Source of the DNA: Salinicola acroporae
Lineage (GTDB): Bacteria > Pseudomonadota > Gammaproteobacteria > Pseudomonadales > Halomonadaceae
Assembly: GCF_003206615.1 (NCBI RefSeq)
Contig: NZ_PZJW01000004.1
Span: forward strand, 481,083 to 545,082
Reading direction: 5' to 3'
Length of the DNA: 64,000 nt
Made by a program: the position numbers and the translations under genes. Below the pieces are notes generated by a model that saw only the letters and a list, made by a program, of their open reading frames with translations, was not told the DNA's origin and searched no databases. This document shows, piece after piece, positions 1 to 64,000 of this stretch; position 1 is the first letter of the stretch, and each line of letters starts with the position of its first letter.

Positions 1-695
1 GCGTACTGATCGATTGCGGCGAGACCATCGACATCGAGGTCAACCGCTGGATAGAAGCCGCCGCCCTGGCCGTGCGGGCGGCGGGAATCGCTGGCGTGAT
101 CGGCATCGTGCCGACCTACCGTTCGCTGGCGATCGAGTACGACAGTGCGACGATCACCCAGCACGAGTTGATCGCGCGCCTCGATGCGCTGGCGGCGACA
201 CTGAGTGTCGGTCAGCGCCGCAGCCGACGCTGGCGAATTCCGGTCGTCTACGGCGGGGAGTTCGGGATCGATTTCGACGACTTCCGCCGCCGCCACGAGC
301 TCTCGCGCGATGAGCTCATTGCCCGCCATACGGCGCCGGATTACCGCGTGTTCATGATCGGGTTCATGCCCGGTTTCGCCTATCTGGGCGGCCTCGATCA
401 GCGCCTGCACACGCCGCGTCGCGACTCGCCGAGGACCAGGACGCCGGCCGGCAGCATCAGCGTCGGCGGCCAGCAGACCGCCTTCGCATCGGTGGAAGCG
501 CCCAGCGGCTGGCATCTGCTCGGTCGCACGCCCGTACGCAACTTCGTGGCCGGGCGAACCCCGCCGATCCTGGTCGAGGCCGGCGACTGCGTCCGTTTCG
601 ACGCGATCGACGGCGCACGCTTCGAGACGCTCCAGCAGGATCGTGACTGGCTTCCCGACTGGGAGTGGATCGAGAGTGGGGAGGCGATCCCATGA
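1..695 (+). CDS. pxpB: 5-oxoprolinase subunit PxpB (KipI family), 5' end cut by window edge
   Basis: This is the B subunit of the ATP-dependent 5-oxoprolinase, which opens pyroglutamate to glutamate in the cytoplasm together with PxpA and PxpC. The open frame runs in from the left edge (first full codon at base 3), so the N-terminus is missing and about 230 residues are visible. The GTG at 72 is internal, because family-like sequence (LIDCGETIDIEVN) precedes it. Family landmarks are VPTYRSLAIEYD, GFMPGFAYLGGLD and the glycine-rich PAGSISVGG, followed by PSGWHLLGRTP. The stop overlaps the pxpC start (ATGA at 692-695), which indicates translational coupling. The assignment rests on these motifs and on the adjacent pxpC. 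Confidence 0.93.
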   Translation, partial: VLIDCGETIDIEVNRWIEAAALAVRAAGIAGVIGIVPTYRSLAIEYDSATITQHELIARLDALAATLSVGQRRSRRWRIPVVYGGEFGIDFDDFRRRHELSRDELIARHTAPDYRVFMIGFMPGFAYLGGLDQRLHTPRRDSPRTRTPAGSISVGGQQTAFASVEAPSGWHLLGRTPVRNFVAGRTPPILVEAGDCVRFDAIDGARFETLQQDRDWLPDWEWIESGEAIP

Positions 696-1702
696 GCACC
701 GCGATGGGGGTTCCGGAATCGGGCGCCGGCGTGGCATTCATGGTCGAGGCGCCGGGCATGATGACGACGCTGCAGGATGCCGGACGCCTCGGGCAAGGCC
801 ATCTCGGGTTGCCGCCCTCGGGAGCGCTCGATGGCATGAGCCTGGGGCAGGCCAACGCCCTGGTCGGGAATGCGCCGAAGCCGGACACCCAGACGGGCCA
901 ACCCCAGGAGTTCGGCGCGCTGGAGATCACCCTGCTGGGCCCGCGCCTGCGGCTCTCGGGCGGCCGCTGCGTGGTCGCGGTCACCGGCGACGCGGAGGTG
1001 CTGGTCAATGGCCAGCGCGTCGAGACCTTTCGAGCCCTGGCGCTGGAGGCGGGCGACGAATTGCACGTCCGGCGCGTCATCTCCGGTGCCAGGGCCTATC
1101 TGGCGGTGGGCGGGGGCTTTGCCTCGACGCCGTTTCTCGGCAGCGTGTCGACGCTGGTGCGCGCCGGCGTCGGGGGCTTCGACGGGCGCGCTCTGGAGGC
1201 CGGCGACCGGCTTCCCCTGAGCGACCCGGCGGCCGGTATCGACCACGCCGGGCGCGCTGGGGAACGGCATCTGCCGCAGCGCGAGAAACGCCCCGTCCGG
1301 GTGGTGCTGGGACCGCAGTCGGGCGCCTTCTCCCATGCCGGTATCACCCGGTTCCTGACCGCCGAGTGGACGATCTCGACGCTCGCCGATCGCATGGGCT
1401 ATCGTCTCCAAGGCCCCGAGTTGAAAAGCCCCGCAGGGCACAACATCGTGTCCGATGCATTGCTGACCGGTAGCGTGCAGATTCCTGGCGACGGCCGGCC
1501 GATCATCGCCATGCACGACCGTGGCACCACCGGCGGCTACCCCAAGATCGCCACGGTGATCCGGGCGGATCTGGCTCGGCTCGGACAGATGAAGCCCGGC
1601 GATCGGCTGCGCTTCGAGGCGATCGACCCCGCCCATGCCGAAACCTTGTGGCGCGGGCGCCAGCGGGCCTTTCGTCGCTATCTGGCGGGACTTGCGACCT
1701 GA
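692..1702 (+). CDS. pxpC: 5-oxoprolinase subunit PxpC (KipA family, biotin-dependent-carboxyltransferase-like fold)
   Basis: PxpC is the C subunit of the three-part 5-oxoprolinase and is also known as the KipA or urea-amidolyase-like domain. The ATG at 692 overlaps the pxpB stop and follows a GGGGAGG ribosome site, so it is preferred to an in-frame upstream start at 665. The protein has 336 residues, usual for the family. Visible motifs are GMMTTLQDAGRLG near the N-terminus, LPPSGALDG, and a C-terminal GTTGGYPKIATV. The gene closes a pxpBC unit 57 bp before the GntR regulator. PxpA is encoded separately 3.2 kb downstream at 4902, an unusual split of the normally contiguous pxpABC set. Confidence 0.93.
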   Translation: MSTAMGVPESGAGVAFMVEAPGMMTTLQDAGRLGQGHLGLPPSGALDGMSLGQANALVGNAPKPDTQTGQPQEFGALEITLLGPRLRLSGGRCVVAVTGDAEVLVNGQRVETFRALALEAGDELHVRRVISGARAYLAVGGGFASTPFLGSVSTLVRAGVGGFDGRALEAGDRLPLSDPAAGIDHAGRAGERHLPQREKRPVRVVLGPQSGAFSHAGITRFLTAEWTISTLADRMGYRLQGPELKSPAGHNIVSDALLTGSVQIPGDGRPIIAMHDRGTTGGYPKIATVIRADLARLGQMKPGDRLRFEAIDPAHAETLWRGRQRAFRRYLAGLAT

Positions 1703-1707
1703 GTTAC

Positions 1708-1713
1708 GTATAC
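1708..1713. promoter_or_regulatory. GTATAC core upstream of the gntR gene, possible autoregulatory site
   Basis: GTATAC lies 47 bp upstream of the GntR-family start, in the short gap after pxpC. The same core is part of a 10-bp palindrome upstream of pxpA (4809-4818). FCD-type GntR regulators commonly bind short palindromes with such a centre. The assignment is an inference from the shared core only. Confidence 0.35.
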
Positions 1714-1759
1714 TCGAACATCGACGACGTTTAACCATTCACTGGCAGGGAACGCGGCA

Positions 1760-2437
1760 ATGCAAACGCTGGATATCGACCGCATACTGCAAGGGACGCG
1801 CATCCGGAGTCTGTCGGGCCAGGCCTATCAGCAACTGTTCGAGATGATTCAGTTGGGGCGCCTGCCGGCCGGTACGCTGCTGCAGGAGCGCAACCTGGCC
1901 GAAGCGCTCGATATTTCGCGCACGCCGGTGCGCGAGGCGCTGAGCCGGCTCGAGCATGAGGGCTTTGCGGTCCGCGTGGCCAGGGGGCAACTGGCGGTCA
2001 AGGCACCCTCGGTGCATGAATACATGGAGATCCTGCGGGTGCGGGCCCTGCTGGAGGGCGAGTCGGCGGGGCACGCCGCCCAACGCCTCGCCATCGAGGC
2101 TATCGATGTCCTGGTGCAGCAGGTGACCACGCTGCTGGAGACATCCGAGGAGGCCCGCACGTCGGAGCAGCTGCACCGGGTCGACGATGCCCTGCACAAC
2201 GGCATCGCGCTGGCCAGCGACAACCGGCTGCTGGCCCGGATGGTCGCCGACCTCCGCCTCAAGACTCGGGTATTCGATATGGCCCAGGTACCCGAGCGCT
2301 TCGAGCCCGGCTGCCACGAACACCTGGCCATTCTGGAACGGCTGCGGGCGCGGGACAGCCAAGGGGCGCGGGAGGCGATGGAGGCCCATATCGACAACGT
2401 CCGCCGGAGCATCATCAACCGTCTGGCGTATATCTGA
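1760..2437 (+). CDS. GntR family transcriptional regulator with FCD ligand-binding domain
   Basis: This 225-residue cytoplasmic repressor or activator has an N-terminal winged helix-turn-helix. The recognition region LQERNLAEALDISRTPVREA at residues 41-60 is the classic GntR signature. It is followed from about residue 80 by an all-helical FCD domain that senses a small carboxylate or amino-acid-like ligand. It sits between pxpBC and the convergent carbamoylase gene, whose stop is only 27 bp away. Shared GTATAC palindromes upstream of this gene and upstream of pxpA make it the likely regulator of the whole island. The ligand cannot be read from sequence; 5-oxoproline or a carbamoyl amino acid is a guess from context. 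Confidence 0.9.
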   Translation: MQTLDIDRILQGTRIRSLSGQAYQQLFEMIQLGRLPAGTLLQERNLAEALDISRTPVREALSRLEHEGFAVRVARGQLAVKAPSVHEYMEILRVRALLEGESAGHAAQRLAIEAIDVLVQQVTTLLETSEEARTSEQLHRVDDALHNGIALASDNRLLARMVADLRLKTRVFDMAQVPERFEPGCHEHLAILERLRARDSQGAREAMEAHIDNVRRSIINRLAYI

Positions 2438-2464
2438 CCCCAATTGCCACGCCGTGGTCGTCGT

Positions 2465-3718
2465 TCACGCCTGAATCAGCGCCGCTATCACTCGAACCCC
2501 CTCGGCAAAGTCCGCCAGGCGCATCGCCTCGTCGGGGTTGTGGCTGCCGTGCTGGTTGCGCACGAACAGCATCTGTGCCGGTATTCCCGCGTTGGCGAAG
2601 GTCGCCGCGTCGTGACCCGCGCCGCTTGGCAGCAGGCGATGGGCGATGCCGAGCTCCGAGGCTAGCGTCCGGCAACGCTCGGTCAGGGCGGGGCTCATCG
2701 GCGCCGGTTGACTGGCGGTGCGCGGGCCCAGGTCGAAGCGGACGCCGCGCTCGCGTGCGATCCGCTCGGCGGTCGCGAACAGGAAGCGCTCCAGATGGCC
2801 CAACGTCTCGGGGCTCTCGCTGCGTACGTCGAGACAGAAACCGACCTCTCCGGGAATCTTGCTGAAGGCGTGCTGCGCCGGCGGGGTCGCGATCTGGCCG
2901 ACGGTCAAGGTGGCGCTTAGGCCTCGTGTCTCGAGCGCGGCCCACTCCTGCTCCAGGGCCAGTGCCAGTTCGCAGAAAGCCATCAAGGCATCGTGGCGGT
3001 GCGCCCTGGCCACGGCGCCGGAGTGCCCCCACTCGCCGAGACAGCGGGCCTGGCGATAGCGGAAGCTGCCCGCGATCCCGGTGACGATCCCCAGGGCCAG
3101 CTCCTCCGTCTCCAGCGTGGGGCCCTGCTCGATGTGAAGCTCCAGCATGGCGTGCAGGGGGCGCTGCCCGAGCCAGCTATGGCCGGCCGACACCGCCTCG
3201 GGGTCGCCACCGCAGTCCCGCATGTGATCCCCGAGTGAGCGTCCGGTGTCGGCTCTCGTCACGTCCAGATCCTCGGCACGCAGTTGGCCCAGCGCCGATC
3301 GACTGCCGAGGTAGGAGGCGGGGAACCAGGTGCTCTCCTCGGCGCGAAACGCCGCCACGATGATGTCGCGTCGGGGCGTGACGCCCGCGCTCAGCAGCCC
3401 GGCGATCGCCGTGAAGCCGGCAACGACACCGGCGGCACCATCATAGTTGCCGCCCTGGGGGACGGAGTCGAGGTGCGAGCCGATCAGCCACGCGGGCAGG
3501 CTGCGGTCACGACCACGGCACACCGCAAAGTGGTTGCCGGCGACGTCGGCATGGATTTCCAGCCCCAGAGCCTCGGCGGTGTCGACGAACCGTTCGTGAG
3601 CGGTTTGCTCGCCGGGGCCGTAGGCATCCCGGGTGATGCCGACCTGCTGCGCATAGGGCGCGGCCAATTCGGTGAACAGCCGCTCTGCCAGGGCGATGTC
3701 GGGCAGGATATCGTTCAT
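2465..3718 (-). CDS. Zn-dependent hydrolase of the M20 hydantoinase/carbamoylase family (N-carbamoyl-L-amino-acid or allantoate amidohydrolase type)
   Basis: This 417-residue amidase removes a carbamoyl group from an N-carbamoyl amino acid or an allantoate-like ureido acid. Metal ligands of the M20 fold are recognisable: His82 and Asp93 in GSHLDSVPQGGNYDGAAG, Glu127/Glu128 in FRAEESTWFP, His195 in LELHIEQGP, and a C-terminal histidine in SGAGHDAATFA. The start overlaps the stop of the upstream dehydrogenase gene by four bases (ATGA at 3715-3718), so the two are co-translated. No hydantoinase or allantoinase gene is in view, so the carbamoyl substrate may be imported or made elsewhere. Which member of the family it is (AtzF/HyuC/AllC-like) cannot be fixed by motif reading. 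Confidence 0.88.
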   Translation of the reverse strand: MNDILPDIALAERLFTELAAPYAQQVGITRDAYGPGEQTAHERFVDTAEALGLEIHADVAGNHFAVCRGRDRSLPAWLIGSHLDSVPQGGNYDGAAGVVAGFTAIAGLLSAGVTPRRDIIVAAFRAEESTWFPASYLGSRSALGQLRAEDLDVTRADTGRSLGDHMRDCGGDPEAVSAGHSWLGQRPLHAMLELHIEQGPTLETEELALGIVTGIAGSFRYRQARCLGEWGHSGAVARAHRHDALMAFCELALALEQEWAALETRGLSATLTVGQIATPPAQHAFSKIPGEVGFCLDVRSESPETLGHLERFLFATAERIARERGVRFDLGPRTASQPAPMSPALTERCRTLASELGIAHRLLPSGAGHDAATFANAGIPAQMLFVRNQHGSHNPDEAMRLADFAEGVRVIAALIQA

Positions 3719-4698
3719 GAGGTCAACCTGTCGTTCCAGGCAGTGGGGTTGAGCATCTGGGTCGGCGCCTCTCCGCGACTGACGTCGATGACGTGTTGGG
3801 CGACCGCCCGCGCCGTGCGCGACATGCTGGCGGCGGTGGAGCCGCCGTTGTGGGGCGAGACGACGACATTGTCCAGTGCCAGCAGCGGATGATCGTAGGG
3901 CATCGGCTCGACGGCGAAGACATCCAGCCCGGCGCCCGCCAGGCGATTTGTCGCCAGCGCCTCGGCCAGAGCGATCTCGTCCACCGTGCCGCCACGGCCG
4001 GTATTGATCAATAGCGCCGAGGATTTCATCAATCCCAGTTCCCGGTCGCCGATGAGATTCCGGGTCCGCGCGTTGAGGCCGACATGCACCGACACCACGT
4101 CGGCGCGTGTCAGTAGCGCATCCAGCGAATCCACGCGCTCGGCGCCCACCTCGGCCAGGGCGCTATCCGGGGCGTTGGGCGAATAGGCGATCACGCGCAT
4201 GCCCAGCCCCGTCGCCATGCGGGCGGCGCGCTGGCCGATGTTGCCGAAGCCGACCACGCCGAAGGTGAGTCCGTCGAGTTCGAGCATCGGCACACTGTAT
4301 TTGAAGGCGAAGAAGTCGCCTTCCCGCACGGTACGGTCGGCCAGCGGCACTCGCTTGGCCGCGGCGAACATCAGCGAGATGGCCTGTTCCGCCACCGCCT
4401 GGGCGTTGCTGCCCGGCGTATTGGCGACGACGGTGCCATGATCCGTCGCGGCGGGAATATCGATTGCGTCGACGCCGACACCGTGGACGCCGATCACCTT
4501 GAGCCGGGGCGCACCTGCCAGCATGGCGCGATTGACTGCGGCGCTGCGCACGATCAGGGCGTCGGCATCGCCGAGTAGCGCCCCGACCGAGCCGGGATCG
4601 GCGGCCGGGGCGTCGATGACGCGGATGCCCGCCCGACGCAGTACGTCAACGCCGTCCTGGTGGATGGGTTGGGCGATCACGCAGGTGAAATCGGTCAC
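3715..4698 (-). CDS. D-isomer specific 2-hydroxyacid dehydrogenase (SerA/hydroxypyruvate reductase-like)
   Basis: This 327-residue NAD(P)-dependent oxidoreductase interconverts a 2-oxo acid and a D-2-hydroxy acid. The Rossmann motif GFGNIG sits at residues 150-155. The catalytic arginine/glutamate region is seen around LINTGRGGTVDEIAL and the catalytic histidine in SPHNGGS near residue 285. It lacks the ACT domain of full-length phosphoglycerate dehydrogenases. It is the first gene of a two-gene minus-strand unit with the carbamoylase and is divergent from pxpA, across a 203-bp gap that carries a palindrome. The pairing with an amidohydrolase and a nearby aminotransferase suggests it processes the 2-oxo acid left after deamination, which is an inference. 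Confidence 0.88.
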   Translation of the reverse strand: MTDFTCVIAQPIHQDGVDVLRRAGIRVIDAPAADPGSVGALLGDADALIVRSAAVNRAMLAGAPRLKVIGVHGVGVDAIDIPAATDHGTVVANTPGSNAQAVAEQAISLMFAAAKRVPLADRTVREGDFFAFKYSVPMLELDGLTFGVVGFGNIGQRAARMATGLGMRVIAYSPNAPDSALAEVGAERVDSLDALLTRADVVSVHVGLNARTRNLIGDRELGLMKSSALLINTGRGGTVDEIALAEALATNRLAGAGLDVFAVEPMPYDHPLLALDNVVVSPHNGGSTAASMSRTARAVAQHVIDVSRGEAPTQMLNPTAWNDRLTS

Positions 4699-4808
4699 GC
4701 AAAGCTCCTCGTATTGTTATTGATCGCGTCATGGATAAAGTGTCTCGCCACTCGCCGTCGGATCTTGTCGTTGGCGATGGCAAGGGGAATACGCGAATTG
4801 CATACTAT

Positions 4809-4818
4809 TGGTATACCA
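4809..4818. promoter_or_regulatory. 10-bp perfect palindrome TGGTATACCA in the divergent promoter region of pxpA and the dehydrogenase
   Basis: TGGTATACCA reads identically on both strands and lies in the 203-bp gap between the two divergent genes, 84 bp before the pxpA start. Its GTATAC centre is also present upstream of the gntR gene. It is the best candidate operator for the GntR/FCD regulator and could control both directions. Confidence 0.5.
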
Positions 4819-4901
4819 TGGCGCAAGGCCATACGACACCGCCTTGGTCGCTCGAGCGATCTTTCAACAACAAACGACGCAACGACTTCAGGAGACACGA
4901 G

Positions 4902-5708
4902 ATGAGTACCCGCGTGGACCTCAATTGCGATATGGGCGAGAGCTTTGCCGCCTGGCGCATGGGTGACGACCTCGCCATGCTCGATATCGTCACCACCGCG
5001 AACATTGCCTGCGGGTTTCACGCCGGCGACCCGATGGTGATGCACGAGACGCTGACCCAGGCGCGCGAGCGTGGCGTCCAGGTCGGCGCGCATCCGAGCT
5101 TCATGGATCTGGTCGGATTCGGACGGCGCCGGATCGAGGGCGAGACCCCGGCGGATCTGGAAAAGCAGTTGATTTATCAGATTGGCGCCATGCGCACCAT
5201 GGCCGAGGTGGTGGGCCACCCCATCCGCCACGTCAAGACGCATGGTTCGCTCGGCAACATGGCGGCCGAGGATCGGCAACTGGCGCTGGCCGTCTCCCGG
5301 GCGATCGTCGCCGTCGACCCCGCCCTGATCCATCTGGCCATGCCGGGCATGCAGACGTCGCTGACCGCGCAGGAACTGGGGCTGCAGGTGGGCAACGAGG
5401 TCTTCGCCGACCGAGCCTACGCCGACAACGGCAATCTGCTGTCGCGCAAGCTGCCCGGCGCGGTGATTCACGACCCCGACGTCGCTGCCGACCGGGTCCT
5501 GCGCATGCTCGAGGAGCAGGCCGTCACCACGGTTTCCGGCAAGCGCATCCCGCTCGAGATCGACAGTATCTGCGTTCATGGCGATACGCCTGGGGCCGTC
5601 GAGATGGCAGCCGTGCTGCGCCGGCGACTCGAGAACGCCGGCGTCGAGATCCGGCCGATGGCAGACATCGTCGCCGCCCGCCAACCGTCGGGAGGTCTCC
5701 GTCGATGA
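4902..5708 (+). CDS. pxpA: 5-oxoprolinase subunit PxpA (LamB/YcsF family)
   Basis: PxpA is the catalytic-type A subunit of the 5-oxoprolinase complex. The 268-residue reading starts at ATG 4902 behind AGGAG at 4890-4894. An in-frame upstream start at 4731 would run through the promoter region and is rejected. Landmarks are DLNCDMGESF at residues 4-13, IACGFHAGDP, GAHPSFMDLVGFGRR, HVKTHGSLGNM and a C-terminal ICVHGDTPGAVEMA, all typical of the YcsF fold. The stop overlaps the aminotransferase start (ATGA at 5705-5708). Separation from pxpBC by three genes is unusual, but all three subunits are present in this neighbourhood. Confidence 0.94.
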   Translation: MSTRVDLNCDMGESFAAWRMGDDLAMLDIVTTANIACGFHAGDPMVMHETLTQARERGVQVGAHPSFMDLVGFGRRRIEGETPADLEKQLIYQIGAMRTMAEVVGHPIRHVKTHGSLGNMAAEDRQLALAVSRAIVAVDPALIHLAMPGMQTSLTAQELGLQVGNEVFADRAYADNGNLLSRKLPGAVIHDPDVAADRVLRMLEEQAVTTVSGKRIPLEIDSICVHGDTPGAVEMAAVLRRRLENAGVEIRPMADIVAARQPSGGLRR

Positions 5709-6907
5709 TTCGATTGGCCGGACGTCTGTCCGTCGTTCGCCCCTCCGCTTCCATCGAAATCAGCGGTCGCGCCGCGACGATGCGGGCCGAGGGGATCGAT
5801 GTCATCTCGCTCTCCCAGGGCGAGCCCGATTTCGAGACGCCAGTTGCCATCCGCGAGGCCGCCAAGGCCGCGCTGGATGCGGGGGAGACTCGCTATACCG
5901 CCGTCGATGGCACGCCCGCGCTCAAGCGGGCTATCGTCGAGAAATTCCGCCGCGACAACGGCCTGGCGTACCGCACCGATGAAATCAGCGTCGGCGCCGG
6001 TGGCAAGCAGGTGATCTTCAACGCGCTGATGGCGCTGGTCGACCCGGGCGACGAGGTGATCTTCGCCGCGCCGCACTGGGTCTCCTACCCGGACATGGTG
6101 CGCCTGGCCGGTGGCACGCCGGTGGCGGTGCCTTGTCCGGCGGAGACCGGCTTCAAATTGACGCCGACGCAGCTTCAGGCCGCCATCACCCCGAAAACCC
6201 GCGTGCTGATCCTCAATTCACCCGGCAACCCGACCGGGGCCGGTTACACCCGCAGCGAGCTGGTCGCGCTGGCGGCGGTGCTGCTGGATCACCCCGATAT
6301 CGTCGTCCTGACCGACGATATCTACGAGTATCTCGTCTATGACGACTTCGAGTTCTGCACCCTGGCCGAGGTCGAGCCGCGGCTGAAATCGCGCACGCTG
6401 ACCATCAACGGTGTCTCCAAGGGCCACGCCATGACCGGTTGGCGGATCGGCTTCGGCGCCGGTCCGGCAGAGCTGATTCGGGCGATGGCGGTCATGCAGT
6501 CGCAGACGACCTCCAACCCGGCGTCGGTTTCCCAGGCGGCGGCGATCGCGGCACTCGCCCAGCCACCGGACGACATTCAGCGGCGCAATACGATATTTGC
6601 CGAGCGGCGCACGCGCTGTGCCGAGGCGATCAATGCGGTCGATGGGCTGGTCTGCCGACTGCCGGAGGGCGCGTTCTACCTGTTCCCGAACTGCGAAGGG
6701 CTGCTGGGACGCGAAACGCCAGAAGGCGTGAAGATCGAGGATGACCGGGCGCTGGCGCTCTATCTGCTCGAGTCCGCCCGGGTTGCTGTCGTGCCGGGCA
6801 GCGCCTTTGGTCTGCCCGGTCATTTCCGGATCTCCTTCGCCACCGGTACCGAGCCACTGCTCGAAGCCTGCCGCCGGATCGACGAGGCCTGCCAGGCGCT
6901 GCACTGA
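5705..6907 (+). CDS. Class I/II pyridoxal-phosphate aminotransferase (aspartate aminotransferase-like)
   Basis: This 400-residue PLP enzyme moves the amino group of an amino acid to a 2-oxo acid. The PLP lysine is Lys239 in INGVSKGHAMTGWR. Other family marks are NSPGNPTGAGY at 171-181, TDDIYEYL at 203-210 and the substrate carboxylate arginine in GHFRISFAT near the C-terminus. It is coupled to pxpA by a four-base overlap, so glutamate released from 5-oxoproline could be its amino donor. That link is inferred from context. A GC-rich hairpin follows 30 bp after the stop. Confidence 0.9.
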   Translation: MIRLAGRLSVVRPSASIEISGRAATMRAEGIDVISLSQGEPDFETPVAIREAAKAALDAGETRYTAVDGTPALKRAIVEKFRRDNGLAYRTDEISVGAGGKQVIFNALMALVDPGDEVIFAAPHWVSYPDMVRLAGGTPVAVPCPAETGFKLTPTQLQAAITPKTRVLILNSPGNPTGAGYTRSELVALAAVLLDHPDIVVLTDDIYEYLVYDDFEFCTLAEVEPRLKSRTLTINGVSKGHAMTGWRIGFGAGPAELIRAMAVMQSQTTSNPASVSQAAAIAALAQPPDDIQRRNTIFAERRTRCAEAINAVDGLVCRLPEGAFYLFPNCEGLLGRETPEGVKIEDDRALALYLLESARVAVVPGSAFGLPGHFRISFATGTEPLLEACRRIDEACQALH

Positions 6908-7233
6908 CTCGCCATCGTCAGGCGTCGATAACCGGAAGGGCGGCAGGATGACCTGCCGCCCCTTGGCGTCGTCTGCAAGCCTCGAGTCGGTCTCCAAGCA
7001 TCTGCGTACTGCCTGAACAATGCCTGCGCTCACCATACGGTGTTGACCAGCGACTGGAGCGCCAGCGCGGTCCGCTCTTGACTCCCTCCACCCTTGTCGC
7101 GCGCACTTCGTGCCGCGGCGCTGTCCACATCGTCGACCCTGACGATTTGTCGCCAATGCTTGCCTTGGCTGCGCGCCCCGGCCTGGCGGGGCCAGGTGCC
7201 GATATTATTGGCAGGTATCGGTGAGACACTACA
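6908..7233. other. 326-bp convergent intergenic region with one strong hairpin
   Basis: This gap lies between the aminotransferase and the convergent efflux adaptor gene. At 6938-6961 the arms GGGCGGCAGG and CCTGCCGCCC are perfect complements around the loop ATGA. The stem is not followed by a T-run in either direction, so it may be a Rho-assisted 3' end rather than a classic intrinsic terminator. No convincing ORF or RNA gene was seen in the rest. Confidence 0.5.
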
Positions 7234-8181
7234 CTAGATCCCGATCAACCCTTCCCACCACTGGCGAATCGGCTTCCACCAGCCGGGGGCGTCTTCGCGC
7301 TCGCGCCGGTCGCCGTCGAGATAGACGGTGGCGGTGAGACCGGCGGAGAGCTTGGTCCCTTCGGGAATGTCGTCGAGTGCGATACGCACCGGGATGCGCT
7401 GGGAGAGGCGAACCCAATCGAAGGAGGCGTTGACCGTGGCAAGCCCGTTCTGCTGGCTGCTCAAGCTGCTGTCGCTGATGCCGCGGGCGAAGCTGTCCAC
7501 ATGCCCCCATACGGGCCGGTCGCTGGAGAGTAGCTGGATCCTGGCGGGTGCGCCGATGTCGATGCGGTCCAGCTTGGTCTCCTCGAAATAGCCCAGCACG
7601 TAGAAACTGTGGGCGTCGACCAGGGTCATGGCATCCGTTCCCACGGTCACGTACTGGCCGGGGCGCAGCAGCAGGTTGGTGACGTAGCCGTCGACCGGCG
7701 CGCGCACGGTGGCGCGCTCCAGGTCCAGCTCGGCCTGATCGACCTCGACCTTGGCCTGCTCGACCGCGGCCTGGGCCGTGGCCAGCGAGAATCGGGCGTT
7801 GTCCTTGTCCTCCTGGGAGACGTAGTTCTTCAGTCGCTGGCGCCGACTATTGGCGGCCTGGGCCTCGTCACGCTTCTGCACCAGCTGGTGCAGGTTGGCC
7901 TGAGCCTCGTCCAGGGCCAGCCGGTAGCGCTGTTGATCGATGGTGAACAGCACGTCGCCTTTCGCCACCCGCTGGTTGTCGTGTACCTCGAGACTGTCGA
8001 CGAGCCCGGCGACATCGGTGCCGAGATTGACGACGTCGGCGCGGACTCGACCGTCGCGGGTCCACGGGTCGTGCATGTAGTGATTCCAGAGCTGGGCGAC
8101 GGCGACGATCGCCGCGACGACCAGGGCGAGGGTCAGCAGCAGCCGCACACTCCTGCGGAGTCCGTTAGGCCAGTTCATCAA
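7234..8181 (-). CDS. HlyD/EmrA-type periplasmic adaptor of an aromatic acid efflux pump (AaeA-like)
   Basis: This 315-residue membrane fusion protein links an inner-membrane FUSC pump to an outer-membrane channel. A single N-terminal membrane anchor spans about residues 11-32. It is followed by half of a lipoyl domain (VHDNQRVAKGDVLFTID), a helical hairpin with repeated alanine/glutamine residues (about 85-150), the returning lipoyl half (ERATVRAPVDGYVTNLLLRPGQYV) and a beta-barrel. It is the last gene of a three-gene minus-strand unit with a DUF1656 protein and a FUSC protein, the aaeB-aaeX-aaeA arrangement. No LysR-type regulator of the aaeR kind is adjacent. The substrate is probably a hydroxylated aromatic acid but is not determined. 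Confidence 0.88.
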   Translation of the reverse strand: MMNWPNGLRRSVRLLLTLALVVAAIVAVAQLWNHYMHDPWTRDGRVRADVVNLGTDVAGLVDSLEVHDNQRVAKGDVLFTIDQQRYRLALDEAQANLHQLVQKRDEAQAANSRRQRLKNYVSQEDKDNARFSLATAQAAVEQAKVEVDQAELDLERATVRAPVDGYVTNLLLRPGQYVTVGTDAMTLVDAHSFYVLGYFEETKLDRIDIGAPARIQLLSSDRPVWGHVDSFARGISDSSLSSQQNGLATVNASFDWVRLSQRIPVRIALDDIPEGTKLSAGLTATVYLDGDRREREDAPGWWKPIRQWWEGLIGI

Positions 8182-8191
8182 GGTCTTTTCC

Positions 8192-8407
8192 TCATCCAGC
8201 GATCGGTAGCGAGCCCGTCAGGGCCAGCACCGACCACAACAGCAAAGCGTAGATCGCGATATCCGCGAGTACCGGTTGCCAGAACCAGTGATAGAGCCCC
8301 AGGCGCACGAAGACACGCCGGAGAATCAGGTAGAGTCCCAGCGCCACCAGGACCGGCACGGCCAGCGGCGGCATCAGAAATCCCAGGAAGGACCATTCAG
8401 CCAGCAT
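8192..8407 (-). CDS. DUF1656 small membrane protein (AaeX-like)
   Basis: This 71-residue, very hydrophobic protein has two predicted membrane helices (about residues 8-28 and 45-65). It matches the short DUF1656 proteins found between FUSC and HlyD genes in aromatic-acid efflux operons. It overlaps the 3' end of the FUSC gene by 11 bases and ends 10 bp before the adaptor start, so the three genes are one transcript. Its exact job is not known in the family; it may be a small pump subunit. Confidence 0.85.
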   Translation of the reverse strand: MLAEWSFLGFLMPPLAVPVLVALGLYLILRRVFVRLGLYHWFWQPVLADIAIYALLLWSVLALTGSLPIAG

Positions 8408-10484
8408 GTCGCGACTCTCCGGTAGTGGCCGCCGTCGAGACGTCTGCCGTCTCGGCGTTGGCGTGGGCTTCGAGCGTCACGCCCGGCGCTTCGCGCATCA
8501 GGTGGCCCAGCATGGCAATCTCCCCGATGCTGGCGATCGGCAGGTGGGTCTCGTGATAGAGCCGCTCGACCCAGGCGATGGACTCGTCGGCCAGGCTCTG
8601 CCAGACGGCGGGGTCGTGGCGTTCGCGGGCGATCAGTCGTACGCCGATGCCGGCAAGCCAGGCTTCGATCTCGGCACGGTGGGGGCCGAGCGCGCCGCGC
8701 AGACGGCGGATACGCCATACGCACAGCGCCATGGCATGGAGATCGATGGCTTCGCGCAGGGCTCGATCGCTGCCGCCGAGGGCGACCAGCCGGCCCAGCC
8801 GGTCGTAGAGGCGACTCTCCAGGCGGGCGCGGTTGGGCAGCGATTTCTCCCGCATCAGCCGACTCAGGCCGCGCCAGTAGGCGGCCATCAGGATGCGGAT
8901 GCGCTCGCCCGGCGAGCGCTGGCGCAGCAGGGAGTAGGTGAACATGGCGCAGAGGGTGCCGATGATCGAGGCCAGCCCGCCGTTGATGTAGCGCGCCGGG
9001 GCGAAAGTGTAGGTGGAGTTGAGGTTGAGCAGCGTCATCATGGTGATGGCGCCGGCCAGCCCGATCGCCGACCAGCGCGGATGCGGGGTCAGCAGCGTGC
9101 CGATGGTCACCGGTACCGCCACCGCCAGCGCCAGCAGCGGGAACCCGTTGATCACCGGCAGCACCAGGAACAGCAGCACGCCGCCGAAGATCACCGCGGC
9201 GATCGAGCCCCACAGGAACTGATAGACCACTGCCGCGGGATCGGGCGCCTTGGCGAACAGCATGGTGAAGACGCCCAGCAGCATCATGGCGAGATAGCCG
9301 GAGTGCCAGCCGCTGTGGATCCAGAACAAGCCCAGCAGCTCGAAGGCGACGAACACGCGGAAGGCGTTGAAGCGAGCCACGAAATGCTCGTTGTGGGTGG
9401 TTCGCGAGCGGCGATCGCGGGGTAGCGTCTCGATCCGCGACGAGGCCGGATCCTCGAGCGCATGGCGCAATCGCCTGCCGTGCTGGAGCAGCCCCAGCAC
9501 CTCGCCGAGACGCTGGCGCACCAGCTCGGCGCGGGCGCGGCTGCGTGGCTCGACCGTGGTGTCGTCCCAGTCGAAATCGGCCAGCACCAGGCGTTCGCTG
9601 GGTTCGCCATCCGGCGCCGACTCGATCGTCTCGAGCAGCGGGACCGCCGCCGTGGCGAGTTGGTTCAGCCAGCGTTCGCCGTCGTCGCAGGCACGCAGAT
9701 AATCGAGCGCCGTCTGCAGTTCCCGCACGGTGGTGAGCAGTGCCAGGCCATCGGCGGCAAAGCGATCCAGCGCCGGGATGAAATGGCTGAGCCGGCGGGT
9801 CTCGAGACGCGTCAATCCCCGCAACTTCTCGAACTGCTGGTAGGTCGCCAGCAGCGCCTTGAGCCCGTCGTCCCGTTGCGCCCGTGAGCGCGGCGTGTCC
9901 AGCGAGGCCAGTGTTTCCCTGGCGCTCAGCGAGAGGAAGGATGACAGCGCCCCGGGCAGCGCGCGGCTGCCGAAACGCGGCGCGATGACCACGTGCATCA
10001 ACAGGCCGCAGCCGATCCCCAGCGCCGTCTCCGTGAAGCGTGCCAGCGCGATCGTCCAGATCTGGTCGACGCCGGTGCCGATGGCCGTCAGCGAGACCAG
10101 GGTCGCGGTATAGCCGCTGAGCATCATCACGTAGCCGAGGTATTCGTCCTGCTCGAGCATCACCCAGTACATGCAGAAGGCGAGCCAGCCGCCGGAAAAC
10201 AGTAGATAGAGCATGGGCTGCTGGCCGAACAGGGCGATCAGCCCCAGCCCGACGACCGCCCCGAACAGGGTGCCGAACAGACGTGCGACGCTGCGCCCGA
10301 TGATGATGCCGATCGGCGGCGTGCCACCGGTGAACATGACCGGCTGCAGGGTCACGATCATCACCGCCAGGATCGCCCAGGCGGGTTGGTAGAGATCGAG
10401 GCGCATGGCCAGGAACAGGGCCAGCCAGACGGCCAGTACCGTTCTCAACGCCAGTAGCCAGTGATCGGCGGGAATTCGAATCAT
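8397..10484 (-). CDS. FUSC family inner-membrane transporter (AaeB/YccS-like)
   Basis: This fusaric-acid-resistance type efflux protein of about 695 residues has an N-terminal bundle of about six membrane helices, a soluble helical middle (roughly 180-370), and a second bundle at about 385-540 followed by a cytoplasmic tail. The start is uncertain. The ATG at 10484 begins MIRIPADHWLLALRTVLAVW, typical for the family, while an in-frame ATG at 10517 would add 11 residues encoded within an inverted repeat. Neither has a strong ribosome site. It is the first gene of the efflux operon with the DUF1656 and HlyD genes. Confidence 0.87.
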   Translation of the reverse strand: MIRIPADHWLLALRTVLAVWLALFLAMRLDLYQPAWAILAVMIVTLQPVMFTGGTPPIGIIIGRSVARLFGTLFGAVVGLGLIALFGQQPMLYLLFSGGWLAFCMYWVMLEQDEYLGYVMMLSGYTATLVSLTAIGTGVDQIWTIALARFTETALGIGCGLLMHVVIAPRFGSRALPGALSSFLSLSARETLASLDTPRSRAQRDDGLKALLATYQQFEKLRGLTRLETRRLSHFIPALDRFAADGLALLTTVRELQTALDYLRACDDGERWLNQLATAAVPLLETIESAPDGEPSERLVLADFDWDDTTVEPRSRARAELVRQRLGEVLGLLQHGRRLRHALEDPASSRIETLPRDRRSRTTHNEHFVARFNAFRVFVAFELLGLFWIHSGWHSGYLAMMLLGVFTMLFAKAPDPAAVVYQFLWGSIAAVIFGGVLLFLVLPVINGFPLLALAVAVPVTIGTLLTPHPRWSAIGLAGAITMMTLLNLNSTYTFAPARYINGGLASIIGTLCAMFTYSLLRQRSPGERIRILMAAYWRGLSRLMREKSLPNRARLESRLYDRLGRLVALGGSDRALREAIDLHAMALCVWRIRRLRGALGPHRAEIEAWLAGIGVRLIARERHDPAVWQSLADESIAWVERLYHETHLPIASIGEIAMLGHLMREAPGVTLEAHANAETADVSTAATTGESRHAG

Positions 10485-10496
10485 GAATGACCAGCG

Positions 10497-10520
10497 CCCA
10501 TGGGTGCGGTCACCCATGGG
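10497..10520. repeat. Inverted repeat of two CCCATGGG palindromes upstream of the FUSC operon
   Basis: CCCATGGGTG and CACCCATGGG are perfect inverted copies around the loop CGGT, and each arm is itself palindromic at CCCATGGG. The element lies immediately upstream of the preferred FUSC start. It could be an operator for an efflux regulator or an mRNA hairpin over the ribosome site. Confidence 0.55.
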
Positions 10521-10728
10521 TCAGTATTGAAGCGGAGTAAAAGTTAGGCTGCGAATAATCACATTCTCTTCGCCGTAAGTCTATAGTTTTGGGCAAAAAT
10601 CTCTGAGGACGTGCTTATACACTCGGCGAGCGAAGGCGAGGCCAGGCAACGTCGGATGCAAGAAGGAGCGGGCTGACGCTCCAGTTTGCGCTGGGGAAAT
10701 GCGCATTTTGGGGGAGCTGAGCCCTATG

Positions 10729-10752
10729 CCTGGCCACCGGACGATGGCCAGG
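10729..10752 (-). terminator. Hairpin 31 bp downstream of ompW
   Basis: CCTGGCCA and TGGCCAGG pair perfectly around an 8-base loop, just after the ompW stop on the minus strand. There is no T-tract. It could mark the 3' end of the ompW transcript. Confidence 0.35.
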
Positions 10753-10782
10753 GAAGGTCGGATCGCCTGGCGGTGGCTCGCT

Positions 10783-11418
10783 TCAGAAGCGGTAGCCGAT
10801 GCCGCCCATGACAACGATGGGATCGATGTGGACCGTGGTGTCGTGGGACTCGCCGCCGATCGTGGCGGTGGTGTCGGAGTCGATATCCAGGTACCAGGCC
10901 GCCGCATTCAATGACCAGTGGTCATCGATCAGCAGGTCGACGCCCAGTTGCGCCGCGGCGCCCCAGGAGTCATCCATCTTCAGACTGCCGCCGTCGACCT
11001 TCTCGTCGGAGAAGTGGGTGTAGTTCAGGCCAGCGCCGACATAGGGCTGAACCCGGGCATCGGTACCGCCGAGCGGGTAGTACTGCAGCGTCAGGGTCGG
11101 CGGCAGATGCTTGGTGGAGCCCATCTGGGTGCCATCCAGATTGATGTCGTGCTTGAAGCGTTGGGCGGCCAGCAGTTCGATGCCCCAGTTGTCGAGGAAG
11201 CGATAACCGAGCGTGAAAGCGAAGCCGCTTTCGTCGTCGACGTCGATCTTGTCGACGCCGATGGCATCGAAGTTACCGTTGTCGCTCTTGGGCGAGACCT
11301 TGGCGATACCGAAGTGGGTGAACCAGTCGTCGGCACCGTAAGCGAAGGCGCTGCTGGCGCCGAGCGATGTGGCGACCGCCAGTCCGGCGATGCTCAAGCG
11401 GCGTAGGATCGTGTTCAT
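10783..11418 (-). CDS. ompW: Outer membrane protein OmpW
   Basis: This is an eight-stranded outer-membrane beta-barrel porin of 211 residues. The start at 11418 follows AAGGGAACG and gives a signal peptide that ends SSAFA before YGADDW. A much longer in-frame reading from 12447 is only an artefact of the open frame. OmpW landmarks are NWGIELLAAQRFKHDI, the KHLPPTLTLQYYPLGG segment with PYVGAGLNYT, DSWGAAAQLGVDLLIDDHWSLNAAAWYLDID and a terminal aromatic phenylalanine (GGIGYRF) recognised by the Bam machinery. The family is linked to small hydrophobic solute entry and to osmotic or redox stress responses. The upstream region holds a long bulged hairpin and a tandem heptamer. Confidence 0.95.
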   Translation of the reverse strand: MNTILRRLSIAGLAVATSLGASSAFAYGADDWFTHFGIAKVSPKSDNGNFDAIGVDKIDVDDESGFAFTLGYRFLDNWGIELLAAQRFKHDINLDGTQMGSTKHLPPTLTLQYYPLGGTDARVQPYVGAGLNYTHFSDEKVDGGSLKMDDSWGAAAQLGVDLLIDDHWSLNAAAWYLDIDSDTTATIGGESHDTTVHIDPIVVMGGIGYRF

Positions 11419-11491
11419 GAATGGCGTTCCCTTGATGGCCCTTGGTGTACTCGCCGCGACCGGTTCGGGTCGTGGCATCGGGATCAGGCTA

Positions 11492-11529
11492 CGACCGAAT
11501 AACCACAAAAAGAATGTGGTTATTGGTCG
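11492..11529. repeat. Long bulged inverted repeat upstream of ompW
   Basis: The left arm CGACCGAATAACCACA and the right arm TGTGGTTATTGGTCG pair over 15 bp with one bulged G, around the loop AAAAGAA. It lies 74-111 bp upstream of the ompW start and 96 bp beyond the stop of the preceding glycosylase gene. It could be a terminator for that gene or an operator for ompW. No T-tract follows on the minus strand. Confidence 0.55.
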
Positions 11530-11543
11530 CAGAAGTATTCTTA

Positions 11544-11585
11544 GGGAAACGGGAAACGGGAAACGGGAAACGGGAAACGGGAAAC
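11544..11585. repeat. Tandem heptamer GGGAAAC, six copies
   Basis: Six exact copies of GGGAAAC lie head to tail, followed by degenerate GGGAGGC. They sit between ompW and the glycosylase gene. Such short arrays expand by slippage and may vary in copy number between strains. Confidence 0.85.
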
Positions 11586-11624
11586 GGGAGGCAGGAAAAG
11601 GAAAGAGCCGGCGCCGTGCCGGCT

Positions 11625-12881
11625 TCAGAGATGGCGCCGCCGCTGTGAGTCCACCGGCCAGTGGGCCATGAGGCGCTGAGCCAGTGGGCGCTCGCAGGCG
11701 AGATGGATGCGCGGCAGCCCCAGCCACGTTGCCAGTTGCTCGAACTGCTGCGCCAGGTCGGCGAGTTGCGCCTCCCCGAAGTGGACCTCCGGCTCCGGGT
11801 GGAGCGCGAGAACCGTCAGTTCGCCCTCGGCACGACGGGCGCGGAGATCGATGCGGCCGACGAGCCGGTCGCCGTGGAGAAAGGGCATGACATAGTAGCC
11901 GTAGAGGCGCTTGCGAGGTGGCACGTAGAACTCGAGGCGATAGTGGAACCCGAACAGCCGCTCGGTTCGCTCGCGGTACCAGACGAGCGAGTCGAACGGT
12001 GACAGCAGGGCAGCGGTATCGATTCGCCTCGGCACGCTGGGTTCGCCGAGCAGGTAGCCGGGCTGGCGCCAGCCCTGCACCGCGACCGGCGTCAAGGTGC
12101 CGTCCTCGACCAGGGTCTCGAGCGCGGCGCGGGTATCGCTCGGTGCCAGCCGATAGTAGTCGCGCAGGTCTTTTTCGGTGGCCACCCCCAGGGCAGCGGC
12201 GGACTGGGCCAGTAGTTGGCGATGGGCTTCGAGCAGGTCGGGCTCGGGCTGGTTCAGCACCGCCGCCGGCAGCACCCGCTCGGGGAGATCGTAGAGCCGT
12301 TCGAAGCCCCGGCGGCGGGCAACGGTGACCTCGCCGGCGGCGAACAGCCACTCCAGCGCCTGTTTCTCCTCGCTCCAGTCCCACCACGGGCCGGACGGCC
12401 CTTCCCGCGTGTTCAGCGCCCCCGCCCCCAGTGGCCCCTGCTCGCACACGCTGGCCAGCACGCGCTCGATCACGTCGCGCCGCTCCCGCCCGAATCTCGC
12501 CAGGTGCTTGTAGATGCCGATGCCGTCCTGGGCGCGGCGCATGCGCCAGCGCATCGCCGGATAGAGCGAGAGCGGCAGCAGCGAGGCTTCGTGGCCCCAG
12601 TACTCGAACAACGACCGATGGCGATTGCGGCTCCAGGCCGCCTCGTCGAGCAGTGCCGTCGGATACGGGCCGAGCCGCGACAAAACGGGCAGGTAGTGGG
12701 AGCGTGCGAGGGCGTTGACGGAGTCGATCTGCAACACGCCAAGGCGATTCAGCAGACGGTTGAGATGGCCACGGTTGACGGTCTCGGGGGAGGCGGCGCT
12801 GAACCCCTGGGCCTTCAGGGCCAGCCGCCGGGCCTGGGCGAGAGTGAGATGACGGTGGGGGGGAGCAGTCACTGGCGGCAT
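11625..12881 (-). CDS. YcaQ/AlkX-type winged-helix DNA glycosylase (HTH_42 family)
   Basis: This 418-residue protein belongs to the family that excises alkylated bases and unhooks interstrand crosslinks. It is built of winged-helix domains. The catalytic element is visible as Gln51-Ile-Asp53 in GVLQIDSVN. This QxD form is the one described for the YcaQ/AlkX branch, whereas the AlkZ branch carries QxQ. Other family marks are FEYWGHEASLLPLSLYP, RRRGFERLYDLPERV, LLSPFDSLVWYRERTERLFGF and YGYYVMPFLHGDRLVGRIDLRA split over the C-terminal domain. It is a single gene between ompW and the zinc operon. Confidence 0.88.
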   Translation of the reverse strand: MPPVTAPPHRHLTLAQARRLALKAQGFSAASPETVNRGHLNRLLNRLGVLQIDSVNALARSHYLPVLSRLGPYPTALLDEAAWSRNRHRSLFEYWGHEASLLPLSLYPAMRWRMRRAQDGIGIYKHLARFGRERRDVIERVLASVCEQGPLGAGALNTREGPSGPWWDWSEEKQALEWLFAAGEVTVARRRGFERLYDLPERVLPAAVLNQPEPDLLEAHRQLLAQSAAALGVATEKDLRDYYRLAPSDTRAALETLVEDGTLTPVAVQGWRQPGYLLGEPSVPRRIDTAALLSPFDSLVWYRERTERLFGFHYRLEFYVPPRKRLYGYYVMPFLHGDRLVGRIDLRARRAEGELTVLALHPEPEVHFGEAQLADLAQQFEQLATWLGLPRIHLACERPLAQRLMAHWPVDSQRRRHL

Positions 12882-12984
12882 GAAAACGACACTGTCTCGG
12901 CGATAGTTCGAGAAGCAGTGTCGTTCAGCTGGCCTTGATTGACCAGTGCGAGAAACGGCCAGCGGTGCCGCCGGCCTCGCCGCG

Positions 12985-14052
<1,068 letters not shown>

Positions 14053-14092
14053 CTTGAATTCCTCGAGTGAAGTTGAACGGTGGAGTGCCGAG

Positions 14093-14977
14093 TCAGCCGT
14101 GGGCGTCCGGCGGCAGCATGGGCTGGACGCGCCGACGCCAGCGGGCAAAGACGCTGTGGTACCGCCCGAACAGCGCGGAGAACAGATAGATGACGCCAGC
14201 GAGCAGAATGATGCAGGGGCCGGAGGGCAAGCCGGCGTGATAGGAGAGCAGCAGGCCGCCCACGCTCGAGATCATGCCGATGGCGATGGCCAGCCCCATC
14301 AGGCCCTCGAGGCGTTTGGACCAGAAGCGTGCCGCCGTGGCCGGCAGCATCATCAGGCCGACCGCCATCAGCGTGCCCAGCGTCTGGAAGCCGGCCGTCA
14401 GGTTGAGCACCATCAAGCCCAGGAACAGGCCATGCACGGCGCCGCCGCGAATGCCCTGGCCGCGCAGGAACAGCGGGTCGAGGCACTCCACCACCAAGAT
14501 GCGGAAGATCGCGGCCAGCACGATCAGGGTCAGGCTCGACACGCTGACGATCAGCCACAGCGCGGTGCTGTCCACCGCCAGGATCGAGCCGAACAGCACG
14601 TGGGTCAGATCGACGCTGCTGCCGCGCATCGAGATCAACATCACCCCGGCGGCGAGCGAGATCAGATAGAAGCTGGCGATGGCGGAGTCTTCGCGATGGC
14701 CGGTCAGGCGCGACACGCTGCCCGCCAGCCCTGCCACCAGCAGCCCCGCGATCAGGCCGCCGAAGCTCATCGCCGGCAGCGAGAACCCGGCCAGCAGGAA
14801 ACCCACCGCCACGCCCGGCAACACGGCGTGGGCCATGGCGTCGCCGACCAGGCTCATGCCGCGCAGGGTGAGGAACACCCCCAGTGGCGGAGCGACCAGG
14901 GACAACGCCAGGCCGGCCACCAGCGCGCGGCGCATGAAACCGAAATCGATTAACGGAGAGAACAGCCAGTCGATCAT
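14093..14977 (-). CDS. znuB: Zinc ABC transporter permease ZnuB
   Basis: This 294-residue inner-membrane channel of the zinc importer belongs to the ABC-3 family. About eight hydrophobic helices are apparent. The family motif GDAMAHAVLPGVAVGFLLAG near residues 45-64 is the metal-type permease signature. The first codon overlaps the znuC stop (ATGA at 14974-14977), and znuA follows 41 bp later, so the set is one operon transcribed leftward. Confidence 0.94.
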   Translation of the reverse strand: MIDWLFSPLIDFGFMRRALVAGLALSLVAPPLGVFLTLRGMSLVGDAMAHAVLPGVAVGFLLAGFSLPAMSFGGLIAGLLVAGLAGSVSRLTGHREDSAIASFYLISLAAGVMLISMRGSSVDLTHVLFGSILAVDSTALWLIVSVSSLTLIVLAAIFRILVVECLDPLFLRGQGIRGGAVHGLFLGLMVLNLTAGFQTLGTLMAVGLMMLPATAARFWSKRLEGLMGLAIAIGMISSVGGLLLSYHAGLPSGPCIILLAGVIYLFSALFGRYHSVFARWRRRVQPMLPPDAHG

Positions 14978-15696
14978 GCCAGCGTCTCCGCCGGGGGAGG
15001 GGAGTCGCCGCTGCGGGCGGGCGTCGACCAGGTGCCATGCCCGCGTTCCAGATGCAGGATCCGGTCGGCCAGCCGGGTCATCTGATCGTGGTCGTGCAGC
15101 ACGATGATGATCGCCGCGCCCTTGGCCGCCATGTCCTGCAGTACCTCGATCAGCACCTCGACGGTGGCGGCATCGACATTGGCGAACGGCTCGTCCAGCA
15201 GCAGCAGTTGGGCCTCCTGCATCAAGGTACGGCCGAGCAGGGCGCGCTGGCGCTGGCCGCCGGAAAGCTCGCCCAGCGGGCGGTGCTCGAATGCCTGCAG
15301 GCCGAGGCGCTGCATCACCGCCTGACCGCGGCGATACTCCGCCTGGCCGTAGCGCTTGAAACTGCCGTGGGTCGGCCAGCAGCCGCTCATCACCAGCTCC
15401 TCGACGCTCATCGGGAAGGTCAGGTCCAGCGCCAGCTGCTGCGGCAGCCAGGCGCGCCGGGCATTGGGTACACGGCAGTCAACCCGACCGCTGATGGGGC
15501 GCAGCTCGCCCATGATCCCCTGGACCAGCGTGCTCTTGCCGGCCCCGTTGGCGCCTACCAGCGCGGTGATGGTGCCGGCCTCGAAGTGGCCCTCGATACC
15601 CTCCAGCACCATCCGGTTACCCTGCGCCAGCGACAGAGACTCCAGTGTCAGCAGGGTGTTGGGCTCATCCATCGCCTGCGTACTCGATTGCGCCAT
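14974..15696 (-). CDS. znuC: Zinc ABC transporter ATP-binding protein ZnuC
   Basis: This 240-residue ATPase powers zinc import through ZnuB. It has a Walker A motif GANGAGKST, the ABC signature LSGGQRQRALLGR and a Walker B motif LLLLDEPFANVD. The ATG at 15696 shares one base with the stop of a 48-residue small gene (TGATG), which is good evidence for this start. The track-style longer frame from 15807 overlaps that small gene and has no ribosome site. A second in-frame ATG lies eight codons further on. The combination of permease, binding protein and the Zur-like box fixes the metal as zinc with fair confidence. Confidence 0.93.
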   Translation of the reverse strand: MAQSSTQAMDEPNTLLTLESLSLAQGNRMVLEGIEGHFEAGTITALVGANGAGKSTLVQGIMGELRPISGRVDCRVPNARRAWLPQQLALDLTFPMSVEELVMSGCWPTHGSFKRYGQAEYRRGQAVMQRLGLQAFEHRPLGELSGGQRQRALLGRTLMQEAQLLLLDEPFANVDAATVEVLIEVLQDMAAKGAAIIIVLHDHDQMTRLADRILHLERGHGTWSTPARSGDSPPPAETLA

Positions 15697-15842
15697 CAAC
15701 CGAACACCCCGGCAGCCCAGCCCGCGACGAGCCACAGCACCGCCAGCGGCAACAGCGCCAGCAACACGCGTCGGCCGGCGCCCAGCGACATCAATGAAAA
15801 ATGGCACGGCCCATCGGGGCGGTGCCGGTGACGATGTGACAT
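15696..15842 (-). CDS. Unannotated 48-residue histidine-rich single-pass membrane peptide heading the znu operon
   Basis: The small gene begins at ATG 15842 behind a strong CAGGAG site with 6-nt spacing (15850-15855) and ends in TGA that overlaps the znuC ATG. The N-terminus is basic and histidine-rich (MSHRHRHRPDGPCH), with one cysteine next to a histidine. Residues about 26-46 are a leucine/alanine/valine membrane helix ending in AAGVFG. It is the first coding unit downstream of the Zur-like box, so it should be made under zinc shortage together with ZnuCBA. No family is recognised. It might be a zinc-binding accessory subunit of the importer or a coupling leader peptide. Coding evidence is the start signal, the tight coupling and the sensible composition. 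Confidence 0.68.
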   Translation of the reverse strand: MSHRHRHRPDGPCHFSLMSLGAGRRVLLALLPLAVLWLVAGWAAGVFG

Positions 15843-15867
15843 GACGATCTCCTGAAACGGAGGCAAA

Positions 15868-15882
15868 GGTTATAACATAACA
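15868..15882 (-). promoter_or_regulatory. Zur-box-like operator upstream of the zinc uptake operon
   Basis: On the minus strand TGTTATGTTATAACC matches the gammaproteobacterial Zur consensus core (TGTTATAnTATAACA) at 12 of the 14 defined positions. It lies 26 bp upstream of the small-gene start, where a repressor would cover the promoter. Control by zinc-loaded Zur is inferred from this and from the zinc genes downstream. Confidence 0.72.
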
Positions 15883-15973
15883 AATGATGTGGAAAGGGGA
15901 GATTGTGAACGACGCGGTCTTGTAGGAGATCGCCGACGAGCCTTTTGGTGGGGTTGCGGTGCTAAGGGATCTG

Positions 15974-16010
15974 CGTTACCAACGGTTACGGGGTAAACCG
16001 GCAGGTAACG
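15974..16010. repeat. Nested inverted repeats ahead of cas1
   Basis: CGTTACC (15974-15980) and GGTAACG (16004-16010) are perfect inverted copies. Between them are further related motifs, GGTTAC and GGTAAACC. The cluster ends 5 bp before the cas1 ATG and covers its ribosome site (AGGTAA). It may be an operator or a translation-controlling hairpin for the adaptation genes. Confidence 0.5.
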
Positions 16011-16015
16011 AAACG

Positions 16016-16996
16016 ATGGAAGATCTACCTTCAAGCGATCTCAAAACAATCCTGCACTCCAAGCGGGCCAACCTCTACTACCTGCAGCACTGCCGCGTAC
16101 TGGTCAACGGTGGACGCGTGGAGTACGTCACCGACGAAGGCAAGCGCTCGGCCTACTGGAACATCCCCATCGCCAATACCACCTCGCTGCTGCTGGGTAC
16201 CGGCACCTCGATCACCCAGGCGGCGATGCGCGAGCTGGCCAAGGCCGGTGTTCTGGTCGGTTTTTGCGGTGGCGGCGGCACGCCGCTGTTTTCCGCCAAT
16301 GAAGTCGATGTCGAGGTCGCCTGGTTCAACCCGCAGAGCGAATACCGCCCCACCGAGTACCTGCAACAGTGGGTGCGCTTCTGGTTCGATGATGCGCTGA
16401 GGCTGGAAGCGGCACGCCGCTTTCAGCGTGCGCGCCTGAGCCAGGTCGAACGGCACTGGCTGGACGCACGCTTTCAACGCGATACCGATTTCAAGCCTAG
16501 CGCCGCCGAGTTGAAGGCGCTGCTCGAGCCCAGCCGCGGGGCCATCGACCAGGCAGCGGACACCACCGCACTGCTGACGGAAGAAGCCCGACTGACCAAG
16601 CAGCTGTTCCGGATCGCCACCCAGGCGGTTAGCTATGGCGAATTCGTGCGCGCCAAGAAAGGTAGCGGCGTCGACCCCGCCAACCGCTTTCTCGATCACG
16701 GCAACTATCTCGCCTACGGACTGGGCGCCACTGCCAGTTGGGTGCTGGGGCTACCCCACGGCCTGGCGGTGCTCCACGGCAAGACCCGACGCGGCGGCCT
16801 GGTGTTCGACATCGCCGACCTGATCAAGGATGCCGTCATTTTGCCGCAGGCGTTCATCTCCGCTAGCCGCGGCGACGAGGAGCAGGCATTCCGCCAGGCC
16901 TGCATCGAACGGCTCACCCGCGTCGAGGCGCTGGATACCATGATCGAGGTGGTGCAAGGCGTCGCCGAGCGGTTGGACGGGGAAGCCCGGCGATGA
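16016..16996 (+). CDS. cas1: Type I-F CRISPR-associated integrase Cas1
   Basis: Cas1 integrates new spacers at the leader end of the array, in I-F together with the Cas2-3 fusion. The 326-residue reading from ATG 16016 starts MEDLPSSDLKTILHSKRANLYYLQ, the usual I-F N-terminus; an upstream in-frame start at 15959 is rejected. Family marks are VTDEGKRSAYWNIPIANTT, LLLGTGTSITQAA, the HGLAVLHGKTRRGG histidine segment and FDIADLIKDA, which carries the metal-binding aspartates. The last codons overlap the cas2-3 start (ATGA at 16993-16996), as is standard in subtype I-F. Confidence 0.97.
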   Translation: MEDLPSSDLKTILHSKRANLYYLQHCRVLVNGGRVEYVTDEGKRSAYWNIPIANTTSLLLGTGTSITQAAMRELAKAGVLVGFCGGGGTPLFSANEVDVEVAWFNPQSEYRPTEYLQQWVRFWFDDALRLEAARRFQRARLSQVERHWLDARFQRDTDFKPSAAELKALLEPSRGAIDQAADTTALLTEEARLTKQLFRIATQAVSYGEFVRAKKGSGVDPANRFLDHGNYLAYGLGATASWVLGLPHGLAVLHGKTRRGGLVFDIADLIKDAVILPQAFISASRGDEEQAFRQACIERLTRVEALDTMIEVVQGVAERLDGEARR

Positions 16997-19900
16997 ATGT
17001 GCTGATCGTCTCCCAGTGCCGCAAGAACGCACTCAGGCAGACTCGCCGGATTCTCGACCAGTTCGCCGAGCGCCGCGGCGAACGTACCTGGCAGACAGCG
17101 ATCACCAAGGCCGGGCTCGATACGCTGAGAAAACTGCTGCGCCAGAAGGCGCGCAAGAATACTGCCGTCGCCTGCCACTGGATTCGTGGCCACGGCCACA
17201 GCGAGCTTATGTGGATCGTGGGCGACGCCTCGCAATTCAACGCCCGCGGCGCGACCCCGACCAATACCACCCGGCGCAACATCCTGCGCGGTGAGGACGA
17301 GAACGACTGGCACTCGCTGCGTCAGATTCATCTGCTGGCCTCGATGGCCGCACTGTTCCACGACCTGGGTAAAGCCACCGATGCCTTTCAGCAGCGCCTT
17401 TCGGGCAAGCTGGAAGGACGTAACCGCTACCGCCACGAGTGGGTTTCGCTACGCCTTCTCGAAGCCTTCGTCGGTGGCGATAGCGATGCCGGCTGGCTGG
17501 CGCGACTGCATCAGCCAACAGCCGAAGACGACGCTTGCTGGCTGACGCGCATCAGGAGAGATGGGCTGGACACCCCTGCAGCAGGAGAATCGCCCTTTGC
17601 CCAATTACCGCCGATCGCCGCCGCCATCGGCTGGCTGATCGTCAGCCACCACCGCCTGCCGGCACTACCCGCTGAAAACGACGACGGCTCCCAGAAGTGG
17701 GTGGGGGCCAAGTCGATACTCAATGCCAGTACTCTTCCAGCTCTGCCGGAGGCCATTTCGGCCGGCTGGAACGAACGCGTCGAACCGGCAGCTGCCAACG
17801 AGCTGACGCCATGGTGGCGTTTTTCGCATGGCCTGCCGGTCACAGACAAACCATGGCGAGAGCGGGCGCAGCGATTGGCCCGGCAACTGGACGAGCTGCA
17901 TTGGCAGACGCCACCGCTGGAATCGCCCTACGTCATGCATCTGGCCCGACTCGCCTTGATGCTCGCGGACCATCACTACTCGAGCCTCGTCGATGTCGGG
18001 AGGCTCAGCGGACCTTGGAACGAGGCGCTCTATGCCAATACCACCTTCCACCAAGGCAAGCGCCAGCGCTGCCAACCGCTGACCGAGCATCTGCTGGGCG
18101 TGACGCGCGCCACCGGTGAGATCGTTCACTCACTGCCGGATATCACCACGGCGCTACCGCGAATCGCCCGCCACAAAGGCTTCAGGGCACGCAGCCGTGA
18201 GGCCCGCTTTCGCTGGCAGGACAAGGCCTTCGACCTTGCCTCCGGTCTGCGCGACATGAGCCAGGAACAGGGCTTTTTCGGTATCAATATGGCGTCCACC
18301 GGCTGCGGCAAGACCATCGCCAACGGGCGCATCCTGTATGCGCTGGCCGACCCCGAGAAAGGCGCACGCTTCTCGATCGCGCTGGGTCTGCGCACCCTGA
18401 CCCTGCAAACCGGGCAGGCCTACCGCGAACGGCTCGGGCTCGGTGACGACGAACTGGCCATTCGCGTGGGCGGCAGCGCCAGCCGCGCGCTGTTCACGCA
18501 TCAGCAGCGCGCCGGCGGTTCCGAATCTAGTGCCGAGCTGCTCGATGATCAGGGGCACGTGCTGTTCGAAGGCGATCTGGACGCCCACCGCGTGCTGGGC
18601 AAGGCCGTCGCCGACCCGCAGGCGCGTGCGTTGATCCAGGCCCCGGTGCTGGTCTGTACCATCGACCACCTGATGCCGGCCACCGAAAGCCTGCGCGGCG
18701 GCGGCCAGATTGCACCGATGCTGCGGCTGATGGGCGGCGATCTGGTACTCGACGAACCGGACGATTTCGACATCGATGATCTGCCCGCGCTGACACGCCT
18801 GGTCTACTGGGCCGGTCTGCTGGGCTCCCGCGTACTGCTCTCTTCCGCGACCCTGCCACCGGCGCTGGTGCGTGGTCTGTTCGACGCTTACCGGGAAGGT
18901 CGCGCTGACTATCAGCGGCATCGCGGCATGCCTAACGCGCCGGTCGCCCCCATCTGCGCCTGGTTCGATGAGCATGGCTGCACGCACCAGGGCTGCGCCG
19001 ATGGGGGCGACTTCGATAGTGCCCACGCGGCTTTCGCCCGCAAGCGCGCCGCCCGGCTCGCCAAACTCGATCCCCTGCGACGCGGCACGCGCGTATCTAT
19101 GTCGGCGCCTTCCAAGCATCCAGACGCCATTCATGAGGCGGTGGCGCAAACCATCCTTGCAGAAGCCTTTGCCCTGCATGATCGACACCACACGAGTGAT
19201 ACGCACAGCGGCAAGCGCGTCAGCTTCGGCCTGGTGCGCATGGCCAATATCGAGCCGCTGGTCGCGGTAGCACAGGCCATCTATCGCGCTGCAGTTCCCG
19301 AGGGCACACAAATTCACCTGTGCATCTATCACTCGCAGCTTCCGCTGCTGCTGCGCTCACGCCTGGAAGCCCGGCTCGACCGGGCGCTGGACCGCCGCGA
19401 TCCAGCGGCGATATTCGAACTGGTCGACATTCGCCGACGGCTCGCCGTCGACGCCGACGATCACCTGTTTGTCGTGCTTGGCTCACCGGTGACTGAAGTC
19501 GGCCGAGATCACGATTACGACTGGGCCGTGGTCGAGCCCTCCTCCATGCGCTCGATCATCCAGCTCGCCGGGCGCGTGCGGCGGCACCGGCCCGAGCCGG
19601 TCGAGACACCCAATATTGCCCTGCTGGAAACCAACGTGAAGCATCTGAAGGGCGAACGACCCGCTTTTCGCCGGCCAGGCTTCGAAAACAATGATTGGCC
19701 GCTGACCAAGCATCGACTGCCTACGCTGCTGCGCGATGAGGAAATCGCCGCCATCGACTCGCGCCCGCGTCTACTGCCGGCCGAGCCCCTCGAGCCCACC
19801 AGCAAGCTGGTCGATCTCGAACACGCGCGGCTCACGATGCTGATGGTGGAGGGCGCCGAACCGCCCGGCCAGCGACGCTCGCGTCGGCGCAAGCCGATCC

Positions 19901-20310
19901 ACCTGGGCGCCTATCTGTTCTACCGGCCAACGGCGATGTTACTGAGCGCCGTGGCGATCCAGCAGCAGCCTTTCCGGGAAGACAACGTACCGGATGCCGA
20001 GTTCGTGCTGCTACCCGACGAGACCGAAGAAGATTACGGCTTCTGGCGAGTGGATCAGGAAGGCAAGGAGATAAAGCGGACCCCGGTCGAGTTCGAGCTG
20101 AACCGCCTACCGGACGAGGCGCTGCACAACCCGCGCGTATCACCCTGGAACGAACCGGACTACCTGGCGGCCTTGAGTGAACAAGCCGAGGCCATGGACA
20201 TGACAATCGAGCAATGCGCGATGCGTTTCGGCCGCATTCGCCTCAAACCGGATCGAGCCCCGCAGGGGTGGCACTTTCATCCGGCACTGGGGTTTGTGAG
20301 ACGGAAATAA
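16993..20310 (+). CDS. cas3f: Type I-F Cas2-Cas3 fusion nuclease-helicase
   Basis: This 1105-residue protein joins Cas2 (about residues 1-90, starting MNVLIVSQCRKNALRQTRRILDQ) to a Cas3 effector that unwinds and shreds DNA flagged by the Csy complex. The HD nuclease motif is His123-Asp124 in ALFHDLGKATD. The superfamily 2 helicase has Walker A STGCGKT near residue 435 and a DExD-type box LVLDEPDDFD near residue 583, then SATLPPALV and the C-terminal motif QLAGRVRRHR. The length and domain order are those of I-F Cas3. It is followed by an unusually long and structured 439-bp gap before csy1. Confidence 0.97.
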   Translation: MNVLIVSQCRKNALRQTRRILDQFAERRGERTWQTAITKAGLDTLRKLLRQKARKNTAVACHWIRGHGHSELMWIVGDASQFNARGATPTNTTRRNILRGEDENDWHSLRQIHLLASMAALFHDLGKATDAFQQRLSGKLEGRNRYRHEWVSLRLLEAFVGGDSDAGWLARLHQPTAEDDACWLTRIRRDGLDTPAAGESPFAQLPPIAAAIGWLIVSHHRLPALPAENDDGSQKWVGAKSILNASTLPALPEAISAGWNERVEPAAANELTPWWRFSHGLPVTDKPWRERAQRLARQLDELHWQTPPLESPYVMHLARLALMLADHHYSSLVDVGRLSGPWNEALYANTTFHQGKRQRCQPLTEHLLGVTRATGEIVHSLPDITTALPRIARHKGFRARSREARFRWQDKAFDLASGLRDMSQEQGFFGINMASTGCGKTIANGRILYALADPEKGARFSIALGLRTLTLQTGQAYRERLGLGDDELAIRVGGSASRALFTHQQRAGGSESSAELLDDQGHVLFEGDLDAHRVLGKAVADPQARALIQAPVLVCTIDHLMPATESLRGGGQIAPMLRLMGGDLVLDEPDDFDIDDLPALTRLVYWAGLLGSRVLLSSATLPPALVRGLFDAYREGRADYQRHRGMPNAPVAPICAWFDEHGCTHQGCADGGDFDSAHAAFARKRAARLAKLDPLRRGTRVSMSAPSKHPDAIHEAVAQTILAEAFALHDRHHTSDTHSGKRVSFGLVRMANIEPLVAVAQAIYRAAVPEGTQIHLCIYHSQLPLLLRSRLEARLDRALDRRDPAAIFELVDIRRRLAVDADDHLFVVLGSPVTEVGRDHDYDWAVVEPSSMRSIIQLAGRVRRHRPEPVETPNIALLETNVKHLKGERPAFRRPGFENNDWPLTKHRLPTLLRDEEIAAIDSRPRLLPAEPLEPTSKLVDLEHARLTMLMVEGAEPPGQRRSRRRKPIHLGAYLFYRPTAMLLSAVAIQQQPFREDNVPDAEFVLLPDETEEDYGFWRVDQEGKEIKRTPVEFELNRLPDEALHNPRVSPWNEPDYLAALSEQAEAMDMTIEQCAMRFGRIRLKPDRAPQGWHFHPALGFVRRK

Positions 20311-20330
20311 GGCAGCCAGCCCTGGGGGCC

Positions 20331-20413
20331 GGCTGCGGCTGCCTGTGCGGCAGATAAACTGGCCACTGATGCTTTGGGCAGTAGTTTTCTCAGCTGCCAT
20401 TGCGGCAGGAGCA
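20331..20413 (-). ncRNA. Candidate CreR/CreA-like CRISPR-resembling guide RNA (two pseudo-repeats and a pseudo-spacer)
   Basis: Read on the minus strand, 20413-20386 resembles the array repeat: 19 of the last 23 positions match, the hairpin arms CTGCC and GGCAG are intact and the 5' handle is CTGAGAAA (array CTCAGAAA). A second element at 20353-20338 reads CTGCCGCACAGGCAGC, matching the repeat core at 15 of 16 positions. Exactly 32 nt separate handle and second stem, against 37 in the array. Cas6f could therefore excise a crRNA-like molecule. A TACAAT box at 20421-20416 would start transcription near 20409. The pseudo-spacer seed ACTAC-GCCCAAA matches a CC-PAM target nearby. Known CreA and CreR RNAs have this design; the identity here is inferred from sequence alone. 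Confidence 0.75.
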
Positions 20414-20427
20414 GCATTGTATATAAT
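20400..20427 (+). promoter_or_regulatory. Plus-strand promoter TTGCGG-16-TATAAT, overlapping the minus-strand guide-RNA promoter
   Basis: A perfect TATAAT lies at 20422-20427 with TTGCGG at 20400-20405, spacing 16 bp. Transcription would begin near 20434 and run toward csy1. The -35 element lies inside pseudo-repeat 1, and the minus-strand TACAAT (20416-20421) abuts TATAAT, so RNA polymerase can occupy only one promoter at a time. Confidence 0.6.
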
Positions 20428-20444
20428 CGGAGCCATCCGAATCC

Positions 20445-20495
20445 ATGAATCTCCGAACCACTTATTGTTTGGGCTGTAGTGGTTTCTTTTTTTAG
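20445..20495 (+). CDS. Candidate 16-codon micro-ORF in a CreT-like position
   Basis: An ATG at 20445 lies about 11 nt after the predicted start of transcription and opens a 16-codon frame (MNLRTTYCLGCSGFFF) that ends TTC TTT TTT TAG within a T-run. The whole frame is covered by the guide-RNA target. Its codons (TTT, TAT, TGT, TTG, CGA, AGT) are unlike the GC-rich usage of neighbouring genes. There is no convincing ribosome site; a CGGAG lies 12 nt upstream. It could be a toxin, a leader peptide or noncoding. It is listed because its position matches creT in known CreTA modules. Confidence 0.3.
   Translation: MNLRTTYCLGCSGFFF
20449..20482 (-). promoter_or_regulatory. Protospacer for the pseudo-spacer, with CC PAM, predicted Csy-complex roadblock
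   Basis: The minus strand reads CC (20482-20481), then ACTACAGCCCAAAC and onward to 20449. Against the 32-nt pseudo-spacer it matches positions 1-5, 7-13, 16-17, 19-23, 27 and 31-32, that is 22 of 32. The CC PAM and positions 1-5, 7 and 8 are what I-F recognition needs. Extensive PAM-distal mismatch would favour binding without Cas3 cleavage. The site spans about +16 to +49 of the plus-strand promoter. Confidence 0.75.
20456..20493 (+). terminator. Weak stem followed by T-run, possible end of a short RNA
   Basis: AACCACT (20456-20462) pairs with AGTGGTT (20478-20484) around a 15-base loop and is followed by TTCTTTTTTT up to 20493. If it works as an intrinsic terminator, it would release a roughly 60-nt RNA from the promoter at 20422. 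The stem is AT-rich and short, so readthrough into csy1 is also possible. Confidence 0.4.
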
Positions 20496-20511
20496 GGTGG
20501 AGCGGTAGTTT

Positions 20512-20544
20512 GTCCACGTGGGCACTGGTCCTGCCCACGTGGAC
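20512..20544. repeat. Perfect 13-bp inverted repeat upstream of csy1
   Basis: GTCCACGTGGGCA and TGCCCACGTGGAC are exact complements around the 7-base loop CTGGTCC. No T-tract follows. It could be a hairpin in the csy leader RNA or a double operator built on CACGTGG half-sites. Confidence 0.75.
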
Positions 20545-20616
20545 ATGGAAGCAACGCTGAGGTTGAGAGCCCTCACCCAAGCTCACTGGGTAGGCGTGAG
20601 CAGGAGGATGCGCAAC

Positions 20617-20655
20617 GTGGCTGGCCACCACCGCAAGATAATACCCTTCAGATAG
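20617..20655 (+). CDS. Candidate 12-codon micro-ORF with AGGAGG site and rare codons
   Basis: AGGAGG at 20602-20607 is spaced 9 nt before GTG 20617, which opens a 12-codon frame ending ATA ATA CCC TTC AGA TAG. Tandem ATA and a terminal AGA are rare codons in a GC-rich gammaproteobacterium. The same frame extends back to a GTG at 20596 through AGC AGG AGG ATG. Reported CreT toxins are minimal ORFs whose rare codons trap scarce tRNAs, so this is an alternative creT candidate on the same transcript. Evidence is composition and context only. Confidence 0.25.
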   Translation: MAGHHRKIIPFR

Positions 20656-20701
20656 GCTTTGCCTATCCAAACCACGCCCCGAGGCAGCAATGCTTCGGGG
20701 C
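20651..20701. repeat. Two hairpins in the csy1 leader
   Basis: GATAGGC-TTT-GCCTATC (20651-20667) is a perfect 7-bp stem with a 3-base loop. GCCCCGA (20676-20682) pairs with TCGGGGC (20695-20701). Both precede csy1 by less than 100 bp and may shape the leader or end a small RNA. Confidence 0.5.
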
Positions 20702-20749
20702 TCATTATGCCATGCCTCCACAAACCTCCCAACCAATGGCAACTAGTCC

Positions 20750-22135
20750 ATGTCGGAATTTCCATCACCGACGTCCATTCGCGCGCTGATTGAGCAATTC
20801 ATTCTTGATCGTTTTCTGACCAAGACGGAAAAGCTCGCGCCGGACGACCCCGTTTATCTCAAACTGCAGCAGCAGTTCGATCCGCAGACCTGGCTTGCCG
20901 ATGCTGCACGTCGCGTCAGTCAGCTTCAGGTCGTCACCCACTCGCTCAAGGCGATCCATCCCGACGCCAAAGGCACCAATCTCTACGTAGAACCCGGTCA
21001 GCTAAAGCGCCGAGAACTGGTGGGGAGCCACTGCCTGCCGGCTGACTTCGAAGGCGATGTCGTAGGTAACGCAGCCGCACTGGATGTCTACAAGTTCCTC
21101 AAGCTGACATGGGAAGAACGCTCGCTGCTGGAACGAGCGCTCGATGGCGACGAAGCGCTGATCGAGGCTTTGAGCCAAGACCGAGTGGAAGCAGAAAGCT
21201 GGGTGCGTGCCTTCGCGGATATCGTCGAGCCAAAAGGCACGCCAAGCTCTCATGCGCGTGGCAAGCAGATCTATTGGCTGGTGGGCGATAACCCTGCCAG
21301 TGACGAAGACTATCGCTTGTTGGCACCTCTCTATGCGACAGCGCTCACCCATCCGGTTCATGCACGGCTGAGCGAGGCACGTTTCGGGGACCACGCCAAG
21401 GCGGGCCGCAAGGCACGACGCGAAGATGCCGTTTTTCAGGGTGGCTATGCCGACTATCTGAACCTCTCGGTTCAAAAGCTCGGGGGCACCAAGCCCCAGA
21501 ACATCTCTCAGCTCAATAGCGAGCGTGGCGGGCAGAACTATCTGCTCGCCTCGTTACCACCCCAATGGCAGTCACGTGAGGTCACGCCCCCTCTACGCAC
21601 TGAGTCGGTTTTTCCCCGTTTCGGAAGGCGGGCACCAGTGAGGCAGGTGGTCAATGACCTTGTGAGCTGGATGAGACAGAACTCCAAGGAGGATGAAAAA
21701 CGACAGAAAGAAGGTAAAAGACTGCGAAAAGCGGTACAGGATCGAAACTACCATAAAGATCTTGTTGCATCGCTAACCGACGAACTCTTGCTATTCACCT
21801 TCGAGCTACATCGCTTACCGGCAGGCTGGTCGACAGATGCTGAATGCCGTCTGGTTTTAGCAGAACAATACTGGCTGGATCCGGGCCGGGCAGCACAAGA
21901 CGTCGATTTCGATAGCAACTGCCGACAGTCGCAATGGCATGAAGAGGTAGCTCTGCGTTTTGCCAGATGGCTACGCCACGCTATCGATCGTCGAGTGACG
22001 ACAGGCCTTGGCGATCCGGAACATGACTTCTGGGCCAAGCAGGTTGAGGTCGTAATGGAAAGCCTCCGCCGCCAGCTCGACGACCTGCAAGATGCGCTGC
22101 ATGACGACGAGGAAGACGCAGGAGACCTGACATGA
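20750..22135 (+). CDS. csy1: Csy1 (Cas8f), large subunit of the type I-F surveillance complex
   Basis: Csy1 forms, with Csy2, the tail that holds the 5' handle of the crRNA and reads the CC PAM. The 461-residue product begins MSEFPSPTSIRALIEQFILDR and contains the family stretches LKAIHPDAKGTNLY, GDNPASDEDYRLLAPLYATAL and QNISQLNSERGGQNYLLASLPP. The ATG at 20750 has no strong ribosome site, so the structured leader may influence its translation. The stop overlaps the csy2 start (ATGA at 22132-22135). Confidence 0.95.
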   Translation: MSEFPSPTSIRALIEQFILDRFLTKTEKLAPDDPVYLKLQQQFDPQTWLADAARRVSQLQVVTHSLKAIHPDAKGTNLYVEPGQLKRRELVGSHCLPADFEGDVVGNAAALDVYKFLKLTWEERSLLERALDGDEALIEALSQDRVEAESWVRAFADIVEPKGTPSSHARGKQIYWLVGDNPASDEDYRLLAPLYATALTHPVHARLSEARFGDHAKAGRKARREDAVFQGGYADYLNLSVQKLGGTKPQNISQLNSERGGQNYLLASLPPQWQSREVTPPLRTESVFPRFGRRAPVRQVVNDLVSWMRQNSKEDEKRQKEGKRLRKAVQDRNYHKDLVASLTDELLLFTFELHRLPAGWSTDAECRLVLAEQYWLDPGRAAQDVDFDSNCRQSQWHEEVALRFARWLRHAIDRRVTTGLGDPEHDFWAKQVEVVMESLRRQLDDLQDALHDDEEDAGDLT

Positions 22136-23124
22136 TCGATTCCATCTCACATCTCCTGGTTCTACCCCATCTACGCATCCAGAACGCCAACGCCATTTCC
22201 AGTTCGATGACCTGGGGCTTCCCTGCCATGAGCGCCTTCATGGGCGCTGTTCAGGCACTGGAGCGCAGTCTGCCCGACGATATCCAGATTGTCTTCGACG
22301 GTGTCGGCGTGGTGTGTCATCACATCGAGCCGCAGGTCACCGAGGGCGGATTTACCCGGGCGTTTCACCTCACGCGCAATCCCGTGGACAAGTCCGGCGC
22401 CACGGCAGCCATCGTCGAGGAAGGACGCGCGCATCTGGACGTGACCCTGCTGATCGGCATCGAGTCCGATGGCGACGATCTGAGCAATGCCGAGCGCCGT
22501 CGGGCCATTGCTCGCCAACTGTTCGATCAGGTGCAGAGCATGCGAATCGCCGGTGGCAGCGTCATGCCGTCTCTGAACGAGTCAAGGCGGCAGCGCCCCG
22601 AGCTGATCACCTTCGATGACAACGAAGAGGAACGCAGCAAACAGTGGCGACGCCTCAAGCGACGTCTGCTGCCTGGCTTTGCGTTGGTGCTGCGAGATGA
22701 CTATCTGACCGAGCACACGAAAACACTCGAGGCCGAAGACGACAACGCGACCGCCCTGGACGCCTGGCTCGATCTCTGCCGGCTCAACCACGAGTGCCGA
22801 ATCGAGACGCATCAAGATAAGGATGGCCAGACCAAGGAAGTGGCGAAGTGGGAGATTCGCCGCCCCTACCCTGGCTGGCTGGTGCCCATCCCGGTCGGCT
22901 ATGGCGCGATTTCCGAGCTATTCGATCCCGGCGAGGTCGCCAATGCGCGTGATTCGCGGGTGCCGTTCCAATTCGTCGAGAGCCTTTATTCGATCGGCGA
23001 GTGGGTCAGCCCGCATCGACTGCGCACCCCGGACGCGCTGTTGTGGTTCGTCGACAACGATCTCGAACGTGGTGTTTACCGCCTCACCAACGACTACAGC
23101 CTGACCCATTCCAACGCAGACTGA
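22132..23124 (+). CDS. csy2: Csy2 (Cas5f), 5'-handle binding subunit
   Basis: This 330-residue Cas5-type protein pairs with Csy1 to cap the 5' end of the crRNA. Family marks include the N-terminal [26 protein letters not shown], split over residues 7-32, the central [11 protein letters not shown], and RIAGGSVMP, the usual I-F segment. The C-terminal [15 protein letters not shown] and [14 protein letters not shown] also fit. It overlaps csy1 by four bases and is 19 bp from csy3. Confidence 0.95.
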
Positions 23125-23143
23125 TCATCAAGGAGAATCCATC

Positions 23144-24181
23144 ATGGCCAAGAACGACGCTCTGAAAACCGCTTCCGTCCTCGCCTTCGAGCGCAAGCTC
23201 GACCCCTCCGATGCGCTGTTCAGCGCCGGCAACTGGGATAAGCGCGACCAATTCACCGCCTGGCCCCACATCCCGGTCACGGAAAAGTCCGTGCGCGGCA
23301 CCATTTCCAACCGCCTGAAGACCAAGGATCAGGACCCGGCCAAACTCGATGCCGCCATCGAAAATCCCAATCTTCAGACCGTAGACGTCGCCGCGCTGCC
23401 CCACGATGCCGACACCCTGGCGGTACACTTCACGCTGCGCGTGCTGGCCGGCGCCGGTACTCCCTCGGCCTGCAACAGTGCCGACTATCAAGCCAAGCTA
23501 AAGCAGGCGGTCGAGAGCTACGCCAGCGAGCACGGCTTTAAGGAACTGGCCCATCGCTACGCCTGCAACCTCGCCAATGGGCGCTTCCTGTGGCGCAACC
23601 GTCTCAAGGCAGAAGCGCTCGAAGTGACGGTGCGCCAGACCCGGGCCGGGGCGACCGAACAAGCGTGGACCTTCGGCGATGCCCTGGAGCGCTCGACCCG
23701 TGACTTTACTGGCGACGAGCAGACTCGCACGCTGGGCGAAGTGATCGCCAAGGCACTGGCCGGCGAGCAATACCTGCTGCTGGATGTGGTCGCTTTTGCG
23801 CGCATCGGCGCCGGCCAGGAAGTCTTCCCGTCGCAGGAGTTGATCCTCGACCGCGCCCGCGGCGACAAGAGCAAGACGCTCTACAGCATCGGCGACGACA
23901 AGAGCGCCGCCATTCACTCGCAGAAGATCGGCAACGCCCTGCGTACCATCGACACCTGGTACCCGGCGCCGGCGGACGGCAGCGATCTGGGGCCGATCGC
24001 CGTCGAGCCCTACGGCTCGGTGACCACCCAGGGAACGGCCTACCGCCAACCGAAGCAGAAAGTGGACTTCTACAACCTGCTCGACAACTGGCTGCTCAAG
24101 GACCAGGCGCCGGCAACCGAGCAGCAGCACTTCGTGATGGCGACCCTGATCCGTGGTGGTGTCTTCGGCGACGCGGGGTGA
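23144..24181 (+). CDS. csy3: Csy3 (Cas7f), backbone subunit
   Basis: Csy3 polymerises six-fold along the spacer portion of the crRNA and kinks every sixth nucleotide out of pairing. This is why position-6 mismatches in the nearby pseudo-spacer target are tolerated. The protein has 345 residues and starts [23 protein letters not shown] after an AAGGAGAAT ribosome site, the strongest in the operon, as expected for the most abundant subunit. Typical segments are [23 protein letters not shown]-like [10 protein letters not shown] and [11 protein letters not shown]. Confidence 0.96.
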
Positions 24182-24184
24182 ACC

Positions 24185-24754
24185 ATGGACCACTACATCG
24201 ACCTTCGCCTGCGTCCCGACCCGGATTTTCCGCCATCCATGCTGATGGGCGCGCTCTATGGCCGGCTGCATCGTGCGCTGTTCGACCAGGACGCGAACGA
24301 CATCGGCGTGAGCTTTCCGGATCACAAGACCGGCGTGCGAGCACGCACGCCGGGTGACCGACTACGCCTGCACGGAAAACACCAGAGCCTGACGCAACTC
24401 ATGGTGCAACCCTGGCTCAATGGCATGCGCGAACTCGTCGAGACCGGCGACATTCTGCCAGTACCCGACGGAGTCCTGCATCGCGTGGTCAGGCGCCGGC
24501 AGTTCAAGACCGGCAACGACAGCCAGGTGAAGCGCTACGCACGGCGTCACGCTATCGACCTCGAAGAGGCGCGAGCGAGGTTCGCAAGCAGCAGCGAACC
24601 ACGCATTACCCTGCCTTTCGTTTCACTCAACAGCCGGTCCAGTCAGCAACGCTTCGCCCTGTTCATCGAGCACGGCGAACCGCAGCCGACACCGGCTGAT
24701 GGCTCCTTCAATCAATACGGCCTGAGCCAGGGGGCAACTATCCCCTGGTTCTGA
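24185..24754 (+). CDS. cas6f: Cas6f (Csy4) crRNA endoribonuclease
   Basis: This 189-residue nuclease cuts at the base of the repeat hairpin, leaving an 8-nt 5' handle, and stays bound to the 3' stem. His29 (GRLHRALF) falls at the number of the catalytic histidine known for the Pseudomonas aeruginosa enzyme. An arginine-rich helix (VVRRRQFKTGNDSQVKRYARR, residues about 104-124) is the RNA major-groove reader. The C-terminus NQYGLSQGATIPWF is the conserved I-F tail. It follows csy3 by three bases and precedes the array leader. Its hairpin target is conserved in both pseudo-repeats at 20331-20413. Confidence 0.96.
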   Translation: MDHYIDLRLRPDPDFPPSMLMGALYGRLHRALFDQDANDIGVSFPDHKTGVRARTPGDRLRLHGKHQSLTQLMVQPWLNGMRELVETGDILPVPDGVLHRVVRRRQFKTGNDSQVKRYARRHAIDLEEARARFASSSEPRITLPFVSLNSRSSQQRFALFIEHGEPQPTPADGSFNQYGLSQGATIPWF

Positions 24755-24883
24755 CCCTTTTTTCGCGCGCTTTTATGGCACTCGGAAAAACAAGGGGTTA
24801 GCGGCGCATCCGCAAAAAGGGAGGCGTCGCACTTTATGGCTATTGCTCTTTAACAATCAGGGTATTAGCTTGGAAAAGCTCTA
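24755..24883 (+). promoter_or_regulatory. CRISPR leader with IHF-like site
   Basis: This 129-bp AT-richer stretch lies between cas6f and the first repeat. AATCAGGGTATTA at 24855-24867 fits the IHF consensus WATCAANNNNTTR with one mismatch, 17 bp before the first repeat. IHF bending is known to guide I-F spacer integration. The pre-crRNA promoter should also be here; TTGCTCTTTAACAA at 24843-24856 is AT-rich, but no clear -35/-10 pair is asserted. Confidence 0.65.
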
Positions 24884-27800
24884 GTGCGCTGCCGCCCAGG
24901 CAGCTCAGAAAATGACCACAGCAGAACACGCCCGGCTACGGCTGTGCGCTGCCGCCCAGGCAGCTCAGAAAGCACCGCCGAGGAAGTGGCGGTTGAGGCG
25001 ATGGTGCGCTGCCGCCCAGGCAGCTCAGAAATTCAAGCTCATCGACTACGCGGGCGTGAAAGTGTGCGCTGCCGCCCAGGCAGCTCAGAAATCGACCACC
25101 GCACTCGCAAGACCACCAGTGGTGTGCGCTGCCGCCCAGGCAGCTCAGAAATGCCCGCCTACACCGAAGACAGCGCGGCCGGAGTGCGCTGCCGCCCAGG
25201 CAGCTCAGAAAGCCTTGCTGCCGGATGGCTGTGCGTGTACTGCGTGCGCTGCCGCCCAGGCAGCTCAGAAAGCCGAAAAATGCCTCTTCATGGTCAGCGA
25301 CGGCGTGCGCTGCCGCCCAGGCAGCTCAGAAAGTCGGCAAGCGTGACGGCAAGCCGCTAAAGGCGTGCGCTGCCGCCCAGGCAGCTCAGAAATACACGCC
25401 AACGGATACCGCAAACCTGCCTGAGTGCGCTGCCGCCCAGGCAGCTCAGAAAGATGAACGGCTACCGCCGTTGCGCCGGATAACGTGCGCTGCCGCCCAG
25501 GCAGCTCAGAAAGGAATGAGAACCATCGACAACAGCTGGAATCGGTGCGCTGCCGCCCAGGCAGCTCAGAAAGCCATGCAGCGCGCTAGCGCATTCACCC
25601 CATCGTGCGCTGCCGCCCAGGCAGCTCAGAAAGCCCACACGGCAAAGTCGTGTGGCCACATGCTGTGCGCTGCCGCCCAGGCAGCTCAGAAAGTCAGGGC
25701 GGCGGCTTTGCGCTGCAGCCCAACGTGCGCTGCCGCCCAGGCAGCTCAGAAACTGTTCCAGGCGCTCGACGAACTGGCCGAGCAGTGCGCTGCCGCCCAG
25801 GCAGCTCAGAAAAGAGCGCGGCGAGAACGCGCGCCACTCTGAGTGTGCGCTGCCGCCCAGGCAGCTCAGAAAGAACTGACCGGATGGACGCCGCGAACTA
25901 TCGAGTGCGCTGCCGCCCAGGCAGCTCAGAAAATCGGATTGCCAGAAAACACTCAGAGACCAAGGTGCGCTGCCGCCCAGGCAGCTCAGAAAAGAACGAA
26001 CCATCAGCATCAGCCACGGATATCGTGCGCTGCCGCCCAGGCAGCTCAGAAATGCTGAAGAAATCGGACCTGCGCGACGCCGGCGTGCGCTGCCGCCCAG
26101 GCAGCTCAGAAACGAACAGAGCCTGGCTGGGCTGAGCGCTTCAAGGTGCGCTGCCGCCCAGGCAGCTCAGAAAAATCGCCCTGATCCTCGGAAGGCGGTC
26201 GGCTTGTGCGCTGCCGCCCAGGCAGCTCAGAAAAGTCTGTCGAGTCAGCTTCCTGCCACTGGAAGGTGCGCTGCCGCCCAGGCAGCTCAGAAATCTGGGC
26301 GTATTCGGACGAACAGGGCGCAATCGTGCGCTGCCGCCCAGGCAGCTCAGAAAGTAATGAGGTCCGCGTGGTGCAAGGACGAGACGTGCGCTGCCGCCCA
26401 GGCAGCTCAGAAACTCATCGACCACATCTACGCCGATCGCTACTGGTGCGCTGCCGCCCAGGCAGCTCAGAAAGAAAGAAAGCCCATCGCCAGCAAGGCG
26501 GGCTCGTGCGCTGCCGCCCAGGCAGCTCAGAAAGACAAGGAGTGGAACTCAAGCGACGTCCTGGCGTGCGCTGCCGCCCAGGCAGCTCAGAAACCATGCG
26601 CCCAAAGGCGCTGTTGATGGCCATGGTGCGCTGCCGCCCAGGCAGCTCAGAAAACGAATGTTAGTGTAAACCTTACGCCCTTCGGGTGCGCTGCCGCCCA
26701 GGCAGCTCAGAAAGCTACGTCATGCAGCACGATACCAAACAGGAGGTGCGCTGCCGCCCAGGCAGCTCAGAAACTCATCAAAACGTCTTCTGCTAGCTCC
26801 CGGATGTGCGCTGCCGCCCAGGCAGCTCAGAAAACCGCCAAGGGCAAGCGCTCGGAAGAGAACACGTGCGCTGCCGCCCAGGCAGCTCAGAAACCAGCGA
26901 GTACATCGCGCTCGAGTGGAGCGATGTGCGCTGCCGCCCAGGCAGCTCAGAAATTCTCGACCAGATCAGCAACTGGACGCATTACGTGCGCTGCCGCCCA
27001 GGCAGCTCAGAAATCGGTGCTGCGGCGATCGCTGCATTCACCATTGTGCGCTGCCGCCCAGGCAGCTCAGAAATGTTCGAGCTGTTCCGTGCCAAGTTCG
27101 GCGTAGTGCGCTGCCGCCCAGGCAGCTCAGAAAATTGGCGATGATCGTCGCCAAACCTTTCCCGGGTGCGCTGCCGCCCAGGCAGCTCAGAAACTGCCCT
27201 GCTGCTCTGGACATGAGCGGCCAATGTGCGCTGCCGCCCAGGCAGCTCAGAAAACCGAGACCTACGCCGGCCAATACTGGCGCGGGTGCGCTGCCGCCCA
27301 GGCAGCTCAGAAATCAGTATCCGTCGCTCTCGTCCGTCATTTGCCGTGCGCTGCCGCCCAGGCAGCTCAGAAAATCATTGGGACAGACCAGCGAACAACG
27401 ATTCAGTGCGCTGCCGCCCAGGCAGCTCAGAAACTCGATCATTCTCGCCCTGCACCCAATCCATAGTGCGCTGCCGCCCAGGCAGCTCAGAAAACCAAGG
27501 CCCGCAAGGTGCCCCCGGTCAGCCCGTGCGCTGCCGCCCAGGCAGCTCAGAAAAACGACATCGCGATCACCGGGCGCCAGCCGAGGTGCGCTGCCGCCCA
27601 GGCAGCTCAGAAATATCTGCTGTACATGAGACACCTTGGAACGGTGTGCGCTGCCGCCCAGGCAGCTCAGAAATACCAGATTGCCCCTGAACCGGGTAAT
27701 TACAGGTGCGCTGCCGCCCAGGCAGCTCAGAAAAGGTGCGGGTGTTGATTTGGTAATAGCCTCGGGTGCGCTGCCGCCCAGGCAGCTCAGAAAGAGGGGA

Positions 27801-28633
27801 TGGCCATGTAGCGATCCACGATGGCGTGCGCTGCCGCCCAGGCAGCTCAGAAAGCCCTACGCAGCGCGAGACAGTACCCGGCACGGTGCGCTGCCGCCCA
27901 GGCAGCTCAGAAAATCGCCAAAGAGACGGGTAAATAACGATGACTGTGCGCTGCCGCCCAGGCAGCTCAGAAAATATCACCAAGATCAAGAGAAACATCA
28001 TACATGTGCGCTGCCGCCCAGGCAGCTCAGAAAATATCCCCAAGGCTGCGAGAGCTGACCTCAGCGTGCGCTGCCGCCCAGGCAGCTCAGAAAGACGGCC
28101 GCAAGATCAGCGCCGACTGGCTCAAGTGCGCTGCCGCCCAGGCAGCTCAGAAAAAATCGGCATCGTGATAGACAACCAGAACACCGTGCGCTGCCGCCCA
28201 GGCAGCTCAGAAAAATGCGAGCGCCTGGTCGGCGGTTTCTTCGACGTGCGCTGCCGCCCAGGCAGCTCAGAAAAGCAGCGCTGGGCAGCTACCTGATGAC
28301 GAGAAGTGCGCTGCCGCCCAGGCAGCTCAGAAAATGACAACGAACTTGTGAATCAAAAATTTTATGTGCGCTGCCGCCCAGGCAGCTCAGAAATTGACGA
28401 ATGCACGCTTGTGGCGTTCGATCAGGTGCGCTGCCGCCCAGGCAGCTCAGAAAATCAACACCACGAAGCCTTGATTTCTGACACGGTGCGCTGCCGCCCA
28501 GGCAGCTCAGAAACAGTCTTTCGTCTATGGTTCCGACGCCACCACGTGCGCTGCCGCCCAGGCAGCTCAGAAAAGGTCGCCCGAGTGAAGCAGCCCTAGT
28601 AGTTCGTGCGCCCCCGCCCAGGCAGCCCATAAT
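24884..28633 (+). CRISPR. Type I-F CRISPR array: 63 repeats of 28 bp, 62 spacers
   Basis: The 28-bp repeat runs from GTGCGCTGCCGCCCAGG to CAGCTCAGAAA and contains the CTGCC/GGCAG hairpin. By row counting there are 63 repeats, first at 24884 and last at 28606. The first 62 look identical. The last is degenerate, with changes at positions 7, 8, 22, 25 and 28, and marks the leader-distal end. Spacers are 32 nt except two of 33 nt (before the repeats at 25305 and 26146). The array is read in the same direction as the cas genes. No spacer was recognised as matching elsewhere in this window by eye. The length and the lack of internal repeat decay suggest an active or recently active system. Confidence 0.98.
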
Positions 28634-28669
28634 GATATCGACCGAGGGAGGGAGCCGCTGGACGAGACC

Positions 28670-29377
28670 TCACTCCTCCAGCGCGTAATCGATCGTTGTC
28701 ACCACCCTAACCCGCTTGATGTCGGGGGTGTAGCTGTCGACATCCTCGATCGAGAAGTAGCCTTGGTTGGCGCTGCGGATTTCGCCGACGCGACTGCCTG
28801 AGTCTCTGGCGAACTGCTGGGCGACGCCGCGTGCATCCTTGGTGGCTTCGGCGACCATCTCCGGCTTGATGTCATTGAGGCCGGTGAACAGGAATTCGGT
28901 GCGGTAGTCGTAGTTGGGTGATAGCACGACTCCGGCGCGGACCAGCTCTCCGGTCTGGGGCATCGCTTTCTTGACGTTATCCACCGCCGGCGTGCGCAGC
29001 AGCACCGTGGCTTCGGCCTGGTAGCGCTCGTCGGGCCGGTCGGCGCCGTAGAGATTGGCGAAGCGGTCGGTCACCTGGGGCGAGGTCACGGTGATGTTGT
29101 CGGTCTGGAAGCCTCGTTGGGTGAGAAACTCGCGAATGCGGCTCTCCTGTGTCGTCAACTCCTGCTGCAGCGTTTCCAGCTCGTTGGCGGTGACGGTGTA
29201 GTGCAGCGGCCAGAGTGCCATGTCCGCCGGTACCTCGCGCTCCGAAAGGCCCTTGACCGTGACGCTGCGACCGGCGTCACGCCAGGTTTCGGCGGCGTCC
29301 TCGATGTAGCTTCCGCCCCAGATCATGCCGATGGCCAGCAATCCGCCCAGAATGATCGCGCTCCGTGCCTGTCCCAT
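28670..29377 (-). CDS. SIMPL domain (DUF541) exported protein
   Basis: This 235-residue protein has an N-terminal signal anchor (MGQARSAIILGGLLAIGMIWGG) and a SIMPL/DUF541 domain. Typical segments are VTVKGLSEREVPADMALWPL near the start of the mature part, VTSPQVTDRF in the middle and TKDARGVAQQFARDSG near residue 180. The start follows AGGGGAAACCA. Members are periplasmic or membrane-anchored and poorly understood, some linked to stress tolerance. It ends 36 bp past the last CRISPR repeat and is convergent with the array; no link to immunity is implied. Confidence 0.85.
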   Translation of the reverse strand: MGQARSAIILGGLLAIGMIWGGSYIEDAAETWRDAGRSVTVKGLSEREVPADMALWPLHYTVTANELETLQQELTTQESRIREFLTQRGFQTDNITVTSPQVTDRFANLYGADRPDERYQAEATVLLRTPAVDNVKKAMPQTGELVRAGVVLSPNYDYRTEFLFTGLNDIKPEMVAEATKDARGVAQQFARDSGSRVGEIRSANQGYFSIEDVDSYTPDIKRVRVVTTIDYALEE

Positions 29378-29601
29378 TGGTTTCCCCTGTTTTCCGTACG
29401 CCGGCTGGCACCGTTATCGTAGCCGGTTGTGAGTGCCACAGGGCAGCCCGCGCGTGGCGGATGCGGATATTTTTCTATCAATCTCGGTGATAGACGACTT
29501 CACACCAACTGATTAGCCACCTAATAAACTGACCCCCATAATCTCTTCAACGGTCAGGCCAAGAGGCCGACCACGCAAACGAAGATGATTGGAGGTTTAC
29601 C

Positions 29602-29976
29602 ATGAAAACTCGCATTCTCGCCGCTGTCGCTCTGGCTATCGCACTTCCCGCTGCCGCTCAGGCCAATAGCGTCATGGAACAACGCGCTTTCGCTCAACAG
29701 CATGAAGCCCTCAATACCCAGGCGACCTCCCAGTACCAGTTGCTGCCAAGCGAGTATCGAATCAACACCGTCAGCGGTGGCCACAGCACCGCAGCCGACA
29801 ACTCTCTGGCCTATGTCGCTGCTACGACCCAGCGGGCAACCGACATCGCGGGCGGCAACGATAGCCTGGTAGGCCAAGGCCAGAGCACGGCCGCTGCCCA
29901 GGCGCTGAAGAATGTGAATGGGGGCGGTAACAGCGAGCGGGGCAGCGTGGAAATGTCCTTCGCCAGCCTCGATTGA
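29602..29976 (+). CDS. Small secreted or periplasmic protein of unknown function
   Basis: This 124-residue product is preceded by a good GGAGG site. A signal peptide (MKTRILAAVALAIALPAAAQA) precedes a polar mature part of about 103 residues, rich in Gln, Ser, Thr, Asn and Gly, with GGGNSERGSVEMSFASLD at the end. No cysteine is present in the mature part and no family is recognised. A strong terminator follows at 30079, so it is probably a stand-alone gene. Confidence 0.72.
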   Translation: MKTRILAAVALAIALPAAAQANSVMEQRAFAQQHEALNTQATSQYQLLPSEYRINTVSGGHSTAADNSLAYVAATTQRATDIAGGNDSLVGQGQSTAAAQALKNVNGGGNSERGSVEMSFASLD

Positions 29977-30078
29977 CACCGACGACACACGATATCCCTG
30001 CGTTGCGCTCGTGCTGACGGGCGCAACGAATCGGTAGGCACTGCTTCGGGTCCTGCGACCTTCCAGTACCTCCAACTT

Positions 30079-30109
30079 CCCCGGTCCACCCCCTGGACCG
30101 GGGCTTTTT
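30079..30109 (+). terminator. Intrinsic terminator after the small exported protein gene
   Basis: CCCCGGTCCA and TGGACCGGGG pair perfectly over 10 bp around CCCCC and are followed by C and five Ts. Confidence 0.9.
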
Positions 30110-30135
30110 ATGCCTGTGTATCTACTGCCCTGCGA

Positions 30136-30438
30136 TCAGTCCTCGTCGTCCTCGGATGCCTGGAAAGCGCGCTTGTCGTCGGGCAGGCGGACCATGTCGC
30201 CCTTGGCGAGGTCCCCGTGGCTGTCGTGACGCTCACCGTCATCGCCGATCAGTGCCGCGACCTTGCCGATGCTGACGCCATCCTTGTAGGCCTCGACCTG
30301 AACGCGCACCGTCGCGCCGTGGTAGCGCGCGGTCAGCATCATCCCCGGTTGCGGGGTGACACGATGCTGTTCGTCCTTGGCGTAGTGGGCGTCGACACTG
30401 GCGCCGCCCGGCGCATCCCACTCGATATGCTTGTGCAT
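30136..30438 (-). CDS. Conserved-looking hypothetical protein, acidic C-terminus
   Basis: This 100-residue cytoplasmic protein is preceded by an AAGGAGAACGCC ribosome site. It reads as a small beta-rich protein (TARYHGATVRVQVEAYKDGVSIGKVAALI) with an acidic tail ending ASEDDED, a composition common in halophiles. There is no signal peptide and no recognised catalytic motif. It is a single gene, divergent from the following binding-protein gene across 235 bp. I do not recognise a family. Confidence 0.7.
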   Translation of the reverse strand: MHKHIEWDAPGGASVDAHYAKDEQHRVTPQPGMMLTARYHGATVRVQVEAYKDGVSIGKVAALIGDDGERHDSHGDLAKGDMVRLPDDKRAFQASEDDED

Positions 30439-30673
30439 GGCGTTCTCCTTGCCGTTAGAGTTGTCGCGGTTTCAGCGTAGCCGCTAATCGATTGATTTGC
30501 CGCCGGCATCGCAGGTTGCTTCACGCTCGGAGAGATCGCGACGGTGCCATGATCGGGCCGCTCGAGCACGCCGAAAGGTGAAGACACGAACGGTTACGGA
30601 GGCTTGTCTTTTGGACGGCTTGCCAGCAGAGTGAACGTGGTCTTTCGCAACCCAACAAAGAGCGACAACAGCG

Positions 30674-31876
30674 ATGAAGAAGACAGTACTTGCACTCGCC
30701 ATTGCGGCAACCACGGCATGTGCCGGTGTCGCGCAGGCGGATGTCAAAGTGGGATTTCTGGGGGGCTTCACCGGCGGTATCGAAAGCCTGACGCCGCCGA
30801 TCTTCGATGGCGCCAAACTCGCGGTGCAGGAGATCAACGATCAGGGCGGCCTGCTGGATGGTGAAAAGATGGTCATGCCCTCGGGTGATACCACCTGTTC
30901 GGATGCCTCAGCCGCGTCCAACGCCGCCGACCGGCTGGTCAACAGCGAAAAGGTGACCGCGATCGTCGGCGCGCTGTGCACCGGTGCCACCATTGCCGCG
31001 GCCAACAATGCCGCGATTCCCGGCGGCGTGGTGATGGTGTCGCCGGCTTCCACGGCACCGGCGGTGACGGATCTCGATGACAACGATCTGGTCTTCCGCA
31101 CCGTGCCCTCCGACGCCTTCCAGGGCGAGCAGTTGGCCAAGCTGCTGCTCTCCAAGGGGATCGAGGACGTCGCCGTGACCTACGTCAACAACGACTACGG
31201 CCAGGGCCTGGACGACGCGTTCACCAAGACGTTCGAGGCCGAAGGCGGCTCGATCTCCGCCAACCTGGCCCATGAGGACAACCGGGCGGACTATCGGTCG
31301 GAGATCGGCAAGCTCTCCTCCGGCGGCTCGCAGACGCTGGTGGTACTGGCCTACGCCGATACGTCCGGTCAGACGATCCTGCGCCAGGCCTACGAGAGCG
31401 GCGCCTTCACCCAATATGCCGGCGGCGACGGCATGGTCGGGAACGCGCTGGTCGATGCCGTGGGCGCCGACGTGCTGGAGGGCATGATCGCGACGCGTCC
31501 GGGCTCGCCGGACGTGCCTGGCTCGGATGTCTTCAACGATCTGGCCGAGAAAGCCGGCATCGACCCCAGCGCGGTGTTCGCGGCGCAGGCCTACGATGCC
31601 GCATTCCTGCTGGCGCTTGCCATCGAGAAGAACGGCAGTGCCGACCGTGAGGGCCTTTCCGAGGCGCTGCGTGACGTTGCCACGGCGCCGGGCGAGACGA
31701 TCCTGCCGGGAGAGTGGGAGAAGGCCAAGAAGCTGATCGATGAAGGCAAGGAGATCAACTACGAAGGCGCCTCCGGCAGCGCTGAGTTCGACGACAACGG
31801 CGACGTGCCGGGCATCGTGGTCGAAATGGCGGTCGAGGATGGCAAGTTCGTGACCAAGGGTCCGATTGGTGAATAA
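30674..31876 (+). CDS. ABC transporter substrate-binding protein, branched-chain amino acid (LivK) family
   Basis: This 400-residue periplasmic binding protein has a signal peptide ending GVAQA before DVKVGFLGGFTGG. The Peripla_BP_6 fold is indicated by KLAVQEINDQGGLLDGEKM, VTAIVGALCTGATIAAAN, VMVSPASTAPAVTDL and VTYVNNDYGQGLDDAF. It is convergent with, not part of, the permease/ATPase operon at 32002-35907, and the two are separated by a bidirectional terminator. It is nevertheless the obvious partner of that importer. The ligand could be a branched-chain amino acid, an amide or urea; sequence reading cannot decide. Confidence 0.9.
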   Translation: MKKTVLALAIAATTACAGVAQADVKVGFLGGFTGGIESLTPPIFDGAKLAVQEINDQGGLLDGEKMVMPSGDTTCSDASAASNAADRLVNSEKVTAIVGALCTGATIAAANNAAIPGGVVMVSPASTAPAVTDLDDNDLVFRTVPSDAFQGEQLAKLLLSKGIEDVAVTYVNNDYGQGLDDAFTKTFEAEGGSISANLAHEDNRADYRSEIGKLSSGGSQTLVVLAYADTSGQTILRQAYESGAFTQYAGGDGMVGNALVDAVGADVLEGMIATRPGSPDVPGSDVFNDLAEKAGIDPSAVFAAQAYDAAFLLALAIEKNGSADREGLSEALRDVATAPGETILPGEWEKAKKLIDEGKEINYEGASGSAEFDDNGDVPGIVVEMAVEDGKFVTKGPIGE

Positions 31877-31930
31877 CTAGTGTGACCCAAGGGTTGATCG
31901 CCGACTGACCATTATCGGCGTCCACTCAGC

Positions 31931-31958
31931 AAAATCCCGAGCCTTGGCTCGGGATTTT
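31931..31958. terminator. Bidirectional terminator between livK-like and livM-like genes
   Basis: AAAATCCCGAGCC and GGCTCGGGATTTT are exact complements separated by TT, giving A-rich and T-rich flanks on both strands. A second GC hairpin, CCTGCCG-AAT-CGGCAGG, follows near 31968. Confidence 0.85.
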
Positions 31959-32001
31959 GCGTTCGGGCCTGCCGAATCGGCAGGTCTCGGTGCGGTCGGC
32001 T

Positions 32002-33315
32002 TCAATCGTGGTGCGCGACCTTCTCCGGGATCAGCCCGCGCGGGGCGAAGCGCAGCACCAGCAGGATCAGCAGCCCGATCACGAACACTCTCGCCTGCAG
32101 GGCGCGGCTGTCGAGATTCCCCGGTTGCCAGTCGAACCAGTGCGCGCCCAGTGCGACGATGGCGTGCATCACGGCCAGCGCCATCGGCCCCGACATGATC
32201 CAGATCACGTAGACCAGCACCGCGCCAAACAGCGTGCCCAGGTTGTTGCCCGGACCGCCGAGGATCACCATCACCAGCACCAGGAAGGTGTGGTTGAGAG
32301 GCAGGTAGCCCTGCGGATCGAACAGGCCGTTGAAGCTGGTGAGTACCGCGCCACCGATCCCCATCAGGATACAGCCGAAGACGAAGATCTCCTGACGGCG
32401 ACGATTGATCGATTTGCCCATGGCCGCGGCGGAAACCTCGTTGTCGCGGATGGCGCGGATCATGCGGCCCCAGGGGGCGTGATAGGCGCGATGGAGCAGA
32501 AAGAAGATCACCGCGATCATGACCACGGTCACCGACAGGTAGAGCGAACGGGCGGTCAGGAAGCCGACCTGGCCGGGGTCCGGTACCGGCCAGGGCAGGG
32601 GCGAGATGGTTGCAGTGCCGCGCGTGAGCCAGTCCGAATTCTTGAGGAACGCCTTGATGATCTCGGCGATCCCCAGTGTCGCGATGACCAGGTAGTCGCT
32701 GCGCAGGCCCAGGCAGATATGGCCGATGAAATAGCCGACGCCGCCGGCCAGGGCGCCACCGACGATCCAGCCCAGCCACACCGGCAGCCCCAGCCCGCCG
32801 ATGAACTCCACCTGGGATTCGATATCACCGGTGACGCTGCGCAACCAGCTGATCACGACCAGGTAGCCGATGAGCCCGGCGACAATCGCGAGGGTCGTAC
32901 GCAGTAGCTTGGGCACGCCGATGCGGTCGAGCCGGCTGATGGCGAACACGATCGCGGTGACCACGACCATCGCCAGCAGCACCCAGCCCAGCCGACCGGG
33001 AAGGTCGCTGGCCCAGAACGCGTGATTGACCGGGATGCTGAAGAACGTCGCCGAGAAACCGCCCAGGGCGACGAAGCCCATGATGCCGGCGTTGAACTGA
33101 CCGGCGTAGCCCCACTGGATGGTCAAGCCGAGAGCCAGGATCGCGTAGCAGGAGGCTTCCACCAGCATGCGGGTGGAGTAGGCCGGGCCCATGGTCGCGA
33201 AGACGGCGAGGACCACGAGGGCGAGGCCGCCGAACAACACCAGTTCGCGGATCGGCAGCGTGCGACGATCGGAGGTCGCGGAAGAAGCAGGGCGTTGCGA
33301 TGAGGGGGCAGTCAT
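32002..33315 (-). CDS. livM: Branched-chain amino acid type ABC permease (LivM)
   Basis: This 437-residue inner-membrane permease is somewhat longer than the classical LivM. It has about ten membrane helices and the family motif region LGIAEIIKAFLKNSDWLTRG, then RAIRDNEVSAAAMGKSINR, the cytoplasmic loop that meets the ATPase. The start overlaps the LivH stop by one base at 33315. It is last in the minus-strand order livG, livF, livH, livM. The symbol denotes the family; the substrate is not proven. Confidence 0.9.
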   Translation of the reverse strand: MTAPSSQRPASSATSDRRTLPIRELVLFGGLALVVLAVFATMGPAYSTRMLVEASCYAILALGLTIQWGYAGQFNAGIMGFVALGGFSATFFSIPVNHAFWASDLPGRLGWVLLAMVVVTAIVFAISRLDRIGVPKLLRTTLAIVAGLIGYLVVISWLRSVTGDIESQVEFIGGLGLPVWLGWIVGGALAGGVGYFIGHICLGLRSDYLVIATLGIAEIIKAFLKNSDWLTRGTATISPLPWPVPDPGQVGFLTARSLYLSVTVVMIAVIFFLLHRAYHAPWGRMIRAIRDNEVSAAAMGKSINRRRQEIFVFGCILMGIGGAVLTSFNGLFDPQGYLPLNHTFLVLVMVILGGPGNNLGTLFGAVLVYVIWIMSGPMALAVMHAIVALGAHWFDWQPGNLDSRALQARVFVIGLLILLVLRFAPRGLIPEKVAHHD

Positions 33316-34313
33316 CAGATCACCTTCCCTTTGAAGATGCCGGTCGGGCGCCAGATCAGCACCGCCACCAGAATGAAGAAGGGCACCACGATCTTGTACT
33401 CGGTGCCCACCAGCGCCAGGTTATTGGGCAGTTCCAGCCAGGTCGGCAGGCTGTCCCGCAGCGGCCTGAGCAGTACCGACCAGTTGAAGACCGCCAGTGT
33501 CTCGGCGAAGCCGACCAGGAAGCCGCCGGCGATGGCGCCGTAGGGATGGCCGACGCCGCCGACGATGGCGGCGGCGAAGATCGGCAGCAGCAGGAAGAAG
33601 CTGAGGTCCGGCTTGAAGGCGACATCCAGCGACAGCAGCGTGCCGGCGATGGTGGCCAGCGACCCGGCAATGACCCAGGTCAGGGTAATGATCAGCTTGG
33701 TATTGATGCCGGAGGCGCGTGCCAGGTCGGGGTTGTCCGACATCGCCCGCATCGCCTTGCCCAGGCGGGCCCGGGTCAGGAACAGGTGCAGCCCGACCAC
33801 GGCGACGATGGTGATCACGAACAGGATGATCTGCGGCTCGGTGAGGATGATCGGCCGGGTCACGCCTGGCACGTCGATACGAAAGATCTCCTTGCGCGCA
33901 TCGACGTAGAGGTTCTGCGAGCCGGTGCCGGCGAACAGCCGGATCAGCCCCTGCAGCATCAGCGTGACGCCGAGCGAGGCGATCACCATCACGATCGGCT
34001 TGACGCCATGGCTTCGCAGCGGCTGGTAGAAGGCGCGATCGATGCCCACGGCCACCAGCGAGGTGAACGCCATCGCCACCGGCAGCATGACGATCGCGGT
34101 GGGCAGCCCGAGGGGGGCACCGGCGTGGGGGAACGCGAGTGTCAGCAGCAGCACGGCGAGGGTGCCGAGCGTCATCATGTCGGCATGGGCGAAGTGGGCG
34201 AAGCGCAGGATGCTGTAGATCAGCGTCACGCCGACGGCGCCGATGGCGTAGATGCAGCCGGTGACGCTGCCGGCCACCACCACGTAGTTGAAGAAATAGA
34301 TCAGCTCATTCAC
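33315..34313 (-). CDS. livH: Branched-chain amino acid type ABC permease (LivH)
   Basis: This 332-residue permease has about eight hydrophobic helices. Family features are VAGSVTGCIYAIGAVGVTLIY near the N-terminus and KAMRAMSDNPDLARASGIN, the ATPase-coupling loop, around residues 185-203. It directly precedes livM and follows livF by 63 bp. The two permeases form the channel of the high-affinity importer. Confidence 0.91.
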   Translation of the reverse strand: MNELIYFFNYVVVAGSVTGCIYAIGAVGVTLIYSILRFAHFAHADMMTLGTLAVLLLTLAFPHAGAPLGLPTAIVMLPVAMAFTSLVAVGIDRAFYQPLRSHGVKPIVMVIASLGVTLMLQGLIRLFAGTGSQNLYVDARKEIFRIDVPGVTRPIILTEPQIILFVITIVAVVGLHLFLTRARLGKAMRAMSDNPDLARASGINTKLIITLTWVIAGSLATIAGTLLSLDVAFKPDLSFFLLLPIFAAAIVGGVGHPYGAIAGGFLVGFAETLAVFNWSVLLRPLRDSLPTWLELPNNLALVGTEYKIVVPFFILVAVLIWRPTGIFKGKVI

Positions 34314-34376
34314 GACGAAATCTCTCGTTGAAGACGGGCTTTCGCAAGCCTTGGCTCGCCAGCGGGACGACGGCGC

Positions 34377-35081
34377 TCAACCACCGAGGAAGCTCTTGGC
34401 CACTTGAGGATCGTTGAGCAGCGCTTCGCCGGTATCGCTGAACCGGTTCTGGCCGGCCGCGAGCACGAAGCCCTTGTGGGCGATGCGCAGCGCCTGCTTG
34501 GCGTTCTGCTCCACCATCAGCACGCCGACGCCGGCGGCACTGATGGTTTTCACCCGGTCGAATATCTCGTTCATGTAGCGTGGCGAGAGCCCGGCGGTGG
34601 GCTCGTCGAGCAGCAGCACGCTGGGTTCGTTCATCAGCGCCCGCCCCATGGCTACCATCTGGCGCTGGCCGCCGGAGAGTTCGCCGGCGGGCTGGCGACG
34701 CTTCTCCCGTAGCGGGGGGAAGAATTCGTAGATCTGCGCCTTGAGCCGCGAGACCGTGGCGGGCTTGAGAAACGCGCCCATTTCCAGGTTCTCCTCGACG
34801 GAGAGAGTCGCGAAGATGTTCTTCTCCTGCGGCACGAATCCCATGCCCATCTCCACCAGTTTGTGCGGTGAAAGATTGGTGATCGGCTTGCCGCGCAGTC
34901 GGATCTCGCCCTGGGTGATCGTCAGCAGGCCGAAGACCGCCTTGAGCATGGTCGATTTGCCGGCGCCGTTGGGGCCGACGATGACGCCGATTTCGTCGGC
35001 CTCAATCGTCATGTTGACCCCGTTGAGAATGTTCATGCCGCCGTAGCCGCCATGAACGTCAACTGCTTCGAGTAGTGGCAT
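34377..35081 (-). CDS. livF: Branched-chain amino acid type ABC ATPase (LivF)
   Basis: This 234-residue ATPase has Walker A GPNGAGKST, signature LSGGQRQMVAMGRALM and Walker B SVLLLDEPTAGLSP. The start at 35081 (MPLLEAVDVHGGYGGMNIL) matches the normal LivF N-terminus. An upstream in-frame start at 35156 would overlap livG and is rejected. It is second in the operon, 55 bp after livG. Confidence 0.92.
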   Translation of the reverse strand: MPLLEAVDVHGGYGGMNILNGVNMTIEADEIGVIVGPNGAGKSTMLKAVFGLLTITQGEIRLRGKPITNLSPHKLVEMGMGFVPQEKNIFATLSVEENLEMGAFLKPATVSRLKAQIYEFFPPLREKRRQPAGELSGGQRQMVAMGRALMNEPSVLLLDEPTAGLSPRYMNEIFDRVKTISAAGVGVLMVEQNAKQALRIAHKGFVLAAGQNRFSDTGEALLNDPQVAKSFLGG

Positions 35082-35136
35082 TGGGTGCTCTTTGTTATGG
35101 CTTGGCAATGGGTTGCCGTCGTGTCCCGATCCTGGC

Positions 35137-35907
35137 CTAGGCGGTCTCGGAACCAAAATAGGCTTCGATCACTTCCGGGTTGTTCTGGATCTCGCCGATC
35201 GAGCCTTCCATCATCACCTGGCCCTGGGCCAGCACGATCACTGGATCGCACAGGCGGCCGATCATGTCCATGTCGTGTTCGATGACCAGGAAGGTATAAC
35301 CCAGCTCACGATTGAGCCGTTCGATATTGCCCATCAGGTCACCGAGCAGGGTGCGATTGACCCCGGCGGCGATCTCGTCGAGCAGTACCACCTCGGCGTC
35401 GGTCATCATGGTCCGGCCGAGTTCGAGCAGCTTCTTCTGGCCGCCGGAGAGGTTGCCGGCCAGCTCGTTGCGGACATGCGACAGGCCGACGAAATCGAGC
35501 ACCTCGAGGGCGCGACGGCGGACCTCGGCCTCCTGACGCCGAACCTCCCCGGGTTTCAGCCAGGTGCTGAACAGGTTCTCGCCTTCCTGCCGAGGCGGAA
35601 CCATCATCAGGTTCTCCAGCGAGGTCAGGTGGCTGAACTCGTGGGCGATCTGGAAGGTGCGCAGCAGCCCGCGGTGGAAGCGCTGGTTGGCGGAGAGGTG
35701 GGTGATCGCCTGGCCGTTGAGCAGGACCTCGCCGCTGTCGGGCGCGAGGCTGCCGGCGATGATGTTGAACAGCGTCGATTTACCGGCGCCGTTGGGACCG
35801 ATCATGCCGGTGATGGAGCCCTTGGCGACCTGGATGGAGCAGCCGTCGATGACCGTGAGGCCGCCGAACGACTTGCGGATGTTGCGGACATCGATGATCG
35901 GCGTCAT
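35137..35907 (-). CDS. livG: Branched-chain amino acid type ABC ATPase (LivG)
   Basis: This 256-residue ATPase is the first gene of the importer operon. It has Walker A GPNGAGKSTLFN, the LivG-type long insertion before the signature LSGGQKKLLELGRTMM, and Walker B EVVLLDEIAAGVN. The start at 35907 (MTPIIDVRNIRKSFGG) follows GGGGGAG at good spacing, preferred to an ATG six codons upstream. No regulator is adjacent. Confidence 0.92.
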   Translation of the reverse strand: MTPIIDVRNIRKSFGGLTVIDGCSIQVAKGSITGMIGPNGAGKSTLFNIIAGSLAPDSGEVLLNGQAITHLSANQRFHRGLLRTFQIAHEFSHLTSLENLMMVPPRQEGENLFSTWLKPGEVRRQEAEVRRRALEVLDFVGLSHVRNELAGNLSGGQKKLLELGRTMMTDAEVVLLDEIAAGVNRTLLGDLMGNIERLNRELGYTFLVIEHDMDMIGRLCDPVIVLAQGQVMMEGSIGEIQNNPEVIEAYFGSETA

Positions 35908-36113
35908 CGCGTCTCCCCCGAGCATTTATTGATATTGTCCTGGCGCGCCGTTGGGGGGCGCCTGTCTCTGTCTACCGCGATCTCGACCTCGTTGCGCCCG
36001 CTCGCGGCGTGCGTGAAGAGGCGGAATGCCGGTGTCTTGTAGCCTTGATGTTGCCGATTGTACAGCCGTCGGTCGCCATGAGTAGTCTTTCTTAATCAAC
36101 GCTACGCTGGCCA

Positions 36114-36149
36114 AACGACGACACCCGCCGAAGGGCGGGTGTCGTCGTT
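36114..36149 (-). terminator. Strong hairpin terminator after typA
   Basis: AACGACGACACCCGCC and GGCGGGTGTCGTCGTT pair perfectly over 16 bp around GAAG, 43 bp downstream of the typA stop. The T content after the stem is low, but stem stability is high. Confidence 0.8.
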
Positions 36150-36191
36150 ATTGCCACTGCGATCTGACGGCAGTGGAGGCTCGCGGGGCGA

Positions 36192-38045
36192 TCAGCCTTT
36201 CTTGCCGGCCCGCTTGCGCTCGTTTTCGGTCAGGTGCTTCTTGCGCAGACGAATGAAGCTCGGGGTGATCTCGACCAGTTCGTCGTCGTCGAGGAACTCG
36301 ATCGCCTGCTCCAGGGTGAAGCGAATCGGCGGCGTCAGCACGATGTTCTCGTCGTTGCCGGAGGCGCGCATGTTGTCGAGCTTCTTGCCCTTGGTCGGGT
36401 TGACCACCATGTCGTTGGCGCGGTTGTTGATGCCGATCAGCATGCCTTCGTAGACCTCGGTGCCGTGGTCGACGATCAGCTTGCCGCGCTCCTGCAGGGT
36501 GTAGAGCGCATAGGCCAGCGCCTTGCCCGGCACCATCGACACTAGCACGCCGTTACGACGTTCGATCGCGGCGTCCGGCTTGAGCGGGCCGTAGTGATCG
36601 AAGCGGCTGGTCAGGATGCCGGTACCGGAAGTCAGCGTCAGGAACTGGCCACGGAAGCCGATCAGGCCACGTGCCGGGATGATGAAGTCCAGGCGCACCC
36701 GGCCCTTGCCGTCCGGGTTCATGTTGGAGAGCTCGCCCTTGCGGTAGCCGAGCTCTTCCATCACCGCGCCCTGGTGCTGCTCTTCGCAGTCGATGATGAC
36801 TTCTTCGTAGGGCTCCTGCTTGACGCCGTCGATCTCGCGGATGATGACCTCGGGGCGGCCGACGGCCAGTTCGAAGCCTTCGCGACGCATGGTCTCGATC
36901 AGCACCGACAGGTGCAGTTCGCCACGTCCGGAGACCTTGAACTTCTCGGAGGACTCGCCCTGCTCGACGCGCAGCGCGACGTTGTGGATCAGTTCCTGCT
37001 CGAGGCGATCCTTGATGTTGCGGCTGGTGACGTACTTGCCATCCTTGCCGGCGAACGGCGAATCGTTGACCTGGAAGGTCATCGAGACGGTCGGCTCGTC
37101 GACGGAGAGCGGCGGCAGCGCTTCGACATTGTTGACGTCGCACAGCGTGTCGGAGATCGCCAGGTTGTCGATACCGGTGATGCAGACGATGTCGCCGGCG
37201 GTGGCTTCGTTGGTCTGGACGCGCTCCAGGCCCATGTGGGTCATGACCTGGCCGATCTTGCCCTTGCGAACGGCGCCTTCCTTGGTGATGACGCTGATCT
37301 GCTGGCTCGGCTTGACGCTGCCGCGCTTGATGCGGCCCAGGCCGATGACGCCGACGTAGCTGTTGTAGTCCAGCGCCGAAATCTGCATCTGGAACGGGCC
37401 GTCGAGCTCGACCTTGGGCGGCTCGACGATGTCGACGATGCTCTTGAACATCGGCGTCATGTCTTCGGCCATGGCGTCCGGCTCCATGCCGGCGATGCCG
37501 TTGAGCGCGGAGCAGTAGATGATCGGGAAGTCGAGCTGCTCGTCGGTGGCGCCGAGGTTGTCGAACAGATCGAAGATCTGGTCGATGACCCAGTCCGGGC
37601 GCGCGCCGGGGCGGTCGATCTTGTTGACCACGACGATCGGCTTGAGACCCTGGGCGAATGCCTTCTGGGTCACGAAGCGGGTCTGCGGCATCGGGCCGTC
37701 GACGGCGTCGACCAGCAGCAGTACGGAGTCGACCATGGACATGACGCGTTCGACTTCACCACCGAAGTCGGCGTGTCCCGGGGTGTCGACGATATTGATG
37801 TGGTAGTCGCGGCCGTTGCCGTCGTTCCAGCGGATCGCGGTGTTCTTGGCCAAGATGGTGATGCCGCGTTCCTTCTCCTGGTCGTTGGAGTCCATGATCC
37901 GCTCCTGGCCTTCGGCCTTGCGGTCCAGGGTGCCGGATTGGCTCAGGAGCTTGTCGACCAGTGTCGTCTTGCCATGGTCGACGTGGGCGATAATGGCAAT
38001 GTTCCTAATGCTCTCGATACGAGCGTTAGAGGCGTTGTCACTCAT
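36192..38045 (-). CDS. typA: Ribosome-associated GTPase TypA/BipA
   Basis: This 617-residue translational GTPase of the EF-G/LepA group binds ribosomes and aids 50S assembly and stress adaptation. G-domain motifs are [15 protein letters not shown] near residue 20, [15 protein letters not shown] (G3) and [14 protein letters not shown] (G4). The BipA-specific C-terminal region is seen in [21 protein letters not shown] and ends in basic residues. It is a single gene with its own terminator. Confidence 0.97.
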
Positions 38046-38498
38046 GGGGCGGTTTCCATCGTAAAATGTGTGCGCCCATGTCTAGGGGCTGTTGACGTTT
38101 CAGCGCGAACCGCGGTGCTGCGCCGCATGGCGCCATTTGCCGCGTAACCCGAAGGGCCGGGCCAGTGTTTGCGTGGTGCTGCGTTATTCGTCATTCATTT
38201 GGAATGACCAAACTACGCTCTTTACGCTTTGCCCCGCACAATCACTGGCTCCGGCGCGGCCGTGCATGAAACGCCGACAGCCCCTAAGTCGATGATCCGC
38301 GCTCTAGCGCTGGATCGACGAGTCCCCTGGGCACTGAGTAGGAGGGTCGGGCGCGCATTGTACAGGCAAGCGCGCGACACTGGCTACTTTAGTCTATCGG
38401 TGCCATTCGCGGGCTTTTTCGACGACGATCCCGTCGCCGCCCGTGCGCCTCGACGACTTCGAAAGCGGCGTGCCAATCCATTGAAAAGCGAGGGTTTC
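38046..38498. other. 453-bp divergent intergenic region between typA and the nucleotidyltransferase gene
   Basis: This gap should hold the promoters of both divergent genes. I see no RNA gene and no convincing small ORF. An open plus-strand frame extends from 38229 into the nucleotidyltransferase but has no ribosome site before 38499, and its composition (many Arg, Ala) looks noncoding. Confidence 0.5.
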
Positions 38499-39068
38499 AT
38501 GTCGTCGGAGGAAGGAGAGCGGGAGCGCGCGGCACGAATCATCGGATGGGTCCGTGCCGACGCCTGGCGCCTGGATGTGCTGCGCCAGGCGCGCGCGTTG
38601 CGTCTCCCCGACTGGTGGCTGGCCGCCGGCTTCGTGCGCAACCTGGTCTGGGATCGCCTGCATGGCTATTCGCCATCGACGCCGCTGAACGATATCGATC
38701 TCGTCTACTTCGATGCCGCCCACGTCGACACGTCTGTCGACCGGGCCCTCGAGGCCGAACTCCGGCGGGTTGCCTCGCGACCCTGGTCGGTCAAGAACCA
38801 GGCGCGGATGCACGAGCGCCATGGGCATCGCCCCTACACCTCTATAGAGGAAGCGTTGAGCGTGTGGGTCGAGTGTGAAACGGCGGTGGCGGTGACCCTC
38901 GATGAGGATGACGGCATTCGCCTGGCGGCTCCCCTTGGCACGGCCTCGCTGCTGTCGGGTCAGGTGACGCACAACCCGCGGCATGGCGATCGCGAAGTGT
39001 TTCGACGCCGTGTCGTTGCCAAGGGGTGGCAGCGCCGCTGGCCGGGACTCGATATTCAGGGGTTGTGA
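38499..39068 (+). CDS. Nucleotidyltransferase family protein (DUF925 type)
   Basis: This 189-residue protein is related to the uncharacterised nucleotidyltransferase-like DUF925 family. Marks are LPDWWLAAGFVRNLVWD, then LNDIDLVYFD with the acidic residues expected for metal binding, followed by KNQARMHERHGHRPY and a C-terminal RRRVVAKGWQRRWPGL. The ATG at 38499 follows GCGAGGG and gives the normal family length; an upstream frame to 38229 is rejected. The substrate is unknown. It is convergent with the NodB-like gene, 6 bp apart. Confidence 0.85.
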   Translation: MSSEEGERERAARIIGWVRADAWRLDVLRQARALRLPDWWLAAGFVRNLVWDRLHGYSPSTPLNDIDLVYFDAAHVDTSVDRALEAELRRVASRPWSVKNQARMHERHGHRPYTSIEEALSVWVECETAVAVTLDEDDGIRLAAPLGTASLLSGQVTHNPRHGDREVFRRRVVAKGWQRRWPGLDIQGL

Positions 39069-39074
39069 GAGGTG

Positions 39075-40064
39075 CTACGAGGGCAGATTGCCCAGCAGCC
39101 AGTCGAACAGTCTCCCCTGGCTGTTGGCGACCGGCTGCGTAATGACGAAGCGCGGCAATAGCACCGTGTCGATCGGTGGCTCGAGCCAGCCCGTGCGGTG
39201 CGTCAGCACTCGTTCGATGCCGGCGCTGGCCGCCAACCGCGCCAGCCCCTCGCCTGTCTCTGCCGAGGTGCTGGTGGCGATGCGAAGCGGATGGCGGCAC
39301 AGAACCGCCAACTGGTGCTGGCTCTCGCGGAGCTGCACGAGGGCGGCAGCGTCTCGGGTCGTGGCGTGAGCGGGGATCAGGCTGCCGAAGCGGAACAGGC
39401 CGCCCTGTTCCAGACGGCGGATACTGAAGGCGTCCAGGGTTTCGTCGGCGAACGCTGGATCGCTATCCAGCGCCGAGGCGACGGCATGCAAGGTGGTGGC
39501 GTCCTGGGAGTGATCGAGCTCGGCGACATAGTTCCTGATCGCCTGGCTGTAGCGCTCGTCCCGCTGCGTACCGGCGGCGGGCGGCGCCGGCAGGCCTGCC
39601 TCGGCGAGCAGGCGCTTTGCGTTTTCGGCCGTTTCCTGGCCCCAGAGGGCTTCGCCGATGGCTTCTTGCCATGAGCTCCAGGCCCTTTTGGTGACCGGAC
39701 CGGGAAGAAACACATTGGCCGGCAACGTCAGGCGCTCCAGGGTCGGCGACACCTGTTTCAGCGTATCGCGCCAGCCACCGTCGAAGGTAAGGGCGATGCG
39801 CGGCAGCTGGTCGTGATGCAACTGCAGCACGCTCTCCAGGCTGACGATCTGCGCACTCTCGCTGAGGCTCTCCAGCAGATGACGAAAGCTATCCGGCCCC
39901 AGGCACCAGTCGGCTCTGTGAGGCAAGCGTGCCTCGGCTTCATCGTCCAGCACGCGATTCAGCGCGAGAATGGCGCTCCGCCCCCACAACGGCTCACTCA
40001 GGCTGAGACGCCAGTGACCGCGTAGACGCTGTACCACATCCTGTGTGCGATCCAGCCTAGACAT
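39075..40064 (-). CDS. Polysaccharide deacetylase (NodB)-like protein with altered first motif
   Basis: This 329-residue cytoplasmic-looking protein carries a NodB-type motif 1 as IALTFDGGWRDTLKQ, in which the usual second aspartate of TFDDG is replaced by glycine. The other metal-binding motif (HxxxH) is not obvious, so the catalytic status is doubtful. The remaining sequence, including PANVFLPG and a long helical C-terminal part, resembles divergent deacetylase-family proteins. Start choice between 40064 (GGA 8 nt upstream) and 40076 is uncertain. It is convergent with the nucleotidyltransferase gene and divergent from glnA. Confidence 0.65.
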   Translation of the reverse strand: MSRLDRTQDVVQRLRGHWRLSLSEPLWGRSAILALNRVLDDEAEARLPHRADWCLGPDSFRHLLESLSESAQIVSLESVLQLHHDQLPRIALTFDGGWRDTLKQVSPTLERLTLPANVFLPGPVTKRAWSSWQEAIGEALWGQETAENAKRLLAEAGLPAPPAAGTQRDERYSQAIRNYVAELDHSQDATTLHAVASALDSDPAFADETLDAFSIRRLEQGGLFRFGSLIPAHATTRDAAALVQLRESQHQLAVLCRHPLRIATSTSAETGEGLARLAASAGIERVLTHRTGWLEPPIDTVLLPRFVITQPVANSQGRLFDWLLGNLPS

Positions 40065-40202
40065 GGGCCATTCCATTACTCGAGTCGTCGATCGCCATCA
40101 ACGGATGGCTTCTCTCTACAGTATCCGTTGCCTATCGATTTTCGGCAAAGGTTGCGAAGCGGATTCGTGAGCTTTCTTTTTTGGTGCAACGAGGCGTTGC
40201 TG

Positions 40203-40218
40203 TGCTCCAAATTGGTGC
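40203..40218. promoter_or_regulatory. NtrC-like binding site upstream of glnA
   Basis: TGCTCCAAATTGGTGC matches the NtrC dyad TGCACCANNNTGGTGC with few changes. A further GGTGC half-site lies at 40183-40187. It sits about 160 bp upstream of a sigma-54 promoter, a normal enhancer distance. Confidence 0.7.
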
Positions 40219-40347
40219 TTCTAAGGAGTTTGAGTCACTCACTTGGAAAGGAACCGGCGGAGATGACGCCCGTGGGCATCGGGAAGATTTTCGATAAAGC
40301 AATTTTAATCAATTACTTATTATTGAGCGTCCGGCCCTTGCCTCATT

Positions 40348-40365
40348 TTGGCACATTCTCTGCAT
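40348..40365 (+). promoter_or_regulatory. Sigma-54 promoter of glnA
   Basis: TTGGCACATTCTCTGCAT has GG and GC at the exact -24/-12 spacing and matches the sigma-54 consensus TGGCAC-N5-TTGC with one change. Transcription would start near 40374, with a leader of about 116 nt. The remainder of the 413-bp gap 40077-40489 holds the NtrC site and no ORF. Confidence 0.85.
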
Positions 40366-40489
40366 AGTTATGTAAAAACGGTGTGCGCGTGGGCAAGAGC
40401 GCCGACTTCGTGCTACAAAACACGCACGCCACAAAACGGTGTTGGATATTCGCCAACGAATCGAGCCATGGCTCACAGTGGAGGACAAC

Positions 40490-41896
40490 ATGTCTGAGAA
40501 AACCCTCGCCCTTATCGAAGAACACGACGTCAAGTGGGTGGATCTGCGCTTTACCGACACCAAGGGCAAGGAGCAGCACGTCACGATTCCTGCCAGCGCC
40601 GTCGATGCGGAATTCTTCGAGGACGGTCAGATGTTCGACGGCTCTTCCATCGAAGGCTGGAAGGGCATCAATGAGTCCGACATGATTCTGCGCCCGGAAG
40701 ATGGCACCGCCTTCCTCGATCCGTTCACCGAAGACTCCACGCTGATCCTGCGCTGCGACATCATCGAGCCGGCAACGATGCAGGGCTACGAGCGCGATCC
40801 GCGCTCCATCGCCAAGCGTGCCGAGGCCTATCTGGCCAGCACCGGCCTTGGCGACACCGCCTTCTTCGGCCCGGAGCCCGAATTCTTCATCTTCGACGAG
40901 GTGCACTGGAAGTCCGATATCGAAGGCTCCATGTACAAGATCTCCTCCGAAGAGGGTGCCTGGTCCACCGACCGTCAGGTCGAGGGTGGTAACCTGGCGC
41001 ACCGTCCGCGGGTCAAGGGCGGCTACTTCCCGGTGCCGCCGGTCGACAGCTTCCACGACATCCGCAGCGCGATGTGTAACACGCTGCAGGCCGTTGGCCA
41101 GGCAGTCGAGGTGCATCACCACGAAGTGGCGAATGCCGGTCAGAACGAGATCGGGGTCAAGTTCAACACGCTGGTGAAGAAAGCCGACGAAGTGCAGCAG
41201 CTCAAGTATGTGGTGCACAACGTGGCTCATGCCTACGGCAAGACGGCCACTTTCATGCCCAAGCCGCTGGTGGGCGACAACGGTTCCGGCATGCACGTCC
41301 ACCAGTCGTTCTGGAAGGATGGCTCCAACCAGTTCGCGGGTGACGAATACGCCGGCCTGTCCGAAATGGCGCTGTATTACATTGGCGGCATCATCAAGCA
41401 CGCACGTGCCCTGAACGCCTTCACCAACGCGTCGACCAACTCCTACAAGCGCCTGGTGCCGGGCTTCGAAGCGCCGGTCATGCTGGCCTACAGTGCGCGC
41501 AACCGCTCCGCGTCGATTCGGATTCCGTACACTGCCAGCCCGAAAGGCAAGCGCGTCGAGTGCCGGTTCCCCGACCCGACCGCCAACCCGTATCTCGCTT
41601 TCGCCGCCATGCTGATGGCCGGTATCGACGGCATCAAGAACAAGATCCATCCTGGCGATGCCATGGACAAGAACTTGTACGACCTGCCGCCGGAAGAGGG
41701 CAAGAAGATCCCGACCGTCGCGACCAGTCTCGATCAGGCACTGGAAGCGCTGAATTCCGATCGTGCCTTCCTGACCGAAGGTGGCGTGTTCACCGACGAG
41801 ATGATCGATGCCTACATCGAGCTGAAGGGTGAAGACGTCGAGCGCCTGCGCCTGGCGACGCACCCGGTCGAGTTCGATCTCTACTACAGCGTCTGA
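40490..41896 (+). CDS. glnA: Glutamine synthetase type I
   Basis: GlnA makes glutamine from glutamate, ammonia and ATP as a cytoplasmic dodecamer. The protein has 468 residues from ATG 40490, which follows GGAGG at 40479-40483. Motifs are [12 protein letters not shown] in the N-terminal domain, the ATP-binding [21 protein letters not shown] stretch in the middle (split here over two lines of helix), and the adenylylation loop [10 protein letters not shown] with Tyr397. The Tyr indicates control by GlnE. Expression is predicted to depend on sigma-54 and NtrC, whose genes lie just downstream. Confidence 0.98.
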
Positions 41897-41934
41897 AGCT
41901 CGAGCCCAGCAGGCCCGGTGCCTTGCAGAAAGAG

Positions 41935-41958
41935 AGCCCCACTTCGGTGGGGCTTTTT
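41935..41958 (+). terminator. Intrinsic terminator of glnA
   Basis: AGCCCCAC and GTGGGGCT pair around a TTCG tetraloop and run into TTTTT. Confidence 0.95.
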
Positions 41959-42091
41959 CGTGGGGCCGTCTTCCGGAATGCTGCCCATGGCAGGCCTGGG
42001 TAAAGCGGGGCGCGTGGCAGGAGATCCCGGACAAGTGAAGGATCGAAGCCGCCGGCCGATAACAGGGTGATCGACAGGGGAGCGCCAACTG

Positions 42092-42679
42092 ATGCGCACG
42101 AGGATGCTGGTATCGGTGATATCGATTTGCCTGGTGGCCGGGGCCGCTTCGTCCGCGATGGCGGCATCGGTCTACCGGCATGTCGACGCTGCGGGTAACG
42201 TGGTCTACAGCGACGAACCGGGGGCGGGCACGCGCGTCGATCTCAAGCCGATCACGGTGGTCGATCCCACCGAGGTCGAGCCAAGTGCGGACTCTCGCCA
42301 ATCGGTCACGCCCGAGGCTCCGGCGGTGGAGTACGAGCGCTTCGTGATCACCCGTCCGCAGAACCAACAGACGCTGCCGACCGGACAAGCGGGAGACGTC
42401 CAGGTCAGGTTGGCGATCGAGCCCGCGTTGCAGCGGGGCGACCGTGTCCAACTGAGGGTGGACGGCAAGGTGAGCCAGTCGCCGATGCACACCAGCGTCT
42501 TCGTGCTGACTCAGTTGCCGCGAGGCGAGCATCAGCTTCAGGCCGATCTGGTCGATGCCCAGGGGCAGGTGAGGCTTTCGACGCCACCAGTGACGCTCTA
42601 CGTACAGCGTGCCAGCATCAACCTGCCGGCCAATCCCAACAATCCCGATCGTGGAAACAGTCCCAATCGTGGAAAGTAG
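42092..42679 (+). CDS. DUF4124 domain exported protein
   Basis: This 195-residue protein has a signal peptide ending SSAMA and the DUF4124 segment ASVYRHVDAAGNVVYSDEP immediately after it, the pattern of many gammaproteobacterial periplasmic proteins next to nitrogen-regulation genes. The second half looks like an immunoglobulin-like beta domain (VQVRLAIEPALQRGDRVQLRVDGKV). It lies between glnA and glnL, a conserved position in related gammaproteobacteria. The function is unknown. Confidence 0.85.
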   Translation: MRTRMLVSVISICLVAGAASSAMAASVYRHVDAAGNVVYSDEPGAGTRVDLKPITVVDPTEVEPSADSRQSVTPEAPAVEYERFVITRPQNQQTLPTGQAGDVQVRLAIEPALQRGDRVQLRVDGKVSQSPMHTSVFVLTQLPRGEHQLQADLVDAQGQVRLSTPPVTLYVQRASINLPANPNNPDRGNSPNRGK

Positions 42680-42732
42680 TGTCGTCTACATCGACGCCAT
42701 GCCTCCAATCGGTTGCCACAGTCTGCAGCGTT

Positions 42733-42748
42733 TGCACTATTTTGGTGA
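42733..42748. promoter_or_regulatory. NtrC-like binding site upstream of glnL
   Basis: TGCACTATTTTGGTGA is very close to the NtrC consensus dyad TGCACCANNNTGGTGC. Its centre is about 88 bp before the predicted sigma-54 start site of glnL, so the regulator would control its own operon. Confidence 0.75.
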
Positions 42749-42801
42749 ATGAAATCCCGATTTTTATCCGGACCTCCCCGTCGATGGGCGAAATCGGGGA
42801 G

Positions 42802-42817
42802 TGGCGCGGTTTTTGCA
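42802..42817 (+). promoter_or_regulatory. Sigma-54-like promoter of glnLG
   Basis: TGGCGCGGTTTTTGCA carries GG and GC at the correct 10-base separation and TTGCA at -12; only the TGGCAC A is changed to G. Transcription would begin near 42828, just ahead of glnL. Confidence 0.7.
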
Positions 42818-42845
42818 CTGTATAAGCACGTACCGGATCACCACG

Positions 42846-43901
42846 ATGGAACAACGCATGTATCAACGTTTGCTGGAGCATCTGACGACCGCCGTCCTGT
42901 TACTCGACGAGCGGCTTCACGTGCGCTGGCTCAACCCTGCGGCCGAAGCACTGTTGGCGGCGAGCCGGCCCCGGGTGGTCGGTCAGTGGCTGGAGTGCCT
43001 CAATGGCGAGGATGGCAGTGTCCGCCAGGTTCTGCACAAGGCAATGCAGGAATTCCATCCCTATACGCAACGCGAAGCGGCACTGGTGCTGGCCGCGGGG
43101 GACGTGATCACGGTGGATTTCACCGCTACGCCGATCACCAGTCGCGAACTGCTGCTGGAGATCGAGCCGCGGGATCGATTGCTGCGCATCTCGCGGGAGG
43201 AGGCCCTGATCGCGCGACAGGAGACGGTCAAGGTGCTGATGCGGGGGCTCGCCCACGAGGTCAAGAATCCACTGGGCGGCATTCGTGGCGCGGCCCAATT
43301 GCTGGAACGTGATCTTCCCGACCCGCAGCTCACCGAGTTCACCCGGATCATCGTCGAGGAGGCGGATCGCCTGCGGGACCTGGTCGACCGCATGCTCGGC
43401 CCCAACACGCTGGTGCGTCATGAGCCGCTCAACGTGCACAAGGTGCTGGAGCGCGTTCGGGCACTGCTCGAGGTGGAACATCACCAGTTGCGCTTCGAGC
43501 GCGACTACGATCCGAGCGTGCCGGATCTGGTCGGCGACGAGGCGCAGCTGATCCAGGCGGTTCTCAACATCGCGCGCAACGCCGTTCAGGCGATGGAGGA
43601 GTTCGGTACGCCCAAGCCTCGCCTGCTGCTGCGGACTCGCGTCCGCCGTCAGTTCACCCTCGGCGTAGAGCGCCACCGGCTGGTCTGCGAGGTCGCGGTG
43701 AGCGACAACGGCCCCGGTATTCCCGAGCATATCCGCGAAACGCTGTTCTTCCCCATGGTCTCCGGGCGTGCCGAGGGCAGCGGCCTGGGATTGTCCATCG
43801 CGCAGTCGATCCTGCATCAGCATCAAGGCCTGATCGAGTGCGACTCCCATCCGGGGGCCACCGAATTCCGGTTATTGATCCCCTTCGAGGCGCCACAGTG
43901 A
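42846..43901 (+). CDS. glnL: Nitrogen regulation sensor histidine kinase NtrB
   Basis: This soluble kinase/phosphatase controls NtrC in response to PII and nitrogen status. It has 351 residues from ATG 42846, with an alternative ATG at 42858. A PAS domain (LLLDERLHVRWLNPAAEALL) is followed by the phosphorylated His137 in LAHEVKNPLGGIRGA and the ATPase boxes NIARNAVQAM, VSDNGPGIP and GSGLGLSIAQ. No membrane segment is present, as usual for NtrB. An upstream reading from 42801 overlaps the promoter and is rejected. glnG follows after 93 bp. Confidence 0.95.
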   Translation: MEQRMYQRLLEHLTTAVLLLDERLHVRWLNPAAEALLAASRPRVVGQWLECLNGEDGSVRQVLHKAMQEFHPYTQREAALVLAAGDVITVDFTATPITSRELLLEIEPRDRLLRISREEALIARQETVKVLMRGLAHEVKNPLGGIRGAAQLLERDLPDPQLTEFTRIIVEEADRLRDLVDRMLGPNTLVRHEPLNVHKVLERVRALLEVEHHQLRFERDYDPSVPDLVGDEAQLIQAVLNIARNAVQAMEEFGTPKPRLLLRTRVRRQFTLGVERHRLVCEVAVSDNGPGIPEHIRETLFFPMVSGRAEGSGLGLSIAQSILHQHQGLIECDSHPGATEFRLLIPFEAPQ

Positions 43902-43994
43902 GTATGTCGGCTCGCTATATCGTTGCCGAGTCAGGCGAGTGGCCCACATCGACGTCGCCAAGCACGCGATTCACCGTTCTGCTGGAGAACTGCC

Positions 43995-45404
43995 ATGACT
44001 GAAGTCGCCCGTATCGCGATTGTCGATGACGATCGCGCTATCCGCTGGGTCCTGGAAAGGGCGCTGGCACAACCGGATCTCGAGGTGCAGTCCTTCGAGC
44101 GTGCCGACGCGGCACTCGAAGCGATCGAGCGACAGCCGCCGGACGTGCTCCTGACCGATATCCGCATGCCGGGGCTCGACGGTCTCGACCTGATGGCCAA
44201 GGTCCGCGAGATGCATCCCGACCTGCCGGTGATCGTGATGACGGCGCACTCGGATCTGGATAGCGCGGTCGCTTCCTACCAGGGAGGCGCCTTCGAGTAT
44301 CTGCCCAAGCCGTTCGATGTGGACGACGCGCTGGCGCTGGTGCGGCGTGGCGTTGCCCATGCCCGGGAGCGGCGCTCGCCGGCGGCGATGCCGGAAGGGC
44401 TCTCGGCCGAGATCATCGGCGAGGCGCCGGCGATGCAGGAGGTATTTCGCGCCATCGGTCGGCTGTCGCAGTCGCATATCACGGTGTTGATCAACGGCGA
44501 GTCGGGGACCGGCAAGGAGCGTGTCGCCCAGGCCCTGCACCAGCATAGTCCGCGCAGCGGTCACCCGTTCATCGCGCTCAACATGGCGGCGATTCCCAAG
44601 GACCTGATGGAGTCGGAGCTGTTCGGCCATGAAAAGGGGGCCTTCACCGGCGCCGCCGCCCAGCGCCGCGGGCGCTTCGAGCAGGCCGACGGCGGTACGC
44701 TGTTCCTCGATGAGATCGGCGACATGCCCGCCGATACGCAGACGCGGCTGCTGCGCGTGCTGGCGGATGGCGAGTTCTATCGGGTCGGTGGCCACGTGCC
44801 GGTCAAGGTGGATGTGCGGATCATCGCCGCGACCCACCAAAACCTGGAAAAACTGGTGACGGAAGGCCGTTTTCGCGAGGATCTGTTCCACCGGCTGAAT
44901 GTGATTCGCGTTCACCTGCCGCGGTTGTCGGAGCGTCGCGAGGACATTCCCCGGCTGGCCCAGCATTTTCTCGCCGAGGCCGCCAAGGAGCTCTCCACGG
45001 AACCCAAGGTCCTGACCCGCGACGCCGAGACGCATCTCACGCATCTCCCTTGGCCGGGCAATGTGCGGCAATTGGAAAACACCTGTCGCTGGCTGACCGT
45101 CATGGCCTCTGGTCGGGAAGTGCTGGTCGATGATCTGCCGCCGGAACTGCGCGAGCTCGAGGGGACCGAAGCGCCCAGCGGAGACTGGCGCAACGCGTTC
45201 CGCGAATGGGCGGATCGGGCGCTGGCGTCTGGCCACACGCATCTGCTCGAGGAGGCGATGCCGGATTTCGAGCGAATCCTGATCGAAACCGCCTTGAAGC
45301 ATACCGGCGGGCGCAAGGGGGAGGCCGCCGAGCTGCTGGGCTGGGGCCGCAATACCTTGACTCGAAAGGTGAAAGTGCTCCTGCCAGCGCTCGCGGATGA
45401 ATAG
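43995..45404 (+). CDS. glnG: Nitrogen regulation response regulator NtrC
   Basis: This 469-residue sigma-54 activator has a receiver domain with Asp55 in LLTDIRMPG and a Lys in YLPKPFD near residue 104. The AAA+ domain has Walker [11 protein letters not shown] and the sigma-54 contact loop GAFTGA. A C-terminal Fis-type helix-turn-helix reads [20 protein letters not shown]. The start at 43995 follows GGAG, while an upstream TTG at 43923 is rejected. It should act at the NtrC-like sites at 40203 and 42733. Confidence 0.97.
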
Positions 45405-45576
45405 GCCCAGTGCTGGCCAACGCGCTTGACTGACCGCCTGTGGGTCACGTTCGTCGACGTTGTCTTCAGGTGCTGCTGGGGCCAAGAGCGACCAAAGTCG
45501 CGCTTTTTCGACATGGCTTGGCCAGAGTAGGCTCGCGTAACCAACTGAAAACTGGTTTGACGAGGCCGCTCCTGCC

Positions 45577-46527
45577 ATGGATCCGTATCAGTCGATACCC
45601 GCCCGGGTGCAGGTCACCGAGGTGGGACTCCGCGATGGGCTGCAGAACGAAGCCAGACGACTGAGCACCGATGAAAAGGTGACCCTGGCACGGTCGCTGG
45701 TCGCGGCCGGGGTTCGCGAGTTCGAGCTGACCTCGTTCGTCAGCCCGCGAGCGGTACCGGCGCTGGCTGATGCCACGGAACTGGTGAGGGCGCTGGCCGA
45801 CATCCCCGACGTGCACTGGTCGGCGCTGGTTCCCAACGTCCGCGGCGCCGAGCGCGCGCTCGAGGCGGGTATCGACTCGGTGGTGCTGTTCGTGTCGGCC
45901 TCGGAGACCCACAACGCCAAGAACGTCAACCGCGACGTTGCCACCTCGCTTGCCGGTTTCGCCGAGATCGCGCGTCTGCTCGACGGTAGCGGCGTCGAAC
46001 TGCGCGGCGCCATCGCCACGGCCTTCGGTTGCCCGTTCGAGGGCGACATCGACGTCACCGCGGTGGGCGACATCGCCCGCGCCTTCGCCGACCTTGGCGT
46101 TCGCCGCTTAGCGCTGGGCGACACGACCGGCATGGCGACGCCACCCCTGGTCAGCGAGCGAATTCTTCACCTGCGCGAGGTGGCGCCCTCCCTCTCTCCG
46201 ACGCTGCATTTCCACAATACCCGTGGCATCGGGCTGGCCAACGTGATGCAGGGCCTGTCGCTCGGAGTCGACCGCTACGAGAGCGCCATCGGCGGGCTGG
46301 GCGGATGCCCCTTCGCCCCCGGCGCCACCGGCAATATTGCCAGCGAGGACCTGGTCTATCTGCTCACCGAGATGGGCATCGGCACCGGTATCGAGCTGGC
46401 AGCGCTGATCGAGGCGGGTCAACTGGCCACCCAATTGATAGGGCGGCCGCTGCCAGCGCAGGTCACCAAGGCCGGACGGCGACTGGCGCTCAACGGCAGC
46501 GACGCCGTCGCCACGGCACGGGGATGA
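45577..46527 (+). CDS. Hydroxymethylglutaryl-CoA lyase family enzyme
   Basis: This 316-residue TIM-barrel lyase cleaves HMG-CoA to acetyl-CoA and acetoacetate, or a close relative such as citramalyl-CoA. Motifs are VTEVGLRDGLQNE, with the metal aspartate, FHNTRGIGLANV, with metal histidine, and GGLGGCPFAPGATGNIASED, with the mobile-loop active-site cysteine. The stop overlaps the CoA-transferase start (ATGA at 46524-46527). It is followed by a CoA transferase and a Tct importer, so the operon is self-contained for uptake, activation and cleavage of a C5-C6 dicarboxylate. Confidence 0.92.
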   Translation: MDPYQSIPARVQVTEVGLRDGLQNEARRLSTDEKVTLARSLVAAGVREFELTSFVSPRAVPALADATELVRALADIPDVHWSALVPNVRGAERALEAGIDSVVLFVSASETHNAKNVNRDVATSLAGFAEIARLLDGSGVELRGAIATAFGCPFEGDIDVTAVGDIARAFADLGVRRLALGDTTGMATPPLVSERILHLREVAPSLSPTLHFHNTRGIGLANVMQGLSLGVDRYESAIGGLGGCPFAPGATGNIASEDLVYLLTEMGIGTGIELAALIEAGQLATQLIGRPLPAQVTKAGRRLALNGSDAVATARG

Positions 46528-47735
46528 GCATGCCATCGTTGTCCTTCCCGACCGCCGGCTCACTCGATGGCATTCGCGTCATCGATCTTACGCGGGTCAT
46601 CTCCGGCCCCTTCTGTACCCAGATGCTCGGCGATCACGGAGCCGACGTGATCAAGGTCGAGCCGCCCCGGCGCGGCGACGTGGTGCGCGCCCAGGGCAAC
46701 ATCGTCGAAGGCTTGAGCTGGTACTTCGCCCAGTTCAATCGCAACAAGCGCTCGCTGACCCTGGATCTTCGCAGCGAGAGCGGCAAGGCGCTGCTCTGGC
46801 GACTGCTCGAGGAAGCCGACGTGCTGGTGGAGAATTTCCGTCCCGGCGTGCTGGCCAGGATGGGCCTGGACGACACCACGCTCCGCGAGCGTTTTCCGCG
46901 CCTGGTGGTCGGGCGAATCAACGGCTTCGGCTCCGAGGGGCCCTATCGTGATCGGCCGGCCTACGATTTCATCGCCCAGGCGATGAGCGGCTTCATGAGC
47001 GTCAATGGCACGAGTGATGGCGAGCCCATGCGGGCGGCCCCGCCGCTCAGCGACATGGTCGCCAGCCAGAACCTGGCTTTCGGGCTCTGCGCCGCGCTGG
47101 TGCGGCGTGAGCGGACCGGCCGGGGAGAGATCGTCGAGACCGCCCTGACCAATGGCCTGATCGGGATGATGGGCTACCTCGCGGCGGAGTATTTCGCCAC
47201 CGATCAGGTGCCAGCCCGGACCGGCAACGACCATCCCATGGTCTATCCCTACGGCCTGTTCCAGGCCAGCGACGGCGACGTGGCGATCGCGCCAAGCAAC
47301 GACGCCATGGTCGCGCGACTGCTGGGCGCGCTGGACCAGTTGGAACTGCTCGAGGACGAGCGCTTTGCCGACAATCGCCGCCGCATGATCCATCGCGAGG
47401 CCCTGCGCGATCGCCTTAATGCCGTGATCGGCACTCGCAGCGTGGCGGAGTGGATCGCGCATCTCAACGAGGCCGGGGTCCCCTGCGGCCGTGTCCACAG
47501 CCTGCGCGACACCTTCGCCGACCCCCAGGTCCAGGCCCAGCAGATGCGCCTGGAGCTCGATCAGGGTAAACACGGCCGGGTGCCGACCACGGGCTTTCCG
47601 GTGAAGATGAGCGAAGCGCCGGCGGCGGTCTATCGCCACGTGCCGGCCCTGGGCGAGCATACCCGAGAGATTCTGACCCAACTGGGCATCGACGAGACGG
47701 AGCTGCAACGACTTCAAGACGAGGGGGTCGTCTGA
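46524..47735 (+). CDS. CaiB/BaiF family (type III) CoA transferase
   Basis: This 403-residue enzyme moves CoA between acids. N-terminal marks are VIDLTRVISGPFCTQMLGDHGADVIKVE and FNRNKRSLTLDLRSE. The family catalytic aspartate is most likely in PPLSDMVASQN near residue 176. The start overlaps the lyase stop, and a second ATG lies two codons on. A longer frame through the lyase gene from 46029 is an artefact. With the lyase it probably activates a hydroxy-dicarboxylate as its CoA ester before cleavage. Confidence 0.92.
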   Translation: MSMPSLSFPTAGSLDGIRVIDLTRVISGPFCTQMLGDHGADVIKVEPPRRGDVVRAQGNIVEGLSWYFAQFNRNKRSLTLDLRSESGKALLWRLLEEADVLVENFRPGVLARMGLDDTTLRERFPRLVVGRINGFGSEGPYRDRPAYDFIAQAMSGFMSVNGTSDGEPMRAAPPLSDMVASQNLAFGLCAALVRRERTGRGEIVETALTNGLIGMMGYLAAEYFATDQVPARTGNDHPMVYPYGLFQASDGDVAIAPSNDAMVARLLGALDQLELLEDERFADNRRRMIHREALRDRLNAVIGTRSVAEWIAHLNEAGVPCGRVHSLRDTFADPQVQAQQMRLELDQGKHGRVPTTGFPVKMSEAPAAVYRHVPALGEHTREILTQLGIDETELQRLQDEGVV

Positions 47736-47785
47736 CCTCCTCGACACGCTGGCGAAGGCATGACACCGACACAAGGAACAACAAC

Positions 47786-48781
47786 ATGGCTATCTCTCTG
47801 CGACCCTTGCACACCCTGGCGGTCTCGCTCCTGTTGGCAGGGGGCCTGACGGTCAGCGCCCCGAGTCAGGCGTTGCCGATCAGCGATTGCCTGGCACCGG
47901 CCGACCCGGGCGGCGGCTGGGACTTCACCTGCCGGTCGGTGGGCAAGCTGCTCCATGAACTCGGCCTGGTCGACAGCCCCGTGCGAGTGATCAACATGCC
48001 TGGCGGCGTCGGCGCCGTGGCCTTCTCCAACGTGGCCGGGAAGCGTGCAGGCGACAGCAACTTGATCGTGGCCACCAGCACCGTGGGAGTGACCCAGATT
48101 GCCCAGGGGCGCTATCCGGGGGATGTCGATACCATGCGCTGGCTGGCCATGCTGGGCACTGACGTCGGGGTGATCCTGGTCGATGACGACAGCCCCTACC
48201 AGAGCCTCGACGAGCTGCTCGAGGCGATGGTCGACGATCCCACTTCGGTCGTCATGGCCGGATCCAGCGGTATCGGTGGCTGGGACCACGTCCGGGCCCT
48301 GATGCTGGCCAAGGCCGCAGGCCTGTCGAGCGACCAGACCGGCAGCGTGCGCTGGGTGCAGTTCGATGGCGGCGGCCCCGCCGTGACCCAGATGATGGGC
48401 GGGCACGTGGACGCGGTGTCCACGGACCTGGGCGAGATTGCCGGTTTCATCAAGTCGGGTGACGTCAGGGTGCTGGCGGTGCTCGCCGACGAGCCGCTGG
48501 CCCCGCCCTTCGACGACCTGCCGACGGCGGTCTCCCAGGGCTATGAGGTGGCCGGCTACAACTGGCGGGGGTTCTATACCGGCGGCGAGGTCTCGGATGC
48601 CGATTACCAGGCGATGGTCGATACCCTGAAGACGCTCTACGATTCGCCGGAATGGAAGCAGGTCGCCGAGCGCAACGGCCTGGTCCCCTTATGGCGCGGC
48701 GGTGACGAGTTCGATGCCTTCGTCCGTGACACGGCCGACAAGGTCGAAAGCATCTCCCAGGAGATCGGAGTCATCCAGTGA
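47786..48781 (+). CDS. tctC: Tripartite tricarboxylate transporter substrate-binding protein (TctC family)
   Basis: This 331-residue periplasmic binding protein has a signal peptide ending SQA before LPISDCLAPADPGGGWDFTCR. The PGGGWD segment and VINMPGGVGAVAF are signatures of the Bug/TctC fold that grips carboxylates through water. The stop overlaps the TctB start. It is expected to capture the acid processed by the lyase and CoA transferase encoded upstream. Confidence 0.92.
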   Translation: MAISLRPLHTLAVSLLLAGGLTVSAPSQALPISDCLAPADPGGGWDFTCRSVGKLLHELGLVDSPVRVINMPGGVGAVAFSNVAGKRAGDSNLIVATSTVGVTQIAQGRYPGDVDTMRWLAMLGTDVGVILVDDDSPYQSLDELLEAMVDDPTSVVMAGSSGIGGWDHVRALMLAKAAGLSSDQTGSVRWVQFDGGGPAVTQMMGGHVDAVSTDLGEIAGFIKSGDVRVLAVLADEPLAPPFDDLPTAVSQGYEVAGYNWRGFYTGGEVSDADYQAMVDTLKTLYDSPEWKQVAERNGLVPLWRGGDEFDAFVRDTADKVESISQEIGVIQ

Positions 48782-49251
48782 CGGCGGAAGCATCGGGCGC
48801 TGCGCCCTCCACGGCGGCACTCGGCGATCGTATCGCCGGGGCCGTGCTGGCCCTGCTGGCGGTGGCTGCCTGGTGGCACGCCCAGACCTTCGTCTCCGGT
48901 TTTCGCCAACCGGTGGGGCCGGATCTGTTTCCGCGTCTGGTCTGCGTGCCGCTGGGTGTGCTGGCGCTCTACCTGATGTGCCGGCCCGGGCTCAATCAGC
49001 GCTGGCCGCGCGGCGTGGCGCTGCTGCGGCAGGCGGGACTGCTGGTCGTGCTCGGCGGCTATGCCGGTTTCCTTGAATCCTGGGGGTTTCTGCCGGCAAC
49101 GCTGGTCGGCAGCGTGCTGTTGATTCGACTGTTCGATGCCGCGTGGCGACAGGCGCTGGTCAGCGGGGTGTCGTTGACGGTGATCCTCTATCTGCTGTTC
49201 GAGTACGCGCTGGGCATCCCGCTGCCCGCCGTCCCCGGACTCGGCGTTTGA
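48778..49251 (+). CDS. tctB: Tripartite tricarboxylate transporter small membrane subunit (TctB)
   Basis: This 157-residue protein has four predicted helices, typical of TctB. The N-terminal GAVLALLAVAAWWHAQTF and the PVGPDLFPRLVCVPLGVLALY region match the family. It is encoded between TctC and TctA with a four-base overlap to tctC and a 13-bp gap to tctA. Confidence 0.9.
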   Translation: MTAEASGAAPSTAALGDRIAGAVLALLAVAAWWHAQTFVSGFRQPVGPDLFPRLVCVPLGVLALYLMCRPGLNQRWPRGVALLRQAGLLVVLGGYAGFLESWGFLPATLVGSVLLIRLFDAAWRQALVSGVSLTVILYLLFEYALGIPLPAVPGLGV

Positions 49252-49264
49252 GGGCCGGCATGCC

Positions 49265-50767
49265 ATGGATATTCTCGTCTTTCTGCTGCACGGTTTCGCG
49301 ATCGCCCTCGAACCCCAGAATCTCTTCCTGGCCCTGATCGGCTGCGCCGTGGGTACGCTGATCGGTGCCTTGCCGGGGCTGGGGCCGGTCAACGGGGTGG
49401 CACTGCTGATTCCCTTGGCGTTCAACTTCGGACTGTCGCCCACTGCCGCGCTGATCCTGCTGGTCAGTGTCTATTACGGCACCATGTACGGTGGGCGCAT
49501 CAGCTCGATCGTGCTCAACATCCCCGGCGACGAGCCGGCGATGATGACCACGCTCGACGGTTATCCGATGGCGCTGAAAGGGCGGGGCGGGGAAGCGCTG
49601 GGACTGTCCGCGGTGGCGTCGTTCGTCGGCGCGACCGTGGCGACCATCGGCTTGACGCTCTTTGCGCCGTTACTGGTGGGGTTCGCCATCCGTTTCGGGC
49701 CTGCCGAGTACTTCGCGCTGTTCATGCTGGCGTTCGCTACCATCGGCGGGGTGACCAGCGGCAGCTTCACCAAGAGCTTCATCGCCGCAGGCCTTGGACT
49801 GTTGCTGGGCACGGTAGGCCTCGACCCGGCGACTGGCGTGTCGCGTTACACCTTCGGCCTCTACGAACTCTACGACGGCATCGACTTCATCGCCGCGCTG
49901 GTCGGGCTGTTCGCCATCTCGGAATGCCTGCTCCTGCTCGAGGATCGCCGCCGGGAGACCGCCACCAACCAGGAACTGGGATCAGCCATTCCCGGGATGA
50001 AGAGCGCCCGCAAGTGCGCGCCGACCATCGCGCGTGGCTCGCTGATCGGCTTCGTCGCCGGCGTGCTGCCGGGGGCCGGGGCCTCGTTGGGCAGCTTTCT
50101 CTCCTACACGCTGGAGAAGCGCTGGCTGGGACGCAAGGGCGATTTCGGCAACGGAGACCCGCGTGGCGTGGCCGCGCCCGAGGCGGGTAACAACGCTGCC
50201 GCCGGCGGTGCCCTGATTCCCATGCTGTCGCTGGGCATTCCGGGCAGCGGCACGACCGCCATCCTGCTGGCGCTGCTGCTGTCGATGAACATCACTCCTG
50301 GGCCGCTACTGTTCGAACAGCAGCCCGACATGGTGTGGGGACTGGTGGCGGCGCTGTTCATCGGCAACATCATGCTGCTGGTGCTGAACGTGCCGCTGGT
50401 GGGCCTGTTTGCCCGTGTGTTGCGGGCCCCCTCCTGGCTATTGATGCCGGTGGTGATCCTGGTGGCGTTCGTGGGCGTCTACTCGCTCAACAACAGCGCT
50501 TTCGACCTCTACGTCATGCTGGCCTTCGGGGTGCTGGGCTACGTGCTGCGCAAGCTGGACATTCCCTCCGTGCCGGTGGTGCTGGGGCTGTTGCTGGGCG
50601 GGCAGATGGAGTTCAACCTGCGCCGGGCCATGTCCATCTCGGGAGGCGACTGGAGCATTCTGGTCTCCAGCGGTATCTCGATCGGCATCTACGCGTTCGC
50701 CGCTGCCCTGATGGCGGCCGGGCTGCTTTTCGCCTGGTGGCTGAAGCGGGAGGAGGCCGGACGCTGA
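49265..50767 (+). CDS. tctA: Tripartite tricarboxylate transporter large membrane subunit (TctA)
   Basis: This 500-residue carrier has about twelve helices and uses an ion gradient to import the captured carboxylate. Family signatures are GTLIGALPGLGPVNGVALLIP, YYGTMYGGRISSIVLNIPG, and the internally related SLGIPGSGTTAILLALLL. It ends the operon, and a GC-rich inverted repeat (50866-50906) follows 98 bp later. Confidence 0.94.
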   Translation: MDILVFLLHGFAIALEPQNLFLALIGCAVGTLIGALPGLGPVNGVALLIPLAFNFGLSPTAALILLVSVYYGTMYGGRISSIVLNIPGDEPAMMTTLDGYPMALKGRGGEALGLSAVASFVGATVATIGLTLFAPLLVGFAIRFGPAEYFALFMLAFATIGGVTSGSFTKSFIAAGLGLLLGTVGLDPATGVSRYTFGLYELYDGIDFIAALVGLFAISECLLLLEDRRRETATNQELGSAIPGMKSARKCAPTIARGSLIGFVAGVLPGAGASLGSFLSYTLEKRWLGRKGDFGNGDPRGVAAPEAGNNAAAGGALIPMLSLGIPGSGTTAILLALLLSMNITPGPLLFEQQPDMVWGLVAALFIGNIMLLVLNVPLVGLFARVLRAPSWLLMPVVILVAFVGVYSLNNSAFDLYVMLAFGVLGYVLRKLDIPSVPVVLGLLLGGQMEFNLRRAMSISGGDWSILVSSGISIGIYAFAAALMAAGLLFAWWLKREEAGR

Positions 50768-50865
50768 CCCTTCCCGGCACCGCCCGCAGGGGAGGTCGAC
50801 GGGCCAGACGGCGACCCAGGCAGGTTCCCGAATTTAACCTCGATCACAAAAACCGCTAGTCTGAC

Positions 50866-50906
50866 ACGACGCCCGGCGCTGGCTACCATGCCAAGCCGGG
50901 CGTCGT
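50866..50906. terminator. Long-arm hairpin between tctA and the alpha-glucosidase gene
   Basis: ACGACGCCCGGC (50866-50877) and GCCGGGCGTCGT (50895-50906) are exact complements with a 17-base loop. No T-run follows. It probably ends the tct transcript or folds in the leader of the next gene. Confidence 0.5.
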
Positions 50907-50962
50907 CGTCGCTGGCTGATCGTTACCGGCGTGAAATAGATGACACCAACACGGGAACTCGC

Positions 50963-52711
50963 ATGTCCGATTCGACCCAATGGTGGCGTGGCAGCGTCAT
51001 CTATCAGATATATCCCAGAAGCTTCATGGACGCGCGTGGCGATGGCATCGGCGATCTGCCCGGGATTACCTCGAAGCTGGACTATGTCGCCGAACTGGGT
51101 GTCGATGCGATCTGGATTTCGCCGTTCTTTCCCTCGCCGATGAAGGACTTTGGCTACGATGTCACCGACTATCGTGGTGTCGACCCGATGTTCGGCTCCT
51201 TTCACGACTTCCAGATGCTGCTCGAGCGGGCTCACGGGCTGGGACTGAAAGTGATCATCGACCTGGTGCTCAGTCATACCTCGGATCAGCACCACTGGTT
51301 CATCCAGAGTCGCAGCTCGCGGGAAAACCAGAAATCCGACTGGTACGTGTGGGCCGATCCCAAGCCCGATGGCACACCGCCCAACAACTGGCTCTCCTTC
51401 TTCAGCGGCAGCGCCTGGACGTTCGACAGCCGGCGTCGCCAGTACTACCTGCACAACTTCCTCTCCTGCCAGCCGGACCTCAACTTTCACAATCCGGCGG
51501 TGCGCAAGGAGCAGCTCGACAACGCCCGCTTCTGGCTCGATCTGGGTGTCGACGGCTTTCGCCTGGATACCTCGAATTTCTACTTCCACAGTCTGGCGCT
51601 GCAGGATAACCCGGCGCTCGGCAGCGGCGAACTCAAGACGCCCAGTGTCCCGGCATCGAACCCCTATTCGATGCAGCGCCACCAGTTCGATATCAGCCAG
51701 CCGGAGAATCTCGGCTTCCTGAGCGAACTGCGCGCCTTGATGGACGAGTACCCCGGCACCATGACGGTGGGCGAGATATCCGACGATCGCCCGCTGGAGC
51801 GCATGGTCGAGTACACCATCGGCGAAGACCGGCTCCACATGGCCTACACCTTCGACCTGTTCGATGCCGAGTTCAGCGCCCAGCGGCTGCGGGACATCAT
51901 CGAGCATTTCCAGTATTACGCGGGCGACGCCTGGCCCTGCTGGGCGCTCTCCAATCACGACGTGATGCGTGTCGTCTCGCGCTGGACCCAGCACGAGAAC
52001 CTGGAGCAGCAAGGGCCGCTGGTGGCCAAGGTCGCGACGGTCATGCTCTGCTCGCTCTACGGTAGCCTTTGCCTCTACCAGGGCGAGGAGCTGGGGTTGC
52101 CGGAAGCGGACGTCCCCTACGAGCGCCTGGTCGACCCCTACGGGCTGGCGCTATGGCCGGATTACAAGGGGCGCGACGGCTGCCGTACGCCGATGCCCTG
52201 GACGAGCGGCGAATACGGCGGCTTCACCTCGATGGAGCCTTGGCTGCCGGTGGATGGCCATCATCGTCAGCTGTCGGTGGAACGCCAGCTCGCCGACGCG
52301 GACAGTACCCTGCGCGTGACGCGCGAGTTCCTGCACTGGCGCAAGTCGCAGTCGGCGATGGTCGACGGCACCTTGATCCTGGGCGACTTCGACGACGACT
52401 TGCTGGGCTGGTTGCGGGTCTCGCGGGACCAGGCGATTCTGGCGGTCTTCAACCTCACCCACGAAACGCGCCACACCAGCCTTCCGGACGGCGCTGGCGA
52501 GATCGTCTATCAGGCGGGATTCACGGCGCACCTCGAGAATGGCGAGCTGACTCTGCCCGCCTTCCAGGCCGCATTCGTGCATGTCGACCGGGCTAGCATC
52601 GACCCCCGGGCCCTGATCGACCAGGAGCCCGACCCCGAGCGCAAGGGCTTCCTCAGCCGACTGCTGGGGTCGCTGATTGGGCAGGACGAGGGCGGAGCGC
52701 GGCAGGGCTGA
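50963..52711 (+). CDS. GH13 family alpha-glucosidase (Halomonas HaG-like)
   Basis: This 582-residue intracellular glycoside hydrolase acts on alpha-glucosyl bonds and in related enzymes also transfers glucose to small acceptors. It has the (beta/alpha)8 barrel start YQIYPRSFMDARGDGIGDL and the GH13 regions LVLSHTSDQHHWF, DGFRLDTSNF, TVGEI and LSNHD. The nucleophile Asp202, acid/base Glu271 and stabiliser Asp333 fall at the same numbers as in the characterised Halomonas sp. H11 enzyme. There is no signal peptide. The ATG at 50963 is chosen because the family N-terminus begins there; an in-frame ATG at 50888 lies in the hairpin region. No sugar transporter is adjacent. Confidence 0.93.
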   Translation: MSDSTQWWRGSVIYQIYPRSFMDARGDGIGDLPGITSKLDYVAELGVDAIWISPFFPSPMKDFGYDVTDYRGVDPMFGSFHDFQMLLERAHGLGLKVIIDLVLSHTSDQHHWFIQSRSSRENQKSDWYVWADPKPDGTPPNNWLSFFSGSAWTFDSRRRQYYLHNFLSCQPDLNFHNPAVRKEQLDNARFWLDLGVDGFRLDTSNFYFHSLALQDNPALGSGELKTPSVPASNPYSMQRHQFDISQPENLGFLSELRALMDEYPGTMTVGEISDDRPLERMVEYTIGEDRLHMAYTFDLFDAEFSAQRLRDIIEHFQYYAGDAWPCWALSNHDVMRVVSRWTQHENLEQQGPLVAKVATVMLCSLYGSLCLYQGEELGLPEADVPYERLVDPYGLALWPDYKGRDGCRTPMPWTSGEYGGFTSMEPWLPVDGHHRQLSVERQLADADSTLRVTREFLHWRKSQSAMVDGTLILGDFDDDLLGWLRVSRDQAILAVFNLTHETRHTSLPDGAGEIVYQAGFTAHLENGELTLPAFQAAFVHVDRASIDPRALIDQEPDPERKGFLSRLLGSLIGQDEGGARQG

Positions 52712-52737
52712 GCCCACGCCCGGGTCCGACCGGTGGC

Positions 52738-53847
52738 TCACCCGCCCCAGTAGTCGCGGGCCAGGTCGACCACTAGCCGTACCTTGTCCCACTGTGCCCG
52801 TTCGGCGAGTTCGTTGCCCTCCTCGGTGGAGGCGAAACCGCACTGCGGGCTCAGACAGAGCTGCTGCCGGTCAACGAACCGCGTGGCCTCGTCGAGACGC
52901 GCCCTGACGGCCTGCGGATCCTCGAGTTCGCCCACCTTGGTGGTGATCAGCCCCAGCACCGCCTGTTGGTGGCCCTCCGGGACGAAGCGCAGCGGATCGA
53001 AGCTGCCAGCGCGATCGCTGTCGTATTCCAGGAACCAGGCATCGACGTTGACGCGGCCGAACAGGGTCTCGGCCACCGGCTCGTAACCGCCTTCGCTGAT
53101 CCAGGTGGAGCGGAAGTTGCCGCGACAGACGTGGAGCGAGACGTGGAGGTCGCCCGGCTTGTCGGCGAGGGCGTGGTTGAGCATCTCGGCGTAGATCGCC
53201 TGCAGTCGGTCGGGGTCGTCGCCGCGGTCCCGGGCCGCCTGCAGCTCTTTTTCCGAGCAGAGATAGGCCCACACGGTGTCGTCCAGTTGCAAATAGCGGC
53301 AGCCGGCATCATAGAAACCGCGAACGGCATCGCGGTAGGCGTCGGCGGTGTCGGCGAAAAAGGCGTCCAGGCTGGGGTAGACGCCACTGTCGATCTTCTT
53401 GCGACCGCCGCGGAAGTGCAGCACGCTGGGGCTCGGGATCGTCATCTTGGGCGTGACGCTGGCGACGCTGGCCAGATAGCGGAAGTGATCCAGCATCGGA
53501 TGGGTATCGTTGAATCCGACCTTACCGTCGACCCGGATCTGCTTCGCCCCCGTCTGCACGCCCTGAAACTGAATGCCCTGATCACCGGTGAAGCCGGTGA
53601 CGCCAGCGAGCTGCTCGAGGAAATCGAAGTGCCACCAGGCGCGGCGGAACTCGCCGTCGGTCACCACCTCGAGGCCGGCGGCTTCCTGCTGCTCGACCAC
53701 CTGACGAATCTCCCGATCCTCGACGGCCTTGAGCGCGGCGGCGTCGATATCGCCCTGGTGGAAGAGGGCCCGGGCCTCCTTCAGCGCCGACGGGCGAAGA
53801 AAGCTGCCGACGATATCGGCTCGGAATGGGGGATGCGCTTGCGACAT
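52738..53847 (-). CDS. Cobalamin-independent methionine synthase-like protein (MetE C-terminal domain only)
   Basis: At 369 residues this is half the length of MetE and corresponds to the catalytic zinc barrel alone. Candidate zinc ligands are the histidine and cysteine in LHVCRGNFRS and a later cysteine in LSPQCGFAST. Other landmarks are ADIVGSFLRP at the N-terminus, TDGEFRRAWWHFDF, QLDDTVWAYL and LEYDSDRAGSFDPLRFVP. The start has an excellent AGGAGGCAAGTTC site. Such core-MetE proteins lack the folate-binding half, and their methyl donor is uncertain. It is convergent with the glucosidase and divergent from the oxaloacetate decarboxylase family gene, with a 298-bp gap holding no recognised riboswitch. 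Confidence 0.88.
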   Translation of the reverse strand: MSQAHPPFRADIVGSFLRPSALKEARALFHQGDIDAAALKAVEDREIRQVVEQQEAAGLEVVTDGEFRRAWWHFDFLEQLAGVTGFTGDQGIQFQGVQTGAKQIRVDGKVGFNDTHPMLDHFRYLASVASVTPKMTIPSPSVLHFRGGRKKIDSGVYPSLDAFFADTADAYRDAVRGFYDAGCRYLQLDDTVWAYLCSEKELQAARDRGDDPDRLQAIYAEMLNHALADKPGDLHVSLHVCRGNFRSTWISEGGYEPVAETLFGRVNVDAWFLEYDSDRAGSFDPLRFVPEGHQQAVLGLITTKVGELEDPQAVRARLDEATRFVDRQQLCLSPQCGFASTEEGNELAERAQWDKVRLVVDLARDYWGG

Positions 53848-54145
53848 GAACTTGCCTCCTTTGCTGGGACCTCGCCATGCGGTGTCATCGGCGGGTGGCG
53901 ATGGCGAGGTCGCCAATGATGCGGGCTGGGCGGCCATTCGGCCAGTGAAGCGAGTTCAAGCTGAGCATGTGTATCGTTCATCGTGAGGTGGGTGGCCGAG
54001 GTGACCGGCGTCGCGCTCTCAAACTTTAGTGGTAGGATTGTCGGCCCCCGCCGACGCATTCACCGACGTGCCATCGGCATCGGCCGGGAGTCTTTTTCCA
54101 TCGCGCCCCAACGTCGAACGCCGGGGTAAAGAACAGGAGTGTCCC

Positions 54146-55009
54146 GTGACGACCCCCTCTCAGCACGATCTACGCAACGCCTTCCGCGAACTGCTCGCCA
54201 GTGGCGAGTGCTACTACACGGCCTCGGTGTTCGATCCGATGTCGGCTCGTATCGCCGCCGACCTCGACTTCGAAGTCGGCATTCTGGGAGGATCTGTCGC
54301 CTCGCTGCAGGTGCTGGCGGCGCCCGATTTCGCCTTGATCACCCTGAGCGAATTCGTCGAACAGGCGACTCGGATCGGCCGCGTGGCACGGTTGCCGGTG
54401 ATCGCCGACGCCGACCATGGCTACGGCAACGCGCTCAACGTGATGCGCACGATCACCGAACTGGAGCGGGCCGGTGTCGCCGCGCTGACCATCGAGGACA
54501 CCTTGCTGCCGGCGCAGTACGGCCACAAGTCGACCGACCTGATTCCCGTGGAGGAGGGCGTCGGCAAGATGCGCGCGGCACTCGAGGCTCGGATCGATCC
54601 GGCGCTGTCGATCATCGCCCGTACCAACGCCGGCCAGCTCGACGACGATGCTGCCATCGCCCGCATTCGCGCCTACCAGGCGGCCGGCGTCGACGCCATC
54701 TGCCTGGTTGGGGTCCGGGACTTCGAGCATCTCGAGAAGCTGGCGGCGCCATTGACGGTGCCGCTGATGCTGGTCACCTACGACAATCCGGCCCTACGGG
54801 ATCGCGCGCGTCTCGCCGCGCTGGGTGTCCGTATCGTCGTCAACGGTCACGCTGCCTATTTCGCCGCGATCAAGGCGACCTATGACTGCCTGCGCGAGCA
54901 GCGCGATATCGCGACCAACGACCTGGACGCCTCGACGCTGTCGACGCGCTATTCGACGCTCGAGGAGTATCGGATCTGGGCCCGCGAATACATGGATGTG
55001 AAAGAGTAA
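54146..55009 (+). CDS. Isocitrate lyase/PEP mutase superfamily protein, oxaloacetate decarboxylase type
   Basis: This 287-residue protein starts at GTG 54146 after AGGAG, the same length as the oxaloacetate decarboxylase PA4872 of Pseudomonas aeruginosa. Metal-binding and catalytic segments are [30 protein letters not shown] and [10 protein letters not shown]. The conserved KKCGH catalytic-cysteine motif of isocitrate lyases is not present, consistent with a decarboxylase rather than a lyase. An in-frame frame extends upstream to 54029 without a ribosome site. It is monocistronic or weakly linked to dgt, which starts 140 bp on. Confidence 0.85.
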
Positions 55010-55149
55010 GATCCCTTCGGGGAGCGGTAAGCTGCATGGGCGGCGCTTCGCGCCTGGAAGCGGGAAGAAAAAGCCTGACCCGCCCGGCTTTGCTTGATGC
55101 TTGCGACACGAACCTCGAGACTGACGATCGCGAACAATCGGAGACCACG

Positions 55150-56484
55150 ATGACTGTGATGCAGTGGGAGCGCCTGCTCGATCCTGTCCGGCTGCACGAT
55201 GCCCGGACATCGCGCGGTGAAATCGGCCGGAGTCCGTTCCACAAGGACTACGACCGCATCGTCTTCTCCGGCTCGTTTCGGCGCCTGGGGCGCAAGACCC
55301 AAGTCCATCCGCTGACCGACAACGATCATATCCACACCCGGTTGACCCACTCGATCGAGGTCGGCTGTGTCGGTCGCAGCCTGGGCATGATCGTCGGCGA
55401 GCAGCTGCGCGACAGCCTGCCGGATTGGGTCACGCCCGCCGATCTTGGCGTCATCGTCCAGGCGGCCTGTCTGGGGCACGACATTGGCAATCCGCCGTTC
55501 GGGCATGCCGGCGAGTACGCGATTCGCGACTGGTTCAAGTGGGCCGAGGCGCAGGGGAGCGGTCTGCTGGAGGGGCTCGACGAGGCGCAGCGCCGGGATC
55601 TGTTGACCTACGAGGGGAACGCCCAGGGTTTCCGGATCGTGACCCAGATCGAGTACAACCAGTTTCGCGGCGGCATGCGGCTCTCCGCCGCGACGCTGGG
55701 TACGCTGCTGAAGTATCCGTGGACGGTCGAGCATGGCGGCCAGATGGGCAAGTTCGGCTGCTACCAGTCCGAGAAGCATCTGCTGGTCGAGGTCGTCGAG
55801 CGGCTCGGCCTCAAGTCGGTCGATGGTTCCAAGTGGTGTCGCCATCCCCTGGCCTACCTGGTCGAGGCGGCGGACGACATCTGCTATGCGCTGCTCGATC
55901 TCGAGGACGGCCTGGAAATGGGCATCCTGCGTTACGAAGAGGTCGCCCAGGTACTGCTGCAGATCGCCGGCGAGCCGCCGAAGGGTTATGAGCAGATGGC
56001 CGCCGACGGCGTGTCGCAGCGTCGGCGGATCGCGGCGCTGCGCGGTGCGGCGATGGAGCGGGCGGTCAACGAAGTCGGCGATGTCTTCGTTCAACACGAG
56101 AAAGCGCTGCTCAACGGCACTCTCAACGACGATCTGCTCGAGCTCTGCCATCCGGACCTCACCTGGGGTGTCTCCTCGGCCAAGCAACTGGCTCGCGAGC
56201 GCATCTTCCAGAACGAGCGCAAGGCCAAGCTCGAGATCGGCGCCTATACCACGCTCGGCATCCTGCTGGAGGCCTTCATCGGCGCGGCGCATGAGCTGCA
56301 TCACACCGGGCACTCTTCCTTCAAGCACCAGCGCGTGTTGGCGCTGATCGGCGAGAATACGCCGAAGCCGAACTGGCCGCTCTACGACAGCTATCGTCGG
56401 ATGCTCGATTTCATCGGCGGCATGACCGATCACTACGCGGTCGAACTGGCCCAGGAAATGGGCGGACGCCTCAAGGGAGACTGA
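55150..56484 (+). CDS. dgt: Deoxyguanosinetriphosphate triphosphohydrolase family protein (HD domain)
   Basis: This 444-residue enzyme hydrolyses dGTP or other dNTPs to the nucleoside and tripolyphosphate. HD metal ligands are seen in HIHTRLTHSIEV and CLGHDIGNPPFGHAGE, followed by the family glutamate in YEGNAQGFRI. The N-terminal SRGEIGRSPFHKDYDRIVFSGSFRRL segment is diagnostic. The start at 55150 has GGAG upstream, and an upstream frame from 55036 is rejected. The length and the ARTSRGEIGRSPFHKDYDRI N-terminus fit the shorter dGTPase-like proteins. The nucleotide preference is not readable. Confidence 0.92.
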   Translation: MTVMQWERLLDPVRLHDARTSRGEIGRSPFHKDYDRIVFSGSFRRLGRKTQVHPLTDNDHIHTRLTHSIEVGCVGRSLGMIVGEQLRDSLPDWVTPADLGVIVQAACLGHDIGNPPFGHAGEYAIRDWFKWAEAQGSGLLEGLDEAQRRDLLTYEGNAQGFRIVTQIEYNQFRGGMRLSAATLGTLLKYPWTVEHGGQMGKFGCYQSEKHLLVEVVERLGLKSVDGSKWCRHPLAYLVEAADDICYALLDLEDGLEMGILRYEEVAQVLLQIAGEPPKGYEQMAADGVSQRRRIAALRGAAMERAVNEVGDVFVQHEKALLNGTLNDDLLELCHPDLTWGVSSAKQLARERIFQNERKAKLEIGAYTTLGILLEAFIGAAHELHHTGHSSFKHQRVLALIGENTPKPNWPLYDSYRRMLDFIGGMTDHYAVELAQEMGGRLKGD

Positions 56485-57075
56485 GCACTCTCCCACTTTT
56501 TCCCCTCGTCGTCGGGCTCGCGCCCGGCGTCGTCGTTTCTGGCACCTCCTGGATCATCGCCTCGTGCGAGTGTTGGGCGTAGCTGTTGAAAGTGGATTCA
56601 TAACTCCGTATTTTAATTGAACGGTTAATTAATAAAAATCGATTTTGATCGCGTGCCGGGATCGAGAGCGATCAACGCGATCGCCGATTCGGGCCGCCGG
56701 CTAACGTCGCCACTGCCCGCTGGGGAGAACCATCCTCGCTTTACCCGGCGATGAGCCATATTTCAGACGCCAGCATCGGCATCGCCAAGCTGGCAGAACG
56801 CGCGATGGGCGGGCCGGCGGTTCCACGACCTGACCTCGGGCTCGGCAGGTGACTGCCAAGCGTCAGGGCAACTGAGTAGATCGATTCTTCCGTTGAAGGG
56901 ATGGCTGGATTCAACGACCGAAGTCGACTTAACTCAAATCGAGGCCTGATGGCCTCGCGGCGGGAACACGGAAACGAGCCAAGGGTCTCAACGCCCTGCG
57001 TCCCTGCAGGTCATTTCAGCCGTCAGGGGCGCCGATGCTCGTCAACGCAAACTATCTGACCATGATGGGAGCCGC
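56485..57075. other. 591-bp intergenic region before the BCCT transporter gene
   Basis: An AT-rich block at 56603-56646 contains the palindrome AAAATCGATTTT (56635-56646) and flanking TTAATT/AATTAA arms, suitable for a promoter or operator. At 56940-56957 CGAGGCC-TGAT-GGCCTCG is a perfect hairpin in what would be the transporter leader. No small ORF with a ribosome site and no named riboswitch class was recognised. Confidence 0.5.
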
Positions 57076-59139
57076 ATGAGCACAAGTTCCGATAATAATT
57101 CCACGACCCAAGACAGGCTGAATCCAGTCGTCTTCTATGGGTCGGTCATTGGCATCGTCGCCTTTTCGTTGTGGGCGATGATCGCTACCGAGCAAGCGAA
57201 CGGCATCATCAACGCGCTGCTGGGCTGGATCTCCAACACTTTCGGCTGGTACTACTTTCTGACAGTCGTCATCTACCTGGCCTTCGTGGTGTTCGTGGGC
57301 TTTTCCCGCTTCGGCAAGATTCGTCTCGGGCCGGAGCATTCGAGGCCAGATTTCAATATCTTCTCCTGGTCGGCGATGCTGTTCTCCGCCGGTATCGGCA
57401 TCGGGGTCATCTTCTTCGCCCTGGCAGAACCGCTGACCCAGTTCTACAACGCGCCCAACGCGCCGAGCGACCAGGTGGCGGCTGCCCGTCACGCGATGCA
57501 ACTGACTTTCCTCCATTGGGGGCTTTCAGGCTGGGGGATCTACACCCTGGTGGGCATGTCGCTGGCGTTCTTCAGCTATCGACACAACCTGCCGCTGACC
57601 ATCAGTAGCGCGCTCTATCCCATCTTCGGCAAGAAGATCTACGGCCCCATCGGTCACGTGGTGGACATCGCCGCCGTACTGGGCACGGTGTTCGGTATCG
57701 CTGCCAGTCTCGGCATCGGCGTCATCCAGCTCAACTACGGGCTGAACTTCATGTTCGGCATCGCGGAAAGTGCCTGGACCCAGACCATCCTGGTGCTGCT
57801 GATCGTGCTGTTCGCGACGATCTCCGCGGTGACCGGTGTCGAGAAGGGGATTCGTCGCCTTTCCGAGTTCAACATCCTGCTGGCGATCGCGCTGCTGCTG
57901 TTCGTGCTGTTTGCCGGCAAGACGGTGTTCCTGCTCAATGCGCTGGTGATGAACATCGGCGACTACCTCTCCGGCTTCATCTCGATGTCGTTCGACACCT
58001 ATGCCTTCGATCAGCCGACGGACTGGCTCAACGCCTGGACGCTGTTCTTCTGGGCATGGTGGATCGCCTGGGGCCCGTTCGTCGGTCTGTTCCTGGCACG
58101 GATTTCGCGCGGCCGCACCATCAGGACCTTCGTGGCCGGCACCCTGACGTTGCCGATCGCTTTCATGATGATCTGGATGTCGATCCTGGGTAACAGTGCC
58201 CTCGACATGGCGATGAATGGCGCGACGGACTTCGGCGAGCAGGTCATGAATACGCCGCCGGCGGGGATCTATCTGTTCCTGCAGGAGTATCCGTTCCCGG
58301 TCTTTTCGACCATCGCGGTCAGCATTCTGGCGATCGTGTTCTTCGTCACCTCCGGTGACTCGGGTGCCCTGGTACTGTCGAACTTCACCTCCAAGCTGAA
58401 GGACGTCAACAGCGACGCACCGATCTGGATGCGCATCCTGTGGTCGGCGGTGATCGGGGTGCTGACCCTGTCGCTGCTGCTGGCCGGTGGCCTGTCGACG
58501 CTGCAGAGCGCGGTGGTCATCACCGGGCTGCCCTTCTCGATCGTGCTGTTCTTCATGATCGCGGGGCTCTACAAGGCGCTGAAGGTCGAGGCGTTCAAGG
58601 AGGACAGTCACCGCCTGAGCCTGTCCGGCTCGCTGTCGGGACGCATGTCCGCCGGCGGGCGCGATCGCGCTCACGACTGGAAGACGCGACTCAAGCGTGC
58701 CATGTCGTTCCCCGATCGCCATCAGGCCCAGCAGTTCCTGGAAGAGACCGGGCGGCCGGCAATGGAAGCGGTGCGCGAGGAACTGATGAAGCAGGGCGTC
58801 GAGGTCGATATCAGCACCGGTACGCAGAACGACGACGACTACCTGTCGCTCTACGTCGATCTTGGCAGCGAGCAGAACTTCGCCTACCAGATCTGGACGC
58901 ATCCGTTCTCGACACCGTCCTTCGCCATGCGAACACCGCGCAGCAGCAGTCGATACTATCGTCTGGAGGTGTATCTGCTGGAAGGTAGCCAGGGCTATGA
59001 CCTGATGGGCTACACCCGCGAGCAGGTCATCGATGACATTCTCGACCAGTACGAGCGTCACCTGCAGTTCCTGCACCTCAATCGTGAAGAGCCGGGCAGC
59101 ATCAACATGCCTGACAGTCCGGAACAGCCACCGAGCTGA
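57076..59139 (+). CDS. betT: BCCT family choline/betaine transporter with long C-terminal regulatory domain (BetT-like)
   Basis: This 687-residue carrier imports choline or a betaine with protons or sodium as an osmoprotection route. Twelve hydrophobic segments occupy about residues 15-515. The tryptophan-rich BCCT signature is FFWAWWIAWGPFVGLFLARISRGRT, split here at residues about 322-346. The extra cytoplasmic tail of about 160 residues (LSLSGSLSGRMSAGG to the end) is the osmosensing extension typical of BetT rather than of short OpuD carriers. A strong terminator follows. The symbol is given on length and tail; the substrate is inferred. Confidence 0.88.
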   Translation: MSTSSDNNSTTQDRLNPVVFYGSVIGIVAFSLWAMIATEQANGIINALLGWISNTFGWYYFLTVVIYLAFVVFVGFSRFGKIRLGPEHSRPDFNIFSWSAMLFSAGIGIGVIFFALAEPLTQFYNAPNAPSDQVAAARHAMQLTFLHWGLSGWGIYTLVGMSLAFFSYRHNLPLTISSALYPIFGKKIYGPIGHVVDIAAVLGTVFGIAASLGIGVIQLNYGLNFMFGIAESAWTQTILVLLIVLFATISAVTGVEKGIRRLSEFNILLAIALLLFVLFAGKTVFLLNALVMNIGDYLSGFISMSFDTYAFDQPTDWLNAWTLFFWAWWIAWGPFVGLFLARISRGRTIRTFVAGTLTLPIAFMMIWMSILGNSALDMAMNGATDFGEQVMNTPPAGIYLFLQEYPFPVFSTIAVSILAIVFFVTSGDSGALVLSNFTSKLKDVNSDAPIWMRILWSAVIGVLTLSLLLAGGLSTLQSAVVITGLPFSIVLFFMIAGLYKALKVEAFKEDSHRLSLSGSLSGRMSAGGRDRAHDWKTRLKRAMSFPDRHQAQQFLEETGRPAMEAVREELMKQGVEVDISTGTQNDDDYLSLYVDLGSEQNFAYQIWTHPFSTPSFAMRTPRSSSRYYRLEVYLLEGSQGYDLMGYTREQVIDDILDQYERHLQFLHLNREEPGSINMPDSPEQPPS

Positions 59140-59164
59140 GATCGCCTGGCTTCTCGCTGATCAC

Positions 59165-59194
59165 GACCCCGGCCATCTGGCCGGGGTCTTTTTT
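59165..59194 (+). terminator. Intrinsic terminator of the BCCT gene
   Basis: GACCCCGGCCA and TGGCCGGGGTC pair around a tiny loop and run into six Ts. Confidence 0.95.
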
Positions 59195-59221
59195 GTGCCC
59201 GCCATCCCTGGCGGTCGCCAT

Positions 59222-60076
59222 TCAAACCGTCGCTGGCGCGACGTCAAACATCTCTCCCGGACATTTTTTGATCGGCTCCGCCGCGACACTGGCGTCGTTC
59301 GCGGCGGGCGTTCCCTGGCTGCGGGAGAGCCATTCCAGGATGGCCGTGGCGGTCGTCCTGCCGGGGTCGGCAATGCCCTGGGTGCCGAACAGGCGGTTGA
59401 ACTCGAACAGGAAGGGGTGATCCCCCACCATGGCGACGTCGAACCCGGCGTGATCGACACCCAGCCGCGTGGCGACGCGCTGGACCAGGGCCAGCGCGGC
59501 GGGGGGGATGTCGTCGTGATCGATCATGCCCCCCTGGGCGACGTTGGCGCGATATCCCCCTGGCGGCGTCACCCGCCAGTAACTGGCGAGGATCCGGTCG
59601 CCGATCAGGACGATGCGCAGGTCCCGGTCGATGGGAAGGCGGGTCTGGGCGTACAGCACTTCCTGGGACGCGGCCAGCGTTTCGAGTTCGCGTCGCCTCT
59701 CGATCAGGTGCACGCCCTGGCCACGGGCACTGCGGATCTCCTTGACGATCATCGGGTAGCCGACTTCCGCCTCGGCGATATCGATACCGTGGCAGGTGCT
59801 GGCCTGAATCGTCGTCTTCGGGATGTTTTCCGGGCAGATGGCCTGGAAGGCACGGGTCTGCTCCACCTTGTCGTGGCCCAGGTAGTAGGTGGCCGGCGAC
59901 GGGAAGATGCGCTTGTGCATCGCATGCAGCAGCGTGCTGACTTGCCAGTAGCTGGGAAACAGCAGCCAGTCGGCGGCCTGGATCTCGTCGAGATGTTCGA
60001 ACATGCGCTCGGGCTTGATGTAGCGAACGCCGGGAATGTGCAGGGTGCGAGAAACGTCGAAGGAGATCAGACGCAT
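59222..60076 (-). CDS. ATP-grasp (RimK/glutathione synthase-like) protein
   Basis: This 284-residue protein has an ATP-grasp core. The phosphate-loop region is YPMIVKEIRSARGQGVHLI, followed by LYAQTRLPIDRDLRIVLIGDRILASYWR and the metal-binding DVAMVGDHPFLFEFNRLFG near the C-terminus. Members ligate a carboxylate to an amine or thiol. The substrate here is unknown, and no partner biosynthetic gene is adjacent. It is divergent from the sodium symporter gene and convergent with betT. Confidence 0.82.
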   Translation of the reverse strand: MRLISFDVSRTLHIPGVRYIKPERMFEHLDEIQAADWLLFPSYWQVSTLLHAMHKRIFPSPATYYLGHDKVEQTRAFQAICPENIPKTTIQASTCHGIDIAEAEVGYPMIVKEIRSARGQGVHLIERRRELETLAASQEVLYAQTRLPIDRDLRIVLIGDRILASYWRVTPPGGYRANVAQGGMIDHDDIPPAALALVQRVATRLGVDHAGFDVAMVGDHPFLFEFNRLFGTQGIADPGRTTATAILEWLSRSQGTPAANDASVAAEPIKKCPGEMFDVAPATV

Positions 60077-60266
60077 CGGATGCCTCTTGAAATACCAGCC
60101 CGCTGGTGGGAAGGAGAAAAAAGCGCGCTATCATCAGGCCGTTTGGGGGGCTTGGCAAGTCCTCCGAGACCGGGCGATGAAAACAATTTCCGGCCGCTGG
60201 CGCCGGGGTGCCATGTCAACGACGTGCTACGCTCAATTTGTCGACAACAAAAAGCGAGGACAGGAC

Positions 60267-61892
60267 GTGGGCGCTTTCACTGGGTGGGATACCGCGGTTC
60301 TGATTGTCTATGTGGTGGGAATTGCCTGGGTGGGCGCCCGCTTCGGAAAGGATCAGGAGAGCACGCAGGACTATTTTCTCGGGGGTCGCAAGATTCCCGG
60401 CTGGGCCATCGGCCTGTCGGTGATGGCGACCCAGGCCAGCGCGATCACCTTCATCGGCGCGCCCGGCTGGGGGTTCGAGGGCGGTCTGGAACGCCTGGCC
60501 ACGTTCATCAATGTGCCGCTGGCGATGGCGGTGCTGATCGTGGTGCTGGTGCCGATCTTCCATCGAGCTGGCATCTACAGCATCTACGAGTTGCTCGAAC
60601 GTCGTTTCGGGGCGCTGACCCGATCGCTGGCGGCGCTGCTGTTCCTGGTCGCGCGCGGCCTTGCCACGGGCGTGGTGCTCTATGCGCCGGCGCTGGTGCT
60701 CTCGGTCGTCACCGGCTGGGACGTCGACCTGACCATCGTGCTGATGGCGGTGATCGCGGTGAGCTACACCGTGCTCGGCGGTATCAGCGCGGTGATCTGG
60801 ACCGACGTGATCCAGATGTTCGTGCTGTGGCTGGGGGCGATCCTGAGCATGGTGCTGATGGTCTCGAGCCTGCCCGGCGGCTGGGGCGACGTGTTCGCCT
60901 ACGGCGCCGCCAACGGCATGTTCGACACCATCGACCTGTCGCTCGATCCCACCGTGACCTACTCGCTGTGGGCGGGGCTGATCGGTGGCGTGGTCATGCA
61001 CGTCGCCTATTTCGGCACCGACCAGAGCCAGATCCAGCGGGTACTGACCAGTCCCTCGATCGCCGAGGGCCAGCGCTCGCTGCTGATCGGCGGTTACCTG
61101 CTGGTACCGCAGATGCTGCTGTTCCTGTTCATCGGCGTGATGCTCGCCGCCTATTACCAGCAGCATGGCCTCACCGCACCGGAGAACCTGAACGAGCTGT
61201 TCCCGCGCTACGTGGTCAACGCCTTTCCCGTCGGGGTGACCGGGCTGGTGATCGCCGGGGTCTTCGCGGCCGCCATGTCGAGCCTGGATTCCGCGCTCAA
61301 CTCGTTGTCCGCGGTGACGGTGCGCGATTTCTACGCCCGCTACGTCAGGCCCGACGCCGACGAAAAGCATTACCTCAAGGCGTCGCGCTGGGCGACCATC
61401 TTCTGGGGGCTCTACGCCACCGCGTTCGCGTTCTTCGCCGGTAATCTCGGCCCGGTGATCGAAGCGGTCAACCGCATCGGTTCCTGGTTCTACGGCGCGT
61501 TGCTGGGGACCTTCCTGCTGGCCGTGCTCAGCCATCGCAGCAACGGCAGAGGGGCGGTCAGCGGCATCATCATCGGCATGGCGGCGGTATGGGCCGTCTC
61601 GCAGACCGATGTCTCCTGGCTCTACCAGAACTTCGTCGGGCTGATCGTCTCGGTGGTCGTCGGCTATGCGGTGAGTTTGACCGCGCCGGCGCCATCGGCC
61701 GCGCAGCTCTCGGACGTGGTGATCGACGAGACCGCGCCCGACATGCAGGCGATCCTCAAGGGACGCAGCGACGGAGCCGCCGAAATCGGTCGCGATGCTC
61801 GCCTGACACGGCGTCGCTGCATCGGCCTGGTCGTATGGTTCTTCGTGTCGCTGGCCGCGCTGGCGCTGCTGCAGGGGTGGGCCAATGGTTGA
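60267..61892 (+). CDS. Sodium:solute symporter family (SSS) transporter
   Basis: This 541-residue Na+-coupled importer has about 13 helices. SSS features are TQDYFLGGRKIPGWAIGLSVMATQASAITF near the N-terminus (in pieces), SYTVLGGISAVIWTDVIQMF, and FAAAMSSLDSALNSLSAVTV, with the serine/aspartate residues of the second sodium site. The GTG at 60267 follows an AGGACAGGAC site. ATGs at 60213 and 60177 are alternatives that would add polar leader residues. The last codons overlap an uncharacterised gene, which may be its partner. The solute is unknown. Confidence 0.88.
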   Translation: MGAFTGWDTAVLIVYVVGIAWVGARFGKDQESTQDYFLGGRKIPGWAIGLSVMATQASAITFIGAPGWGFEGGLERLATFINVPLAMAVLIVVLVPIFHRAGIYSIYELLERRFGALTRSLAALLFLVARGLATGVVLYAPALVLSVVTGWDVDLTIVLMAVIAVSYTVLGGISAVIWTDVIQMFVLWLGAILSMVLMVSSLPGGWGDVFAYGAANGMFDTIDLSLDPTVTYSLWAGLIGGVVMHVAYFGTDQSQIQRVLTSPSIAEGQRSLLIGGYLLVPQMLLFLFIGVMLAAYYQQHGLTAPENLNELFPRYVVNAFPVGVTGLVIAGVFAAAMSSLDSALNSLSAVTVRDFYARYVRPDADEKHYLKASRWATIFWGLYATAFAFFAGNLGPVIEAVNRIGSWFYGALLGTFLLAVLSHRSNGRGAVSGIIIGMAAVWAVSQTDVSWLYQNFVGLIVSVVVGYAVSLTAPAPSAAQLSDVVIDETAPDMQAILKGRSDGAAEIGRDARLTRRRCIGLVVWFFVSLAALALLQGWANG

Positions 61893-62469
61893 TCGCGAGG
61901 GCGAGCGAGGGACGATGGCTATGGACACGACGGCGCCGGCGTCGAGACTGGCTCGGCAACTGGGCGCCACCGCCGCTGAGCCCCGGCTGCGGCGCTACGG
62001 TGCCGAACGGTTCGAACCGGCGTGGTTGTCGCTGTGGGCGGTGGCGGTCGGCCGCGAGACGGGCGCACCGCTGGCGTGGCTGCTGGCGGCCGACAATCTG
62101 CCGAGGGCCATGCTGATGGCAGGGGCGCTAACCCCCCATCCGGCGGAACATGACGGCGCGCTGGTCCTCGAGGGTGGTCGGCCGCCGACACTCCCGCAGT
62201 TCGAGCGCTGGTGGCTGTGGGAGCGACTGGCCCGGCCACGCCGCTGGTCGCTGCGGGTGCAGCCCGCGACGTTGCGGGCGGTCGAATTCCCGCTGTGGCT
62301 GGGTTATTCGCCAGGGCGCCGCCATGCCCGGCTGATCGTCCTCAGCGGCCTCTCCGGCGAGGCGCTGGGGGCACTCAAGCCGGCGGTGCTGGCCGGGCTT
62401 CGTGACCGAGCGCGCGCCGAGACCGCCAGCGGTCCGTCGACGCGGGACGACGATCGCGTTCCCGGCTAG
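61885..62469 (+). CDS. Uncharacterised protein coupled to the sodium symporter
   Basis: This 194-residue soluble-looking protein is rich in Arg, Ala, Leu and Trp and has no signal peptide. It begins at ATG 61885, inside the 3' end of the symporter gene (8-base overlap). A second in-frame ATG at 61915 follows a GAGGG stretch and could be the real start. Segments such as RWWLWERLARPRRWSLRVQP and LPLWLGYSPGRRHARLIVLSG-like text show no known motif. The stop TAG shares the palindrome GCTAGC with the stop of the convergent kinase gene. The gene may serve the symporter, which is inferred only from the overlap. Confidence 0.65.
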   Translation: MVDREGERGTMAMDTTAPASRLARQLGATAAEPRLRRYGAERFEPAWLSLWAVAVGRETGAPLAWLLAADNLPRAMLMAGALTPHPAEHDGALVLEGGRPPTLPQFERWWLWERLARPRRWSLRVQPATLRAVEFPLWLGYSPGRRHARLIVLSGLSGEALGALKPAVLAGLRDRARAETASGPSTRDDDRVPG

Positions 62470-63440
62470 CGGGCGTCGCCGCTGCGCTCCATGGCGACCA
62501 GTTGCTCCCGGTTGGGCAGGCCCTCCATGTCGCCGATCACCTGGACCTGGCGGGCGCCGATCAGGTTGCCGCGATGCAGCGCCGCGTGCCAGTCCAACCC
62601 GTCAAGGTAGGCGCTGACGATGCCCACCGCGAAGCCGTCGCCGGCACCGACGGTATCGATGACCTGTTCGACGGGCGAGCCGTCGACGGTGCCTTCGCTG
62701 TCGGCGGTGCGGAAGTAACTACCTTCCGGCCCGAGCTTGATCACCACCGCCCTGGCGCCCCGGTCGAGGTAGTCGCCGGCGATGTCGTGGGCCGTCTCGC
62801 GGCCGGTCAGCAGCCGGCCCTCGCCGAGTCCCGGCATCACGATGTCGGCCTCCGCGGCCAGCGCATTGAGGGTCTCGATCATGACCGCTTCGCTGGGCCA
62901 TAGGCTGGGGCGCAGATTGGGGTCGAAAGAGACCGATAGCCCGGCGCGGCGAGCCTGTCGCAGCAGATGAAAGGAGAGTTCGCGCGCTGAATCGGAAATG
63001 GCGGGCGGGATGCCAGTGGCGTGGAGGTGGCGGGCCGCTTCCAGCTCGACGTCGCTGGCGTCGGCGATGCTCAGGTGGCTGGCGGCGCTACCCCGGCGGA
63101 CGTACTCGACATGGGGGTCGGCGCCGTCGACGGCGCGTTCCTTGAAGATCAGTCCAGTGGCGTTCGCTGCATCCTGCCGGACATGCCGGCAGTCGAGTCC
63201 TTCGGCCTCCAGGGCTCGCTGCAGGAAGATGCCGTTGTGATCCGCGCCGACCCGACTGAGCCAGCGCACGTCGAAGCCCAGCCTAGACAGTCCGATGGCG
63301 ACATTGGTATCGGCGCCGGCGGTGCGGCGATGAAATCTCGTCACCTGGGCGAGCGGGCCTTGATCGTCGGCGATGAACATCGCCATCGCCTCGCCAAAGG
63401 TCAGGACATCGTAGGCGGTGCGGGAATCGGAACGGGGCAT
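62466..63440 (-). CDS. PfkB family sugar kinase, 2-dehydro-3-deoxygluconokinase-like (KdgK)
   Basis: This 324-residue ribokinase-fold enzyme phosphorylates a sugar acid, probably 2-keto-3-deoxygluconate. Marks are TFGEAMAMF at the N-terminus, AGADTNVAIGLSRLG (sugar-binding), SFDPNLRPSLW and the anion-hole/catalytic motif IDTVGAGDGFAVGIVSA with its catalytic aspartate. The start at 63440 follows AGGAGACGCC; an upstream frame to 63530 is rejected. It is not next to an aldolase or uronate gene here, so the pathway is inferred from the family. Confidence 0.85.
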   Translation of the reverse strand: MPRSDSRTAYDVLTFGEAMAMFIADDQGPLAQVTRFHRRTAGADTNVAIGLSRLGFDVRWLSRVGADHNGIFLQRALEAEGLDCRHVRQDAANATGLIFKERAVDGADPHVEYVRRGSAASHLSIADASDVELEAARHLHATGIPPAISDSARELSFHLLRQARRAGLSVSFDPNLRPSLWPSEAVMIETLNALAAEADIVMPGLGEGRLLTGRETAHDIAGDYLDRGARAVVIKLGPEGSYFRTADSEGTVDGSPVEQVIDTVGAGDGFAVGIVSAYLDGLDWHAALHRGNLIGARQVQVIGDMEGLPNREQLVAMERSGDAR

Positions 63441-63545
63441 GGCGTCTCCTGTTGGGTGCAAGCACGCTTCATCGGGAACGTGATGTGGAAAGAGGGTGGG
63501 AAGGTTGCGTCCGGAAAGCCGACGCGACACGTCGCTCCGGCGAGG

Positions 63546-64000
63546 TCACTGGGCCGGGGGCTTGTTCACGCTGCGCTGGTGTCGCCGGTTCAGGATCTCC
63601 ACCAGATGCTGGCGCTGGGCGTCGTCGATCGCTTCGCCCTGTGCCGTGCCCAATTGGGTGGCAAGGTCGACGCCGTCGACCACCCGGACGTCGCGACTGT
63701 CGCCGAGATGTTCGGTCTCGTCATCGATCTCCCAGCCGGGCAGCACCAGTATGCCACTCACCGGCACGCTCAACTTGGCGTGACGCGCCAGCCACTGGCG
63801 CAGCCAGACCGTCGAAAGCCTGACCTTGCGCAGGACCTGGCGCTCGTTCCAGCCGCGAAAGCGCAGGCGTTCGCTCTCCACCGAGACGGTATTGATGGGG
63901 CGGCCTTCGAGATCGAGCGGGAATTCGCGGGCCACCGTCTGGATCACGAACACACCCTGTGGCGTCACCAGCACGTTGTCGATGGTATAGGAGTCGGCGG
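63546..64000 (-). CDS. NERD-domain (nuclease-related) protein, 5' end beyond the right edge
   Basis: The minus-strand frame is open to the right edge, reading SYTIDNVLVTPQGVFVIQT at the start of the visible part. This is the core of a NERD domain: the ID-(x)n-GVFVI pattern, with a Gln where many members have the E of ETK. The visible 150 residues end in a basic tail (NRRHQRSVNKPPAQ). A GTG at 63974 is internal rather than the start. The domain resembles restriction-type nucleases, but its role in bacteria is unclear. Confidence 0.75.
   Translation of the reverse strand, partial: ADSYTIDNVLVTPQGVFVIQTVAREFPLDLEGRPINTVSVESERLRFRGWNERQVLRKVRLSTVWLRQWLARHAKLSVPVSGILVLPGWEIDDETEHLGDSRDVRVVDGVDLATQLGTAQGEAIDDAQRQHLVEILNRRHQRSVNKPPAQ

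Follow-up and report, generated by a model that had tools for sequence, protein, structure and literature searches.

Guides encoded in mini-CRISPR arrays are said to regulate cas genes, a mode called CreR that was reportedly described in 2023 by Shmakov and by Liu. Reviews also describe CreR in the portions available (PMC12737573, PMC12948488). In CreTA modules, the guide (CreA) represses a toxin (CreT), which CreR lacks. A type I-F example is found in Acinetobacter sp. WCHA45, where, according to the accessible part of the report, the cas3-csy1 gap contains a creA with two pseudo-repeats, its target next to a CC PAM, and, running divergently, a 33-bp mini-ORF led by a Shine-Dalgarno (SD) sequence (PMC10097628). 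In the same part of the report, this CreT is described to kill and to need its SD, its start codon, and a start-codon hairpin; toxicity depends on codons 2, 3, and 5 and not on rare codons, and guide positions 6, 11, and 18 are unpaired (PMC10097628). The terms "rare codon" and "consecutive" are absent from the main text of that paper. Haloarchaeal CreT of type I-B, as far as the accessible text describes it, cannot do without its start codon, a stem-loop, and a pair of adjacent AGA or AUA codons, and sequesters a rare tRNA; one such CreT, from H. hispanica, also has a strong SD (PMC8501985).

As judged by comparing sequences, the cas3-csy1 gap of Salinicola acroporae, a member of the Halomonadaceae, probably houses a type I-F CreTA module of a new variant. 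With WCHA45, in so far as that system is described in the text available, it shares a cas3-csy1 gap of ~400 bp, the orientation, two pseudo-repeats, a CC PAM, skipped guide positions 6 and 18, and an SD-led mini-ORF, the start codon of which lies in a small hairpin there and is able to pair here. It differs in its tandem rare codons at positions 8-9 and the GC-rich hairpin after the ORF, in a target located just upstream of the presumed -35 element rather than downstream of the promoter, and in leaving position 12, not 11, free. Archaeal CreTA, in the portion of the literature available, likewise features a degenerate-repeat guide partly complementary to the creT promoter, and a mini-ORF with a rare codon pair and a stem-loop after it (PMC9458426); it belongs to another subtype and domain, and its mini-ORFs are just 4-6 codons long, the rare pair coming soon after the start codon. 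The archaeal CreTA descriptions examined, which were partial, mention no hairpin at the start codon. As in CreR, a crRNA-like guide is partly complementary to a cas-operon promoter; unlike CreR as described in the available text, the window and 25 relatives carry a toxin-like ORF between target and csy1. In the literature searched, no CreTA of such kind was found for the Halomonadaceae, and the 19 further modules of PMC10097628 may include some.

The mini-array in the Salinicola acroporae window

The window, a 64,000-nt stretch of the S. acroporae genome, contains an I-F operon of cas1f, cas3f, and csy1-csy4 with the array after it. The plus strand carries cas3f (cas2-3; 16993..20310; TIGR02562), csy1 (cas8f; 20750..22135; TIGR02564), the csy2, csy3, and csy4 genes for the remainder of the Csy complex (22132..24754; open frames above curated cut-offs), and the main I-F CRISPR array with repeat GTGCGCTGCCGCCCAGGCAGCTCAGAAA (24884..28600, end approximate). 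In the 439-bp gap between cas3f and csy1, the minus strand bears two degenerate repeats flanking a 32-nt guide. Pseudo-repeat 1 of this CreA-like guide gene (20386..20413) consists of the stem-loop CTGCC-GCAAT-GGCAG, with a 5-bp stem and a 5-nt loop, and the 8-nt handle CTGAGAAA. It is followed by the guide, or pseudo-spacer, which runs from the handle to the second stem (20354..20385), by the pseudo-repeat 2 stem-loop CTGCC-GCACA-GGCAG (20339..20353), and by a terminator-like hairpin (20312..20336) at which the guide transcript may end, all on the minus strand. A candidate -10 element of the guide gene, TACAAT (20416..20421, minus strand), was recognized by eye 7 nt ahead of the pseudo-repeat 1 stem, having been missed by the promoter scan; like hexamers occur thereabouts in some relatives. 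The window thus has, close to its cas genes, the kind of guide gene typical of CreTA, crRNA-like and with one or two degenerate repeats.

When the repeat pattern was sought across the 4.37-Mb genome with at most two mismatches, the minus strand yielded pseudo-repeat 1 alone and the plus strand 62 array copies. In an Rfam search, pseudo-repeat 2 gave a weak CRISPR-DR4 match under the gathering score; four matches were obtained up to E = 1, none reaching gathering scores. From handle to stem the mini-array measures 32 nt, as opposed to 37 nt in the main array (a 32-nt spacer plus 5).

The guide matches a site only 63 bp away (20449..20480, minus strand as protospacer strand), which is flanked by a CC PAM (20481..20482, minus strand; GG on the plus strand). 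The match extends over 22 of 32 positions, including all 12 among positions 1-13 once position 6 is set aside. Shuffling the target and the guide 2,000 times each never gave 22/32 or 12/12 together with a CC PAM. The pattern CC plus positions 1-5, 7-11, and 13 has a single exact occurrence genome-wide, the target itself; there are no further exact targets, and seven sites with one mismatch do not exceed chance, given 15 for the reversed pattern. A scan of the whole window for a pseudo-repeat, a guide, and its own target within 1,500 bp returned nothing besides this mini-array and its target. An ordinary mini-CRISPR array is argued against by the degenerate repeats, the opposite strand, and the match of the guide to the host's own locus.

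These results confirm that the element singled out by the first-pass annotation is real. That annotation had reported two degenerate minus-strand repeats with these stems, and its coordinates and counts were correct; the spacing, the 22/32 match, and the PAM that it gave were all reproduced. Its description of positions 1-5 and 7-13 as perfect, with position 6 flipped out, agrees with the 12/12 score and with the near-chance match at position 6 in relatives, and the shuffles bear out its view that a chance match is very unlikely. Its range took in the mini-array and the target and ended before the toxin-like ORF at 20617-20655.

Guide-target pairing across Halomonadaceae

A csy1 match at E <= 1e-20 was found in 78 of 275 genomes of the family, and the gap upstream of csy1 was read at 78 loci, one per genome, the window included; G141 and G171 each count as one locus despite a second csy1 match. 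The first 32 loci were hand-picked from a scan for minus-strand pseudo-repeats, plus-strand or weaker extra candidates being put aside in L033, L034, L041, L048, L052, L056, L059, and L060. In all 32, the best C-preceded site has a CC PAM and 10-12 matches out of 12 (positions 1-14 minus 6 and 12); the target of L067 lies on the other strand than in the remaining picked loci. An automatic program required hairpin, handle, guide, and own CC target jointly, at a cut-off of 12/15. It found the mini-array layout in 38 of the 78 loci, window included, against 3 of 1,560 shuffled-guide controls. L043 and L048 fell below the cut-off of 12 and were admitted at a lower one, giving 40/78; more degenerate modules were possibly missed. 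For L019 the minus-strand target was used, the program preferring a plus-strand site that overlaps the guide, and scanning covered the last 1,500 bp of the L040 gap and 600 bp for L106, which is without a cas3 match. In loci without a mini-array in the cas3-csy1 gap, none was seen upstream of cas1 (20 stretches, from 38 such loci, and the first 2 kb of L003).

Handle-to-stem distances range from 19 to 37 nt over the 32 loci, 28 of them lying below the canonical 37. A guide length changing in 6-nt steps was hinted at by these loci and was rejected because 12 loci outside the family deviate, as judged by eye. At L034, a pseudo-repeat and a 19-nt guide are followed by two repeats enclosing a full-length second spacer, making a two-spacer mini-array. 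In L075 and L076, two copies of the target were observed, 18 and 24 bp apart and both with a CC PAM; the nearer adjoins the start of the guide gene, and autoregulation of the guide is possible there.

The pairing follows a distinct pattern. Over the 32 loci, guide and target match in 100% of cases at positions 1-5 and 7, in 84-97% at positions 8-11, and in 72-94% at positions 13-17; the values are 22% at position 6, 31% at 12, 31% at 18, and 56% at 19, and beyond this mostly near chance. With one locus per guide cluster (17 loci), the shape is alike and noisier, with 41% at position 12, 53% at 14, and 18% at 18. Sites were selected by their score at positions 1-17 minus 6 and 12, which somewhat raises the values at those positions. 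Guides score a mean of 13.7/15 in their own gap and 7.8/15 in the gaps of other loci, indicating that the low match at positions 6, 12, and 18 is not an artefact of selection. The Csy complex flips bases out at a 6-nt rhythm, and the unpaired positions 6, 12, and 18 are its flipped-out bases.

Guides differ between lineages, and each fits its own target: the own scores sum to 439, with 100,000 permutations peaking at 304, and the own site is best or tied in 31 of 32 rows. The guide-target covariation that the first-pass annotation had proposed to look for is present at the paired positions. Between related guides, substitutions at these positions are mirrored in the target in 17 of 27 cases for disjoint pairs (104 of 150 for all 39 pairs), whereas none are mirrored at positions 6 and 12 (0/8 and 0/29, respectively). 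The mirrored substitutions indicate that pairing, rather than sequence, is conserved. In another I-F1 system, according to the accessible part of the report, truncated R-loops form without triggering Cas2/3, and guides of 14-176 nt assemble (PMC7296934). By analogy, pairing as short as that seen here should result in binding without cutting.

The leader between the target and csy1

Near the PAM, many relatives carry what resembles a promoter directed toward csy1. TTGA occurs within 8 nt of the PAM on the csy1 strand in 24 of the 39 loci having a minus-strand target (letter shuffles: mean 0.97, maximum 7), and in 8 of 16 when one locus per guide cluster is taken. In many relatives this TTGA, as a -35 element, adjoins the PAM, with a -10-like hexamer 16-18 nt further, and the best promoter score near the PAM averages 7.7/12, compared with shuffle means of 5.9 and a largest of 6.4. 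With such a signal right after the PAM, the Csy complex would abut the -35 of a csy1-directed promoter. A guide partly complementary to a PAM-flanked site at a nearby promoter, as in CreTA, is found in the window as well, where the promoter is inferred from relatives and weak. Indeed, the window is not among the 24 loci (its sister L009 has TTGATT), and its presumed creT promoter (20483..20511, plus strand) is a poor match, with TTTCTT (2/6) and TAGTTT (3/6) 17 apart and a best score of 5/12. The promoter scan of the region returned no plus-strand promoter, its two hits lying on the minus strand inside the leader (20732-20704 and 20665-20638). Both the weak promoter and the scan count against CreTA, and with such a promoter the copy in this strain may have lost its activity. 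Across the family, the comparison of loci strongly supports a repression that is directed by the guide, depends on Csy, and acts on the promoter adjoining the target. The Csy-dependent repressor circuit proposed in the first-pass annotation stands to that extent, with CreA repressing CreT preferred here to autorepression of cas.

Downstream of this promoter, the plus strand holds a hairpin of 13 bp close to where the leader is predicted to begin (20512..20544), the SD AGGAGG (20602..20607), and a CreT-like mini-ORF of GTG, 11 further codons, and TAG (20617..20655; MAGHHRKIIPFR), in which codons 8-9 are tandem rare ATA ATA codons (20638..20643). An 11-bp GC-rich hairpin (20676..20701, plus strand) lies 3' of the mini-ORF; it is terminator-like, with a poor T tract, and is absent from the terminator-scan output. 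The toxin-gene features of CreTA, namely SD, start codon, tandem rare codons, and stem-loop, are all present as features of the sequence. The window leader as a whole (20505-20749) is hairpin-rich, its parts beyond the mini-ORF resemble those of relatives by eye, and a function as csy1 leader RNA is possible.

A mini-ORF with two successive rare codons (AUA, AGA, AGG, or UUA) accompanies the mini-array in 26 of 40 loci and occurs in 0 of the 38 others. Hence 26 loci have both, 14 the mini-array alone, none the mini-ORF alone, and 38 neither. Its SD is AGGAGG, in three loci GGAGG or AGGAG. The rare pair occupies codons 8-9 in 24 loci and 6-7 in two, and is AUA-AUA in 11, AGA-AGA in 11, AGG-AGG in two, AGG-AGA in one, and UUA-UUA in one; each pair encodes one amino acid, and three amino acids are represented across the 26. 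When codons are ranked by rarity in the 36 long ORFs of the window (15,696 codons), UUA comes first, AGA shares second place, AUA is fifth, and AGG is seventh, at 0.8-2.5 per 1,000; in pooled csy1 genes UUA is less rare (8.7 per 1,000). The median rarity rank over 24 loci (L075 and L076 excluded) is 3 of 61 at codons 8 and 9 and 20-50 at codons 2-7, 10, and 11. Since the pair differs between relatives, even between the Csy1 sisters L030 (AGA) and L031 (AUA), what is conserved seems to be how rare the codons are and not which amino acid they encode. A search of both strands of 987,284 bases from 41 sources (the window and L038-L077) yielded 27 ORFs of 9-14 codons preceded by an SD. Ten of these have a rare pair at codons 8-9, and every one of the ten lies in a cas3-csy1 gap and permits start-codon pairing.

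Such pairing joins the start codon to codon 5 (nt 1-3 with nt 13-15) in 26/26 loci and nt 4 to nt 12 in 25/26. Codon 4 (nt 10-12) can pair as well in 25/26, so the start-codon hairpin is suggestive only. Compared with the UUAGC given for codons 2 and 3 of WCHA45 in the text available, loop nt 5-9 show either no change or nothing but transitions in 21 of 26 loci, and a transversion in three; L075 and L076 differ outright. With start-codon pairing and tandem rare codons occurring together, the window's family seems to combine both toxin designs.

Certain features of the mini-ORF loci count against CreTA. The rare pair, at codons 8-9 or in two loci 6-7, is further from the start than in archaeal CreT as described in the available text. 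Two contrasts with WCHA45 weigh on the same side: its target is downstream of the promoter, and its toxicity relies on codons 2, 3, and 5 instead of on rare codons. The mini-ORF has 8-12 codons in 25 of 26 loci, and the L030 frame runs for 60 codons without a stop. Because the T tract of the 3' hairpin is poor and the terminator scan passed it over, transcription may continue into csy1. Finally, the loci without a mini-array mostly have short gaps (many of 27-270 bp), which leave less room for an ORF.

Competing readings and spread of the module

An alternative that appears unlikely is CreR, in which the guide would send the Csy complex to repress csy1-csy4 and the mini-ORF would be a mere part of the leader. 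The presumed promoter beside the target points toward csy1, as CreR would have it, and in the 14 of 40 mini-array loci without a mini-ORF the target lies 10-150 nt ahead of csy1. CreR leaves unexplained why SD and tandem rare codons are present in 26/26 loci with a target at least 240 nt from csy1, why the mini-ORF is absent from 38/38 loci lacking a mini-array, and why codon identity changes at a fixed place. In CreR, the target is at the cas promoter and no toxin stands between it and the cas genes; the window has a toxin-like ORF there, and the 14 relatives have none. These 14 look, from their arrangement, like cases of CreR-type cas autorepression.

Considerably less probable still is a leader-peptide attenuator, in which stalling at the rare pair would control the hairpin ahead of csy1, allowing cas to sense when a rare tRNA is lost; the guide would add a second level of control. 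A hairpin with a stem of 9 bp or more does come after the mini-ORF in 23 of 26 loci, its end lying 47-68 nt ahead of csy1 (L015, L034, and L076 have other or weaker ones), and the window leader folds better than 200/200 shuffles (z -4.16); the codon pair, however, changes among three amino acids, and the start-codon pairing and loop resemble those of a toxin known to kill. A chance match or functionless remnant of an ordinary array is scarcely credible: degenerate pseudo-repeats, a weak creT promoter in the window, and the lack of the module in 38/78 family loci speak for it, yet 0/2,000 shuffles equal the match and pairing is conserved across the family while the sequence changes.

CreA repressing CreT is the better reading because the window and 25 relatives have a leader with SD, a mini-ORF with tandem rare codons, and mostly a GC-rich hairpin. 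By this comparison, what is repressed is most likely the CreT toxin, and csy1 at most additionally, a read-through effect on csy1 being possible. We infer the following course of events. The minus-strand mini-array would act as creA, and Cas6f would cut its two pseudo-repeats, releasing a crRNA-like guide to be taken up by the Csy complex. Within that complex it would pair with 20480-20449 over about the first 17 positions, the flipped-out positions staying unpaired. Such an R-loop would not be long enough for Cas2/3 to be triggered, and the complex is proposed only to block the promoter with its -35 next to the PAM. From there creT would be transcribed, a short RNA with a strong SD, a mini-ORF, a start codon able to fold into a small hairpin, the rare pair, and a GC-rich 3' hairpin. 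Were the Csy complex lost or inhibited, creT would be released and translation would stall, through sequestration of a rare tRNA (here the AUA-decoding tRNA-Ile), trapping of initiating ribosomes, or both. Release of creT upon loss of Csy is thus proposed to make the cell dependent on its own CRISPR system.

A sample of the class comprised 369 genomes, of which 34 had csy1 matches, and 30 loci were fetched. A mini-array with target was found in 13 of the 30, and in 12 of 28 outside the family, without a shuffled control. Three of the latter have SD-led frames with start-codon pairing and two like codons: AGA-AGA (L138, 10 codons), AGA-AGA at codons 6-7 (L144, 8 codons), and UUA-UUA (L135, frame open for >200 codons). 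L140 has UCA-AUA, and inspection by eye gave L143 a frame of 5 codons that allows pairing but lacks a rare pair; no such frame was seen in the remaining seven of the 12.

On a Csy1 tree of 77 loci, from which L077 with its broken csy1 was left out, the CreT label requires 14 changes, 12 of these being forced by well supported branches; some rows are long-branched and their placement is unsure. The gap measures just 35-40 bp at thirteen loci, which gives the impression that the module was excised there. In L032 and L033 (gap ~1,137 bp), a two-gene insert separates guide and target and the creT mini-ORF is absent; the L032 insert proteins match Pfam ParD and ParE, and perhaps a protein toxin replaced creT in these loci. 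A two-gene minus-strand insert that looks HicA/HicB-like by eye was observed in L040, L043, L048, L056, and L059 (gaps of 844-2,214 bp). An identification of this cargo as HicAB was rejected, as the two ORFs tested gave no Pfam match at E <= 0.001. Ten loci have a gap of 227-228 bp, which in L044 and L047 resembles, by eye, a remnant of the insert's second gene.

Tentatively, and with less confidence than the CreTA assignment itself, these loci may represent an I-F CreT family that joins a ribosome-trapping start-codon hairpin to an exchangeable slot for a rare pair at codons 8-9, addressed to the tRNAs for AUA, AGA, AGG, and UUA. Such a family would extend across Halomonadaceae, and similar frames turn up in one locus each of three further families in the class; toxin and guide would seemingly have disappeared jointly on many occasions. 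More modules could be sought by unpaired positions at 6, 12, and 18, often TTGA after the PAM, an SD, and a rare pair at codons 8-9. The 26 natural variants make killing by bacterial CreT, and the roles of hairpin versus rare tRNA, directly testable, with the ORF-less gaps as matched CreR controls. If the proposal is true, ordinary proteobacterial CRISPR systems widely carry a self-protecting RNA toxin, the target tRNA of which has been swapped in evolution.
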